From positions 1-44,292 of the forward strand of contig PATE01000047.1 in the NCBI GenBank assembly GCA_002712305.1: a stretch of DNA of 44,292 nucleotides. The letters run 5' to 3'. The DNA comes from Gemmatimonadota bacterium (lineage in GTDB: Bacteria > Latescibacterota > UBA2968 > UBA8231). The translations under genes and the position numbers were made by a program. Below, in pieces: positions 1 through 44,292 of this stretch (positions are counted from its first letter, which is position 1; every line of letters begins with the position of its first letter). The notes beneath the pieces were generated by a model that made no database searches, was not told the DNA's origin, and saw only the letters and a list, made by a program, of their open reading frames with translations.

Positions 1-224
1 TTGGTGTCCTCGCCGATGACGATCTCGGCAATGTCACCCCGCAACACACAGTTGTACCACACCGACGCACGAGCACCGATTGTGACGGTGCCCATGAGCA
101 TGGCGTTGGGGGCGACGAAGGCATCGTCGGCGGTGGTGATGTTGTCGACGAATCCCTCCGGTCGCAGGGTGACGGCCGGATGGGGGTATTGACTCGGGTC
201 GTCGAAGGACGCGGCATCGGTCAT
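1..224 (-). CDS. gamma-carbonic-anhydrase-like left-handed beta-helix protein, 5' part only
   Basis: Reading leftwards from an ATG at 222-224 gives about 74 residues that run off the window. The N-terminus ends in a hexapeptide-repeat region containing SVWYNCVLRGD and MGTVTIGA, the signature of the gamma-carbonic anhydrase/PaaY/YrdA group of trimeric left-handed beta-helix proteins. The metal-binding histidines normally lie further on and are outside the window, so true carbonic anhydrase activity cannot be judged. Its start overlaps the stop of the upstream dehydrogenase gene by one base (TGATG), so the two are probably translationally coupled. Family is fairly certain; the reaction is not. 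Confidence 0.8.
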   Translation of the reverse strand, partial: MTDAASFDDPSQYPHPAVTLRPEGFVDNITTADDAFVAPNAMLMGTVTIGARASVWYNCVLRGDIAEIVIGEDT

Positions 225-1186
225 CAAGTGCCTTCCTTTGGATAAAGGGCCTTCAACAGGCGCACCAAACGCGCATCGCGATCGGCTTCCAGCTGCTCCA
301 TGCTCTTGCCGTCGACGAACTCGTCGATGCCATCGATGACGGCCTGTCGTGCCGAGTCAGGAACGGTCTCCCACTTGGCCAGGTCGGCGATGATCGGTTC
401 GCCCGCCGTGGGGACCAGCTTCTCGAAGAACTCGCGATAGCCACCGCGGCCACCACCCAGATGGTAGATCAGGTGTTGACCCATGAGGGCGAAGCGCAAC
501 CCGGGGCCCGCATAAAGAGCCTTGTCCACATCCTCCACCGTCGCCACACCTTCGTCAACCAGGTGCACGGCCTCGCGCCACAGTGCTGCGGCCAGTCGAT
601 TGCCGATGTATCCGAGGGCTTCCTTCTTCAAGACCACGGCGATCTTGCCCATGGCCTCGTAGAACTGGACCGTCGATTCCATCACGGCCGCGTCGGTGGC
701 CGTGCCAGGCACCAACTCCACCAGCGGAACCAGATGGGGTGGATTGAAGGGGTGGGCGAGGAGGAATCGTCCCGGATGCTGCAGCGATTGCTGCATTCGA
801 CTGGGCAGCAGACTCGAAGAGCTGCTGACGATCGTCGCCGATGCATCCACATGTTCCTCGATGAGGGCGTGCATGGGGGCCTTGCTCTCGTAGGTCTCCA
901 ACACCGATTCTTGCACGAACATCGCATCGCTCAAGGCTGACGGCTCCGAAGCTGGTTCGAGGAGCTGACGTGCCCGCTCGGCGACCTCGGCCGAATAGAG
1001 ATCGTGAGCAACGACGCTGTCGATGAGCCCCAGGGCTCGGTCGCGTCCGGCGAGGGTGGCTTCTTCGGAAACATCGAGCATGACCACTCGATGTCCATGA
1101 AGTGAGAACAGTGCGGCCCAACTCGAGCCGATGGTGCCGCAACCAACGACGGCCGTGACCTGAGGGGTCGGATTCGATGAAGCCAT
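224..1186 (-). CDS. 3-hydroxyacyl-CoA / L-carnitine dehydrogenase-like enzyme
   Basis: A 320-residue NAD-dependent dehydrogenase. The N-terminal Rossmann fold shows VVGCGTIGSSWA near residue 13 and the acidic residue of MLDVSEEA. The central SSSSSLLPS and HPFNPPHLVPLVELVPG motifs are typical of 3-hydroxyacyl-CoA dehydrogenase NAD-binding domains. The C-terminal helical domain has GPGLRFALMG and YHLGGGRGG, as in the carnitine dehydrogenase/lambda-crystallin (L-gulonate 3-dehydrogenase) branch, and the length matches that branch (about 320). It lies 3 bp downstream of a beta-keto acid cleavage enzyme. In known carnitine catabolism the dehydrogenase makes 3-dehydrocarnitine, which such an enzyme cleaves with acetyl-CoA. 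The exact substrate is an inference; another 3-hydroxy acid is possible. Confidence 0.85.
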   Translation of the reverse strand: MASSNPTPQVTAVVGCGTIGSSWAALFSLHGHRVVMLDVSEEATLAGRDRALGLIDSVVAHDLYSAEVAERARQLLEPASEPSALSDAMFVQESVLETYESKAPMHALIEEHVDASATIVSSSSSLLPSRMQQSLQHPGRFLLAHPFNPPHLVPLVELVPGTATDAAVMESTVQFYEAMGKIAVVLKKEALGYIGNRLAAALWREAVHLVDEGVATVEDVDKALYAGPGLRFALMGQHLIYHLGGGRGGYREFFEKLVPTAGEPIIADLAKWETVPDSARQAVIDGIDEFVDGKSMEQLEADRDARLVRLLKALYPKEGT

Positions 1187-1189
1187 CTC

Positions 1190-2119
1190 TCAGAAACTCA
1201 CATTCTCGGCACCCTTGAGCGCCAGCCGCTCTCGAGCCTGGTCGGGCGTGGCGATCTCCAGGGACATCTCCTTCAGGAGGCGAGTCAGCTTCGTCACCTG
1301 CTCGGCGTTCGATTTGGCAAATTCGCCCTTGGCGATATAGAGACTGTCCTCGAGGCCGACGCGCACGTTGCCTCCCATGTTGGCGCAGGTGATGCCCATA
1401 CTCATCTGGTGTCTGCCCGCCGCCAGGACCGACCACTCGTAGTTGTTGCCAAAGAGCTTGTTGGCCGTGTGTCGCATGAACTGGAGATTTTCCAGATCGG
1501 GTCCGATGCCGCCGAGGACACCGAAGATGGTCTGCACGAACAGGGGAGGTTTCACCAGTTTTCGATCGAGCATGTGGGCAAGATTGTAGAGGTGGCCCAC
1601 ATCGTAACACTCGTACTCGAAACGAGTGGAGCACCCTTCGCCAATCTGCTCGAGAATCATCTCGATATCCTTGAAGGTGTTCTTGAAGATGAAGTCTCGT
1701 GTCCCCGCCAGATATCCCGGTTCCCAGTCGTGCTTCCACGTCTTGTATCTGTCCACCAGAGGATAGAGGGCGAAGTTCATGGAGCCCATGTTCAGCGAAC
1801 ACATCTCTGGCTGCAGGTCCAACGGTGGCTGCATGCGCTGCTCGACCGTCATGTTGTGACCGCCACCGGTGGTGATGTTGACCACGGCGTCCGTCTCCTG
1901 CTTGATTCGCGGCAGGAACTGCCGGAACGTGTTGATGTCCCCCGTGGGGCGACCGGTTTCGGGCTCCCGGGCGTGCAGGTGCAGGATGGCGGCTCCCGCC
2001 TTTGCCGCATCGATGGCCTGTTCGGCGATCTGATCGGGCGTCACAGGCAGATAGTCGGACATGGTGGGGGTGTGTATCGACCCGGTAATCGCGCAGGAGA
2101 TGATGACGGGTTTTGGCAT
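1190..2119 (-). CDS. beta-keto acid cleavage enzyme (BKACE, DUF849)
   Basis: A 309-residue TIM-barrel protein of the BKACE/3-keto-5-aminohexanoate cleavage family. It starts MPKPVIISCAITGSIHTP, has the metal-binding ILHLHARE (His47, His49) and the VNITTGGGHNMTVEQR segment, and ends with a GGNVRVGLEDSLYIAKGE block that contributes the metal glutamate. Members use Zn and acetyl-CoA to cleave a beta-keto acid into acetoacetate and a new acyl-CoA; the substrate differs by subgroup. The adjacent carnitine-dehydrogenase-like gene suggests dehydrocarnitine or a similar beta-keto acid. The ORF is full length and probably first in its operon, with the nearest upstream gene divergent. Confidence 0.9.
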   Translation of the reverse strand: MPKPVIISCAITGSIHTPTMSDYLPVTPDQIAEQAIDAAKAGAAILHLHAREPETGRPTGDINTFRQFLPRIKQETDAVVNITTGGGHNMTVEQRMQPPLDLQPEMCSLNMGSMNFALYPLVDRYKTWKHDWEPGYLAGTRDFIFKNTFKDIEMILEQIGEGCSTRFEYECYDVGHLYNLAHMLDRKLVKPPLFVQTIFGVLGGIGPDLENLQFMRHTANKLFGNNYEWSVLAAGRHQMSMGITCANMGGNVRVGLEDSLYIAKGEFAKSNAEQVTKLTRLLKEMSLEIATPDQARERLALKGAENVSF

Positions 2120-2230
2120 AACGGTGGGATGTCTCCGGAATAGCGGAACAGCTTCTTAACGTCAGAAAGCCAGAAAAAGCTCATCGAGTAGATGGGTCAA
2201 GGGCAACGACGGATTGTCGAAGGAGGCCAG

Positions 2231-2920
2231 GTGACCTACGACCAGGTGATGGAGGCGCTCAAGCGATCAGGAACGGCGCAGAATCGAAAGATCTACGCTC
2301 GGCACGGTGCGTCTGGAGAGATGTTCGGTGTCAGTTTTGTTGAGTTGGGCAAGCTGCGAAAACGAATCGGCGCAGACCAAGAGGTTGCCGAGGCGTTGTG
2401 GAGCAGCGGTAACGTGGATGCCATGACCCTGGCGACGATGGTGGCCGAGCCGGAGACCTTCGGCAAGGAGGATCTCGATCGGTGGGTTCGTGTGATCGAC
2501 TACTCGACTATTGCGAACCAATTCGCCAAGTATGTAGTGGCCCGTTCGGCACCCGCTCCGTGGGCGGTGACGAAGTGGACGAAGGCCAAGCGCCCCTTCG
2601 TGGCGATCGCGGGTTGGGACGTCGTGTCCTGTCTGGCGATGGAAGAGGATGGGGGCTCGCTGGATCTTCTCGAATTACTGGGACGCATCGAAGCGGAGAT
2701 CGCCAGACCGCCTGATCAGGTCAAGCACGCCATGAACAATTCCATGATCGCCATCGGCCTGCACAGCAAGGGGCTGCGAAGAAAGGCGATCGCCGCGGCG
2801 AAACGAATCGGCCGGGTGGAGGTCGATCACGGCCAGACGGGCTGCAAAACACCATGCCATCCCGTATATCGAACGGGCCTGGGCTCGTCGGAAAACCTGA
2901 GCAGGTCGATTTTTTCTTGA
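2231..2920 (+). CDS. AlkD-like DNA alkylation repair protein, C-terminus frameshifted
   Basis: DNA alkylation repair (AlkD/HEAT-like) family, which removes alkylated bases. I place the start at GTG 2231, four bases after a strong AGGAGG (2221-2226), giving MTYDQVMEALKRSGTAQNRK as in relatives; an in-frame ATG at 2192 would add 13 residues. Family sequence continues to VDHGQTGCKTP (about codon 2848). The frame then reads an unrelated tail to 2920. Another frame over 2855-2900 encodes AIPYIERAWARRKT and a stop, the expected ending. The pattern fits a net loss of about two bases near 2850-2855, losing only about 15 terminal residues. Product may still fold; a sequencing error is equally possible. 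Confidence 0.8.
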   Translation: MTYDQVMEALKRSGTAQNRKIYARHGASGEMFGVSFVELGKLRKRIGADQEVAEALWSSGNVDAMTLATMVAEPETFGKEDLDRWVRVIDYSTIANQFAKYVVARSAPAPWAVTKWTKAKRPFVAIAGWDVVSCLAMEEDGGSLDLLELLGRIEAEIARPPDQVKHAMNNSMIAIGLHSKGLRRKAIAAAKRIGRVEVDHGQTGCKTPCHPVYRTGLGSSENLSRSIFS

Positions 2921-3023
2921 TCAGAGCCCGTCGGCAGCGCTAGGCTCCAACAGTCAACTCCGCTACAGTCTTGGGCCGCCACGAAAAAGAGAAGCGGGCG
3001 GCGCCGTCCCTATTGCTCACGGA

Positions 3024-3044
3024 GGGGGTGTCAAAGACACCTCC
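3024..3044. terminator. hairpin between convergent AlkD and tetR genes
   Basis: A nine-base stem (GGGGGTGTC / GACACCTCC, one G-T pair) with an AAA loop lies between two convergent genes, just beyond the tetR stop at 3054. It could terminate either transcript, but neither side has a convincing T-run, so it is a possible rather than a clear intrinsic terminator. Confidence 0.4.
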
Positions 3045-3053
3045 CTGCCCTCC

Positions 3054-3713
3054 CTAAGCAAATGGATCTCGGTGCCGCCCGCCCAACACTGCGGACTGCA
3101 ATACTGCTATTGTGTCCCGCCGCCCGTCGCCGACTGCTGCCGACAGGCCGAAGACACCCCGCACCGCTGCATACACAGCGTCTACATACTGCAATGCCGG
3201 TGGCGCCAGGGTCCCCTCATTGATCAAGCGAGGGACATTCAACATCAGGCCGCTGAAGTGGCTCATGGCGAGGACCGGATCGGTGTCCGGGAACTCGCCT
3301 GCCTGGCTCGCATCGGCAATCAACTGCGAAAACATGCGTCCTTGCTGAAGAGTGATGTCACTCTCCGTGAAATCGTAGGGGGTCAGCAGGACGTAGGTGA
3401 AGGCATCCGGATATCGATCGTAGTACTCGAACGAGAGTCGGATCCAATCACGTAGCAGGTCTTCGAGGGTCGCTGTCCGCGACTGGAGCAACTGCTCCTT
3501 TTCCTCCACCATGTCCGCCACGATCTGCTGATATGCCTGCTGGCACAGATCATCTTTGTTGTCAAAGTGGCGGTAGAGGGCTCCTTCGGTGACCCCTGCC
3601 TCGCTGGCGATTTGCCGGATGGACACACCGGATACGCCTTGCTTGGCAGCGAGACGAATCGTCGCATCGACGATTTCACCTCGTCTGTTCTTTCGTCCAC
3701 TACCCATAACCAT
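3054..3713 (-). CDS. TetR/AcrR-family transcriptional regulator
   Basis: A 219-residue repressor-type protein. The N-terminal helix-turn-helix domain reads IVDATIRLAAKQGVSGVSIRQIA followed by EAGVTEGALYRHFDNKDDL, the classic TetR recognition helix. The rest is an all-helical ligand-binding domain. The ATG at 3713 gives MVMGSGRK; a second ATG lies at 3707. An imperfect palindrome and a TATACT -10 box lie directly upstream, so it probably controls its own transcription. It sits downstream of, and in the same direction as, the SDR/OB-fold/thiolase genes. An acyl-CoA or related ligand for that pathway is a reasonable guess, not shown by sequence. Confidence 0.9.
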   Translation of the reverse strand: MVMGSGRKNRRGEIVDATIRLAAKQGVSGVSIRQIASEAGVTEGALYRHFDNKDDLCQQAYQQIVADMVEEKEQLLQSRTATLEDLLRDWIRLSFEYYDRYPDAFTYVLLTPYDFTESDITLQQGRMFSQLIADASQAGEFPDTDPVLAMSHFSGLMLNVPRLINEGTLAPPALQYVDAVYAAVRGVFGLSAAVGDGRRDTIAVLQSAVLGGRHRDPFA

Positions 3714-3718
3714 ATATG

Positions 3719-3740
3719 TAAGTATACGATCGCTTACTTA
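3719..3740. promoter_or_regulatory. TetR operator overlapping the tetR promoter
   Basis: A 22-bp imperfect palindrome: TAAGTA, two bases, CGATCG, two bases, TACTTA; 18 of 22 positions are symmetric. Size and position are typical of TetR-family operators. It overlaps a TATACT -10 hexamer (minus strand, 3721-3726). The tetR ATG at 3713 is only about eight bases beyond that hexamer, so the message could be almost leaderless if this -10 is used. Confidence 0.65.
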
Positions 3741-3798
3741 GGCAGGCAGAAATTTCCACCCAAGCCCGGAGGACCAGGCTTCCCCATCGAGTCCACTG

Positions 3799-4590
3799 CT
3801 ATTTACAGGTAATGCCGCCGTCGACAACCAGCTGTGTGCCGGTCACGTATTGTGCCTCGTCTGAGGCCAGGAAGAGGGCCGCGTAAGCCACATCCCATGC
3901 CGTGCCCATCCGCTTCATGGGCACCAGGTCATGCCGTTTTCGGATCATCTCTTCCTTGTCGCCCCCATACCCCGATGTGACGTAGTGTTCGATCTGCGGC
4001 GTATGCATCAGGCCGGGCAGAATGCAGTTGGCGCGGATCCCGGCTGCAGCATACTCCATGGCGATCTGCTGGGTCAGTTGATTGACGGCGCCCTTGGTGG
4101 CCGCGTACGAGATGCAGGGGTAGCCGATGGCGCGAATCGAGGCGATGGAGGAGATGTTGACGATGGCGCCACTGCCTTGCTCGACCATCTGCGGCAGGCA
4201 GGTGCGACAGGTCAGATACATACTCTTCACATTGACGGAGAACTGCTGATCCCAATCGTCAGCTGAGATCTCCTGGGTGCCGCCCACGACGGGGATGCCC
4301 ACATTGTTGTGCAGAATATCCACACGACCGAATTCTGACAGACACCGGTCGACGACATGCTGCACCTGGTCCTCGACGGTCACGTCCGCTTCCACGGCGA
4401 TACACTGGCCCCCCTCGCCGGTGATGATGTCGCGTGTTTCCTCTGCAGCACTCAACGTGCGGTCCACGGCAGCGACCAGGGCGCCTTCACGCGCATACAC
4501 GACGGCCGCCGCCTTGCCATTGCCCCAGCCCGGACCGATCGACCCGGCTCCGGTGACGATGGTCGCTTTGTCTTTCACACGATCGGTCAT
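3799..4590 (-). CDS. short-chain dehydrogenase/reductase (SDR)
   Basis: A 263-residue classical SDR. It shows the cofactor motif TGAGSIGPGWGNGKA near residue 15 (a slightly extended glycine loop), the NNVG motif, catalytic Ser in NISSIAS, the YAATK catalytic pair, and a C-terminal VTGTQLVVDGGITCK. It is an NAD(P)-dependent oxidoreductase, probably for a beta-hydroxy/keto acyl-CoA or a cyclic alcohol. It follows the thiolase and OB-fold genes with a 23-bp gap, as in steroid-ring or acyl side-chain degradation clusters, and precedes the TetR gene. Substrate is not determinable from sequence. Confidence 0.85.
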   Translation of the reverse strand: MTDRVKDKATIVTGAGSIGPGWGNGKAAAVVYAREGALVAAVDRTLSAAEETRDIITGEGGQCIAVEADVTVEDQVQHVVDRCLSEFGRVDILHNNVGIPVVGGTQEISADDWDQQFSVNVKSMYLTCRTCLPQMVEQGSGAIVNISSIASIRAIGYPCISYAATKGAVNQLTQQIAMEYAAAGIRANCILPGLMHTPQIEHYVTSGYGGDKEEMIRKRHDLVPMKRMGTAWDVAYAALFLASDEAQYVTGTQLVVDGGITCK

Positions 4591-4613
4591 GATCAGCCTC
4601 TATGAACGTGATG

Positions 4614-5054
4614 TCAGCGGTGCGCGAAGACCCATCGAGGCTCCGGGGACGCGTCGTCCGATGCATCAGAAGGGGTGTCCGGTCGTTTGTCTGGAAATCT
4701 GATCGCCAGGGGCAGGCCGATGTCGATGCGTTCGGGGTGGCGTGCATCGACGCCATCGATGCGTGCAACGATCCGTGGTCCTTCGTCGAGGCGAACCACC
4801 CCCGTGCAATACGGATTCTCACGGCCAAACCCAAGCTGGGCCATCCAGGGTGGGCAGATGGAGATCGACGTGAAGGCGGCAAGAGTTCCCGTCCCGGCCA
4901 TCTCCACCCACTGCATGTCGTTCTTATGGCAGTCAGGGCAAAGCGGGCGTGGTGGAACCCAGATCTTCGAACACGACGCGCACTGCGAACCCATCAGCCT
5001 CTTTTCTGCAAGGAACTGCTCGAAGGACTGATCGCTGATCCGCGGCGTCGTCAC
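4614..5054 (-). CDS. Zn-ribbon/OB-fold acyl-CoA-associated protein (DUF35, ChsH2-like)
   Basis: A 146-residue protein with an N-terminal helix, a rubredoxin-like zinc ribbon (CASC near residue 25 and CPDC near residue 39), then an OB-fold with GTGTLAAFTSI and YCTGVVRLDEGPRIVARI. This DUF35 family nearly always pairs with an SCP-x-type thiolase or with MaoC-like hydratases and helps bind the acyl-CoA or shape the active site. It sits 3 bp downstream of the thiolase here, the expected partner arrangement. The last 20 residues are polar and probably disordered. Confidence 0.88.
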   Translation of the reverse strand: MTTPRISDQSFEQFLAEKRLMGSQCASCSKIWVPPRPLCPDCHKNDMQWVEMAGTGTLAAFTSISICPPWMAQLGFGRENPYCTGVVRLDEGPRIVARIDGVDARHPERIDIGLPLAIRFPDKRPDTPSDASDDASPEPRWVFAHR

Positions 5055-5057
5055 CCG

Positions 5058-6323
5058 TCACCGTCTTTCCAGGATCGTGACGGCACAGGTGCCGCCCGTT
5101 CCACCGATAGACTGGGTCATGCCCAGATGCAGATCCTGATTTGGGATCTGTCGCTCCTGGGCCGTCTGCCGCAACTGGTGCCAGATCTCGATCATCTGAG
5201 CGGTCCCGGTCGCGCCCACAGGATGTCCCTTGCACTTCAGACCACCCGAGGAATTGATCGGCTTCGAGCCGTCGATCTTAGTGAGGCCCTCTTCGACGGC
5301 TTTGTATCCCGTACCGGCCTCGAAGAATCCGAGGTCTTCCATGTGCATGATCTCGGCGATGGTGAAACAATCGTGCACTTCGGCCAGCTGGATGTCTGCG
5401 GGTGTAACACCCGCCATCTGGTAGGCCTCGCGGGCGGCGGCCCGCGTGGCTTCGAAGGAGGTCAGATCGTCGGCGGCGTGCAGCGCCCGGCCGCTGGCCT
5501 GACCCAGGCCGCGAACATGAATCGGTGCATCGGTGAAGGAGGCGGCCAACTCTTCGGCGACCAGCAGGACACAGGAGGCGCCGTCGCTGATGGGACTGCA
5601 GTCGAACAGATGCATGGGCCAGGCGATGGCAGGGTTCGCCCGGGGATCGGCCAGGAACTCTTTCTCCGTTTCCCAGGTGGGGGCCGGGTCGCCCTTCTGC
5701 GTCGCCCGCTCGATGCGGGATTTCATGATCTGCTGAATCGTGCGCTGGTGTTGGGCTTTGGGATTGGAACGTGCGTTGTTGTGACTCTTGATCGTCACAT
5801 TCATGAGATGTTCGCGGGTCGCGCCATATCGATCGAAATACGCCGTGGCCATGGCGCCAAAGACCCCGGGGAATGTGAATCCTGCAGATCGTTCGTAGGG
5901 GCTGGCCGCAAGGGCGAGTCCTTCAGCCACCTCTTCGGTCGATCGTTTCGACATCTCCTCGAAGCCGCCCACCAGTACCATGTCATAGTAGCCCGAGGCA
6001 ATGGCGAAGACTCCTTCCCGAAAGGCGAGGGCACTCGATGCACAGGCCCCCTCGGTTCGAGTGGCAGGTTTGGGGATCAGGCCGAGAGCATCGGTCAGGA
6101 TTGCGCCCCAATGGGACTGCTGTACGAACAGGTCGTTGGTGAAATTGCCGACGTAGAGTGCGTCGATATCGTTGGGGTCGAGGCCTTTGTCGACGGATTC
6201 GCGCATCTCCTCAAAGGCTTCGAGAAACAGATCCTTCGAGTCGCGATCGTCGAACATGCCAAAGCGCGACATGCCGGCACCGACAAGACTGACACCGCGG
6301 CCGAGTCTGCGAGTCTTAGACAT
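5058..6323 (-). CDS. SCP-x-type acetyl-CoA acyltransferase (thiolase)
   Basis: A 421-residue thiolase of the lipid-transfer/SCP-x branch. The start is the ATG at 6323 (MSKTRRLGRGVSLVGAGMSRF); longer in-frame starts lie inside the preceding gene. The nucleophile Cys is in EGACASSALAF near residue 92. The HDCFT motif and the C-terminal LKCKGHPVGATG carry the other catalytic residues. Such enzymes cleave beta-ketoacyl-CoA, often branched or steroid side chains, and need a DUF35 partner, which follows. The gene overlaps the end of the ABC binding-protein gene by 8 bp, so it appears to be translated as part of the transporter operon, which is unusual. Confidence 0.92.
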   Translation of the reverse strand: MSKTRRLGRGVSLVGAGMSRFGMFDDRDSKDLFLEAFEEMRESVDKGLDPNDIDALYVGNFTNDLFVQQSHWGAILTDALGLIPKPATRTEGACASSALAFREGVFAIASGYYDMVLVGGFEEMSKRSTEEVAEGLALAASPYERSAGFTFPGVFGAMATAYFDRYGATREHLMNVTIKSHNNARSNPKAQHQRTIQQIMKSRIERATQKGDPAPTWETEKEFLADPRANPAIAWPMHLFDCSPISDGASCVLLVAEELAASFTDAPIHVRGLGQASGRALHAADDLTSFEATRAAAREAYQMAGVTPADIQLAEVHDCFTIAEIMHMEDLGFFEAGTGYKAVEEGLTKIDGSKPINSSGGLKCKGHPVGATGTAQMIEIWHQLRQTAQERQIPNQDLHLGMTQSIGGTGGTCAVTILERR

Positions 6324-8079
6324 CTCGAGTCGGTTCGAGGCGGACGAAGGTCTTGAGCAGTTCCCACTGCCAGGAGTGGGGGAACCCGTAGGGATCATCC
6401 TGAGAGGGCCAGCCTGTCCAGCGCGAATTGTTGAGCGGGTAGCGGATGATCAATTGGGACAGGAAGATATCGGGCATTTCGTCGACCCAGATCTCCATCG
6501 CTTCCAGGAACAGTCGCTGAAGCTCTGGATCGCCCACCTGAAGAGGTGCGGTCTGCTCGACGATGCGGTCGTATTCCTCGTTACGCCAACGTGATGTGGT
6601 CGTCGTCAAGGGTATAGGTTGCCCCGTGGGCCTGTAATATTGAGACGTGTAGACGTTGAGCATGACGAAAGGATCCATGCCCCGTACGCCGCTGGGGCCC
6701 TTGCAACCCAGCGATGCTTTCTGCTCTCCCGTCTGTACCAGCGTCGCCAGACCGGGCGAGGTGTCGAAGGAGGCGTCGAATCCCGCCTCGCGCAGTTGTT
6801 GCGTCAGCGGTGGGCCGTACGGCCTGAGCCACTGGGGTACATACATGCTGATCTCGACGCGTTCACCTTCCGCATCGATCCACATGCCCTCCTCATCTTG
6901 CCGATAGCCGATGCCCTGCATGATGGGAGCCACCTGCTCCGACTGACCGTGCGTCCCATATCCCTTGGCGGCCAGAATCTCATCGAGGGGGTCGATAAAG
7001 GGGGCAAACCACTCGTAGGGTGTGAAGGGATGGAGGGCGGGCACGCCGGCGCCTGACTCTGCCAGTTGCACGAGTTTGTCGCGGTCTAGGGACAGCGAGA
7101 TGGCTCGACGGATCCGTGGATCGTCAAAGGGCGCTTCCGAACAGTTCAGCGACAGATCGATGGGACACCAGTCGAGGTAGCCGTAGGGCGGGTCACTGCC
7201 CGAAAAGGTTGAAACCTTTTCGTTGCGTTCCAGCACATTCTCGAGGGTCAGCACCTGCATGATGAAACCCATGTCGAGCTGGTCGGTCAGCAGCAACTGG
7301 GCCGCCTGACTCTCCTCCTGCTGCGGTACGTAGATGATGCGTTCGACTCTGGGCAATCGTTTGAAGCTTGTCCGGGCGGCCCACCAGTCGGGTCGCAGGT
7401 CGAAGATCTTCTGGTAAGGTGAGGCGTAGACGAGTCGATAGGGTCCCGTGCCAAGGGGCAGGCCCGCATCGATGTCGTGGTTGGAGAACTCCAGTGGATC
7501 CACATCCTTCCAGATGTGCTCGGGTAGAATGTGTACACCGTGGTTGCTGCTCAGCGTCGTGGCCCAGAATGCCGGGCCTGGTTGAGTGAGGACCAAACGA
7601 ATGGTGCGTTCGTCGACGACTTCGCTCCTGTCGAAGAACTCCGGCAAGTCGGCCAGATGTACCATCGATCCGGCGTGTTCCTTGAGCAGGTCGAAGGTAA
7701 AGGCCACGTCGCTGGTCGTAAGGGGATGTCCATCGGACCACTTGATTCCCTCACGAAGGGTGATGGTGATGACGCGGAAGTCATCGTCGTATTCCCATGT
7801 TTCGGCCAGCCAGTTCTCGTGGTCGCCCGTGATCACGTTGAACATGATGAGGGGTTCAAACATGGCCGGCAGGGTGCCGAGGTGATATCCCTGGTCAGAG
7901 CCGGGGATGTAGGGATTCTGATTGTTGAAGAGGGCGTATTGATTCGGCCCGCCATTCATGATGATGAGGGTGCGGTCGCGATGGACCTCAGGTAGCTCGA
8001 CACCGGGCGTACATGCAGCCAGATGGAGCAGAATGCAGGCCCATCCCACGACGGCGTGGTTGAAGGTTTTCCGGTTCAT
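6316..8079 (-). CDS. ABC transporter substrate-binding lipoprotein, peptide/nickel (SBP family 5)
   Basis: A 587-residue extracellular solute-binding protein. The start at 8079 gives MNRKTFNHAVVGWACILLHLAACTPG, a lipoprotein signal with lipobox LAAC (Cys23). Family 5 features include WEYDDDFRVITITLREGIKWSDGHPLTTSDVAFTF in relatives' usual place (about residues 95-130) and the FDDPRIRRAISLSLDR segment. It captures oligopeptides or other medium-sized ligands for the permeases encoded upstream. Its ATG overlaps the stop of the second ATPase (ATGA) and its end overlaps the thiolase start. The unusually distal position and the link to acyl-CoA genes leave the ligand open: a non-peptide carboxylate is possible. 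Confidence 0.9.
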   Translation of the reverse strand: MNRKTFNHAVVGWACILLHLAACTPGVELPEVHRDRTLIIMNGGPNQYALFNNQNPYIPGSDQGYHLGTLPAMFEPLIMFNVITGDHENWLAETWEYDDDFRVITITLREGIKWSDGHPLTTSDVAFTFDLLKEHAGSMVHLADLPEFFDRSEVVDERTIRLVLTQPGPAFWATTLSSNHGVHILPEHIWKDVDPLEFSNHDIDAGLPLGTGPYRLVYASPYQKIFDLRPDWWAARTSFKRLPRVERIIYVPQQEESQAAQLLLTDQLDMGFIMQVLTLENVLERNEKVSTFSGSDPPYGYLDWCPIDLSLNCSEAPFDDPRIRRAISLSLDRDKLVQLAESGAGVPALHPFTPYEWFAPFIDPLDEILAAKGYGTHGQSEQVAPIMQGIGYRQDEEGMWIDAEGERVEISMYVPQWLRPYGPPLTQQLREAGFDASFDTSPGLATLVQTGEQKASLGCKGPSGVRGMDPFVMLNVYTSQYYRPTGQPIPLTTTTSRWRNEEYDRIVEQTAPLQVGDPELQRLFLEAMEIWVDEMPDIFLSQLIIRYPLNNSRWTGWPSQDDPYGFPHSWQWELLKTFVRLEPTRDV

Positions 8080-9149
8080 GTGCCTTCGGTTCCCCCGTGT
8101 GACAGGGTGGCGATCTGCTCTGCGGACAGGGCAGGCGCCTCTTCGTAGAGATGGCACGCGGCGGCACGGCCGGGATCCGTCAGGACGAGGCTTGGGTTGG
8201 TCTGCTGGCAGGAGGCCATCACGTGAGGACACCGATCTGCAAAGGGGCAGCCACCTGTACCATTGGCAATTGAAAGGGCTTGCTCTGTGGTCTCCGGACC
8301 TGCGCCGCCCTGGGACGGTGCTGGTTCTCCATCGGGATCTTCACCCCATCGACGCTTCGTATCGGCCAGGGGGATGGAGCGCACCAACAACTGTGTGTAC
8401 GGATGGCGGGGCGCCTTGATCACCTGTTCCACATCGCCTACCTCCACGACGTCGCCTCGATACATGATGAGAATCGTGTGACTCAACTGATAGGCAGTGG
8501 TCAGATCGTGGGTGATGTACACGAGACTGATGTTCCGCTCGCGGTGGATGCGAAAGAGGCTCTCGAGAATGGTCGCACGCAGGGAGGCGTCGACCATCGA
8601 TACGGGTTCGTCGGCGACGATCACCTTCGGGTCGAGCAGCAGCGCACGGGTGACCATGATCCGTTGACGCTGGCCACCACTTAGCTGATGCGGATAACGT
8701 CCGAGGGTTTCCTCGGCGCGCAAACCGACGGCGCGCAGGCCCTCTTCGATGCGCTCGCGACGCTGATCGCGTGTCAGTTCGGGGAAGAACTTGGATACGG
8801 GCAGTTCGAGACTGTGATCGACTCGATAGAAGGGGTTGAACACCCCGAAAGGATCCTGGAAGACGGCCTGGACCTGTCGACGGAAGACCTGGTAACCACT
8901 GCGGTCGAGCTGTTTCAGTTCGGTGCCCTGATAGAGAATCGAACCCGACGTAGGAGGGATCATGCCGAGCAGGAGCCGAGCCAGGGTGGTCTTCCCGGAC
9001 CCACTCTCGCCGGCGATGGCGACGACGACGGGACGATCAGCCGGCAGCTGCAGTGATGCACCTTGCACCGCCACGAGTCGCTGGCGCTCAAAGAGTCCGC
9101 CGCCGAATTCCATGCGCACACGACGTGCTTCGAGAAGGGAGGCACTCAT
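8076..9149 (-). CDS. oligopeptide-type ABC transporter ATP-binding protein (DppF/OppF-like)
   Basis: A 357-residue ATPase. Walker A is GESGSGKTT near residue 47, the signature is LSGGQRQR, and Walker B is VIVADEP. An oligopeptide-type C-terminal segment follows, with GGCPFADRCPHVMASC and ending LSHGGTEGT. The ORF begins MSASLLEARRVRMEFGGG at 9149, overlapping the stop of the other ATPase by ATGA, and ends in ATGA with the binding-protein gene. It is one half of the heterodimeric ATPase that drives import. Confidence 0.93.
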   Translation of the reverse strand: MSASLLEARRVRMEFGGGLFERQRLVAVQGASLQLPADRPVVVAIAGESGSGKTTLARLLLGMIPPTSGSILYQGTELKQLDRSGYQVFRRQVQAVFQDPFGVFNPFYRVDHSLELPVSKFFPELTRDQRRERIEEGLRAVGLRAEETLGRYPHQLSGGQRQRIMVTRALLLDPKVIVADEPVSMVDASLRATILESLFRIHRERNISLVYITHDLTTAYQLSHTILIMYRGDVVEVGDVEQVIKAPRHPYTQLLVRSIPLADTKRRWGEDPDGEPAPSQGGAGPETTEQALSIANGTGGCPFADRCPHVMASCQQTNPSLVLTDPGRAAACHLYEEAPALSAEQIATLSHGGTEGT

Positions 9150-10150
9150 GACGTGACGCCCGTGTGCAGGTGACAGGCGGCGCGCCGCTCGATCCGAGCG
9201 CTGTCGTCGTCGGCGACGACGGTGGTCAAACCCGGGATCTTCGTTGTGCAGCCGTCGATGGCTTCCGGACAGCGCGGATGAAAGGGACAGCCCGCCGGTG
9301 GGTCGAGCAGCGACGGAGGCAAACCCGGGATGCCCCGGAACTCACCCCGGCGATCCAGGGAGGGCAGACTGGAGACGAGCAATCGCGTGTACGGATGCAG
9401 CGGTTGTTCCAGCAGCTGTTGAACGGGGCCCAGTTCGACGAGCCGACCCGCATACATGACGCCAAGACGATCCACACACTGAGCCATCAAACCCATGTCG
9501 TGACCGACGAGAATGACAGCCGCGTCGAGTTCGCCCTGCACACGAAACAGCGTATCCATTACTCGTTTCTGCACGACCACGTCGAGGGCGCTGGTCGGTT
9601 CATCGGCGATGATGACCTGAGGGCGCAGGGCCACGGAGATGGCCATACCCACACGCTGCTTCATGCCACCGCTCAATTCATGGGGATACATCTGCGCCGT
9701 GTCGGGATCCAGTTCCACCAGGCTCAGCAGATCGCTCACCCGCGCCCGCATTTTCTCCCCACCTGGTCCCTGCTCATGAGCCTGAATGGTATCGGCGATC
9801 TGGGCGCCGACACGCATCACGGGATTGAGAGAATTCATGACGCCCTGAGGGATCAGGGAGATGTGGGCAAATCGCGCCTGTCGCATCTGTTCATCGGACA
9901 ACGACAACAGCTCCAGGTCGCCCAGTTGAGCGCGACCCGACTCGATGCGACCTGGGGGACGGATCAGACGCATGAGGGCCATGGCCGTGGTCGTCTTGCC
10001 GGAACCCGATTCTCCCACGAGTCCGAGTCGTTCGCCGGCCAGCAGGTCGAAGCTGACCCCCTCCACCGCACGGATTGCTCCGCGCTCGGTGTGATAGTGC
10101 ACGCGCAAGTCCTCGACGCTCAGCGCGACGCGGGAACGGTTCCCGGTCAT
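9146..10150 (-). CDS. oligopeptide-type ABC transporter ATP-binding protein (DppD/OppD-like)
   Basis: A 334-residue ATPase starting MTGNRSRVALSVEDLRVHYH at 10150; the longer in-frame extension lies inside the permease gene and is not family-like. Walker A is GESGSGKTT, the Q-loop region is ISLIPQGVMNSLNP, the signature is LSGGMKQRVGMA, and Walker B is VIIADEPTSALD. The C-terminal CPFHPRCPEAIDGC segment is typical of DppD/OppD. The start overlaps the preceding permease stop as ATGA, continuing the coupled operon. Confidence 0.93.
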   Translation of the reverse strand: MTGNRSRVALSVEDLRVHYHTERGAIRAVEGVSFDLLAGERLGLVGESGSGKTTTAMALMRLIRPPGRIESGRAQLGDLELLSLSDEQMRQARFAHISLIPQGVMNSLNPVMRVGAQIADTIQAHEQGPGGEKMRARVSDLLSLVELDPDTAQMYPHELSGGMKQRVGMAISVALRPQVIIADEPTSALDVVVQKRVMDTLFRVQGELDAAVILVGHDMGLMAQCVDRLGVMYAGRLVELGPVQQLLEQPLHPYTRLLVSSLPSLDRRGEFRGIPGLPPSLLDPPAGCPFHPRCPEAIDGCTTKIPGLTTVVADDDSARIERRAACHLHTGVTS

Positions 10151-11004
10151 GAGGTGGCCTTCCACATGCGGGGATTGGCGATGCGGTCGAGGCCCATGGA
10201 GACGAGGAAGAGGCCGACGAAGATCAGTACGATGATGACCATGGGGGGTGCCCACCACCACCAGACGCTGCGCAGAAGCGACGTGTAGTAGAGGGCCCAA
10301 TAGATGGTCATGCCGAGGGTGGGTTCATTCTGCGGTCCGAGTCCGAGTGCCTCCAGGCCGATAGAGGCCAACACGGCGGCGCCGACGGCGCTAACAAAAC
10401 TGGCCGCCAGATAGGGCAGCAGGTTTGGTAGCAACTCGCGGGCGATGATCTCCAGATCTCCGAGCCCCGAGAGACGGGCCACCTGCACGTAGCCGGCCTC
10501 ACGCATGGACAACACCTGCGAGCGAATCGTGCGCGTGGGAATCATCCAGGCCAGCGAAGCCACGACGAGGGCCATCATGTTCACCGTCACCGTCGTGTGC
10601 AGGGACGTGGCCAGGACCACGAGAAACAGGAGTCCGGGAATCGTCATCAACACATCCGCGGCGCCACGGATCACTGTATCGATCCACCCACCGAAGTAGC
10701 CGGCGACGAAGCCGAGAATCGTACCGATGCCGAGACCGACGACACCGGCGACGAAACCGACCCACAGTGTGAGGGGGGTACCCGCGACCATGACGGCCAA
10801 AAGGTCGCGCCCAGCCGCGTCGGTGCCGAGGAGATGGTCGACGGTGGGTGTGAGGTTTGCAGGTGCCGAGCCGACGCGTGACAGATCGGTGTCGACGAAG
10901 AGAGAACCGACGGGCCCGAAGGCGACGACGACAAACACGACGGCCAATCCCGCCACCAACTGTGGGTGGTTGCGTACCATGGCGGCCAGAGACGCTCTAT
11001 TCAT
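10147..11004 (-). CDS. oligopeptide-type ABC transporter permease (DppC-like)
   Basis: A 285-residue membrane protein. An N-terminal anchor helix (LVAGLAVVFVVVAFGPVG) is followed by the periplasmic DHLLGTDAAGRDLLAVMVAGTP motif typical of DppC/OppC. Further transmembrane helices and a cytoplasmic EAA-type loop (YVQVARLSGLGDLEIIARELLPN) that docks the ATPases come next. It lies 12 bp after the DppB-like gene and ends in ATGA with the first ATPase gene. Confidence 0.92.
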   Translation of the reverse strand: MNRASLAAMVRNHPQLVAGLAVVFVVVAFGPVGSLFVDTDLSRVGSAPANLTPTVDHLLGTDAAGRDLLAVMVAGTPLTLWVGFVAGVVGLGIGTILGFVAGYFGGWIDTVIRGAADVLMTIPGLLFLVVLATSLHTTVTVNMMALVVASLAWMIPTRTIRSQVLSMREAGYVQVARLSGLGDLEIIARELLPNLLPYLAASFVSAVGAAVLASIGLEALGLGPQNEPTLGMTIYWALYYTSLLRSVWWWWAPPMVIIVLIFVGLFLVSMGLDRIANPRMWKATS

Positions 11005-11016
11005 GGCGATCCCTCT

Positions 11017-12018
11017 TCAGCGCTTGTAGGCGATGCGTGGATCGAGCAGAGGATAGACGATGTCCAGCACCAGCGTCACCAGCGCGATGGCGAGGATGAC
11101 CATGACCACGACGCCATAGATCACGAAGTAGTCGAAGGTCTGAATCGCGCGATAGAGAACGGTTCCTACGCCGGGATAGGCGAACACGACTTCCACCAAC
11201 ACCGCACCGGATACGACGTATCCCATGGCGAGGGCAAGAGACGTGGTCTGCGGCAGCAGGGCATTGCGCAGGGCATACCGGAAGAACACATCGCGACTCT
11301 TCAAGCCACGCGCCTCGGCGTAGTTCACATAATCCTCGCCCTGCACGGTGACCATCATACCTCGCATGGAGAGCGCCCAGAAGCCGACGGAGGAGAGCAC
11401 GATGGACAGACCGGGAACGATGGAGTGATAGAGGACATCCATGGCAAAGGCGAAGGTGGGGCTCGGAAGCGTGCCAAGGGTGAAACCACCCCCAAGGGGG
11501 AACAGTCGCAGCGTGAATCCCAGGGCGAAGACGAGAACGAGTCCCAGCAGGTAATAGGGAATGGCCGACAAAGCCAGAAGGGGCGCCGAGAGGTAATGGA
11601 GAAAGGCAGGTGACTTGGGCCAGGCGAGCAGGGCACCCAACAATGTGCCGAGGGCAAAGGCAATGAGTGTTGCCACCGTCAGCAGGCCGAGGGTCCAGGG
11701 CAAGGCTCGGAGGATGATGTCGGACGCCTTGGAAGGGAAGTAGGCGATGGAAACGCCGAAGTCGAGTTGTGCCACGTCACCGAGATACCGCACATACTGC
11801 TTCCACAGGGGCTGATCGAGTCCGAAACGAGCCTCGTAGGTGGCCACGACGGCTTCCATGTCGGTCTTGCCTGCTCCCCCGAAGGAAAGGGCCTGCAGCA
11901 GCCGTTCACGAATCGGATTGACTGGTGCCATGCGGGGCATGAAAAAGTTGATTGTCGCCCCCGCCCACACGATGATGAAGAAGACGGCGATCCGTCTGAC
12001 GAGATAGTCAGCGGGCAC
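11017..12018 (-). CDS. oligopeptide-type ABC transporter permease (DppB-like)
   Basis: A 333-residue permease that starts at GTG 12018 (MPADYLVRRIAVFFIIVWAG) with GGGAG about eight bases upstream. It has an N-terminal helix followed by INFFMPRMAPVNP, several transmembrane segments, and the EAA loop DYVNYAEARGLKSRDVFFRYALRNALLP. It is the first gene of the transporter operon, so the promoter should lie in the 146-bp gap 12019-12164. I see no unmistakable -35/-10 pair there. Confidence 0.92.
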   Translation of the reverse strand: MPADYLVRRIAVFFIIVWAGATINFFMPRMAPVNPIRERLLQALSFGGAGKTDMEAVVATYEARFGLDQPLWKQYVRYLGDVAQLDFGVSIAYFPSKASDIILRALPWTLGLLTVATLIAFALGTLLGALLAWPKSPAFLHYLSAPLLALSAIPYYLLGLVLVFALGFTLRLFPLGGGFTLGTLPSPTFAFAMDVLYHSIVPGLSIVLSSVGFWALSMRGMMVTVQGEDYVNYAEARGLKSRDVFFRYALRNALLPQTTSLALAMGYVVSGAVLVEVVFAYPGVGTVLYRAIQTFDYFVIYGVVVMVILAIALVTLVLDIVYPLLDPRIAYKR

Positions 12019-12164
12019 GGTTGGGCTCCCAGTTGGTCAGGATCTTACGTTTGAGAGGTTTCACATCCGTCGCTCACGGGTGAAGCTGATCCGTCGAGTT
12101 GCAGAATTGCGCATGCAGAACCACCAATGATCAACATCATCAAGGGCCCGACGCAAACGCCGCG

Positions 12165-13022
12165 TCAGCGAGGCAGGTGATGGCTGACGGTTCGTGTGCC
12201 TTCACAGGTGAAGGTCGGATCGTAGTTGCGGATCACGTCGGGGACGTCGCCATCCCACCAACTCGGTGGATTGGGAAAGTCGAACACGTTATGCCACGCC
12301 AAGACCAGCGTGCGTCGCTGGTCGGTCTGATTGGGCCAGGCGGCGTGCAGCAGACGGGCGTCTGCGATGATGAGGTCGCCGGCCTTCAGCGGCACATCGA
12401 TGCTGTCAGGATGGTCCATGAAGATGGGATGATCGAGGTCATCGATGGCCTGGATCTCGGGTGTGTGCGCATTGGGTAGAATGTCATGCAGATCGATCCG
12501 CTTGCGATGTGTCCCCGGGATGACACGCAGGCAGCCGTTCTCGCGTGTCGTATCACTCATGTAGTAGGACAGAAAGATCTTCGTCGGCCACGGGGAAGCC
12601 GCTTCCGGGTGGTTCCAGTTCATGAAGTCCTGGTGCCAATAGAGCGGCGGGCCGAAGGCGGGTTTCGACAGCAGGATCAGGCCTCCACCGGCGGACGCGA
12701 GATTCTCGAGTTGGAGATCTCTGCAGGCCTGCAGTTGTGGTTCGTGGTCGAGGAGCTTCTGGACGATGGGATCCCCGAAATGTTGATGGGTGGACTCCCG
12801 GTCCATCAGCTTCCACCGCTCTTCAGTGTACACGTGGATGTCGCTGCCCTGATAGCGGTACTTCGGATCTACGGGGACACGCTCGAAGACATCCTGAGAC
12901 CAGGTCTGCAGTTCAGAGAGCAGGGGATCGCCCAGAATTCCGGGTACGATGGCGAACCCGTCGGTCACCAGCTGATCACGTTTCCGGGGGGCACTATCCG
13001 CAGTCAGTTCTTCGTATTCCAC
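12165..13022 (-). CDS. phytanoyl-CoA dioxygenase (PhyH) family protein
   Basis: A 285-residue Fe(II)/2-oxoglutarate-dependent dioxygenase. The HxD iron motif is in PPLYWHQDFMNW, the distal His is in ADARLLHAAWPNQT, and the 2-oxoglutarate-binding Arg is in DQRRTLVLAW. The segment ENGCLRVIPGTHRKR is typical of PhyH relatives. They hydroxylate small molecules or CoA esters; this bacterial clade has many paralogues of unknown substrate. It follows the SGNH hydrolase gene by 8 bp and shares its operon with pirin. Confidence 0.9.
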   Translation of the reverse strand: MEYEELTADSAPRKRDQLVTDGFAIVPGILGDPLLSELQTWSQDVFERVPVDPKYRYQGSDIHVYTEERWKLMDRESTHQHFGDPIVQKLLDHEPQLQACRDLQLENLASAGGGLILLSKPAFGPPLYWHQDFMNWNHPEAASPWPTKIFLSYYMSDTTRENGCLRVIPGTHRKRIDLHDILPNAHTPEIQAIDDLDHPIFMDHPDSIDVPLKAGDLIIADARLLHAAWPNQTDQRRTLVLAWHNVFDFPNPPSWWDGDVPDVIRNYDPTFTCEGTRTVSHHLPR

Positions 13023-13030
13023 GGGTTACC

Positions 13031-13678
13031 TCATGGGTAATACAGACGACACGCGTGGCTGCCAGGGTCGTGTATGCCGAACTCGCGATACAGGAGATCG
13101 GCGAATGCCCGGTGTCCGTATTCGTTGGGGTGGAAGGCATCGCTCATCCAGTAGGCGTGCTTGTCCGCGTTCTGTTTCCAGAACGCCGTGTGATCGATCA
13201 GCGATGCGTCGTGGTCGGTGGCCGCTTGTCGGATGGCCTTCATGTAGGCGTCGATGTGGGGTTCGCGATCCGGTGCCTGCCCCGGCAGGATGGGACACGT
13301 GGTCTGCAGGACGGGGATCGCATCGATCTGCTCGAGACGCTTGATCAGTTTCGTCAGATTGTCGCCGAATTCCGACACGTCGATCTCGTTGTTTTCGCTG
13401 CAGTCGTTCATGCCGATCATGATCAGCACGACGGCGGGCTCAAACTGACCTACACGCCAGTCAAAGCTCTGCAGCAAACCACGCGTATTGTCGCCGCTGA
13501 TGGCCGACGTGAGGACCATGTCCATCGTGCGACCCAGCTCGAAGCGCAGGCGCTCGGTGAACAACTCGGCGTAGTCGCGGTGCCCGAAGGTGTGCAGCGC
13601 ACCGTGGGTGATGCTGTCCCCGTAGAAGATCCACTTCGCCGGTGCGTCGGCCTCAAGAATTTGTCGGATGCACTCCAA
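13031..13678 (-). CDS. SGNH/GDSL-family hydrolase
   Basis: A 215-residue esterase/lipase-fold protein with the four SGNH blocks in order: FYGDSITHG near residue 18 (catalytic Ser), the Gly of SAISGDNTRG, GMNDCSENN (Asn), and SDAFHPNEYGH (Asp and His). No signal peptide is seen, so it is probably cytoplasmic. It likely deacylates carbohydrate or small acyl esters; the substrate is unknown. It lies between the pirin gene (12 bp upstream) and the dioxygenase gene. Confidence 0.9.
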   Translation of the reverse strand: MECIRQILEADAPAKWIFYGDSITHGALHTFGHRDYAELFTERLRFELGRTMDMVLTSAISGDNTRGLLQSFDWRVGQFEPAVVLIMIGMNDCSENNEIDVSEFGDNLTKLIKRLEQIDAIPVLQTTCPILPGQAPDREPHIDAYMKAIRQAATDHDASLIDHTAFWKQNADKHAYWMSDAFHPNEYGHRAFADLLYREFGIHDPGSHACRLYYP

Positions 13679-13690
13679 AGAAGTCCAGTC

Positions 13691-14602
13691 CTATCTCTTG
13701 CGGATGAAGGTGCCCTGCTGCAATTCGCGAAAAGCGGCCTGGAGCTCGTTTTGGGAGTTCATGACGATCGGTCCGCGCCAGGCGATGGGCTCTTCGATCG
13801 GCTTGCCTGAAACAAGCAGGAATCGGATGCCCTCTTCTCCCGCCTGTACGGTGATTTCGTCGCCGGAATCAAAGAGGATGAGATTGCGATTGCCCGTCAC
13901 ATCGACGGCCGTCGCTTCGGGTTGGCCTTCCTCCATCACCTCGGTGGCCACAGACTGAGGGTCCGACGCATCACGGAAACTGCCGGCGCCATTGAAGATA
14001 TAGGCAAAGCCGTGGCGATCCATCTCGACAGGCAGGGTCTTGCGTTTGCCGGGCGGTACGTAGACATCGAGATATCGCGGATCTGCGGCGATGCCGTCGA
14101 CGGGGCCTCGCTGGCCCCAGAAGTCGCCGCAGATGATGCGCACGGTGGTGCCATCGTCATCGGTGACCTCGGGGATGTCTGCACCGGCCACATCCTGGTA
14201 TCGGGGATTCGTCATCTTCTCGGCGGCGGGCAGATTGGCCCACAACTGAAAGCCGTGCATGCGTCCGGCGTCATCACCCTGGGGCATCTCCTGGTGCAGG
14301 ATCCCCGACCCGGCGGTCATCCACTGGATGTCGCCGGCGCCGAGGGCGCCTTGATTCCCCAGGCTGTCGCCGTGGTTGACGGTGCCTGCGAGCACATAGG
14401 TAATGGTCTCGATGCCGCGGTGCGGATGCCATGGGAAGCCGGCCATATAGTCGGTGGGCTGATCGCCACGAAAGTCATCGAAGAGCAGAAACGGATCGGT
14501 CTCTTCCGTGTCGCCGAAACCGAAGGCGCGACGCAGGCGGACACCGGCACCTTCGATGTGGGGTTGGGCTTCGACGATGCGTTTGACGGGACGGATGGAC
14601 AC
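13691..14602 (-). CDS. pirin family protein
   Basis: A 303-residue bicupin. The N-terminal cupin carries the pirin metal motif WHPHRGIETITYVLAG (two His), with the third His and Glu in GSGILHQEM. The second cupin and the C-terminal ISGKPI-like VSGKPIEEPIAWRGPIVMN block close the fold. Pirins bind Fe; some have quercetinase activity and others regulate. It heads a three-gene minus-strand operon and is divergent from a second PhyH gene across 144 bp. Confidence 0.93.
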   Translation of the reverse strand: MSIRPVKRIVEAQPHIEGAGVRLRRAFGFGDTEETDPFLLFDDFRGDQPTDYMAGFPWHPHRGIETITYVLAGTVNHGDSLGNQGALGAGDIQWMTAGSGILHQEMPQGDDAGRMHGFQLWANLPAAEKMTNPRYQDVAGADIPEVTDDDGTTVRIICGDFWGQRGPVDGIAADPRYLDVYVPPGKRKTLPVEMDRHGFAYIFNGAGSFRDASDPQSVATEVMEEGQPEATAVDVTGNRNLILFDSGDEITVQAGEEGIRFLLVSGKPIEEPIAWRGPIVMNSQNELQAAFRELQQGTFIRKR

Positions 14603-14746
14603 GATGGGCCTCGCAGCGCTAGGGTGGTCGTGAACCGATAGGCGATTCTATGGCTGAGGGGCTCGATGTCAATCCGGCGGGCTCTTGCCCCGACGGTCAG
14701 AAGGAGATTGGGTAGTGTTGTCCCCACTCAACCAAAAGTGACTGCC

Positions 14747-15577
14747 ATGCGTCTTGTGCTCTCAACCGATCAACAGCTCGCCCGATGCCTCGACGCTGAG
14801 TCGTTGCAGCAGGCCGCGACCGCCTTGCGTGACGAGGGTTACGTGATCCTGGAGAAGGCCGTCGATGCCGCCTGCCTCGACGTGCTGCGCGAACGCATGA
14901 CAGCAGACACACACGAACTTCTGGCAGCGCAGGCGAAGGGCGAACAGGTCAGCGGATGGATGCGTGGTCATCTTCAGCAGAAGCCACCCCATCACCGGCC
15001 CTTTCTGTTCGCAGATATCGTGGCCAATCCCTTCGCCGTCCAGGTGACCCACGCCGTATTGGGGGATGGTCTGTTCAATGCCTTCTACAGCGGCAACACG
15101 AACTGCCCGGGCAGCGAGCAACAGCCTCTGCATCGGGACTCGAGACAGCTCTGGCCGACGTGGGACACGGCCCATCCAGCGACCACTCTCGTGGTGAATA
15201 TCTCTCCCATGGACTGTGATGCGGATCGGGGCAGCACCGAGATCTGGCCGGGGTCACATCTGGTGACGGGAGAATTGACGGATGAGTTGATCGAGGCAAG
15301 ACGGGCCGAGGTGCCACCGATTCGTGTGGAAGCGCCCAAGGGATCGGTGATGATTCGCGACATCCGCCTCTGGCATCGAGGTATGCCGAACTCATCCGAT
15401 CAGATCCGACACATGATCGCCATGGTGCATCAGATCCACTGGTTCCGCCGAGTTCCTGTGCTCCGATTCCAGCGTGGGGCGGAAGACGCCTTCGAGAGTG
15501 ATCTGCTCGACGCACACGCGGAGTTTTTCGACGCCGAGCCGGAGTACCTCTTCGGTCCTCACCCCAATCACTCGTGA
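14747..15577 (+). CDS. second phytanoyl-CoA dioxygenase (PhyH) family protein
   Basis: A 276-residue Fe(II)/2-oxoglutarate oxygenase starting MRLVLSTDQQLARCLD at 14747. A longer reading from 14666 adds an Arg-rich, non-family stretch. The iron ligands are in PLHRDSRQLW (His, Asp) and RLWHRGMPN (His), the latter followed by the IRHM Arg. The DRGSTEIWPGSHLVTG segment is family-typical. It differs markedly from the PhyH at 12165-13022 and has an N-terminal half with RGHLQQKPPHHRPF. Substrate unknown. Confidence 0.88.
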   Translation: MRLVLSTDQQLARCLDAESLQQAATALRDEGYVILEKAVDAACLDVLRERMTADTHELLAAQAKGEQVSGWMRGHLQQKPPHHRPFLFADIVANPFAVQVTHAVLGDGLFNAFYSGNTNCPGSEQQPLHRDSRQLWPTWDTAHPATTLVVNISPMDCDADRGSTEIWPGSHLVTGELTDELIEARRAEVPPIRVEAPKGSVMIRDIRLWHRGMPNSSDQIRHMIAMVHQIHWFRRVPVLRFQRGAEDAFESDLLDAHAEFFDAEPEYLFGPHPNHS

Positions 15578-15629
15578 TCATGCGGCCTGACCGCGTCGTC
15601 GAAGGCCGACTCATGCGGGTAGCCGGTTG

Positions 15630-16187
15630 ATGTACACCCGGTTCGCGCGTTTCCTGGCGCCTTTGATCCTGGCGATGATCGCGCAGGAATTGAGTGCGCA
15701 GTTTCTCAATGGTGGCATGGCACGTGTGCCCCAGGCAACGCGAACCTTGGCCGCCTTCGGCCTGGCCTACGGACTGATGTCGGTGTTGTCAGCGCCGCTT
15801 CATCAGTCACGTCAGCTGGGGCTGGCCATGATCGACAGCATGGCGCAGTTGCGAACGGGGGCGGGCGTGATCTTCGTTTCCGGAGCAGCGTTGTCGCTGG
15901 CTACGATGGCCCTGGGAGGCGACGGTCCAGGACGTTGGCTGGTGGAGGATCTCCATGAGATCGACGCATCTTTGGCCGACCAGGCGCAGACAGCTCTCCT
16001 GTGGCTGGTATCACTGCCTTTTATCAGTGGGTTGGCTCGATACTACTCCGGTTTGCTGGCGCGTGTGCGCCGTACGGAGATCATCAGTGCCGGAAGCTTG
16101 GCGGCCATCGGTGTCCGGATTACCTCCGTATTCCTGCTGATCGACATGGCTTTCGTCGAGCGGCACACCCCCGGCGACGGCGGGTAG
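15630..16187 (+). pseudogene. truncated ANKH (progressive ankylosis)-like membrane transporter
   Basis: About 175 residues match the N-terminal third of animal ANKH, which I recall well enough to align. QFLNGGMARVPQATRTLAAFGLAYGLM corresponds to the ANKH block that begins QALNRGIAAV. The following hydrophobic helices, HEIDASLADQAQTALLWL and a segment equivalent to the ANKH HVDESVGSKTRRAFLYL, keep the same order and spacing. ANKH exports pyrophosphate precursors, ATP and citrate, and is related to MATE-type carriers. Full-length relatives have close to 490 residues. Here homology stops near 16145, and the last residues (about 12) are read through reverse-strand coding sequence of another gene. 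TTG 15627 is an alternative start. Confidence 0.75.
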
Positions 16188-16454
16188 GATCTTGGCCGTA
16201 ATGTGGCCGCCGGGCACGTCGACCTGTTCGACGACGTATTCCTGTTGACGATGGTTGAAGCGTGCCACCAGTTCGGTGACGACTTCGTGACTCGAACCGC
16301 CGGTGAACAGATTCCAGAAGACGATCTTCTTGCGTGTCTGTCTTTCATCATCCGCATCGACCGATGACGGGATGGCGCCAACCAGAAGGATCAAGGCCAT
16401 CGCCGCATAAAGGGATCGGGTGACCCGTCCAGAGCGCCTCGCGAAAAAGCTCAA
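16148..16454 (-). pseudogene. truncated ABC sugar-type substrate-binding protein (family 1), N-terminus only
   Basis: The 5' end of an extracellular solute-binding protein gene. A TTG at 16454, nine bases after GGAG, begins a signal peptide (RRSGRVTRSLYAAMALILLVGA, cleavage near VDA). The mature start is KKIVFWNLFTGGSSHEVVTELV and HITAKILPAVAGGVP, typical of family 1 sugar binders. After GGVP the frame runs into reversed ANKH sequence, losing roughly 350 C-terminal residues; the exact end is uncertain by about 20 bases. It follows the heparinase gene by about 70 bp and was probably part of an oligosaccharide import system whose permeases are missing. Confidence 0.75.
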
Positions 16455-16524
16455 TGGACTGCTCTCCAACGCTTCGACGATCTGGGTTGCCCAAGGGCGC
16501 CCTGCCTGTCCGTCTCCCCACTCA

Positions 16525-18558
16525 TCAGCCCGCGCTTGTGCCGACCTCCCAGACCCGATCGTGTCGATCCGAGCGGACCACTAAGCCGTCGTCACCTACA
16601 GCGACCTCCAGACGATCGTCGTCGATCTGCCCCGTGTAGGTGTCGTCCGTGTGTGTCCATGCGACGCTCTGGTTCCCCGGTTGTACTGAGAACAGGGAGA
16701 GAAGTCGGCAGCGGTCGCCCTGAGTCAGGGCTTCGACATAGGGACAGTCGCGCTCGGGGAGGATGCCGCCGAACTGATCCTTGTTCCACGGCTCGTGGTA
16801 TTGGTGCTGGGCGATGCGCAGCTTGATCTCGCCGCCGGTGAGATCGACCACGCGGCACGCGAGCCCGACGGCCTTCCGTTGTAGATTGAATCCGTCCTCT
16901 CCGATGAGGTCCGGTTTGGCGGCGGTGTTCCATCGAAGGGAGATGGATTCAAATGCTTCGAGTCTGGCTTCATCCAACACGATGACGAAGCCGGGGTGGA
17001 TGTGCAGGATGGTGCGCAGATTCTCCACGACGCCGGACCACGCCGCCGTCGTATCGATGGACCACCGACCTCCCCAGCGGTCGTCGAACTCGGAGGAAAC
17101 GATGTGGCCCTGAGCGTGCAGGGCACGTTTGCCATGTAGCGCCGGGCCGTCGGTGTATTTCGGATGAAGCTCGTAACAGGATTCCATTTCGCGCCCACCG
17201 AAGACCAGCACGTTGTGACCGAAGGCGCTGCCTTCGAAGTAGTCGAATCGGTGGTGGGTGAAGAATCCGGCGGGATAGGTCGTATCCGGCGTGCCCCAGT
17301 CCACGATCAGGAACTCTCCTTCACCGTCGATGATGATCTGTCCCGGATCGTTGTGTTCGTGGTTGTCTTCGCGCCGCGCCTTGCTGCCGACGACGGATGC
17401 GGTCTTGTCCCAGTCCCACGAGGTGCGGCTGGAGATGCAGGCACCGTGTTCCCCGTAGGCCATGCCCAAGGGCAGGTGGCCGGCGAGTCCTTCGGGCTGT
17501 AATTCGGAATCCAGGTAGAACAGCTGTTGTGGTGCAGCCAGCGCAGAGCGGTGCCGGTTTGCGAATCCGTGCAGATGAGGGTCCTGGAGGGCCATGGCGA
17601 CGGCGGGCATCCAGTCTGCTTTCAAAGGCGCTCCTGCATGGCCATCGCCATAGGTGTAGAGTCGTCCAGGAGGCACGCACATCTGGATGTACCATGTGGC
17701 AATGTCGGCAAAAGGCGCCTGGGCCAGACGATTGTCGCAACCCTCCGTCCACCCGAGACGCGCCGCAAAGTAGTCGACGACGAGATAGATGGCCCCAGCG
17801 TAGCCGACACCTTCGTTGAACTCGCCCTGGCTGCCATAGTCGGCCAGATGGCGCTCCATCAGTGGATCGGCGAAGTCGATCAGGCTCTGTGCATCAGGAT
17901 GAAGGCCATCGAGCGCCATGCCGCAGATCCCGAGCCCACCTACGATGCAGGTCAACCAGTTGTTGTTCACCTCGAGCCACCACGGCTCCTGGTCGATGGC
18001 GGCCTGGAAAGGGCGAATCGCCCGTGCTTCCAGGCCTCGCACCATTCTCTCCAGCTGATCGGCGTCCAGGTGAGGACGCAGCCAGTTGAGCACCAGACTG
18101 ACACTGTGGGCGAGCATGCCTGTGCGCAGATGGACGTCCCGCTTCTTCAGATCGATGGTCTTCTTGAACGATTCGTCGTCATCGTCTGAACTCATGCGCA
18201 CCACGTGGTTCCACGCCGGATACTCGACATCGTTGAAGAGTACGTCCGTCTGACGAAGGGCAGCGTCGATCCATCGGCGATCACCATCGATCAGAAACAT
18301 CAACGCGTGGCGCGTGATGCGCAGTCCCACACCGCGGCACAGGGTATAGTCCATCCCCAACAGCTCGGCCGAGTAGGCGTCGCGTCCCGGGAAGATCGAA
18401 TCGACCAGGTAGGGCGGCAGGTCTCGCTCGCGAATCGACGCGTCCTCGATGTCGTTCCAGATCTGAGCACCCACAGGCGATGCGATCACACGCCTGAGTT
18501 CGTCAATTCGTGACGCACGTGTTTCCGGCTCTATGGACAGGAGGGTCGATGGCAGCAT
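16525..18558 (-). CDS. heparinase II/III-like polysaccharide lyase
   Basis: A 677-residue protein with an N-terminal alpha/alpha toroid and a C-terminal beta-sandwich. Toroid features include WWLEVNNNWLTCIVGGLG, EFNEGVGYAGAIYLVVDYF and YTYGDGHAGAP. The sandwich begins near HEHNDPGQIIIDGEGEFLIVDWGTP, the conserved region of the Hepar_II_III domain. I use the ATG at 18558, 4 bp after the oxidoreductase stop; upstream in-frame codons lie within that gene. No signal peptide is visible, so it may act inside the cell on imported uronate oligosaccharides. Genome context (sugar-binding protein, Gfo/Idh, cupin) supports uronic-acid polysaccharide use. Confidence 0.88.
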   Translation of the reverse strand: MLPSTLLSIEPETRASRIDELRRVIASPVGAQIWNDIEDASIRERDLPPYLVDSIFPGRDAYSAELLGMDYTLCRGVGLRITRHALMFLIDGDRRWIDAALRQTDVLFNDVEYPAWNHVVRMSSDDDDESFKKTIDLKKRDVHLRTGMLAHSVSLVLNWLRPHLDADQLERMVRGLEARAIRPFQAAIDQEPWWLEVNNNWLTCIVGGLGICGMALDGLHPDAQSLIDFADPLMERHLADYGSQGEFNEGVGYAGAIYLVVDYFAARLGWTEGCDNRLAQAPFADIATWYIQMCVPPGRLYTYGDGHAGAPLKADWMPAVAMALQDPHLHGFANRHRSALAAPQQLFYLDSELQPEGLAGHLPLGMAYGEHGACISSRTSWDWDKTASVVGSKARREDNHEHNDPGQIIIDGEGEFLIVDWGTPDTTYPAGFFTHHRFDYFEGSAFGHNVLVFGGREMESCYELHPKYTDGPALHGKRALHAQGHIVSSEFDDRWGGRWSIDTTAAWSGVVENLRTILHIHPGFVIVLDEARLEAFESISLRWNTAAKPDLIGEDGFNLQRKAVGLACRVVDLTGGEIKLRIAQHQYHEPWNKDQFGGILPERDCPYVEALTQGDRCRLLSLFSVQPGNQSVAWTHTDDTYTGQIDDDRLEVAVGDDGLVVRSDRHDRVWEVGTSAG

Positions 18559-18562
18559 GGCC

Positions 18563-19612
18563 CTACCCAGCCGCCTGGCGAACAAGGGCTTCCACGTCGA
18601 CGGTCTTGCCCTTCGTCGACGCTTCGATGGCTGCGAACATGGTGGCATTGCTGTAGATATTGTCTTGCAGGGCCGTCTCGGGGCGGGGGCCGCCGGACAA
18701 CCAGTTCAGATGGGCATCGATCACAAACGAGTGGCCCACGAAGTCGGTTTTCTCGGCAGGCACATCCGTCGTTGTCATTGCGCCTGTCGTGTTGTGACGG
18801 GTCGTGATGCGGACGATCCCATCGCTGTCGACGACGACTTCACCCTTTTCACACTCGGCACGGTAGTACTCCCGGTGCCAGCTGTTCTGCTGTCCCGCAC
18901 CCGAGCAGGTGCCTTCGTAGTGGGCGACGACGCCGTTGGCCATCTTCATCACGTAGCTAGCATTCGACTCACCTTTGAAACTCGACCAGGGCCGGTTCCA
19001 CTCGTAGCCGGAGATCTGCACACAATGGGAGTCGGCGAGATTGCGCAGCATGTCTAGGTGATGGACACCCCCCTCGATCAGCAGCGAGTGGGGGATCTCA
19101 TGCCGGAAGGCACCCCATGAGGCGAAGCGCCGATAGTCGGCCAGGAAACGGCCCATGAGATAGTTGAACTGCCCGAGGCGACCGGACCGCAGCACCTGCC
19201 GAAAGGTGTACATGTTCGGGTTGTAACGGTAATTCTGTGTCACCGTGCACTTCACCTTTGCTCGCTGCACGGCGCGATAGATGGCACGCACGTCTTTCCA
19301 GCTGTCGGCGATGGGTTTTTCCATCAGGATGTGCATGCCTGCCCGACAGGCGGCTTCGACCGGCCCTCGGTGCACCCACGGCGGCGTGACGATGATACAG
19401 AAATCGGCGTCGGTTCTGGTGAAGGCCCGCTTGTAGTCGGTGAATCGAGCCTCGGCGGGCAGCGCGAGAAAATCAGCCTGGTCGTCGAGGACGTCCTGAT
19501 CGATATCGACGAGACCTACCACGTCGAGGCGATCGGAGAAGGCGGGCAGGAAGTTGCGGATCCAGGCACGCGCCATCCCCCCGGCGCCGATCATGAGGCA
19601 ACGCTTCTTCAT
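18563..19612 (-). CDS. Gfo/Idh/MocA-family oxidoreductase
   Basis: A 349-residue NAD(P)-dependent sugar dehydrogenase-like protein. The Rossmann motif is MIGAGGMARAWIRN, the conserved EKP is in MHILMEKPIADSW, and the substrate-domain signature with the catalytic His is LLIEGGVHHLDMLRN. Most members oxidise or epimerise sugars or uronates with bound nicotinamide. It sits between a cupin gene (9 bp upstream) and a heparinase-like gene (4 bp downstream), suggesting that it processes the sugars released. Confidence 0.92.
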   Translation of the reverse strand: MKKRCLMIGAGGMARAWIRNFLPAFSDRLDVVGLVDIDQDVLDDQADFLALPAEARFTDYKRAFTRTDADFCIIVTPPWVHRGPVEAACRAGMHILMEKPIADSWKDVRAIYRAVQRAKVKCTVTQNYRYNPNMYTFRQVLRSGRLGQFNYLMGRFLADYRRFASWGAFRHEIPHSLLIEGGVHHLDMLRNLADSHCVQISGYEWNRPWSSFKGESNASYVMKMANGVVAHYEGTCSGAGQQNSWHREYYRAECEKGEVVVDSDGIVRITTRHNTTGAMTTTDVPAEKTDFVGHSFVIDAHLNWLSGGPRPETALQDNIYSNATMFAAIEASTKGKTVDVEALVRQAAG

Positions 19613-19621
19613 CGACCGTGG

Positions 19622-20005
19622 TCAGCGCTGCGGAAAGTCATCGGGCAGGGGCAGGGCAGGCACCGGGTGGCCGGCGGCCTTTTCCTCACTCAGGTGCAGA
19701 TGTCCGCGTCGCGCGTCGGGTGGACCCCCCTCTTCCAGGTAGAAGGCCTCGAGGTCTTCGTAGACTTCGACGACGTCGTGTTCGTCGCCCGCTTTGGTGC
19801 AGACGATGTCGCCGGGTTGCACATAGTAGTGCTGGCCTTCGCTCATGACCTTCGCCTTGCCCTGATGAATGAGCCAGTACTCGGCGTAGTCATGAAAGTG
19901 ACAATCGAAGCGGCCTGCATCGGTGGAAACACCGAAGCTGCCGGCCGCCGTGGCCGTGCAACCGTCGGGACGCGTCTCATCATTGATGTGCTGGACGACG
20001 GGCAT
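19622..20005 (-). CDS. cupin-domain protein, probably sugar-related
   Basis: A 127-residue single-domain cupin. Metal ligands are visible as HFHDYAEYWLIHQGKA (two His and a Glu) and the later His of KAGDEHDVVEVYED. Small cupins of this kind beside lyases and Gfo/Idh enzymes often act as sugar isomerases, uronate-processing proteins or sensors, but none is identifiable by sequence alone. It is the first gene of the cupin, oxidoreductase and heparinase operon. Confidence 0.85.
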   Translation of the reverse strand: MPVVQHINDETRPDGCTATAAGSFGVSTDAGRFDCHFHDYAEYWLIHQGKAKVMSEGQHYYVQPGDIVCTKAGDEHDVVEVYEDLEAFYLEEGGPPDARRGHLHLSEEKAAGHPVPALPLPDDFPQR

Positions 20006-20057
20006 CAGAAACTCCCTACAGATTGAAGTGGAAAGCGTCGATCAAAGCCCCGCACCG

Positions 20058-20921
20058 TCACGGATGATCGGCCCGAGACTGCGAGGTGATGCCGCCCAGC
20101 CCGCGTTCGAGAATGCCATCGCGGATGATGAACTGACGGTCGGCGGCGACGCCGTCATCGTCCCACCAATAGGTGGCGAACTCATCAGTGATGGTGGGAT
20201 CGGAGGTGATGTTGAGCAGATCCATCGTCCCTGTGGGGCAATTCGGGGCGGCGAGCAATTGCACGACCTCTTCACTCAGTCGCGGCGCCTGCTCATCGAA
20301 GGCGACCTGATCGAGAATCTCGAGGCACCCCTGGCGACCGAAGTCGAAACCACCGTACCGGCGCGAGACGGTTTCGCCGCCCTCGTTGGCCGTCACGGAC
20401 AGTCCCGGAATCAGATACTCGAAGCGCTGGTGCGTACGTCCGCCATCGGAGGTGAGATAGAGCTGCTCGGAACCGATCCACCACAACGAGACGGACCAGT
20501 CGACGATTCGATCATCGGTCTTGAGTCGAGCGCACTGGCCTTTTGCCCGATCGATCCGATCGCTTAGCGATACCTGTGACCACGGTTGGGCCACGGGTGC
20601 GGTGTAGTCGCCGACGGGGGCGGGGCGCGTGATCTGCCCGTGATCGACCACCGCCTGGCCTGCGGTCTGGTGCGCCCAGTGTGTGGCGTGGTCGAGGGCC
20701 GCTCGGAGACCGGAGAGGGTGAGATCTGACGTGGCCGCATATCCCAGGCCGCCGCCATCGACGACGGTGATCATGACACCCACATCGTCGTGTGTGTCGA
20801 TAGGTTGCAGCAGGTCCTGGCGAACCTCGATCTGTTCGTTCTGTTCGGCCACGAAGCGCAGCGAACAGAAGTCGACGGCGGGGGGCAGATCTTTGAAGTG
20901 CCGTTCGATCGTGTCGAGCAT
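20058..20921 (-). pseudogene. TldD/PmbA-family metalloprotease remnant lacking the active site
   Basis: The 287-residue ORF (start MLDTIERHFKDLPPAVDF, ATG 20921) follows TldD from its N-terminal domain (GVMITVVDGGGLGYAATSDLT) to VQLLAAPNCPTGTMDLL. It then jumps to NITSDPTITDEFATYWWDDDGVAADRQFIIRDGILERGLGG, a part that normally lies some 40 residues later. The skipped part contains the HExxxH zinc motif. The ORF ends at SQSRADHP, about 150 residues short of the usual length (roughly 470). So the catalytic site and the C-terminus are both gone. It cannot be an active TldD; a structural role or an assembly collapse are the alternatives. Confidence 0.75.
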
Positions 20922-20929
20922 CGGATGGG

Positions 20930-21076
20930 CTACAGTTCTTTCAGAATCTGGCACAGACTCGCCAGGGCGGCACGTTCGGCTTCGAGCGCTCGCGAGAGGA
21001 TCTCGGCGCCTCGTTGAACGTCTGGATCGTCGCCATTGCACACTTCACGCCGTGACATCCGTTCTTCTCGTGCCAT
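20930..21076 (-). CDS. small 48-residue ORF upstream of the tldD remnant
   Basis: A short ORF (MAREERMSRREVCNGDDPDV at the start) ends 8 bp before the TldD-like start. GGAGA lies about nine bases before its ATG. The C-terminal half (RGAEILSRALEAERAALASL) is a strongly amphipathic, possibly coiled-coil, helix. I recognise no family. It may be a real small protein co-translated with tldD or the remnant of a longer gene. Confidence 0.35.
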   Translation of the reverse strand: MAREERMSRREVCNGDDPDVQRGAEILSRALEAERAALASLCQILKEL

Positions 21077-21287
21077 CGTTCGGTATCTCCAGTTTGCTGC
21101 TGGTCACTGCACGCGGCTCCGATGCGAGACGCGCCATGGGTCTCATGATCGTGCGTCCTCTACCCCCGAGCAAGTCTCTTCCCTGGTGGTGGCGCCATCT
21201 GCCCGTTCCGCCTTCCTTCGCTACAGCAGGTTCGGCGACCTCGGTGCTGTGCTTCACGGTGAATGAACGTTGGACGAGAACAGGATC

Positions 21288-23933
21288 ATGAGACAGAGGA
21301 GGATGGTGGCCGTGGTTCGCGGGTTGTGCTGCGTGCTGATCACCATGGGAGGTGTTGAGATGTCCCAGGCACAGGATGTGGAGAGGCTGACGTCGTCCGT
21401 GGGGCCGGTGATGGCCCTCAGTGACGACGAGGTCCTCGAACTGATTCCGACGCGTGCTGGGTTGCGGTTCACGGGCTGCCCGAACTGCACGGGGGGCACG
21501 CAGGAAAACCAACTGTGGTGGACGATCGAAGAGCCGCACTCGGTGTATTGCCAACACTGCGATCTGCGGTATCCGAATGATCTCTATCCGGACGATCAGA
21601 GCCTCCACGTCGTCAACAGTCGCGGCGAGACGCACGAGTATCCCTACTGGGATGATGACGACGGCTACCACCACTTCTTCCAGGCGAAGGGCTGGTATGT
21701 GCAGCGCGAGTATTTCCAGGACGTGGCGCGCTGGCTTGCCGAACTGTACGTCGCCACGGGGGAGGAGAAATATGCGCGTCGGTCCGCGCTGATTCTGCGT
21801 CGCTTCGCCGAAGTGTATCCCGGTTATCTGGTGCACTTCGACTATCCCTTCCGCCAGAAGATCCTGTGGTCGGGGGAGGAGGACTTTCCCTATCCCGTGC
21901 CGGCCTTTCGCGCCGCGAAGTGGTCGTGGTGGGCCTACATGGACATCTCGGAGGATCTGTTGAAGACGTACGAGGTCATTCGTGACAGTGGGGCGCTGAG
22001 TGCCGATGACCAGCAGCTGATCGAGACCAATCTGTTCCACGCCATGGTGGGCTTTATCAACAACTACGAACCGGCCCTGACGAACATGGACCCGACCTTA
22101 CTGCGGTCTCTGATCTGGGCCGGTCGCGTACTGCACGAGCCCGAATACATCCACGATGCGGTGCGGCGCATCGGTCTGCTCACGCGCCAGCAGTTCTTTG
22201 CCGATGGCGCCTGGCGCGAGGGAGCCGTGTCGTATCACAATCAGACGACACGTGGGCTGGGGATTTTAGTGGATCTGCTCGACGGATACAGTGATCTGCC
22301 GGGCTACACCACGGCGGATGGCGCGCGCTTCGACGTTCTCGACGTGGGTGAACAGCTGCCGATTCTTGGGCGGGCGCATGAGGTGCCGAACCTGCTGCGG
22401 TATCCGAATGGGCGGGTCGTGGCTTTCCACGACACGTGGGCGCGCGAAGGGTCGGAGCCGACACAGCGATCACAATCGGCGATTCTCCCGGAGCTGGGTC
22501 ACGCCTGGCTCGGAAGCGGCGAGGGCGACGGTCAGGTCCAAACCCATCTGCACTTCTCGGGTGGTTACGGACATCAGCATCGCGATGTGTTGGGGATGAC
22601 GCTGTTTGCGGGCGGGCAGGAGCGCATCGGCGATATGGGGTATACACACACGCGGTATCGGGCGTGGACGACGACGACGTTGTCGCACAATACGGTCACC
22701 GTCGATGGGCTCGATCAGCAGCCCGGTTCACTGGAGAACCCGTCGGATGGGGCGCTGACCCTGTTCGTTCCCGGGAAAGACGATCTGCTGGCGGTCGTCG
22801 AGGCCGATGGTAGGCGCGCCTATCCGGGCCTCGTCGATGACTATCGCCGCATGCTCGTGCAGATCGGCGCCGGTGACGGAGCGTATGTGGTGGACCTGTT
22901 TCACGTCGCCGGCGGTTCGCGCCACGAGTACGTGCTCACAGGCGATGCCGATCACGATGGCGCCCTCGAACACGATCTGCCCATGGAGCGTTATGGTCCG
23001 ATGCTGCTGCCGGAAGGCGTCGACGTGCAGTTGCCGACGGGTGAAAGCACACCCGGTGAGGCCGGTGGCCACAATCTGGGATACGCCTTCCTGCGCGATG
23101 TGGAACAGACACCGATCGATGGCGAGTGGGCGGTGAGTTTTTCCAGTGATGTCGAAGCGACGGGGGCCGTCAGAGTACATGGTACGGCGCTGAGCGGTGG
23201 GGACACGCTCTACAGTGCCCAGGCGCCGTCTATCCGCCGCGCCAAGGATGACGACGCCGTGCTCGATCAGTTCACCATGCCCGTCCTGGTGCATCGTCGC
23301 CAGGCCGCAGAGGGAGAGACGTTGACGAGTCGCTTCGTCACCGTCCTGGAGGCCATCGGAGCGGACGGTTCCTTCATCGATGGCGTCGAACGTTTCGAGA
23401 TCGACGGTGGTGCTGCGATCCGCGTCGCCTGGGGTGACGTGAGTGATCTGCTGCTCGTCAGTGATGAGGGAAGCGCCTCGATGTCGGTGGCCGATGTGAA
23501 GATGGAGGGGCGACTCGGCTTCGTGCGCCGGCGAGGCGATGAGGTGCTCGAGATGCGACTCGTTGGTGGCACACGGCTGACGGTGGGTGGTCGTGAACTG
23601 GCAGGTGAGGGCGTCCTGCGCGGTCGAGTGACGGGCACGACTCGTCGAGAGGCCGGAGATGACGAGGACGGGCTGGTGACCGATCTGGCTGGGTCCCTCA
23701 CGGAAGGGGCAGAGGGTCTGTGGGCAATTATGGCGGAAGCAGATGGTTTCCACCACGGCCATGAGATCGTCGGCGTCGAAGAGTATGGCGGTGGGGTGAT
23801 GCTGAAGCTGGCGAGCGATCCGGGATACGAAGTGACCGCCGACGGAGGGCGTCAGGCCTACTTTCCGGGGCGGTCGTGGCAGGGTGAAACGTTGGTGGAG
23901 ATCACGACGATGTCTTCGTGGTCCGATCGATGA
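21288..23933 (+). CDS. large secreted heparinase II/III-like lyase
   Basis: An 881-residue protein starting at ATG 21288 (MRQRRMVAVVRGLCCVLITMG), with a signal peptide ending near SQAQD. A zinc-type pair CPNC and CQHC lies near residues 60-95. A toroid domain follows, with WYVQREYFQDVARWLAELYVATG, then WREGAVSYHNQTTRGLG. The C-terminal Hepar_II_III sandwich begins near GGYGHQHRDVLGMTLF and has DMGYTHTRYRAWTTTTLSHNTVTVDG. The same fold occurs in oligo-alginate and heparin lyases; the polysaccharide is unknown. It lacks a close partner and is divergent from the tldD remnant. TTG 21270 is an alternative start. Confidence 0.88.
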   Translation: MRQRRMVAVVRGLCCVLITMGGVEMSQAQDVERLTSSVGPVMALSDDEVLELIPTRAGLRFTGCPNCTGGTQENQLWWTIEEPHSVYCQHCDLRYPNDLYPDDQSLHVVNSRGETHEYPYWDDDDGYHHFFQAKGWYVQREYFQDVARWLAELYVATGEEKYARRSALILRRFAEVYPGYLVHFDYPFRQKILWSGEEDFPYPVPAFRAAKWSWWAYMDISEDLLKTYEVIRDSGALSADDQQLIETNLFHAMVGFINNYEPALTNMDPTLLRSLIWAGRVLHEPEYIHDAVRRIGLLTRQQFFADGAWREGAVSYHNQTTRGLGILVDLLDGYSDLPGYTTADGARFDVLDVGEQLPILGRAHEVPNLLRYPNGRVVAFHDTWAREGSEPTQRSQSAILPELGHAWLGSGEGDGQVQTHLHFSGGYGHQHRDVLGMTLFAGGQERIGDMGYTHTRYRAWTTTTLSHNTVTVDGLDQQPGSLENPSDGALTLFVPGKDDLLAVVEADGRRAYPGLVDDYRRMLVQIGAGDGAYVVDLFHVAGGSRHEYVLTGDADHDGALEHDLPMERYGPMLLPEGVDVQLPTGESTPGEAGGHNLGYAFLRDVEQTPIDGEWAVSFSSDVEATGAVRVHGTALSGGDTLYSAQAPSIRRAKDDDAVLDQFTMPVLVHRRQAAEGETLTSRFVTVLEAIGADGSFIDGVERFEIDGGAAIRVAWGDVSDLLLVSDEGSASMSVADVKMEGRLGFVRRRGDEVLEMRLVGGTRLTVGGRELAGEGVLRGRVTGTTRREAGDDEDGLVTDLAGSLTEGAEGLWAIMAEADGFHHGHEIVGVEEYGGGVMLKLASDPGYEVTADGGRQAYFPGRSWQGETLVEITTMSSWSDR

Positions 23934-23951
23934 GGCTTGCGACCTCCGAAG

Positions 23952-24045
23952 TGGCTTGATCGACACCTCCGAGCGCTTCGTTCGGCCTGTCCTTCACTCG
24001 ATGCGCTCTACGGTGTCGGTCAAGCCATTGCAGGAACTACGACAG
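23952..24045 (+). repeat. inverted-repeat intergenic element, copy 1 (3' side of tex)
   Basis: A 13-bp inverted repeat (TGGCTTGATCGAC at 23952-23964 and GTCGGTCAAGCCA at 24015-24027, 12 of 13 paired) encloses a CACCTCCGAGCGC...TTCGGCCTG core. The right arm is followed by ATTGCAGGAACTACGA. It lies between the stop codons of the lyase and tex. It shares core and flanks with copy 2 at 26326-26392 but has about 24 extra bases in the middle. It could be a MITE/REP-like element or a bidirectional terminator; no transposase is present. Confidence 0.6.
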
Positions 24046-24069
24046 ACCAGATCCGGCACACGTCACCGG

Positions 24070-26250
24070 CTATCCGCCAGGGTTGGTACTCTGGCTGGGA
24101 CCAGCGGCGGGATCGCGCTTCATCGACAGGGCGATGCGTCGGCGGTCCAGATCGATATCGAGGACTCGCACTTCGACCTGCTGCGCCACTTTCACGATAT
24201 CGTTGGGATCTTTCACGTAACGATCGGCGAGTTGGCTGACGTGAATGAGGCCATCCTGATGTACGCCGACATCCACGAAGGCGCCGAAGGCGGTGATGTT
24301 CGTGATGATGCCTGGCAGCATCATCCCTTTTGTCAGATCCTGCATGGTCTCGATGCCCTCGGCGAAGGCGAAGGCCTCGAATTGTTCGCGAGGATCGCGA
24401 CCGGGGCGCGCCAGTTCTGCGAGGATGTCCTGCAGGGTCGGCAGCCCGAGATCTCCATCGACATACTTCTGCAGCTCGATCTGTTCACGCAGGTCGGCGC
24501 GTGAGATCAGGTCGTCGACACTGCACTTGAGGTCGGCCGCCATCGCATCGACGACGGCGTATCGCTCTGGGTGGACGGCGCTTGCATCGAGGGGATGTTT
24601 GGCGTCGCGGATGCGAAGAAATCCGGCGGCCAGTTCGTACGCGCGTTTGCCGAGACGTGGTACGTCGAGCAGGTGCCGACGTGAGTCAAAGGGGCCGTGT
24701 TCACGGCGGTGGTCGACGATGTTGCGGGCCAACTGCGGGCCGAGTCCCGAGACATAGGACAGCAGATTGTGGCTCGCCGTGTTGAGGTCGACGCCGACGC
24801 TGTTCACACAACTGACGACGACGTCGTCGAGTCCCGTTTTGAGATCACTCTCCTCCACATCGTGCTGATACTGTCCGACGCCGATCGATTTCGGATCGAT
24901 CTTTACCAGTTCGGCGAGGGGATCCATCAACCGCCGTCCGATCGAGACCGAGCCTCTCACGGTCAGGTCGTGATCGGGAAACTCTTCGCGGGCGACCTCT
25001 GAGGCTGAGTAGACGGAGGCCCCCGCCTCGTTGACCACGACGATCTGGATCGCCGCGTCCAGCCCGAGTCCTCGTACGAATCGTTCTGTCTCTCGACCTC
25101 CGGTGCCATTGCCGATGGCGATGGCTTCGATCTTGTGCTGCTTGCACAATCGACGCAGCGTGTCGGCGGCCTTGTCGGCATGCCGGTCGGGAAACACGAC
25201 GTCATCGTGGACGAGTTCGCCCTGGTCATCGAGGCAGACGAGTTTGCAGCCTGTGCGCAGGCCCGGGTCGAGGGCCAGCACCCGCCGAGCTCCGAGAGGA
25301 GCGGCGAGGAGCAACTGGCGCAGATTCTCGGCGAAGACTCGAATCGCCTCCGCGTCGGCGCGTCGCTTGGTCTCGACACGGAGTTCGGTCTCCATCCCCA
25401 GGGACAGCAGTCTCTTGTATCCATCGGCGATGGCCAGGCGCAATTGCTCACTCGCTGCGCTCTTGCCGCGAACGAATCGTCGCTCGAGGGCGCCAAGACA
25501 CTGGTCCTCAGGGCCGAGGATGCGAAAGTGGAGGAATCGCTCCTTCTCACCGCGACGCATGGCGAGAATGCGATGGGATGGGGCCCGGCTGACAGGCTCT
25601 TCCCAATCGAAGTAGTCGCGAAACTTCTGCGCCTCCTGCTCTTTGCCCGTGACGACCTGCGTTCGAAAGACACCACGCGTCTGGAAAAGTCGACGGATCT
25701 CGGCGCGCGCTTCCGGATTCTCGCTCACCCACTCGGCAAGGATGTCCCGCGCTCCGGCGAGGGCATCGTCGACGGTGGGAACGTCCTTTTCTGCGTCGAC
25801 ATAACCAGCGGCAAGGGCAGGTGGATGGTCCTCCCGTTTCTGCAGCATGAGCCGTGTGGCCAGCTGTTCGAGGCCTCGTTCGCGAGCCATGGTGGCGCGG
25901 GTGCGTCGCTTGGGTCGATGGGGCAGATAGATATCTTCGAGCACGCTCAGGGACGCAGCGGCATTCACCTTCTGGCGCAGGTCGTCGGTGAGCACGCCCT
26001 GTTCTTCGAGGGACTTGAGAATCGTCGCCCGACGCTGGTTGAGTTCGTGCAGTTGGGCGAGGCGGTCACGAATGGCGGTGACGGCGATCTCGTCGAGGGT
26101 GCCCGTCACTTCCTTGCGGTAACGGGCGATGAAGGGAATCGTACCGCCCTCGTCGAGGAGCGCGATGGTGGCCGTGACCTGGGCCGGCGTGAGGTTGAGT
26201 TCGCCGGCGATCTGTTGCGGAAAGTGATCGGAACCTTCTGTGTCAGTCAT
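24070..26250 (-). CDS. tex: Tex family RNA-binding transcription accessory protein
   Basis: A 726-residue protein of normal Tex length, starting MTDTEGSDHFPQQIAGEL at 26250. The N-terminal helical Tex domain has TIPFIARYRKEVTGTLDE, and a YqgF-like RNase fold follows (RRVLALDPGLRTGCKLV and AIAIGNGTGGRETERF). Helix-hairpin-helix motifs (LNTASHNLLSYVSGLGPQLARNIV) and a C-terminal S1 domain (MMLPGIITNITAFGAFVDVGVHQDGLIHVSQ) complete it. Tex is a conserved nucleic-acid-binding protein that affects transcription and stress tolerance. It is free-standing and flanked by two copies of one repeat. Confidence 0.97.
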   Translation of the reverse strand: MTDTEGSDHFPQQIAGELNLTPAQVTATIALLDEGGTIPFIARYRKEVTGTLDEIAVTAIRDRLAQLHELNQRRATILKSLEEQGVLTDDLRQKVNAAASLSVLEDIYLPHRPKRRTRATMARERGLEQLATRLMLQKREDHPPALAAGYVDAEKDVPTVDDALAGARDILAEWVSENPEARAEIRRLFQTRGVFRTQVVTGKEQEAQKFRDYFDWEEPVSRAPSHRILAMRRGEKERFLHFRILGPEDQCLGALERRFVRGKSAASEQLRLAIADGYKRLLSLGMETELRVETKRRADAEAIRVFAENLRQLLLAAPLGARRVLALDPGLRTGCKLVCLDDQGELVHDDVVFPDRHADKAADTLRRLCKQHKIEAIAIGNGTGGRETERFVRGLGLDAAIQIVVVNEAGASVYSASEVAREEFPDHDLTVRGSVSIGRRLMDPLAELVKIDPKSIGVGQYQHDVEESDLKTGLDDVVVSCVNSVGVDLNTASHNLLSYVSGLGPQLARNIVDHRREHGPFDSRRHLLDVPRLGKRAYELAAGFLRIRDAKHPLDASAVHPERYAVVDAMAADLKCSVDDLISRADLREQIELQKYVDGDLGLPTLQDILAELARPGRDPREQFEAFAFAEGIETMQDLTKGMMLPGIITNITAFGAFVDVGVHQDGLIHVSQLADRYVKDPNDIVKVAQQVEVRVLDIDLDRRRIALSMKRDPAAGPSQSTNPGG

Positions 26251-26325
26251 GGGAACGGAAGATCGACGTTCGGCGTGTACGCGCAAAAATTGATTGGCCG
26301 ACATCTCCGAGAACCTCGCATGGAG

Positions 26326-26392
26326 CTTGACCGCCACCTCCGAGCGCGCCGTTCGGCCTGCGTCGGTCAAGCCATTGCGGGAACTGCGAAGA
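26326..26392 (+). repeat. inverted-repeat intergenic element, copy 2 (5' side of tex)
   Basis: An 8-bp perfect inverted repeat (CTTGACCG at 26326-26333, CGGTCAAG near 26363-26371) encloses ACCTCCGAGCGCGCCGTTCGGCCTG and is followed by CCATTGCGGGAACTGCGA. It matches copy 1 in core and flanks, in the same orientation, without copy 1's extra central bases. It lies upstream of tex and 110 bp upstream of the aldo/keto reductase start, so it could influence transcription of either gene. Confidence 0.6.
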
Positions 26393-26503
26393 AGAGCAAG
26401 GCAACTGAGAGACGAAATCAGCTACAGCGTGGTTGCCTATGAATCCTGTCGGAAAAATTTATTAATCGGCAGATTGCGAACAGCGAGGGTGTTCACGGAA
26501 CAG

Positions 26504-27379
26504 ATGGTCGACGGTAGGGGGAACACAGTTTTGACGGCAAAACGGACATTTGATCGTGTGAGTCTTCCTCATCTAGGCAATCAGGTGCTGCGGATGGGGG
26601 TGGCGGCGAATATGGGTCTGGACTCGGCGGACATTCCGTATGCCGCTGAACGCGGGGTCAACCTGTGGCTCTACGGGCGCTCCTTCGGTAAGGCGACGGT
26701 GCCGCTGAAGGCTCTGCTGGCTCACGAGCGTGAGAAGCATGTCGTGGTCATGCTCGGAACGTTTGTGCTCACCCCCAGAGGGGCTCGGCGTACGGTGGAG
26801 AAGGCGCGTCGAGAGCTCGGCATCGACTGTGTCGATCTGTTCCTGATGCCGTGGTTGGGGTGCACGTCCCGTTTCAGCCCCGCAATTCAGGATGAGTTGG
26901 TGGAGATGCGGGAGGAGGGGATCGTTCGAGGTGTGGGCACGAGTATCCACGATCGACAGCGGGCGGGACGTCTGGCGGCGAATTCGATTCTTGATGCGTT
27001 CATGTTGCGCTACAATGCCAAACATCCCGATGCGGAGCAGGATGTGTTTCCGCATCTGGCGACACGGGACCCGATCGTCATTTCCTATACGGCCACTTCT
27101 TGGAAACAGCTGCTCAAGTGCCTGAAGGGAATCGACATGTCGCCCTGGCCTGGCGCCGACACGGGCGCGACGATGCCGCCCCTGACGGCAGCTCTGTGTT
27201 ATCGCTTCGTCCTCAACAGCCCGCACGTGCACGCCACCTGGACGGGTCCGGCGAATCGAGAGCAGCTCGACGAGAATCTCGCTGCCTTGGAGGCAGGTCC
27301 ATTGTCGGTCGAAGAAGAAGCGTGGGTTCGTGAGTATGGCAAGCAGGTGAAGGCGAAACGGAAGCGCGACTACGTCTGA
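26504..27379 (+). CDS. aldo/keto reductase-like protein
   Basis: A 291-residue TIM-barrel protein. I choose the ATG at 26504 (MVDGRGNTVLTAKRTFDRV), preceded by a GGAAC Shine-Dalgarno-like stretch; longer in-frame starts run through the repeat element. Family features include RTVEKARRELGIDCVDLFLMPWLG, EIVRGVGTSIHDR-like EGIVRGVGTSIHDRQRA, and PIVISYTATSW. The position of the usual catalytic Asp near the first strand reads NLWLYGRSFGK, so the normal D-Y-K-H tetrad is not fully recognisable. It may be a divergent reductase or a non-reductase member. Confidence 0.8.
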   Translation: MVDGRGNTVLTAKRTFDRVSLPHLGNQVLRMGVAANMGLDSADIPYAAERGVNLWLYGRSFGKATVPLKALLAHEREKHVVVMLGTFVLTPRGARRTVEKARRELGIDCVDLFLMPWLGCTSRFSPAIQDELVEMREEGIVRGVGTSIHDRQRAGRLAANSILDAFMLRYNAKHPDAEQDVFPHLATRDPIVISYTATSWKQLLKCLKGIDMSPWPGADTGATMPPLTAALCYRFVLNSPHVHATWTGPANREQLDENLAALEAGPLSVEEEAWVREYGKQVKAKRKRDYV

Positions 27380-27441
27380 GGGGACGTTGGAATCGCGCCT
27401 CGAGCCGCGGCCTGCGAAGCGACTCGAGTCTCGGGATCGGC

Positions 27442-28842
27442 TTAGGAATCCGTTGCCGGTCGTGCTGGTGGTTTGCCGAGGAAGATACAGGCGAAGGCCA
27501 GTGAGAAGGGCACGATGGCCATCGTCGTGAGGACGGGTCCGTAACCACCCATCAGATCTCGTGCGATGCCGAAGGGCATGGGGCCGAGGGCAGACGCAGC
27601 CACCAGCAAGGTGGACGAGAAACCGGCAATCGCGCCGAGATGTCGCCGTCCGTAGTAGTTGGCGAAGACGACGGCCATCACCAGCATCTCGATGCCACTC
27701 TGTGCGCCCCAGAAAATGCCGAAGGCATAGGCGTGGGTCACAGAGGTGAGGTGTGCGGCGCTGACGAGGACCACACACTCCATAAGCAGAGATATGGCCA
27801 GCAGAAAGCGCGGGTGTACGCGGGTGATGACCAGCCCGCTGATCAACTGAAAAGCGGCGCTCGTGGCGGCGATGGGGACAAAGACTGTGGCCGCCGTCGA
27901 GGACGAGAGACCACCATCTTCGAAGACGGAGAAGATGTGGAAGTAAAGGCCCGTGTTGAGCATGGCCACGCAGGACATCGCCCCGCACGTGACCCAGAAG
28001 GCGTGCGTGCGTTTCGCCTGGGCGAGGGTCCAGTTGATCTCGAGGGGGTTGGCCGAGGCTGTGCGGGACGAAGGCGCAGACTCTTCGTCAGATGGAGCTG
28101 ATTCGTCTTGTGGCGCGGGGTCTGTGTTGGGCGCCACGCCCCCATCGGCCCCCTCGGCTTCGTCGGTCTCCCCGGCGCCATCTGGAAGCAGTCCGTGGTC
28201 CTCGGGTCGATCGCGCGTGAAGATCCATCCAAGGGGCAGCATGATGCCCAGCAGGATTCCGCCGAGGATCACGTAGGTCCAGCGCCAGCCATACTGGTCG
28301 ATGAGTGTGTTCGCCAGGTAGGGGAACAGGCCGCTGAGCAGGGCGCCGATCACCCCGACGATCCCCATGATCCGACCACGGCGCAGGACCCACCACAGAT
28401 TGATGACGTTCTTGCTGGCCAAGGTGAGTGAACCCTGGCCGAACTGCCGCAGGATCACAAAACCGAAGAAGAGCATTACTGCATTGCGAACGAGGCTCAT
28501 GTAGATACACGCCAGGCCCAACAGCAGGCTGAACAGACAGATCATGAACCGCGAGCCGTGGCGATCGAAGAGGCGACCGACCCATGGAAGGAAGAGACTG
28601 GCTGTCAGGGTTGCCGCCGTGTAGAGGGTGCTGACGACGGAGCGGCTCAGTCCCAGATCGGCGATGAAGTGATTCAGGAAGGCAGAAAATCCGGGCGTCT
28701 GGCCCGGGTTGGTCATGATGCCGCCCGTGGCGCCGATGGCCACGATGACCCAGCCGTAGTAGAACGGCGTGGAGTGGACGAGACGACTTGGTCGGCTGGC
28801 GTACCGAGTCTGCCGTCTTTCCGGCGGATCTTTCTCCATCAC
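27442..28842 (-). CDS. MFS transporter, monocarboxylate/oxalate-type
   Basis: A 466-residue, 12-helix carrier starting MMEKDPPERRQTRYASRPS at 28842. The first helix is PFYYGWVIVAIGATGGIM, and the loop LFDRHGSRFMIC is the MFS motif A region between helices 2 and 3. A long acidic, proline-rich central loop (about residues 215-270) separates the two halves. The overall pattern resembles oxalate/formate and monocarboxylate porters. Its ATG overlaps the stop of the cytochrome c peroxidase gene (ATGA), so it is the last gene of that operon. Substrate unknown. Confidence 0.88.
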   Translation of the reverse strand: MMEKDPPERRQTRYASRPSRLVHSTPFYYGWVIVAIGATGGIMTNPGQTPGFSAFLNHFIADLGLSRSVVSTLYTAATLTASLFLPWVGRLFDRHGSRFMICLFSLLLGLACIYMSLVRNAVMLFFGFVILRQFGQGSLTLASKNVINLWWVLRRGRIMGIVGVIGALLSGLFPYLANTLIDQYGWRWTYVILGGILLGIMLPLGWIFTRDRPEDHGLLPDGAGETDEAEGADGGVAPNTDPAPQDESAPSDEESAPSSRTASANPLEINWTLAQAKRTHAFWVTCGAMSCVAMLNTGLYFHIFSVFEDGGLSSSTAATVFVPIAATSAAFQLISGLVITRVHPRFLLAISLLMECVVLVSAAHLTSVTHAYAFGIFWGAQSGIEMLVMAVVFANYYGRRHLGAIAGFSSTLLVAASALGPMPFGIARDLMGGYGPVLTTMAIVPFSLAFACIFLGKPPARPATDS

Positions 28843-29864
28843 GGGCGCATCAGGAATTCTGGATCGGAGAGGGTGAGCAGGAAGGCGAGGATGGCATCCT
28901 TCTGCTCATCGGTGAGACGAGCCTCTCTGCCCACCAGGAGAGGATCGAGGGTCGGTGAACTGCGCAGCCCTCCGTCGTAGTGATCGAGCGCTTCTCGCAA
29001 GGTCTGGAATCGTCCGTCGTGCATGTAGGGGGCGGTGTGCTCGATGTTCCGCAGTGTGGGTGAGCGGAACTTGCCTGCATCGTAGACAGATCCGGTCACC
29101 GACGCCAGACCTGAATCTTGGATCGTGGCCTGCAGTCCGTTGTTGTGGAACTGATTGTCCGTAAGCAACACGGTGCCGTGACAGTGGAAACAATCTCCGA
29201 CCTCGTTGAAGAACATCTCGACGCCGAGCAGCTCCTGCGACGATAGCGTGTCGAGGCCGGCGGCGTAGCGATCGAATCGTGAGTTGGCCGAGATAAGGGT
29301 GCGCTCGAATTGGGCGATGGCCTTCACCGCACGATCGGCGGTGATCTTTCCCGGTCCAAAGGCGGCCTCGAACAGCGCTGGATACCGATCGTGGCCCGCC
29401 AGCTTGGCTTCCACATTCGCCCACGTCTCCCCCATCTCATCTGCATCGACAACCGGTTGCAGGGCCTGGTCTTCGAGAGATGCCGCTCGTCCATCCCAGA
29501 AGAGGGCGGGCATCCACGCCGCATTGGCGAGGGTCATGGAGTTGCGCGCCGTTCGACCATCGACGCCACGGCTGAATCTCTCTTGGTCGCTGAAAGCGAA
29601 CTCGGGTCTGTGGCAGCTGGCGCAGGAACGCGTGCTGTCGACGGATAGAATCGGATCGAAGAACAGACGTCGGCCGAGGTCGACGCCTTCGATGGTCATC
29701 GGGTTGTCTTCAGGGATCTCCGGTGGAGGGAATCCTTCCGGGATGACGAGGTCGTAGGGCGTGCCGACGAGCTGGGCCGGGCCCGTGGAGCTCTTGTCGC
29801 TGCCACAGCTCAGAAGTGTGAAGGCGACACAGAGCAGTAGGTATGCGGTGCGAAAACGAATCAA
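28839..29864 (-). CDS. di-haem cytochrome c peroxidase-like lipoprotein
   Basis: A 341-residue protein. The TTG at 29864 overlaps the previous stop (TTGA) and gives MIRFRTAYLLLCVAFTLLSCG, a lipoprotein signal with Cys20. Two c-type haem motifs are visible, CASCH at residues 81-85 and CFHCH about 150 residues later. YMHDGRFQTLREALDHYDGG near the C-terminus is typical of the MauG/CcpA family. It would reduce peroxide or oxidise a partner on the outer face of the cell envelope. The non-ATG start explains why longer starts look tempting; they are unrelated sequence. Confidence 0.9.
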   Translation of the reverse strand: MIRFRTAYLLLCVAFTLLSCGSDKSSTGPAQLVGTPYDLVIPEGFPPPEIPEDNPMTIEGVDLGRRLFFDPILSVDSTRSCASCHRPEFAFSDQERFSRGVDGRTARNSMTLANAAWMPALFWDGRAASLEDQALQPVVDADEMGETWANVEAKLAGHDRYPALFEAAFGPGKITADRAVKAIAQFERTLISANSRFDRYAAGLDTLSSQELLGVEMFFNEVGDCFHCHGTVLLTDNQFHNNGLQATIQDSGLASVTGSVYDAGKFRSPTLRNIEHTAPYMHDGRFQTLREALDHYDGGLRSSPTLDPLLVGREARLTDEQKDAILAFLLTLSDPEFLMRP

Positions 29865-32038
29865 CGCAACAGAAGCAGCTTGCGAGTTTGGGTCAGGGTA
29901 CCCGTCTGCAGTCGTAGCAAATAGGTACCGGACGCGAGATGATGTCCGTCCTCGCCGCGGCCGTCCCAACGGGCGTGATAGGTGCCTGCGAGGCGGAAGC
30001 CCTGTACGAGGTCGGCAACGCCTTGACCGGAGAGGTTGAAGACGGTGAGGGTCACGTCAGCGGCCTCGGTCAGTTCAAAGGGGATGATGGTCTCGGCGTT
30101 GAAGGGATTCGGGTAATTGCGGCCCAGGGCGCTATTTGTGGGTTGGGTCTGCTGTCGTTCCTCAAGGACCGCCGTGCCGCGGGATGGAGCCCCGGTGACG
30201 AGGCGGAATTCATCTACGTGGAACGAACCGCGGAGTGTGCCCCAGAAGACAACGTGTTCGATGTCGAAATCGCCGCCGAAGCCAAAGTCTGACATGGGGA
30301 TTTCCACTTCCTGCCATTCTGCCTTCTCCAGGTCGATCAAGGGCACAGCGCCCCCGACGACCTTCACCGTGGTGGGTCGCTCATTCAGATAGACGTTGAT
30401 CGCTGGGCGAGGACCCGGATCGGTGTCTCCCGGATGAATCGCGAAACGCAACGATCTGTAGGCAGAGGCCGGTACAGGATCCGTGGTCGACCACTGGACA
30501 TTGAACCCAAAGCCGTCGATGCCAATGGCGGACGACCCGGCGAAGACCTCATCCGTCGCTTCGTAATTGACCTGGGCACTGAGAAGGGTCGTCTGCTCCC
30601 ATCGAGGATCGAGACCATCGGATGTGATCACGACATCATCCTGTGGATACACGGTGAAGCCGGTGGTCGCCTGATGGGTCCGGCCATTGCCGTCCTCGAG
30701 CAGAACTTGCAGAGCATGACGTCCAAGGATGATGTCATCGGGAATCTCGACAAGGCCCACGAACTGACCGTCCTCCGCAGCCGTCAGCTGAATCTCAGAC
30801 AGGCCAGGCGTGTTCGGCGCCGAGAGACTGACGCTGGCGATCGGCGCGGGTGCCGCTCCTGGGAGTGGTTCTGTCCGTGCCGTGATCTGCAAATCGGGCA
30901 TCGCGCCCCTCCCAAGGACAAAGGTGTACTCACTGATGTCCAGACTACGGATGGCATGGGCCGGCGGTGTGAAGCGAACAGCGCGGACCCCCGAGAGTGT
31001 GTTTTCGGAGATCAGTACGATCCCATCTCGATACGGCTGCACGCCCCAGGTGTTTCCCGTCACGTAATAGCCGATTTCGATGGGTTCGGCGGGATTGTGG
31101 AGGTCGAAGATGCGCAGCCCGGAATCGTAGTGTGCCCAGTAGAGCAGTCCATCCTGGATAAAGGGGTTGTGCGACCCAAGAAAGGAACCGGTGACGAAAT
31201 CTCCCGCACGGATCTGCCCCACCTCAACCGGGTTCGACGGATCCCTCACGTCGGCGATGCGCATGGCGCTGCCTGGATTGAATTCGGCGTTGTAGTAGAC
31301 ATAGCCGTCTGCGGCGGCGGCGCTGTGCGTGCCTTCGGGCACGCTGATGGTCGACAAGGTGCTGACCACATCGGGATCCGATACGTCGGCGATGACCAGC
31401 CCGCCCACATCGGAGACGATGTCACTCAGATATGCGATGTCATCGAGAACGAAGATGTCATGGATGATATTGCTGAACCCCGGAATCGTATTCAGCCACG
31501 TGCCGGAGACCGCCGGATTGGATGGATCGGTAAGGTCGACGACCGTAAGACCCGGACACGACGCGTGGGCGAGATAAGCACGGCGAGCACGTAGAAACAC
31601 GTTGTGGACACCGTCGCCACAAGGGGCTGTGAACTTGCTCAATACTTGCGGTTCTCGTGGGTCTGAGACGTCGATGACGGTGATGCCACCCAGGCCGGCG
31701 TCTGTAGGATGGCCCGCCACAACGGCGATATCCCCGTCGACCTTCACATCATGCGCAGTGCCGGTGATGGGTACTGTTGCGACCAGAGCCATCTGAGCGG
31801 GATCGGAAACGTCGACGATATAGAGTTCGTGAGCGTCGATGGCGAAGGTGCCGATGTATGCATAGTCGCCCGAGACATAGATGTCGCTCGTTGGTGGGAC
31901 CTCCAATTGGCCCGCTGGCCGGTTCAGTTGGAGCTCGCCGACGAATTCCACGTTCAGCGTTTTGGGCGTCTGGGCGAGGACGATCGTGGCCATCATCCAG
32001 ACGGGGCTGCTCACAAGAGTGGTCCGTATCCAACGCAT
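29861..32038 (-). CDS. secreted LVIVD-repeat protein with FlgD/T9SS-like C-terminal domain
   Basis: A 725-residue secreted protein starting MRWIRTTLVSSPVWMMATIVLAQ at 32038, with a signal peptide ending near LAQ. Residues about 35-330 form a beta-propeller of LVIVD-type repeats (ELYIVDVSDPAQ, GITVIDVSDPREP, LTVVDLTDPSNP, LVIADVSDPDVV). A middle beta-sandwich region follows. The C-terminus (NYPNPFNAETIIPFELTEA to the end, KLLLLR) is a FlgD Ig-like/T9SS-type sorting domain. It lies 57 bp after the FG-GAP gene. It is probably a cell-surface or secreted binding protein. Confidence 0.88.
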   Translation of the reverse strand: MRWIRTTLVSSPVWMMATIVLAQTPKTLNVEFVGELQLNRPAGQLEVPPTSDIYVSGDYAYIGTFAIDAHELYIVDVSDPAQMALVATVPITGTAHDVKVDGDIAVVAGHPTDAGLGGITVIDVSDPREPQVLSKFTAPCGDGVHNVFLRARRAYLAHASCPGLTVVDLTDPSNPAVSGTWLNTIPGFSNIIHDIFVLDDIAYLSDIVSDVGGLVIADVSDPDVVSTLSTISVPEGTHSAAAADGYVYYNAEFNPGSAMRIADVRDPSNPVEVGQIRAGDFVTGSFLGSHNPFIQDGLLYWAHYDSGLRIFDLHNPAEPIEIGYYVTGNTWGVQPYRDGIVLISENTLSGVRAVRFTPPAHAIRSLDISEYTFVLGRGAMPDLQITARTEPLPGAAPAPIASVSLSAPNTPGLSEIQLTAAEDGQFVGLVEIPDDIILGRHALQVLLEDGNGRTHQATTGFTVYPQDDVVITSDGLDPRWEQTTLLSAQVNYEATDEVFAGSSAIGIDGFGFNVQWSTTDPVPASAYRSLRFAIHPGDTDPGPRPAINVYLNERPTTVKVVGGAVPLIDLEKAEWQEVEIPMSDFGFGGDFDIEHVVFWGTLRGSFHVDEFRLVTGAPSRGTAVLEERQQTQPTNSALGRNYPNPFNAETIIPFELTEAADVTLTVFNLSGQGVADLVQGFRLAGTYHARWDGRGEDGHHLASGTYLLRLQTGTLTQTRKLLLLR

Positions 32039-32095
32039 GTGTGCTTGCTGTGAGTGAAACGCGGGGCGGGTCGGTGCAATATCACCCGGCACTGT

Positions 32096-33805
32096 TCAGT
32101 TTCCAAGTTTCGGTGTGTTGCGAAGGAGGAGGATCTTCTTCGCAACACCCGGTCCAACGCCTTCGTAGCGCACGAAATACACCCCGTCGGCTACCGCCAT
32201 CCCCTCTTCGTCACGTCCGTCCCAGGCGAAACGATGGGTTCCTGGCAGGAGTGTCTGCCGAGCGATCGTAATCATACGCTGTCCCAGGGTATTGAAGATC
32301 TCCACGTGGACTTGTGTGGCCGTCACAACAGACAAGGTGAAGAAGACCAGATCGTTCGATGGGTTTGGAAACGGCGGAAGGATGACGATGCCGTCGGGAT
32401 CCGTGGGTTGCACGATTCCCTCTTCTTCGGCGATGCGCAGGCGTTGATCGGCGGACACGTTCTGAAGCGTCGTCGTCGACCCCGAGGGCCAACTGACATC
32501 CACCTGTTCGGCCACCGTCGCCGAACCGAGTCCGATGTGGCCTGTGCGGCTTAACTGTGGCACACCTCGGGTTGTGGCGATCTGTCGTCGCTGAGTCCGC
32601 CCCTCGCTTTCGACGGTGAGGGAAGCCCCGATGGCGCTTACTCTACCTGTGGAGTCTGTCACTTCGAACTGAAACCAGTGTCCGGCCTCGGAGCGGTTGA
32701 GGAAGAGCGCCGGCTGTGCATCACCGGTCGAGTAGACCAGGGCGTCGAGATCGCCGTCGCCGTCGGCGTCATCGAAGGCCATAAATCCCCCCGCTGCGGG
32801 GAGCGAAGTCGTTCCGGGTGGATCCTGTGCAGGCCGAGCAAAAGTGCCGGTTCCGTCGTTGAGTCGAACACCGTTTTCTCCCCAGACCACGACGTCCAGG
32901 TCGCCGTCGTTGTCTACATCGATCAGGCCGCCGTCCATGTTGTTCGAGAGGAAGAGGTCATCCAACCCCGCAGCGATGGTGATATCCGTGATCTGACCTT
33001 CGCCGACGTTGGTGAAGAGATAACTGGCCAGCGTCGTATCGAGACCGGCGGTCTGGAAGATGTCGAGGTCACCGTCGTTGTCGACATCACCGAGGTCGAA
33101 GGCGTGGAGCGCGACACCGATGGAGATGAAATCACCGGAGGCCTCCCAGAACGTTCCGGTCTGGTCGTTGAGGAACAGGTGTGAGAGACCCGTGTCGCCG
33201 GCACCCAGATAGATGTCGGGCCAGCCATCGTTGTTGAAATCACCAGATCCCATCTCGCCCTGCGTGCCACCGCCGATCAGATCGAAACGAATGTCGAGGC
33301 CGGAGATCTCCGTGATGTCTTCGAGGAAGGTGCCCTCGAAGTTGCGGTAGAGACGGTTGCGAATTGTGGGATGAGCGGCCTTGCCCGCGGGCGAACCCGC
33401 GATGCAGCAGAACCAGTAGCTGCCCACGTAGAGATCGAGCCAGCCATCACGATCGGCGTCGAGCCAGATGGCGTTGTTCGAATAGATGGCGTCGGTGACG
33501 GTGAGTCCCACGTCGAGGGTGATGTCCGTGTAGGACTCACCGTCCTTGCGACGCATGACCGGGAGGGGATCGGCGATGGTGGCGGTGCCGTCGATGGGAG
33601 CGAACAGGTCGAGATCGCCGTCGTTGTCGAGATCTCCGAAGGCCGACGACCGCTGAATGACGGGCAGGTTAGAGGGCGGCGGGACGGCGTCGCTGGCCTC
33701 GAAGTGCTGGCCGAAGGCCACTTGTGCCGGAAGAAGGAGCAACGCGTAAAACACAAGTCTGACGACTCGTGCTCGCGATGGGTGTCGGAGAGTGGGGGGG
33801 ACCAT
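32096..33805 (-). CDS. secreted FG-GAP/VCBS repeat protein with ASPIC-like domain and FlgD/T9SS-like C-terminus
   Basis: A 569-residue protein. The ATG at 33805 starts MVPPTLRHPSRARVVRLVFY, with a signal peptide ending near AFGQ. Repeated calcium-loop motifs DLDNDGDLDLF, DFNNDGWPDIY, DVDNDGDLDIF and DVDNDGDLDVV mark an FG-GAP propeller. IGASLTVESEGRTQRRQ and VSWPSGSTTTLQNV mark an ASPIC/UnbV-type domain. A C-terminal sorting-like domain (PPFPNPSNDLVFFTLS to KKILLLRNTPK) follows. It heads the four-gene operon. Confidence 0.92.
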   Translation of the reverse strand: MVPPTLRHPSRARVVRLVFYALLLLPAQVAFGQHFEASDAVPPPSNLPVIQRSSAFGDLDNDGDLDLFAPIDGTATIADPLPVMRRKDGESYTDITLDVGLTVTDAIYSNNAIWLDADRDGWLDLYVGSYWFCCIAGSPAGKAAHPTIRNRLYRNFEGTFLEDITEISGLDIRFDLIGGGTQGEMGSGDFNNDGWPDIYLGAGDTGLSHLFLNDQTGTFWEASGDFISIGVALHAFDLGDVDNDGDLDIFQTAGLDTTLASYLFTNVGEGQITDITIAAGLDDLFLSNNMDGGLIDVDNDGDLDVVVWGENGVRLNDGTGTFARPAQDPPGTTSLPAAGGFMAFDDADGDGDLDALVYSTGDAQPALFLNRSEAGHWFQFEVTDSTGRVSAIGASLTVESEGRTQRRQIATTRGVPQLSRTGHIGLGSATVAEQVDVSWPSGSTTTLQNVSADQRLRIAEEEGIVQPTDPDGIVILPPFPNPSNDLVFFTLSVVTATQVHVEIFNTLGQRMITIARQTLLPGTHRFAWDGRDEEGMAVADGVYFVRYEGVGPGVAKKILLLRNTPKLGN

Positions 33806-33866
33806 GTCTCTACAATACATTCACGTGGCCGAAGAGCACACCTGGAACCCATCGAGGAACAACAAC

Positions 33867-34712
33867 ATGTCACGACGCAGACTGCTGGTGACCGGCGCCA
33901 CCGGGACGATTGCTACCCGAATCCTGCCTGACCTGGCCGAGCGATATGATCTGGTTCTGTTGGACGTGAAGTCCACGGACCGCGAGGGAAACACGGTGGA
34001 GGGTGTGATCGAGGCAGATCTGCTCGATCGCAACCGGGACAACTACCGGTCGCATTTCGAGGGAGTCGATGCTGTGCTGCACTGCGCTTTCATCCAGGAC
34101 GGACACTTCGACTACTACGATCCGGACCGTTTCTGGATGGAGAATGACAATGTGCGCATGGCCTACAACGTCATGCAGGTCTGCCAGGAGGCGGATGTGC
34201 GACGGTTGGTGGTCATGAGTTCAAATCATGCCAGCGACTACTACGAACACCTCATCTGGGGTGACAAGATGGAGTTCGTGACACCTGAGATGATCCCTCT
34301 GTCAGACAACTTCTACGGCTGGGCGAAGGTCTCGTACGAGAGTCTGGGATTCGTCTTCGCGTGTGGCGGTGCGGGCGGACGGAAACTGCAGAACGTCCAC
34401 CTGAGAATCGGCGGCCCCCGCGAGACGGACATCGACAACTGTGGCACGGATCTGAAGAAGATGCATCGGGCACTGGGGGCGTATCTGAGTGTGCGCGATG
34501 AAGTGCAGCTGGTCGTGAAGAGCATCGAGACGGACGACATCGAGGACGCGAATGGCATCCCCTTTCACGCGTTCTATGGGATCAGCGGCAATACCCATCG
34601 ATTCTGGAGCATCCAGAATGCACGGGATGTGATCGGGTATTCGCCGGAAGACGATTCAGCGGTGCGCTTCGCGGACAAGATTCAAGTGATTACGAATGCG
34701 GCGACGGAGTAG
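33867..34712 (+). CDS. NAD-dependent epimerase/dehydratase-family protein (extended SDR)
   Basis: A 281-residue protein starting MSRRRLLVTGATGTIATRIL, the TGxTGxIA cofactor motif of extended SDRs. The catalytic Ser region is VVMSSNHASDYYEHL, and Tyr-Lys is in NFYGWAKVSYESLG (YxxxK). The C-terminal half binds substrate. Relatives include uronate dehydrogenases (NAD-dependent oxidation of hexuronates), which would suit this polysaccharide-rich locus, but that specificity is inferred. It is divergent from the FG-GAP gene across about 61 bp. Confidence 0.88.
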   Translation: MSRRRLLVTGATGTIATRILPDLAERYDLVLLDVKSTDREGNTVEGVIEADLLDRNRDNYRSHFEGVDAVLHCAFIQDGHFDYYDPDRFWMENDNVRMAYNVMQVCQEADVRRLVVMSSNHASDYYEHLIWGDKMEFVTPEMIPLSDNFYGWAKVSYESLGFVFACGGAGGRKLQNVHLRIGGPRETDIDNCGTDLKKMHRALGAYLSVRDEVQLVVKSIETDDIEDANGIPFHAFYGISGNTHRFWSIQNARDVIGYSPEDDSAVRFADKIQVITNAATE

Positions 34713-34715
34713 CCC

Positions 34716-35744
34716 TCACAATCCCAGCTTCGGCATAGTCTCGCGCAAGTAGGCGTCGGCGAGGAAGCGATATCCTTCTGCACTGGGATGGATTCCATCG
34801 ATGTAGAGGTGGACGTCGTTCTCGCCCATCAGGCTCAATCCATCGACATAGTGAAGGTTCTGGTCTCCGTGACCCTGCAACACGTCGACGGCCTCGGCGA
34901 GACGTTGGCGCATGATCTGCAGGGTCATGCCTACCTCGTTGGGCGTGCTCTCTCTTGGAGGATGACAGATGGGTGACACGACGGCGATGGGTATGTTGGG
35001 GTGACCGTCGCGGATGGTCTTGATGAAACCGATGACGAAGGCGCGGAAGGTGCGGTCGCTGACGGTACCGCCCATCATGTTGATGCCGAGTTTGAGGCCG
35101 ATGGCGTCGGCCGGCAGGTCGTGGATCAGGCGGGCGAACATGGGATCGAGATGGCAGTCACCGCCGAGGCCGAGGCTGGTCAGGTGCAGGTCGGCGCGGT
35201 TGGCGACGATGGCGGGCCAGGTCTCGGAGGGGCCGGCGGCGTGTCGGCAGTGGGTGATGGAACTGCCGTAGAAGACGATTCGCTTGCGATCGTCCGTCCA
35301 GGATGAGGCGGTGGCGCCTTCATCTATATACAGTCCGCGCAGTACGACCGGGACGTATTGGCTCGGCAGGTAGAGTTCGAGTCGGTGTTCACCAGCAGGG
35401 ATGTGGTCGAACTGAATGGTGTCGGCGTCGATGGCAGGTGGAATGCGTCCGTGGAGTTTGCCGTCGACGAGCAGGTCGAAGACCCAAGGTGGGTCAGACT
35501 CCACTGGAGGCGGCACGACATCAAGTCGCACGCTGGAGGTGTCGCTGATGAGGGTCAGGCGAATGCCGGCAGGCATGGACGCCTTGTTTGTGGGACTCGT
35601 CTCGAACAGATCCTGCTCGGCGACAGGAATGCGCCATGGATGAAGGCCGGCGTCGGTTTCTTCGATCGAGATGGCGCCTTCGATCGTGAGAGGGCCGCCC
35701 TGGAGCGGGACGGATCGCGTGGGGTTGGATTCTGTTTGGCTCAT
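34716..35744 (-). CDS. SGNH hydrolase with N-terminal carbohydrate-binding-like domain
   Basis: A 342-residue protein. The N-terminal third is a beta-sandwich as in CE2/SGNH two-domain esterases. The catalytic domain has VFYGSSITHCRHA (a GSS rather than GDS block I), LGLGGDCHLDP (Gly), LGINMMGGTV (Asn) and IDGIHPSAEGYRF (Asp-x-x-His). The GSS variant is shared by some active carbohydrate esterases. No signal peptide is evident. It faces the epimerase gene convergently with a 3-bp gap. Confidence 0.87.
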   Translation of the reverse strand: MSQTESNPTRSVPLQGGPLTIEGAISIEETDAGLHPWRIPVAEQDLFETSPTNKASMPAGIRLTLISDTSSVRLDVVPPPVESDPPWVFDLLVDGKLHGRIPPAIDADTIQFDHIPAGEHRLELYLPSQYVPVVLRGLYIDEGATASSWTDDRKRIVFYGSSITHCRHAAGPSETWPAIVANRADLHLTSLGLGGDCHLDPMFARLIHDLPADAIGLKLGINMMGGTVSDRTFRAFVIGFIKTIRDGHPNIPIAVVSPICHPPRESTPNEVGMTLQIMRQRLAEAVDVLQGHGDQNLHYVDGLSLMGENDVHLYIDGIHPSAEGYRFLADAYLRETMPKLGL

Positions 35745-36357
35745 GGATGATGCTCGTCGGTTGCAGTGGGCTGCAGATCTGGGTCGATCAGTCGAGACTG
35801 CGGAGGTCGCTGGCCCGACGGTGGTATCAATCTGCGGATAGTTGGTTCTACGACATTCGAGTCAGATCTCCAAGGGGAGGTCAGGTTGGCCGGGGTACGG
35901 CCCAGAGTTCGCATGTGCGAACGATCAAGAGGCCAGCGGATTCACGATCGATGATTCAGCACGTGCGTGATTCGCACTGCGCGGTTGATCAACAACTAGG
36001 CACTCTATCGGTTTTGGTGGACTACAACTGGTCATAGTGGTCTTATGTTGCTGTAAACACAACGCTTGGGCTGTACTTGGGAATGGGTACAGAGCGGTTG
36101 TGGATAGAATCCGAGCAGATCATTCATCGATCACTGAGGTGCGACTGCGAGGGACTGGTTTGCTATAACTGGTTGATGGTGAACGACTTGTGGGTATGTG
36201 CGCAGCGTGACCGATTCTCTGGCACGGCGCGTGCAACAGGGTGGGTACGCAGGCGGGATCGCTTCGGCGTCCTGCTGCGACAAACACGCAATCTGCCGCG
36301 GGGTCGACGCAACAAGGCGACGGCTCGCGGGGCATCCTCATCCCTGGAGGGTTTCAC
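35745..36357. other. gene-poor stretch of about 610 bases
   Basis: No convincing gene or RNA is visible here. The short ORFs are not family-like and the base composition is more AT-rich than the surroundings. It contains a near-perfect 16-bp palindrome, GTTCGCA-TG-TGCGAAC, at 35907-35922. The region precedes the small DUF4258/DUF2283 pair and could hold its promoter or be debris of an inserted segment. Confidence 0.5.
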
Positions 36358-36552
36358 ATGCTACAAGTGGCGACAGAGCCAAGGCAGGTCCTCTCTGTAC
36401 ACCCGGGAAGGATCGTCGCTCAGTCGCCCGTGGCCTTCGCAGATGGCATGTTCCTCGTCCGCGTCTTCATCGACATGGACCATTCGCCTCCCACCATCGT
36501 GACAGCCTACCGCACCAGCAAGATGACCAAGTATTGGAGTGACACAGAATGA
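36358..36552 (+). CDS. DUF4258-like small protein (toxin-like partner)
   Basis: A 64-residue protein starting at ATG 36358, with GGAGGG (36345-36350) seven bases upstream. It reads MLQVATEPRQVLSVHPGRIV and ends with FIDMDHSPPTIVTAYRTSKMTKYW, the characteristic C-terminus of DUF4258 proteins. The usual N-terminal helices and His-containing first half are absent or very short, so it may be a minimal or truncated member. Its stop overlaps the next start (ATGA), a toxin-antitoxin-like arrangement. Toxic activity is not established. Confidence 0.72.
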   Translation: MLQVATEPRQVLSVHPGRIVAQSPVAFADGMFLVRVFIDMDHSPPTIVTAYRTSKMTKYWSDTE

Positions 36553-36752
36553 AAGTCACCTACGATCAGCAGACTGATACACTTAGCGTGATTCTTCGAA
36601 ATGACGTGGCTGTCGTCGATAGCGATGAAGAGAAACAGGGCGTCGTGCTGGACTACGGAGAAGACGGGCACCTTGTGTCGATCGAAGTACTCGAGGCGTC
36701 ATCGTGGGTCACTGACGCTACGCACGTCGATTTCGAGCGAACGGGTCAGTAG
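36549..36752 (+). CDS. DUF2283 small protein (antitoxin-like partner)
   Basis: A 67-residue DUF2283 protein. MKVTYDQQTDTLSVILRN and VDSDEEKQGVVLDYGEDGHLVSIEVLEAS are the conserved beta-rich halves of the family. DUF2283 genes often follow DUF4258 genes, and the two are proposed to form toxin-antitoxin pairs. ATGA overlap with the preceding gene supports coupling. It ends convergently with the flavin-reductase gene. Confidence 0.85.
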   Translation: MKVTYDQQTDTLSVILRNDVAVVDSDEEKQGVVLDYGEDGHLVSIEVLEASSWVTDATHVDFERTGQ

Positions 36753-36812
36753 CCCCTCTCCGGGGTCGGAGCTGACTGCACCGATCTCCTCTGCCTTCGC
36801 TTCAGGCGACGT

Positions 36813-37442
36813 TCATTCTTCTTTGTAAGGCCAGACCGGGCGTTCGATGGCGAAGGCTTGTTTCACGTCGACGTAATCCAGCGCGCCGAGGCGGCCGATG
36901 GGTCTGAGTTTCGCCACGTCCACGTGACCCTCTGACAGCACTCGTTCGTCGATGTGAATGCCGACGACCTGGCCGAAGACGACGGTGTTGTCGTCCTCTT
37001 CCTCGTCACACGGCAACTTCAAGATCTGCGTCGTGCGGCATTCGAGATGCACGGGGCTTTCGGCGACTCGGCTCGGTGTCACGATCTGTGACGGGGCCTT
37101 CGTCAGCCCCGCGATGTCGAATTCGTCGACGTCTCTTGGCGCTGCGACGGAGGACGAATTCATCTGCTCGCGCAGATCCCAGGTGGCGAGATTGACGACG
37201 AACTCTCCCGTGTCCTGGGCGTTGGCGACACTGTCCTTGAGGCCGCCGGTTCGGTGTCCCGTCGTGGCGGCGAACATGACCTGGGGCGGGCCGTAGGCGA
37301 CGGCGTTGAAGAACGAATAGGGCGCCAGGTTGTCCACGCCCTCGGCGCTGCGCGTGGAGATCCAACCGATCGGCCGGGGGACGACCAGGTAGTTGAAGGG
37401 ATCCCGCGGCAGGCCGTGATCATCTTCGGGGCGATAGAACAT
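36813..37442 (-). CDS. flavin reductase-like (FMN-binding split-barrel) protein
   Basis: A 209-residue protein of the flavoredoxin/DIM6-NTAB family. It has the N-terminal PRPIGWISTRSAEGVDNLAPYSFFNAVAYGPP block that binds FMN, GEFVVNLATWDLREQMN in the middle and FGQVVGIHIDE near the C-terminus. It begins with the ATG immediately after the TAG of the ArsC-like selenoprotein gene (TAGATG), so both are translated from one message. It may supply reduced flavin or act as a ferric/flavin reductase; a direct link to ArsC is inferred only from adjacency. Confidence 0.9.
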   Translation of the reverse strand: MFYRPEDDHGLPRDPFNYLVVPRPIGWISTRSAEGVDNLAPYSFFNAVAYGPPQVMFAATTGHRTGGLKDSVANAQDTGEFVVNLATWDLREQMNSSSVAAPRDVDEFDIAGLTKAPSQIVTPSRVAESPVHLECRTTQILKLPCDEEEDDNTVVFGQVVGIHIDERVLSEGHVDVAKLRPIGRLGALDYVDVKQAFAIERPVWPYKEE

Positions 37443-37793
37443 CTAGTCGAGGATCTCTTCGACCTTCTCCGCCGGACGGGCGATGACGGCTCTGTCGCCG
37501 CGAATCACGATGGGGCGATTCATCACCTCCGGATGCTCCAGCAGCAGCGTGACGAGGGCATCGTTGTCGCCAATGTCCTCGATGTTGCGTCCGAGCTTCT
37601 CGAAAGAGCCGCTGTGCAGCATCTCTGCCGGCGCCAGGCCGAGCAGTTCGATGAAGCGGCGATAGTCTGCCTCGGAGGGTGGATTCTCGATATATTCGAT
37701 GACGTCGAACTCGACGTTGCGGTCGCGCAGAATCTCCTGCGCTCCCCTCGACTTGCTTCAATTGGGGTTGTGGTAGACGGTCACATCGGCCAC
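37443..37793 (-). CDS. arsC: ArsC-family reductase with selenocysteine (UGA) at the catalytic cysteine
   Basis: Reading from GTG 37793 (AGGAG seven bases upstream) to TAG at 37443-37445 gives 116 codons, the normal ArsC/Spx length, with a single in-frame UGA at 37758-37760. The start reads [22 protein letters not shown]: position 12, the catalytic Cys of ArsC (HNPxCSxSR), is the UGA. Downstream sequence is intact and family-like: [35 protein letters not shown] (Arg93) and [17 protein letters not shown] (Arg106), matching the ArsC arginines; the first expected Arg appears as His60. A stem-loop follows the UGA. Sec-containing arsenate reductase-like proteins have been reported from marine metagenomes. 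A TGC-to-TGA error is the main alternative. Confidence 0.85.
37722..37760 (-). promoter_or_regulatory. bacterial SECIS-like element with Sec UGA codon
   Basis: Immediately after the UGA the mRNA forms GCGCAG (37737-37742), loop GAGAUU (37731-37736), CUGCGC (37725-37730): a perfect six-pair stem. A lower GUC/GAC extension is separated by a one-sided bulge. The first loop base is G, 22 nt after the UGA, within the 16-37 nt window known for bacterial SECIS elements. SelB would bind this to insert selenocysteine. Confidence 0.7.
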
Positions 37794-37972
37794 GTGGAAG
37801 CTCCTTTCCTCTACGAGCGCGGCGAGACTTCTATGGTCGCTAAGAAACCAGGCTCTCGAGTGCTGTCAACGGCGTGAACCCCGTGAACCGCTGGCTCGAT
37901 GGCGGGCATCCATATTGTATTGTGCTCACCGAGCTTCTCAGGCAGTCCACCCACGAAACAGATGGTCCGTCG

Positions 37973-38495
37973 ATGCCCGAAGAACACAACGAGGACATCG
38001 CCGTGATGGCCCTCGATTACCCCTCGATGATTCATGGGCGAAGGACCTCTACGAAGGCTGTGGGTTCAGCGCACCCATGCCGAAGACCTCAGAAGAATGG
38101 GCCATGTTCTCCTCGCAGAATGCGGAGTTGCAGCAGGCGCTGGCCGATCTGAGTGCGACACAACAGCAACTGCTGCTGCAGGAGAAGATGGCTGGCCTGG
38201 GCAAACTCGTGGCGGGTATCGCGCACGAGATGAACACACTGGTGGGCGCGATCGAGTCTGCCCTGGATCTATCGAACGTCTCGCCAAGGCGATCGCCGGG
38301 CTGAGCACGTCCAATTCCACGGCTCAAGAGGCAGCTTCGCGAATCGCCACGGTGGTGAAGAGTCTGCGTGCTTTCGCCCGCCTTGATGAGGCGGAGTATC
38401 AGATGCTCGATTCCCTCTTCGATTTCGAATTCCGCCAGGAGGATGGGCGCGTGAAGTTGGGCATGGGGTTGCCGATGGACTACAGCGAGGTCTGA
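37973..38495 (+). pseudogene. decayed sensor histidine kinase
   Basis: Pieces of one histidine kinase gene lie in three frames. From ATG 37973 the first frame reads [18 protein letters not shown] second frame (about 38015-38275) reads [38 protein letters not shown] and [17 protein letters not shown], the last being the H-box. A third frame reads [21 protein letters not shown] and VVKSLRAFARLDEAEYQ, then jumps to FEFRQEDGRVKLGMGLPMDYS, an ATPase-domain end. About 100 residues of the ATP-binding domain are missing between them. Two frameshifts plus an internal deletion make it non-functional. Confidence 0.7.
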
Positions 38496-38544
38496 GTCAC
38501 GCATCCAGTCGACGCGATCTCGGATTGCACCTATCGTCTCTGAC

Positions 38545-40173
38545 ATGAGTTCCTCCTACGACGTCATCATCATCGGCGGCGGTCACAATGGTCTGGTGAC
38601 GGCCGCCTATCTCGGCAAGGCAGGGTATCGCACGCTCGTGCTCGAGCGGCGCGATGTGCTCGGTGGCTGCAGCGTCACCGAGCAAGACATCTTCCCCGGC
38701 TACAAGATCTCCGCCGCTTCTTATGTGGCGAGTCTCTTTCATCCGAACATCATCCGCGATCTGGATCTGCACGCGAACGGGCTTGAGTTCCTCGTGCGTG
38801 ATCCGCCGTCCTTCACGCCCTTCGCCGACGGCTCGCACTTGTTCTCCTGTCTGGAATTGGCGGATACGCAGAAGGAGATCGCCAAGTTCTCTCAGCGTGA
38901 CGCTGACCGTTACGCCGAGTACGAGGCGATGCTGACGCGGATCGCCGAACAGATCGAACCACTGCTGCTGATGACACCACCCGATCCGACGTCGCTCGAC
39001 CCGCGCAATCTGTGGCGTCTGTTGGGCATGGGAAAGATGGCCAAGGGGCTTGCCGGTGATTTCCTGCCAGCGTTGCAACTGGCGTCGGCGAGTGTGGCCG
39101 ATTTCGTGCGCGACTGGTTCGAGTCGGATGCGATGCAGTCGACACTTGCCACGGATGGGATCATCGGCGCTTATGCCGGTGTCGAATCACCGGGGACCGC
39201 TTATGTGCTGCTGCACCATGTGATGGGTGGGATCACCGACGCGGCGGGGACGTACCATCGAGGCCGTTGGGCCTATGTGCGCGGCGGCATGGGTGGCATT
39301 CCTGCGTCGATCGTCGCTTCGACCCAGGCGCGTCATGATCCGGTGGACTTCATCGCCGGTGAGCCCGTGGTGCGTATCCTCGTCGACAAGGGGAAGGTGC
39401 GCGGTGTCGAACTGACGAATGGTGAGGTGATCGAGGCGCCGACGGTGGTGTCGGCGGTGGATCCGCGCATCACCTATCTCGGCTTGCTCGATGAAGAGAA
39501 TCTCGACGCAGAGTTCGTCGAACAGATTCGCAACTACAAGATGAAGGGGGCCACGACGAAGGTGAATCTGGTGCTCTCCGACTTGCCAGATTTCACGGCC
39601 CTGCCCGGTGTGGAACGGGGTCGCCAGCACAGCGGCACGATTCACGTGTGTGAGAATCTCGAATACATGGAGCGGGCCTGGGAGGATGCCAAACACGGTC
39701 GCTGGTCACGCGAACCGATCCTCGAGTGCACGATCCCCTCCGTCTACGACGACACTTTGGTGCCCCCGGAACACCCGGATCATCACGTGATGAACATCTT
39801 CGCGCTGTATGGTCCGAAGAAGCTGGTGGGTTCTACGTGGAAGGAGGAGGGCCCGGCTTTTCTGGATCGGATCATCGAGAAGCTGGGGGAGTTCGCGCCG
39901 AATCTACCGGGTTCGGTGGTGCACAAACAGATCCTGACGCCGGACGATCTGGAAGAACGCTACGCGTTGACGGAAGGCTGCATCTTCCACGGCGCCATGG
40001 GCCTGGATCAGCTGTTCTGGGCGCGACCGCTGCCGTCGATCGCGCAGTATCGTGGGCCCTTGGACGGGCTCTACATGTGTGGGTCGGGGACACACCCTGG
40101 TGGTGGTGTGACGGGCATCCCCGGTCACAATGCGGCGCGCGAGATTCTGCGGGACAAGCCGCCGCGGGGTTGA
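38545..40173 (+). CDS. FAD-dependent oxidoreductase, PYROXD2/phytoene desaturase-like
   Basis: A 542-residue flavoprotein. The N-terminal dinucleotide fold is DVIIIGGGHNGLVTAAYLGKAG with acidic ERRD, followed by the GGCSVTEQDIFPGYKIS block. A C-terminal FAD segment (LDGLYMCGSGTHPGGGVTGIPGHNAAREI) is characteristic of the PYROXD2/CrtI-like branch. Such enzymes oxidise or isomerise unsaturated substrates; bacterial members are often uncharacterised. It is intact and begins 49 bp after the kinase remnant. Confidence 0.92.
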   Translation: MSSSYDVIIIGGGHNGLVTAAYLGKAGYRTLVLERRDVLGGCSVTEQDIFPGYKISAASYVASLFHPNIIRDLDLHANGLEFLVRDPPSFTPFADGSHLFSCLELADTQKEIAKFSQRDADRYAEYEAMLTRIAEQIEPLLLMTPPDPTSLDPRNLWRLLGMGKMAKGLAGDFLPALQLASASVADFVRDWFESDAMQSTLATDGIIGAYAGVESPGTAYVLLHHVMGGITDAAGTYHRGRWAYVRGGMGGIPASIVASTQARHDPVDFIAGEPVVRILVDKGKVRGVELTNGEVIEAPTVVSAVDPRITYLGLLDEENLDAEFVEQIRNYKMKGATTKVNLVLSDLPDFTALPGVERGRQHSGTIHVCENLEYMERAWEDAKHGRWSREPILECTIPSVYDDTLVPPEHPDHHVMNIFALYGPKKLVGSTWKEEGPAFLDRIIEKLGEFAPNLPGSVVHKQILTPDDLEERYALTEGCIFHGAMGLDQLFWARPLPSIAQYRGPLDGLYMCGSGTHPGGGVTGIPGHNAAREILRDKPPRG

Positions 40174-40489
40174 GGGCGGTTCTCGGCCGTTTGCCGGAGC
40201 CCTCCGTGATGGGCGGCTACGTCTCACACTCGGGTCCCCCTTGATACTCTTGCAAATCGGCGAGGTCGTGGATTGCGTTCAGGCTCTTGTCGGGCTGCGT
40301 GCCGGTTTGTCGGAGTGGGGGCCCTCGCGGGTCCGAGGGCCCCATCGTGTCATTTCAGCGAGGGCTTTCCGGTGACGACGATGAATTCAGCGGACTGCCT
40401 CGACAGGTACTGTACTTCACGTCAGGTACAGAGTGTGTCGGCACCGATGTCAGACGGGCTCCGGAGCTCCTCACGTTGCGCCGGTGGGC
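40174..40489. other. intergenic stretch between convergent genes
   Basis: No gene is seen in these 316 bases; short ORFs lack family character. The stretch holds a strong hairpin at 40318-40343. Confidence 0.5.
40318..40343. terminator. 10-bp perfect hairpin between convergent genes
   Basis: GGGGCCCTCG (40318-40327), loop CGGGTC, CGAGGGCCCC (40334-40343). It lies between the PYROXD2-like gene and the oppositely oriented TIM-barrel gene, so it could end both messages. There is no clear T-run on either side, so it may act only as a stabilising or pausing hairpin. Confidence 0.5.
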
Positions 40490-41317
40490 TCAAACGTCCC
40501 CCACACATCCCTTGAGCTTTGCCAATCCTTCGCGGGCCACCACGGTCGGTCCCTGTGCCCAGTACGCCTCGTTGAATAACTCTAGAGAGAGCATTCCCGT
40601 GAAGCCGATCGTTTTCAGGGAAGCAACGATCTGTGGCCAAGGAGCGAGGCCGTCGCCGGGATAGACGCGATCGGCATCGGTGATGTCGGCGCGCGTCGGC
40701 GACGCGGGATAATCATTCACGTGCACGAGTCCGAGGCGTCCGGCACCGAAGTGCTCGAAGCCCACATGATGTCCACTTCCCTTGTACATGTGAAACACAT
40801 CGGCCAGCAGCTGCACGCCGGGTCGTCCACATTCTGCGGCGATCATTAGCACTTCGCCCGTGCGGCCGAGGGTTTGTGCGATGCCCCAGTATTCCAGCAA
40901 CGGTGTGACGCCTGATTCGGCGGCGAGGTCGACGAGTTCGGCGAAGCGCTCGGTCACGGGAAGCAGATCGACGTTGCGATCGTGGATGCCGAAAGGGGGT
41001 GCGGCGACGCAGGGGCAACCTAGATCTCGTGCTATCTGGAAGCAGCGAGCTGCTTCTTCGAACCCTTTGGCGCGTCGATCGTCTTCGGGCACAGCCCATT
41101 CGGGGAAGCCGATGAGATTGACGATGGAGAGGCCACGTTCATCGGCTCGGGCTTTCACCTGTGCGAGAGTGCCCCCGCCATCGACCCAGGCGTCCAATTC
41201 GGCTACCCACGGTTCGATACCGTCGTATCCCGCGTCAGCGGTGGTGTCGATCATGTCGAGGATGGTTGCACCGTCGCTGCGGATGGTGCTGGTGTTCAGA
41301 CAGTAGGAGAAGGGCAT
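40490..41317 (-). CDS. sugar phosphate isomerase/epimerase-like TIM-barrel protein
   Basis: A 275-residue xylose-isomerase-like/AP-endonuclease-2-type barrel starting MPFSYCLNTSTIRSDGATIL at 41317. It has NLIGFPEWAVPEDD, LLEYWGIAQTLGR (metal Glu region), VQLLADVFHMYKGSG and LGLVHVNDYP (metal His), and ends LSLELFNEAYWAQGP. Such proteins isomerise or epimerise sugars such as inosose or keto-sugars. It follows the decayed glycoside-hydrolase gene by 8 bp. Confidence 0.9.
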   Translation of the reverse strand: MPFSYCLNTSTIRSDGATILDMIDTTADAGYDGIEPWVAELDAWVDGGGTLAQVKARADERGLSIVNLIGFPEWAVPEDDRRAKGFEEAARCFQIARDLGCPCVAAPPFGIHDRNVDLLPVTERFAELVDLAAESGVTPLLEYWGIAQTLGRTGEVLMIAAECGRPGVQLLADVFHMYKGSGHHVGFEHFGAGRLGLVHVNDYPASPTRADITDADRVYPGDGLAPWPQIVASLKTIGFTGMLSLELFNEAYWAQGPTVVAREGLAKLKGCVGDV

Positions 41318-41325
41318 GTTGAGTC

Positions 41326-42480
41326 TCAGCCGTCGGTGAAGGAATAGGCGCGGTCGGTGGTGATGCCCTGGAACGTGCGCAGGGTTGTGCGCTGAAACAA
41401 GCCAGCCGTGTCGGCCTCCCAGCCTTCCAGTTCCTGGCGGTGTCCGAGTCGACGGATCATGCTCCACTCGCTGGCGCGTGTGCGTCGTGCATGCGTGTCC
41501 CAGAGGCTGAGTCCGTCGATACCCGTTGCATAGTAGTCAATGGCCCGCTGCCGATACCCTTCGGCAGGCATACCGCGGGGGTAGACGTCGGCGTAGATCC
41601 GGCACTCGCGTCCGGACGAGGGGTCAGACGCGGGCTGTCGGTGGTCATCGCCGGCGGCAGATGGTGTCGCTCGAGCTTCGACGAATTTGGCGAGCAGTTC
41701 GGCGCTGACGCTCGTGGGGTCCGGTATGCCAGCTGCGGCCGAATGGCAGGGGTGGACGATGCAGTGATCCATCAGTCCTTCCTGCATCCAGGTGGCGGCG
41801 TCGATGGACGAACCGAGACAGTACTCGGCGTAGATCTCATGGATGGGCAGGTAGTTGTCCATCTTGAGGCCTGAGAAGCGCAGGCTCGCGTAGATCTGCA
41901 GGTCGTGTTCGTGGGCGCGCTCGATGGGTGGCATCGGGATCGCTGTCACCGCCGGTACCCCACAGGACGAGCCGTAAGTAAGCTAGGTTGGCGAAGAAAT
42001 GATCCGTGCCATAGAACGGGACGGGAGGCGCGATGACGAGATCCTGGCCGGTGAGATCTGCCGTGCGCCAGTAGGCCTCGGCGAGTTCGAAGATGCCGAA
42101 CCCGGATTTCTCGGCGAAGTCACCGTCCTTCGGCAGGCACTGTTCACGACCGATGGTGGCGAAGGCGTCTTCTCCCGAGAGACGGACGCGGATCTGCGGA
42201 CCTTCGAGGCGTAGTGCATGCCGAGATGGATGTCGAAGCGACCTGTTACACCGAGCGGGAGTGCAACGGGCGGCGGGTTCACGAAGGGCTCGTCGGCTGG
42301 TCGTCGCATGGCGGCGTGAAAGGCCGGGTAGTAGGTGTAATAGAGCATGCGACCGGCGATGCCGCTCTCGGTCTCATAGTCGACGAGCATCCACTTGCCA
42401 TTGCTCCACTGCGGGCATAGGCTGGTCGCCGGAAGACAGGCGCTCAGGTCTGAGAGGATCACGTCTTCCGTCATCATCAT
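41326..42480 (-). pseudogene. decayed glycoside-hydrolase-like gene in three frames
   Basis: Three consecutive frames give pieces of one protein. First (from about 42474): MMTEDVILSDLSACLPATSL, LYYTYYPAFHAAMRRP and VTGRFDIHLGMHYAS. Second (about 42205-41960): GPQIRVRLSGEDAFATIG, EKSGFGIFELAEAYWRTADL and FYGTDHFFANLAYLRLVL. Third (41949-41326): IERAHEHDLQIYASLRFSGL, GLMDHCIVHPC, IYADVYPRGMPAEGYRQRA and WSMIRRLGHRQEL, a barrel end typical of family-10-like hydrolases of this clade. Joins need a frameshift near 42205 and deletions near 41960 and after IHEIYAEY. The full-length relative should have about 650 residues; roughly 380 remain. Confidence 0.65.
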
Positions 42481-42556
42481 CGCGAGTCGTTGGAGTCTTG
42501 ATCGGATGGGGAAGGGATCGTGACATGCGCCGTGCGGCCATGATGAAGAGAGAATC

Positions 42557-43408
42557 GTGGGAGAGTTGAATCGGATCTCCATCGACGTCACCGAACCAGG
42601 GAACGTCGATCGAACGGCCGGGCCCATCACACAAGGCGTTCCCTTTGCCGACGGTGAGTTGGCAGTGGACGCGCCGGTTCGGCTGGTCGACGAGGATGGC
42701 CGTGCATTGTGCCCCTACATCCTGCGCATGGAGATGTTCGCCGGTCGTCCGGAGATCCGTTTCTCCCACACCTTCGTCTTCGACGGTGATCCTGAACGGA
42801 TCGAGGTGAATCGACTCGGTGTTGAGATCGATCTCGATCTGGGGGAAGCGGAGCAGATGTCCTTTGGGGGTACAGAAGGAGCGACAGGCGACGCACAGGA
42901 CGTTCGCATCGGACCGGCGGGCGGCATGACGCCGCAGTTGTTGCATGACGTGGTGAAGCTGTTCGGCGACGACAATCCGATCTATCAGGAGGCACTGATC
43001 GCGATCGCCGACCGTTACGTCTACCACGTCAACGACATGTACGAAGTGCTGGATGTGGATGGCCACGAACAGTTGGATCCGTACTTCAACGCGGCCATCG
43101 TCGCCTACGCCTACGAACGGACATCGCGACTCGACTACGCTGCGGACTGCCGTTACTACATCCGCGAACATTTCCCCGAACGCGCGCAGGTCATGAGTTT
43201 CACCTACGTCTGCTGGGGAAGCATCATTCCCCCCATGTTGGCGGCGGTGCGGCACGCAGAGCAGGTCCACGGGTCGTCAGCACTTCATGTGGGGGAGGCC
43301 GAGTGGATCGAGCGGGTGCGTCGGCGGTCGCCCGAGGTCACGGTCGCTGCGGCCACGACCCGTCCCGAGCGTCGCAACATCGGTCGTATCACCGGATACG
43401 AAAGCTGA
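42557..43408 (+). CDS. PcRGLX/YetA-like rhamnogalacturonan lyase-type protein, internally collapsed
   Basis: A 283-residue in-frame ORF made of blocks from a family that normally exceeds 800 residues. Residues 1-50 (NVDRTAGPITQGVPFADGEL, VDAPVRLVDEDGRAL) are the N-terminal RIFT-barrel. ILRMEMFAGRPEIRFSHTFV follows without the intervening domain. Then comes a helical segment (LDPYFNAAIVAYAYERTSRLD and MSFTYVCWGSIIPPMLAAV). Large stretches are missing between blocks although frame is kept, so it is probably non-functional or strongly shortened. It is divergent from the decayed hydrolase and 6 bp upstream of the last gene. Confidence 0.6.
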   Translation: MGELNRISIDVTEPGNVDRTAGPITQGVPFADGELAVDAPVRLVDEDGRALCPYILRMEMFAGRPEIRFSHTFVFDGDPERIEVNRLGVEIDLDLGEAEQMSFGGTEGATGDAQDVRIGPAGGMTPQLLHDVVKLFGDDNPIYQEALIAIADRYVYHVNDMYEVLDVDGHEQLDPYFNAAIVAYAYERTSRLDYAADCRYYIREHFPERAQVMSFTYVCWGSIIPPMLAAVRHAEQVHGSSALHVGEAEWIERVRRRSPEVTVAAATTRPERRNIGRITGYES

Positions 43409-43414
43409 GCCTTC

Positions 43415-44292
43415 ATGAATCTGTCGCCCCGGAAGTTTCCCACAACGAACCTGTCCGATACCCTCGTGGTTGTGCCCGACGAACTGGAAGGGAATGACGT
43501 ATTTCGCCGTCTCGCCGACGTGTGCCAAGCGCCGCTCGTTGCGCAGTGCTCCTTCGAGCCCTCTGCGTTCGAAGAGAAACACGTCATCGCGTGTGGACAC
43601 CTGGCCAACAACGTGGCCATCGCCCGGCTCTACAACGGGCGCCACTGTTACGTGGACACCCTGTTTCCTGGAAGCGACGACTACCTGGTGCGCTCGATCA
43701 GCGACCCCTATGCGGCCGGGAATAATGCCATCGTCGCCGGTGCCAGCAGCGACGCGGGTCTATTCGATGCCGTGGCGGACCTGACCAAGCGCCTCGAGAC
43801 CAGTGACGGCGTCGTAACCCGGCTGCACGCATATCGATTATCGGAGCCACCTGATCAGCCCGATGCGTCGCAACTCGAGGACTTGATCGCCCGTGATCTG
43901 ACGCTGTGGCACGGCGGTTGGGTGGCGTCACCCTTCCGCGGGGGGAGACTGAAGTCCTATCTGTGGCACCAGTATCTCGACGATGGGGAGATGTGGGGCC
44001 ACCTGATCAAGAAGATCTTCGCCCGGTCGATCGATATGTGGCGGGAGCAGCGAATTCGTGAACCCCACGACTACCACGACTTTTTTCACCTCGACCAGTT
44101 CATCCACCTGTGGGATCTGGTGGAGGATCATCCCGCATACACCGAGCAGGATCGGCATGCCGTGGTGGAGATGTTCATCGACCTGCTGCGCCATCTGGCC
44201 GAGGGCTTCTACCTGAAGGAAGAGGTCAATCCCGATCACATGCCGCGGCAGAACCACGTGACCTTCATCGGGCTGAATCTGGCCGTGGGTCA
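43415..44292 (+). CDS. unrecognised protein next to lyase genes, 5' part only
   Basis: Open from ATG 43415 to the window end (about 292 residues), with no stop codon. It begins MNLSPRKFPTTNLSDTLVVV. The segment HLANNVAIARLYNGRHCYVD and the following YAAGNNAIVAGASSDAGLFDAVADL resemble the accessory N-terminal fold of some glycosidases and lyases. Later stretches (SIDMWREQRIREPHDYHDFF, MFIDLLRHLAEGFYL) are helical. No family could be named with confidence; a polysaccharide lyase or hydrolase is a guess from context. Confidence 0.6.
   Translation, partial: MNLSPRKFPTTNLSDTLVVVPDELEGNDVFRRLADVCQAPLVAQCSFEPSAFEEKHVIACGHLANNVAIARLYNGRHCYVDTLFPGSDDYLVRSISDPYAAGNNAIVAGASSDAGLFDAVADLTKRLETSDGVVTRLHAYRLSEPPDQPDASQLEDLIARDLTLWHGGWVASPFRGGRLKSYLWHQYLDDGEMWGHLIKKIFARSIDMWREQRIREPHDYHDFFHLDQFIHLWDLVEDHPAYTEQDRHAVVEMFIDLLRHLAEGFYLKEEVNPDHMPRQNHVTFIGLNLAVG

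Follow-up and report, generated by a model that had tools for sequence, protein, structure and literature searches.

The arsC-like gene and its in-frame TGA

The DNA analyzed here, referred to as the window, is a stretch of 44,292 nt from a fragmented metagenome-assembled genome (MAG; 4.77 Mb, 146 contigs, 90.9% complete). On its minus strand lies a candidate gene for an arsC-like selenoprotein, which is followed without a gap by a gene with a flavin reductase-like domain. The following features were assigned:

37443–37793, minus strand: candidate arsC-like gene for a selenoprotein, 116 codons from the GTG start, then TAG, with a single in-frame TGA
37801–37806, minus strand: Shine-Dalgarno-like AAGGAG, 7 nt 5′ of the GTG start
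37758–37760, minus strand: UGA codon 12, predicted to be read as selenocysteine (Sec), where HNPxCSxSR has its catalytic Cys; placed by alignment to Cys12 of R773 ArsC, TGA conserved in all close relatives
37614–37616, minus strand: codon 60, His where R773 ArsC has Arg60, placed by alignment
36813–37442, minus strand: flavin reductase-like domain gene, downstream of arsC, with its ATG directly after the arsC TAG

Translation of the minus strand from 37793 to 37443 ends with ...EEILD* and contains a single internal stop, the TGA at codon 12. This bears out an earlier note on this DNA, which had described a 116-codon ArsC gene interrupted only by a UGA in place of the nucleophilic Cys of HNPxCSxSR. 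The assignment of codon 12 to that position agrees with the alignment to Cys-containing homologs and with the solved structures of R773 ArsC (1i9d/1jzw), which were matched with an E-value of about 3e-18 and place codon 12 on the catalytic Cys12. With the UGA read as Cys, the product reaches 52.9 bits with the Pfam family ArsC (PF03960; cut-off 24) and is, therefore, a member of this family; its score of 99.8 bits with the NCBIfam equivalog TIGR00014 falls slightly below the cut-off of 106.05. The note had further called length, start, stop and the later active-site arginines normal. This holds for the 116 codons, the GTG preceded by AAGGAG, the TAG, and R93 and R106, which are equivalent to R94 and R107 of R773 ArsC in the alignment, but not for Arg60, which aligns with His60 and leaves the arginine triad 60/94/107 incomplete. 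In R773 ArsC, Arg60 contributes to oxyanion handling. His60 occurs in all Sec forms of the Latescibacterota, and Arg is kept at position 60 in the Sec forms of the Myxococcota group. Purine-rich sites similar to AAGGAG are also found upstream of the arsC-like gene in relatives. If codon 12 is read through, the product carries Sec12 and zero cysteines.

Only the window and the nearest relative, L027, have the arsC-like and flavin reductase-like genes side by side, and the flavin reductase was consequently rejected as an operon clue. The arsC-like gene is an orphan. Its neighbors are not conserved beyond the genus; elsewhere they vary and include isopropylmalate dehydrogenase, a calcineurin-like phosphoesterase and PhyH. 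On the plus strand of the window, positions 38017–38492 contain what is left of a histidine kinase gene, partly deleted and with a broken frame, and an intact histidine kinase (482 aa, HisKA and HATPase_c) occupies the same place in L027 (838–2286, minus strand). A scan of the window against Rfam gave no match. Two other read-through ORFs were examined as possible further selenoproteins in the window; neither was convincing, and the first had no Pfam match.

Conservation of the TGA and the Sec machinery

Relatives were searched for the codon at position 12. The 12 closest ones (62–80% identity; GTDB species genomes, MAGs labeled Latescibacterota or Gemmatimonadetes) all carry TGA at codon 12 and nowhere else. 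TGA is also found at this codon in L041, a gene with 53% identity from a Deltaproteobacteria/Myxococcota MAG, and the remaining listed relatives from the GTDB species genomes, at most 53% identical, have Cys. Among 64 Latescibacterota genomes, the Sec form is present in 22 (window genome counted), each time with exactly one TGA at the same codon. Another 20 genomes have the Cys form only, with at most 45% identity, and both forms occur together in just two. Downstream of the UGA, comparison with the nearest relative yielded a dN of 0.136 and a dS of 0.947 (dN/dS approx. 0.14). Thus, the reading frame after the UGA is kept in relatives and, judged by these substitution rates, is under purifying selection.

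These data bear directly on whether the TGA is real. A dead gene, or an assembly or sequencing error hiding a true TGC or TGT, could be imagined: Cys is one base substitution away, the assembly comes from a fragmented MAG and the neighboring histidine kinase gene is degraded. However, the same TGA recurs in the 22 genomes, which belong to many genera and were assembled independently, with the remaining frame intact. Since the TGA is conserved across genomes and dN is well under dS, we consider error and decay very improbable; together with chance, they can be regarded as effectively excluded on the strength of the comparison.

The earlier note had proposed searching the genome for selA, selB, selD and tRNA-Sec, and all four were found. 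The tRNA-Sec lies above the Rfam cut-off, and ARAGORN classified it as a tRNA-SeC bearing the anticodon TCA; SelB scored 350 bits (cut-off 242), SelA 461 bits and SelD 351 bits. The SelD frame is itself interrupted by a UGA close to the N-terminus (TCG-U-AAKVSP). The presence of the machinery and of a UGA-containing SelD establishes Sec as a trait of the lineage independently of the ArsC gene. The SelD UGA is located at 1528–1530 of L017 (G000 contig 93), and a strong hairpin, GUGAGUCC-GGUC-GGACUCGC, follows it.

Machinery and Sec-ArsC also coincide across the Latescibacterota. All 22 genomes with Sec-ArsC contain tRNA-Sec and/or SelA, and the 17 genomes in which both are missing have no Sec-ArsC (64 searched). 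No SelA match was obtained in two Sec-ArsC genomes and no tRNA-Sec match in one, all of them fragmented MAGs. In the L041 genome, SelA is present and no tRNA-Sec was confirmed, as the Rfam match is a tRNA-Ser according to ARAGORN. In the phylum of L041, SelA was rejected as a discriminator between Sec and Cys forms, because it occurs in 23 of 23 genomes tested, whichever form they carry.

UGA has been reassigned in a few lineages, and decoding as Trp or Cys, by a suppressor tRNA or under an altered code, was, therefore, considered as well. Against this, neighboring genes and the machinery genes translate under table 11, the UGA sits exactly at the catalytic Cys, tRNA-Sec, SelA, SelB and SelD are all encoded, and the SECIS-like hairpins described below are confined to UGA genes. 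Such decoding is extremely improbable. Based on the machinery in the same genome, the TGA kept in 22 genomes and the Sec-specific hairpins downstream of it, we follow the Cys-to-Sec reading of the earlier note and predict Sec at codon 12 with very high confidence.

Two candidate hairpins downstream of the UGA

Two hairpins were delimited after the UGA:

37724–37743, minus strand: hairpin 1, canonical bacterial SECIS candidate, supported by fold, synonymous-shuffle z and covariation
37702–37717, minus strand: hairpin 2, ACGUCG-AGUU-CGACGU, supported by invariant synonymous sites, Sec versus Cys counts and compensatory pairs

The published model of the bacterial SECIS has a stem of 4–16 bp and a loop of 3–9 nt at 16–37 nt from the UGA (PMC13188914, Fig. 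2 legend), with a G in the first two loop positions and an MFE of at most −7.5 kcal/mol (PMC13188914). Hairpin 1 of the window conforms to this model in spacing, stem, loop size, G rules and MFE: its apical loop lies approximately 21–22 nt past the UGA and starts with G. Relative to shuffles of synonymous codons, the hairpin 1 region has the higher stability in each of the first 23 distinct Sec genes examined (mean z −1.68), compared with a mean z of −0.24 in Cys homologs and values around 0 in other stretches of the same genes; for the window gene alone, the effect is modest (z −0.84). Two-sided changes preserving pairing were observed in the stem, the register of which varies among sub-lineages. 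In a Sec-ArsC gene of the Myxococcota group (L203, G369 contig 181), the SECIS-like hairpin is very strong and its apical loop reads GGUC, as in SelD of the window genome.

Hairpin 2 is an addition to the published model. It was spotted because codons 27–30 (Val-Glu-Phe-Asp) show zero synonymous change in 23 genes, whereas the codons of most other invariant residues vary. Its definition rests on the Latescibacterota and L041; Sec genes of the L041 phylum, fetched later, served as the test. The 14-nt core is intact in three of these (L190, L196 and L197), and in L206 a C-G pair is replaced by U-A, a compensatory change. In L203, three pairs are changed on both sides, with all six pairs kept and a different peptide (LDYET). 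Altogether, all six pairs are formed in 28 of 28 distinct Sec genes when wobble is included, and purely by Watson-Crick pairs in 22, versus 0 of 91 Cys homologs reaching even five Watson-Crick pairs. No slid control and none of the 500 shuffles reached the covariation score of hairpin 2. However, the apical loop of hairpin 2 is 46 nt past the UGA and, thus, outside the 16–37 nt of the model, from which some bacterial elements are known to deviate (PMC13188914).

The Cys-ArsC genes most closely related to L041 (L189, L191–L193) contain a damaged copy of hairpin 2 with the EFD peptide present. This copy is likely a fossil of a reversion from Sec to Cys; remnant SECIS structures in Cys genes have been reported for other families (PMC1794560).

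Two readings of hairpin 2 were weighed. It is possible, and we hold this tentatively as the lesser of our expectations, that Sec is inserted but hairpin 2 stands outside the recoding signal, reflecting instead a DNA-binding site, preferred codons or peptide conservation within the Sec lineage. As DNA, the motif is palindromic almost throughout and is built from codons preferred in the pooled genes, and hairpin 1 satisfies the published model by itself. Moreover, the comparison holds only two to four independent contrasts, since Sec genes and Cys genes each group together in the tree, which is also compatible with one Sec clade (p-AU 0.19). On the other hand, this reading is opposed by six retained pairs in L203 despite a different sequence and peptide, by the compensatory pair in L206, and by a stem that is broken in the Cys homologs bearing the EFD peptide. 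The rarity of the motif in the genome counts against it as well. We also rejected the idea that the palindrome is a repeat of the genome or a SECIS of general use: there is one further genomic copy, apparently a chance occurrence, antisense and outside any selenoprotein frame. With moderate confidence, we therefore favor a composite SECIS of two hairpins, in which the canonical proximal hairpin is joined by an obligate second one, 41–56 nt past the UGA and with its loop beyond the published spacing, maintained by compensatory change across two phyla and decaying where Cys replaced Sec. If hairpin 2 does act in recoding, searches for bacterial SECIS elements restricted to 16–37 nt miss part of the signal. 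Judged by the texts of the older papers, among whose figures is a SECIS of an arsenate reductase, and within an incomplete coverage of the literature, the second hairpin seems to be previously undescribed.

Predicted function and relation to known ArsC selenoproteins

The arsC-like gene is predicted to encode a single-domain selenoprotein of the ArsC/glutaredoxin fold. Translation would not terminate at codon 12; instead, SelB with Sec-tRNA-Sec would insert Sec, guided by the downstream hairpin region, i.e., by canonical hairpin 1 and probably with help from the Sec-specific hairpin 2. The Sec12 selenolate would act as the attacking nucleophile, as Cys12 does in ArsC, and would be held by R93 and R106. 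Since the protein has no cysteine, an external thiol, e.g., glutathione/glutaredoxin, would be needed to resolve the Se adduct. By analogy with the glutaredoxin-linked arsenate reductase R773 ArsC (PDB 1i9d/1jzw), it should be a single-selenol enzyme resolved in this way. The two proteins share the fold family, the nucleophile position and the R94/R107 equivalents; in contrast to R773 ArsC, the window protein has Sec for Cys, His60 for Arg60, a shorter C-terminus and no ars operon.

The substrate may be arsenate. That the protein is the arsenate detoxification reductase of the cell is nevertheless unlikely. Glutaredoxin-type ArsC is the best-matching family and R93 and R106 are kept, but the genome has an acr3-arsR operon with its own LMWP-type reductase. 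This separate operon and His60 weaken an arsenate role, as does the score slightly under the NCBIfam arsC cut-off. Furthermore, ACR3 was found in 6 of 22 Sec-ArsC genomes versus 13 of 42 others, i.e., there is no link by co-occurrence. Arsenic detoxification as the main task of Sec-ArsC is, therefore, doubtful, and the context suggests a different or broader role in thiol/oxyanion reduction. The operon is found at 5167–7061 of L184 (G000 contig 90) in the order acr3, arsR and LMWP-type reductase (VLFLCTGNSCRSQMAEGW...), followed by a URO-D-like gene.

ArsC-like selenoproteins were already known from marine metagenomes, as the earlier note had mentioned: 14 arsenate-reductase sequences with UxxS were described from the Sargasso Sea in 2005 (PMC1088965), and arsenate-reductase selenoproteins were listed as ‘ArsC 1’ in the GOS data in 2008 (PMC2398784). 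Later reviews also list ArsC-type selenoproteins. Compared by description, this marine COG1393 family resembles the window protein in belonging to ArsC, in Sec at the catalytic Cys, in the UxxS motif (U12-SKS) and in a SECIS-like hairpin after the UGA; the differences are whole Latescibacterota genomes, the second hairpin and His60 in the present case (PMC1088965, PMC2398784). Other sequenced bacteria have ArsC-related selenoproteins as well, namely Desulfotalea, with a distant ArsC homolog in Desulfuromonas and reported switches between Cys and Sec (PMC1794560); these belong to other lineages and were likened by description only. Since ArsC selenoproteins with UxxS have been known since 2005, our finding is a new lineage for a known family. 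Our literature search, the coverage of which was incomplete, returned no paper naming Latescibacterota together with selenoproteins.

The gene thus documents the Sec trait in a candidate phylum whose members are known mostly through MAGs, at a locus which standard annotation would truncate or omit. Why enzymes switch between sulfur and selenium can be studied in the natural series that its close Cys and Sec relatives provide. A more distant ArsC-like ORF, L221 (G370 contig 92), reads FHKPT-U-STSK and likewise has a TGA at the catalytic position.

Follow-up and report, generated by a model that had tools for sequence, protein, structure and literature searches.

Probable selenocysteine and two conserved downstream hairpins in an arsC-family gene of Latescibacterota

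The window analyzed here (the whole stretch of 44,292 nucleotides, contig PATE01000047.1 of a genome assigned to Latescibacterota) carries on its minus strand an arsC-family gene, 37443..37793, that is interrupted by an in-frame UGA at 37758..37760, which raises the question of whether this codon is read as selenocysteine (Sec) and, if so, what signal in the RNA directs its decoding. From a GTG start (37791-37793), which lies 7 nt downstream of a Shine-Dalgarno sequence (AAGGAG, 37801..37806, minus strand), to a TAG stop, the gene would encode 116 amino acids with the motif YHNPN-U-SKSR. The product exceeds the Pfam cut-off for ArsC (PF03960; 51.8 bits against 24) and falls just under that of the NCBIfam arsC equivalog (TIGR00014; 98.7-100 bits against 106.05). 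When HNPN-U-SKS is aligned to the R773 plasmid enzyme (PDB 1I9D/1JZW family), the UGA falls on C12 and the UxxS pattern is present. Compared with R773 ArsC, in which Cys12 is the catalytic residue, the window protein shares the HNPxC motif and equivalents of Arg94 and Arg107 but differs in having UGA/Sec for Cys12 and His for Arg60. Because the equivalog score is below its cut-off and the Arg60 position is His, arsenate can only be a presumptive substrate. The Arg60-to-His change, with Arg94 and Arg107 retained, is found in the Latescibacterota Sec copies, whose substrate may not be arsenate.

Arsenate reductases with Sec in a UxxS motif are not new. Fourteen sequences were reported from the Sargasso Sea (PMC1088965) and 77 from the GOS data (PMC2398784), and the family, known since 2005, is listed in reviews (PMC9312934, PMC13188914); the window protein thus adds a member to a family already known. 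It resembles the Sec-ArsC proteins described in the relevant passages of these sources (COG1393/PF03960) in belonging to the ArsC family, in having Sec for the catalytic Cys, in its UxxS pattern, and in the SECIS-like hairpin that follows the UGA. It differs from them in having two conserved hairpins rather than one, in the His at the position of R60 of the R773 enzyme, and in its host, since the passages on known Sec-ArsC do not name the Latescibacterota class.

The host genome has the complete Sec-decoding trait, with a tRNA-Sec bearing a UCA anticodon, SelB (350 bits), SelA (553 bits), and SelD (351 bits). Its selD gene (L157, 1416 onward) itself contains a UGA (CGUAAK), followed by a canonical hairpin, GTGAGTCC-GGTC-GGACTCGC, with the loop at nt 18. 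SelB is above the family cut-off in 43 of the 47 genomes of the class, with fragments in at least two of the remaining four. In 22 of these 47 genomes, this arsC has exactly one internal UGA, always at this codon (61-81% identity), and most of the others have a Cys copy at 35-45% identity. Copies with UGA were also found in G064, a genome labeled Myxococcota whose protein is 54% identical to that of the window, and in other genomes of its class and phylum. Because both UGA and Cys copies occur in G064 and members of its class (57-69% identity to the G064 protein), they provide a natural control. Once the Sec/Cys site is masked, a tree of the proteins places the Latescibacterota UGA copies in a single clade (support 100/98), and the UGA state has changed at least five times overall, with two changes forced by well-supported branches. 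A search for relatives in viral contigs found none. The window is a single contig of a draft genome, so that the UGA might be suspected of being a sequencing error, the stop of a pseudogene, or a normal terminator. We consider this extremely improbable and reject error and pseudogene on the recurrence of the UGA, as the same codon is UGA in 22 genomes of the class, single-contig assemblies included, and the downstream frame is intact and conserved.

The initial annotation described a six-pair stem with a loop G at the distance from the UGA expected of a bacterial SECIS, and this is indeed what the minus-strand sequence contains. The interval given for it, 37722-37757, encloses the hairpin but corresponds to the whole stretch following the UGA; the hairpin itself (hairpin 1, GCGCAG-GAGATT-CTGCGC, minus strand) occupies 37725..37742 (nt 16-33 counted from the UGA), and its loop covers 37731-37736. 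The bSECISearch rules, as given in PMC13188914, call for a loop of 3-9 nt with a G in the first two positions, an upper stem of 4-16 bp, an energy of -7.5 kcal/mol or lower, and a spacing of 16-37 nt. Hairpin 1 agrees with them in every respect, as had been claimed: its loop is GAGAUU or, when RNAfold lengthens the stem to 7 bp, AGAU, and begins at nt 22 or 23, and its upper stem of 6-7 bp has an energy of -9.5 to -9.8 kcal/mol. Its pairing probability stays at 0.93-1.0 in contexts of up to ∼350 nt, so there is no competing fold over the site, which had been named as an observation that would speak against the hairpin. A search of Rfam gave no SECIS match, either at gathering thresholds or in a permissive search at the site.

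Such agreement with the rules is nevertheless common. Of the 1330 TGA triplets that the window contains in total, 17% precede a rule-compliant hairpin of at least 6 bp and 2.3% precede one as stable as hairpin 1 (-9.5 kcal/mol or better), and 4% of synonymous codon shuffles of the window arsC gene yield an equally stable rule-compliant hairpin. Hairpin 1 on its own is therefore weak evidence for Sec, being equaled by 2-4% of controls, and the weight must rest on its conservation in UGA copies and on the lack of selected structure in Cys copies. The place of hairpin 1 is constant, with the loop beginning at nt 21-22 in nearly all UGA copies, but its pairing partner shifts by two nt from one genus to another, a combination that departs from the bSECISearch model as given in that source. 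The helix extends from pair 16-33 to pair 21-28 in the window genus and from pair 14-33 to pair 20-27 in genus g16 (GCGCAAT-GGACAT-ATTGCGC), which uses the rare Ile codon ATA. In either single register only ∼70% of the helix is paired, and we rejected a single helix in fixed columns because two registers are required. Some close Cys homologues retain 5-6 of the 8 pairs, so hairpin 1 is in part a product of protein sequence and GC-rich codons.

Past the end of the interval first annotated lies a second hairpin (hairpin 2, ACGUCG-AGUU-CGACGU, 37702..37717, minus strand, nt 41-56, loop 37708-37711), which is nearly invariant in UGA copies and is the most strictly conserved part of the element. 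The signal, which had been described as one hairpin, thus contains that hairpin as only a part. Hairpin 2 is paired in all 27 UGA copies but in only 2 of 92 Cys copies; a more distant Cys copy (L185) forms it too, so its restriction to UGA copies is not absolute. In the window gene it has a 6 bp stem and a G within the first two loop positions, as the rules prescribe, but its energy straddles their limit (-7.0 kcal/mol for the bare hairpin and -7.7 for nt 40-57, against -7.5) and its loop begins at nt 47, beyond the 16-37 nt of the bSECISearch model in the same source. In the open-access subset of the literature that was searched, we found no bacterial SECIS element described as having a second conserved hairpin.

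We then compared the folding of 27 UGA copies, close Cys copies, and other Cys copies with that of sequences in which synonymous codons had been shuffled at local usage. The mean z of UGA copies was -2.0 at nt 10-39 (14 of 27 at p≤0.05), -2.27 at nt 40-57, and -2.81 at nt 4-60, where 25 of 27 were at p≤0.05. The corresponding values in close Cys copies were about -0.2 to -0.3, -0.6, and -0.5, other Cys copies were at about 0, and so were control stretches within the same genes. In the window gene taken singly, the shuffle p was 0.037-0.075 for hairpin 1 alone and 0.11 for hairpin 2 alone. RNAalifold recovered two hairpins from the 27 UGA sequences and no hairpin from 15 Cys sequences. In the UGA alignment, 8 pairs had changed on both sides as compared to 1.4 in shuffles (0 of 500 reached 8), a comparison that is inflated by kinship among the sequences, and sliding the partners lowered pairing from 82% to 25-52%. 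Both hairpins are under RNA-level selection in UGA copies. Conservation of hairpin 1 in UGA homologues, which had been proposed as a check, was accordingly found to go beyond protein constraint at nt 10-39, although in two registers rather than one. The codons at -8 to -3 before the UGA are unusually uniform as well (ACC, TAC, CAC, and AAC in L017-L038).

With complete machinery, a recurrent UGA at the catalytic Cys, and an RNA structure that is under selection in UGA copies alone, we consider it very probable that SelB inserts Sec into an ArsC-family protein here, directed by a stretch of coding RNA ∼14-56 nt after the UGA that forms two hairpins. The initial annotation's preference for Sec insertion over a random mutation is thus upheld on these grounds, and not on stem and spacing, which at a 2-4% chance rate are not the strong independent evidence they had been taken for. 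SelB and Sec-tRNA(Sec) would decode the UGA at the catalytic position, with the two adjacent hairpins formed downstream guiding SelB. At the canonical SECIS distance, hairpin 1 would be the likeliest SelB contact, and hairpin 2, co-selected in UGA copies, may be either an accessory part or a SelB-binding tip that hairpin 1 brings within reach; Sec incorporation, SelB binding, and this division of labor are what the comparative evidence suggests. The two-hairpin signal is probably a new variant of the Sec insertion signal.

It could be argued that hairpin 1, which in the window gene follows every published bSECIS rule, is the sole SECIS and that hairpin 2 merely reflects protein constraint and codon bias, since the residues VEFDV are nearly invariant across the UGA clade. 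We find this explanation improbable. Codons +15 to +18 are GTC GAG TTC GAC in every one of the 26 UGA copies that have these residues but vary among Cys copies, and hairpin 2 remains invariant even in the AT-leaning genomes of genus g16, where the usage of each of these codons is only 29-45%. It folds beyond synonymous shuffles in 19 of 27 UGA copies as compared to 1 of 21 close Cys copies, and the UGA copy L142 retains the stem with other residues (GTCTCG-ACTA-CGAGAC). In addition, SelD of most of the same genomes has no such structure at nt 40-57. Hairpin 2 is also a perfect, nearly invariant DNA palindrome (ACGTCGA-GT-TCGACGT), as a DNA-binding site might be. We find this very unlikely, as the palindrome follows the UGA versus Cys state, and reject it on the compensated changes in L142 and in L145, where T-A replaces C-G, both of which alter the sequence yet preserve complementarity.

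A less easily dismissed alternative reverses the roles of the two hairpins, so that SelB binds hairpin 2 (AGUU, nt 47) and hairpin 1 is a spacer. Were hairpin 1 to fold away ∼20 nt, the loop of hairpin 2 would effectively lie ∼27 nt from the UGA, within 16-37 nt. The strict conservation of hairpin 2 and its compensated changes in L142 and L145 suit such an arrangement; the 46 nt spacing violates the published rule. L142 itself argues against it, as its hairpin 2 loop is ACUA and a canonical GGUC sits in hairpin 1, at nt 18, and so do the more distant UGA arsC copies, which have only a hairpin with a GGUC or GUC loop near nt 20-24.

SelD offers a comparison, as UGA is present in 40 of the 45 selD genes of the class. 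Outside genus g3, nearly all UGA-containing selD genes examined have a GGU(C) tip at nt 18 or 21, and nt 37-57 show no sign of selection. In the sister genus g3, however, 9 of 10 genomes have a perfect hairpin, CTGGCA-GGTC-TGCCAG, at nt 37-52; it is preceded by another hairpin and carries its GGUC tip at nt 43 (L200-L204, L206, L207, L209, and L212). The SelD test at nt 40-57 showed no second hairpin, but that stretch was misplaced for g3; by codon shuffle the distal hairpin of g3 has a z of -1.1, which is not significant and makes it a hint and not proof. On balance, a SelB contact at hairpin 2 is a real possibility that we nonetheless hold to be the less probable one. More tentative still is the generalization that arsC genes of Latescibacterota and some Myxococcota relatives combine a proximal spacer hairpin with a distal SelB-binding tip at 43-47 nt, that the same layout also arose in SelD of one genus, and that the 16-37 nt rule describes unpaired reach and not linear distance. 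In genus g5 (L198, L199, L205, and L220), the Sec position of SelD is occupied by Cys, although SelB is present in the same genomes.

Programs that predict genes or SECIS elements look for a single hairpin at most 37 nt from the UGA. A second hairpin that is more strictly conserved than the first suggests a larger signal in some bacteria; selenoprotein genes may therefore go unrecognized, and the spacing rule can be put to the test. Paired UGA and Cys versions of arsC from sister genomes amount to natural experiments in how a SECIS is gained and lost.

As to the surroundings of the gene, a flavin reductase-like gene (PF01613, 36813-37442, minus strand) starts directly after the arsC stop. This arrangement was not found at the other arsC loci of the class, and the pair is retained in a congeneric species (G042, 87.5% identity). 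On the other side, a sensor kinase-like remnant (37915-38495, plus strand) with a weak HisKA match is spread over two frames and is therefore probably a frameshifted or decayed gene. A small DUF2283 protein (PF10049) is encoded at 36549-36752 on the plus strand.
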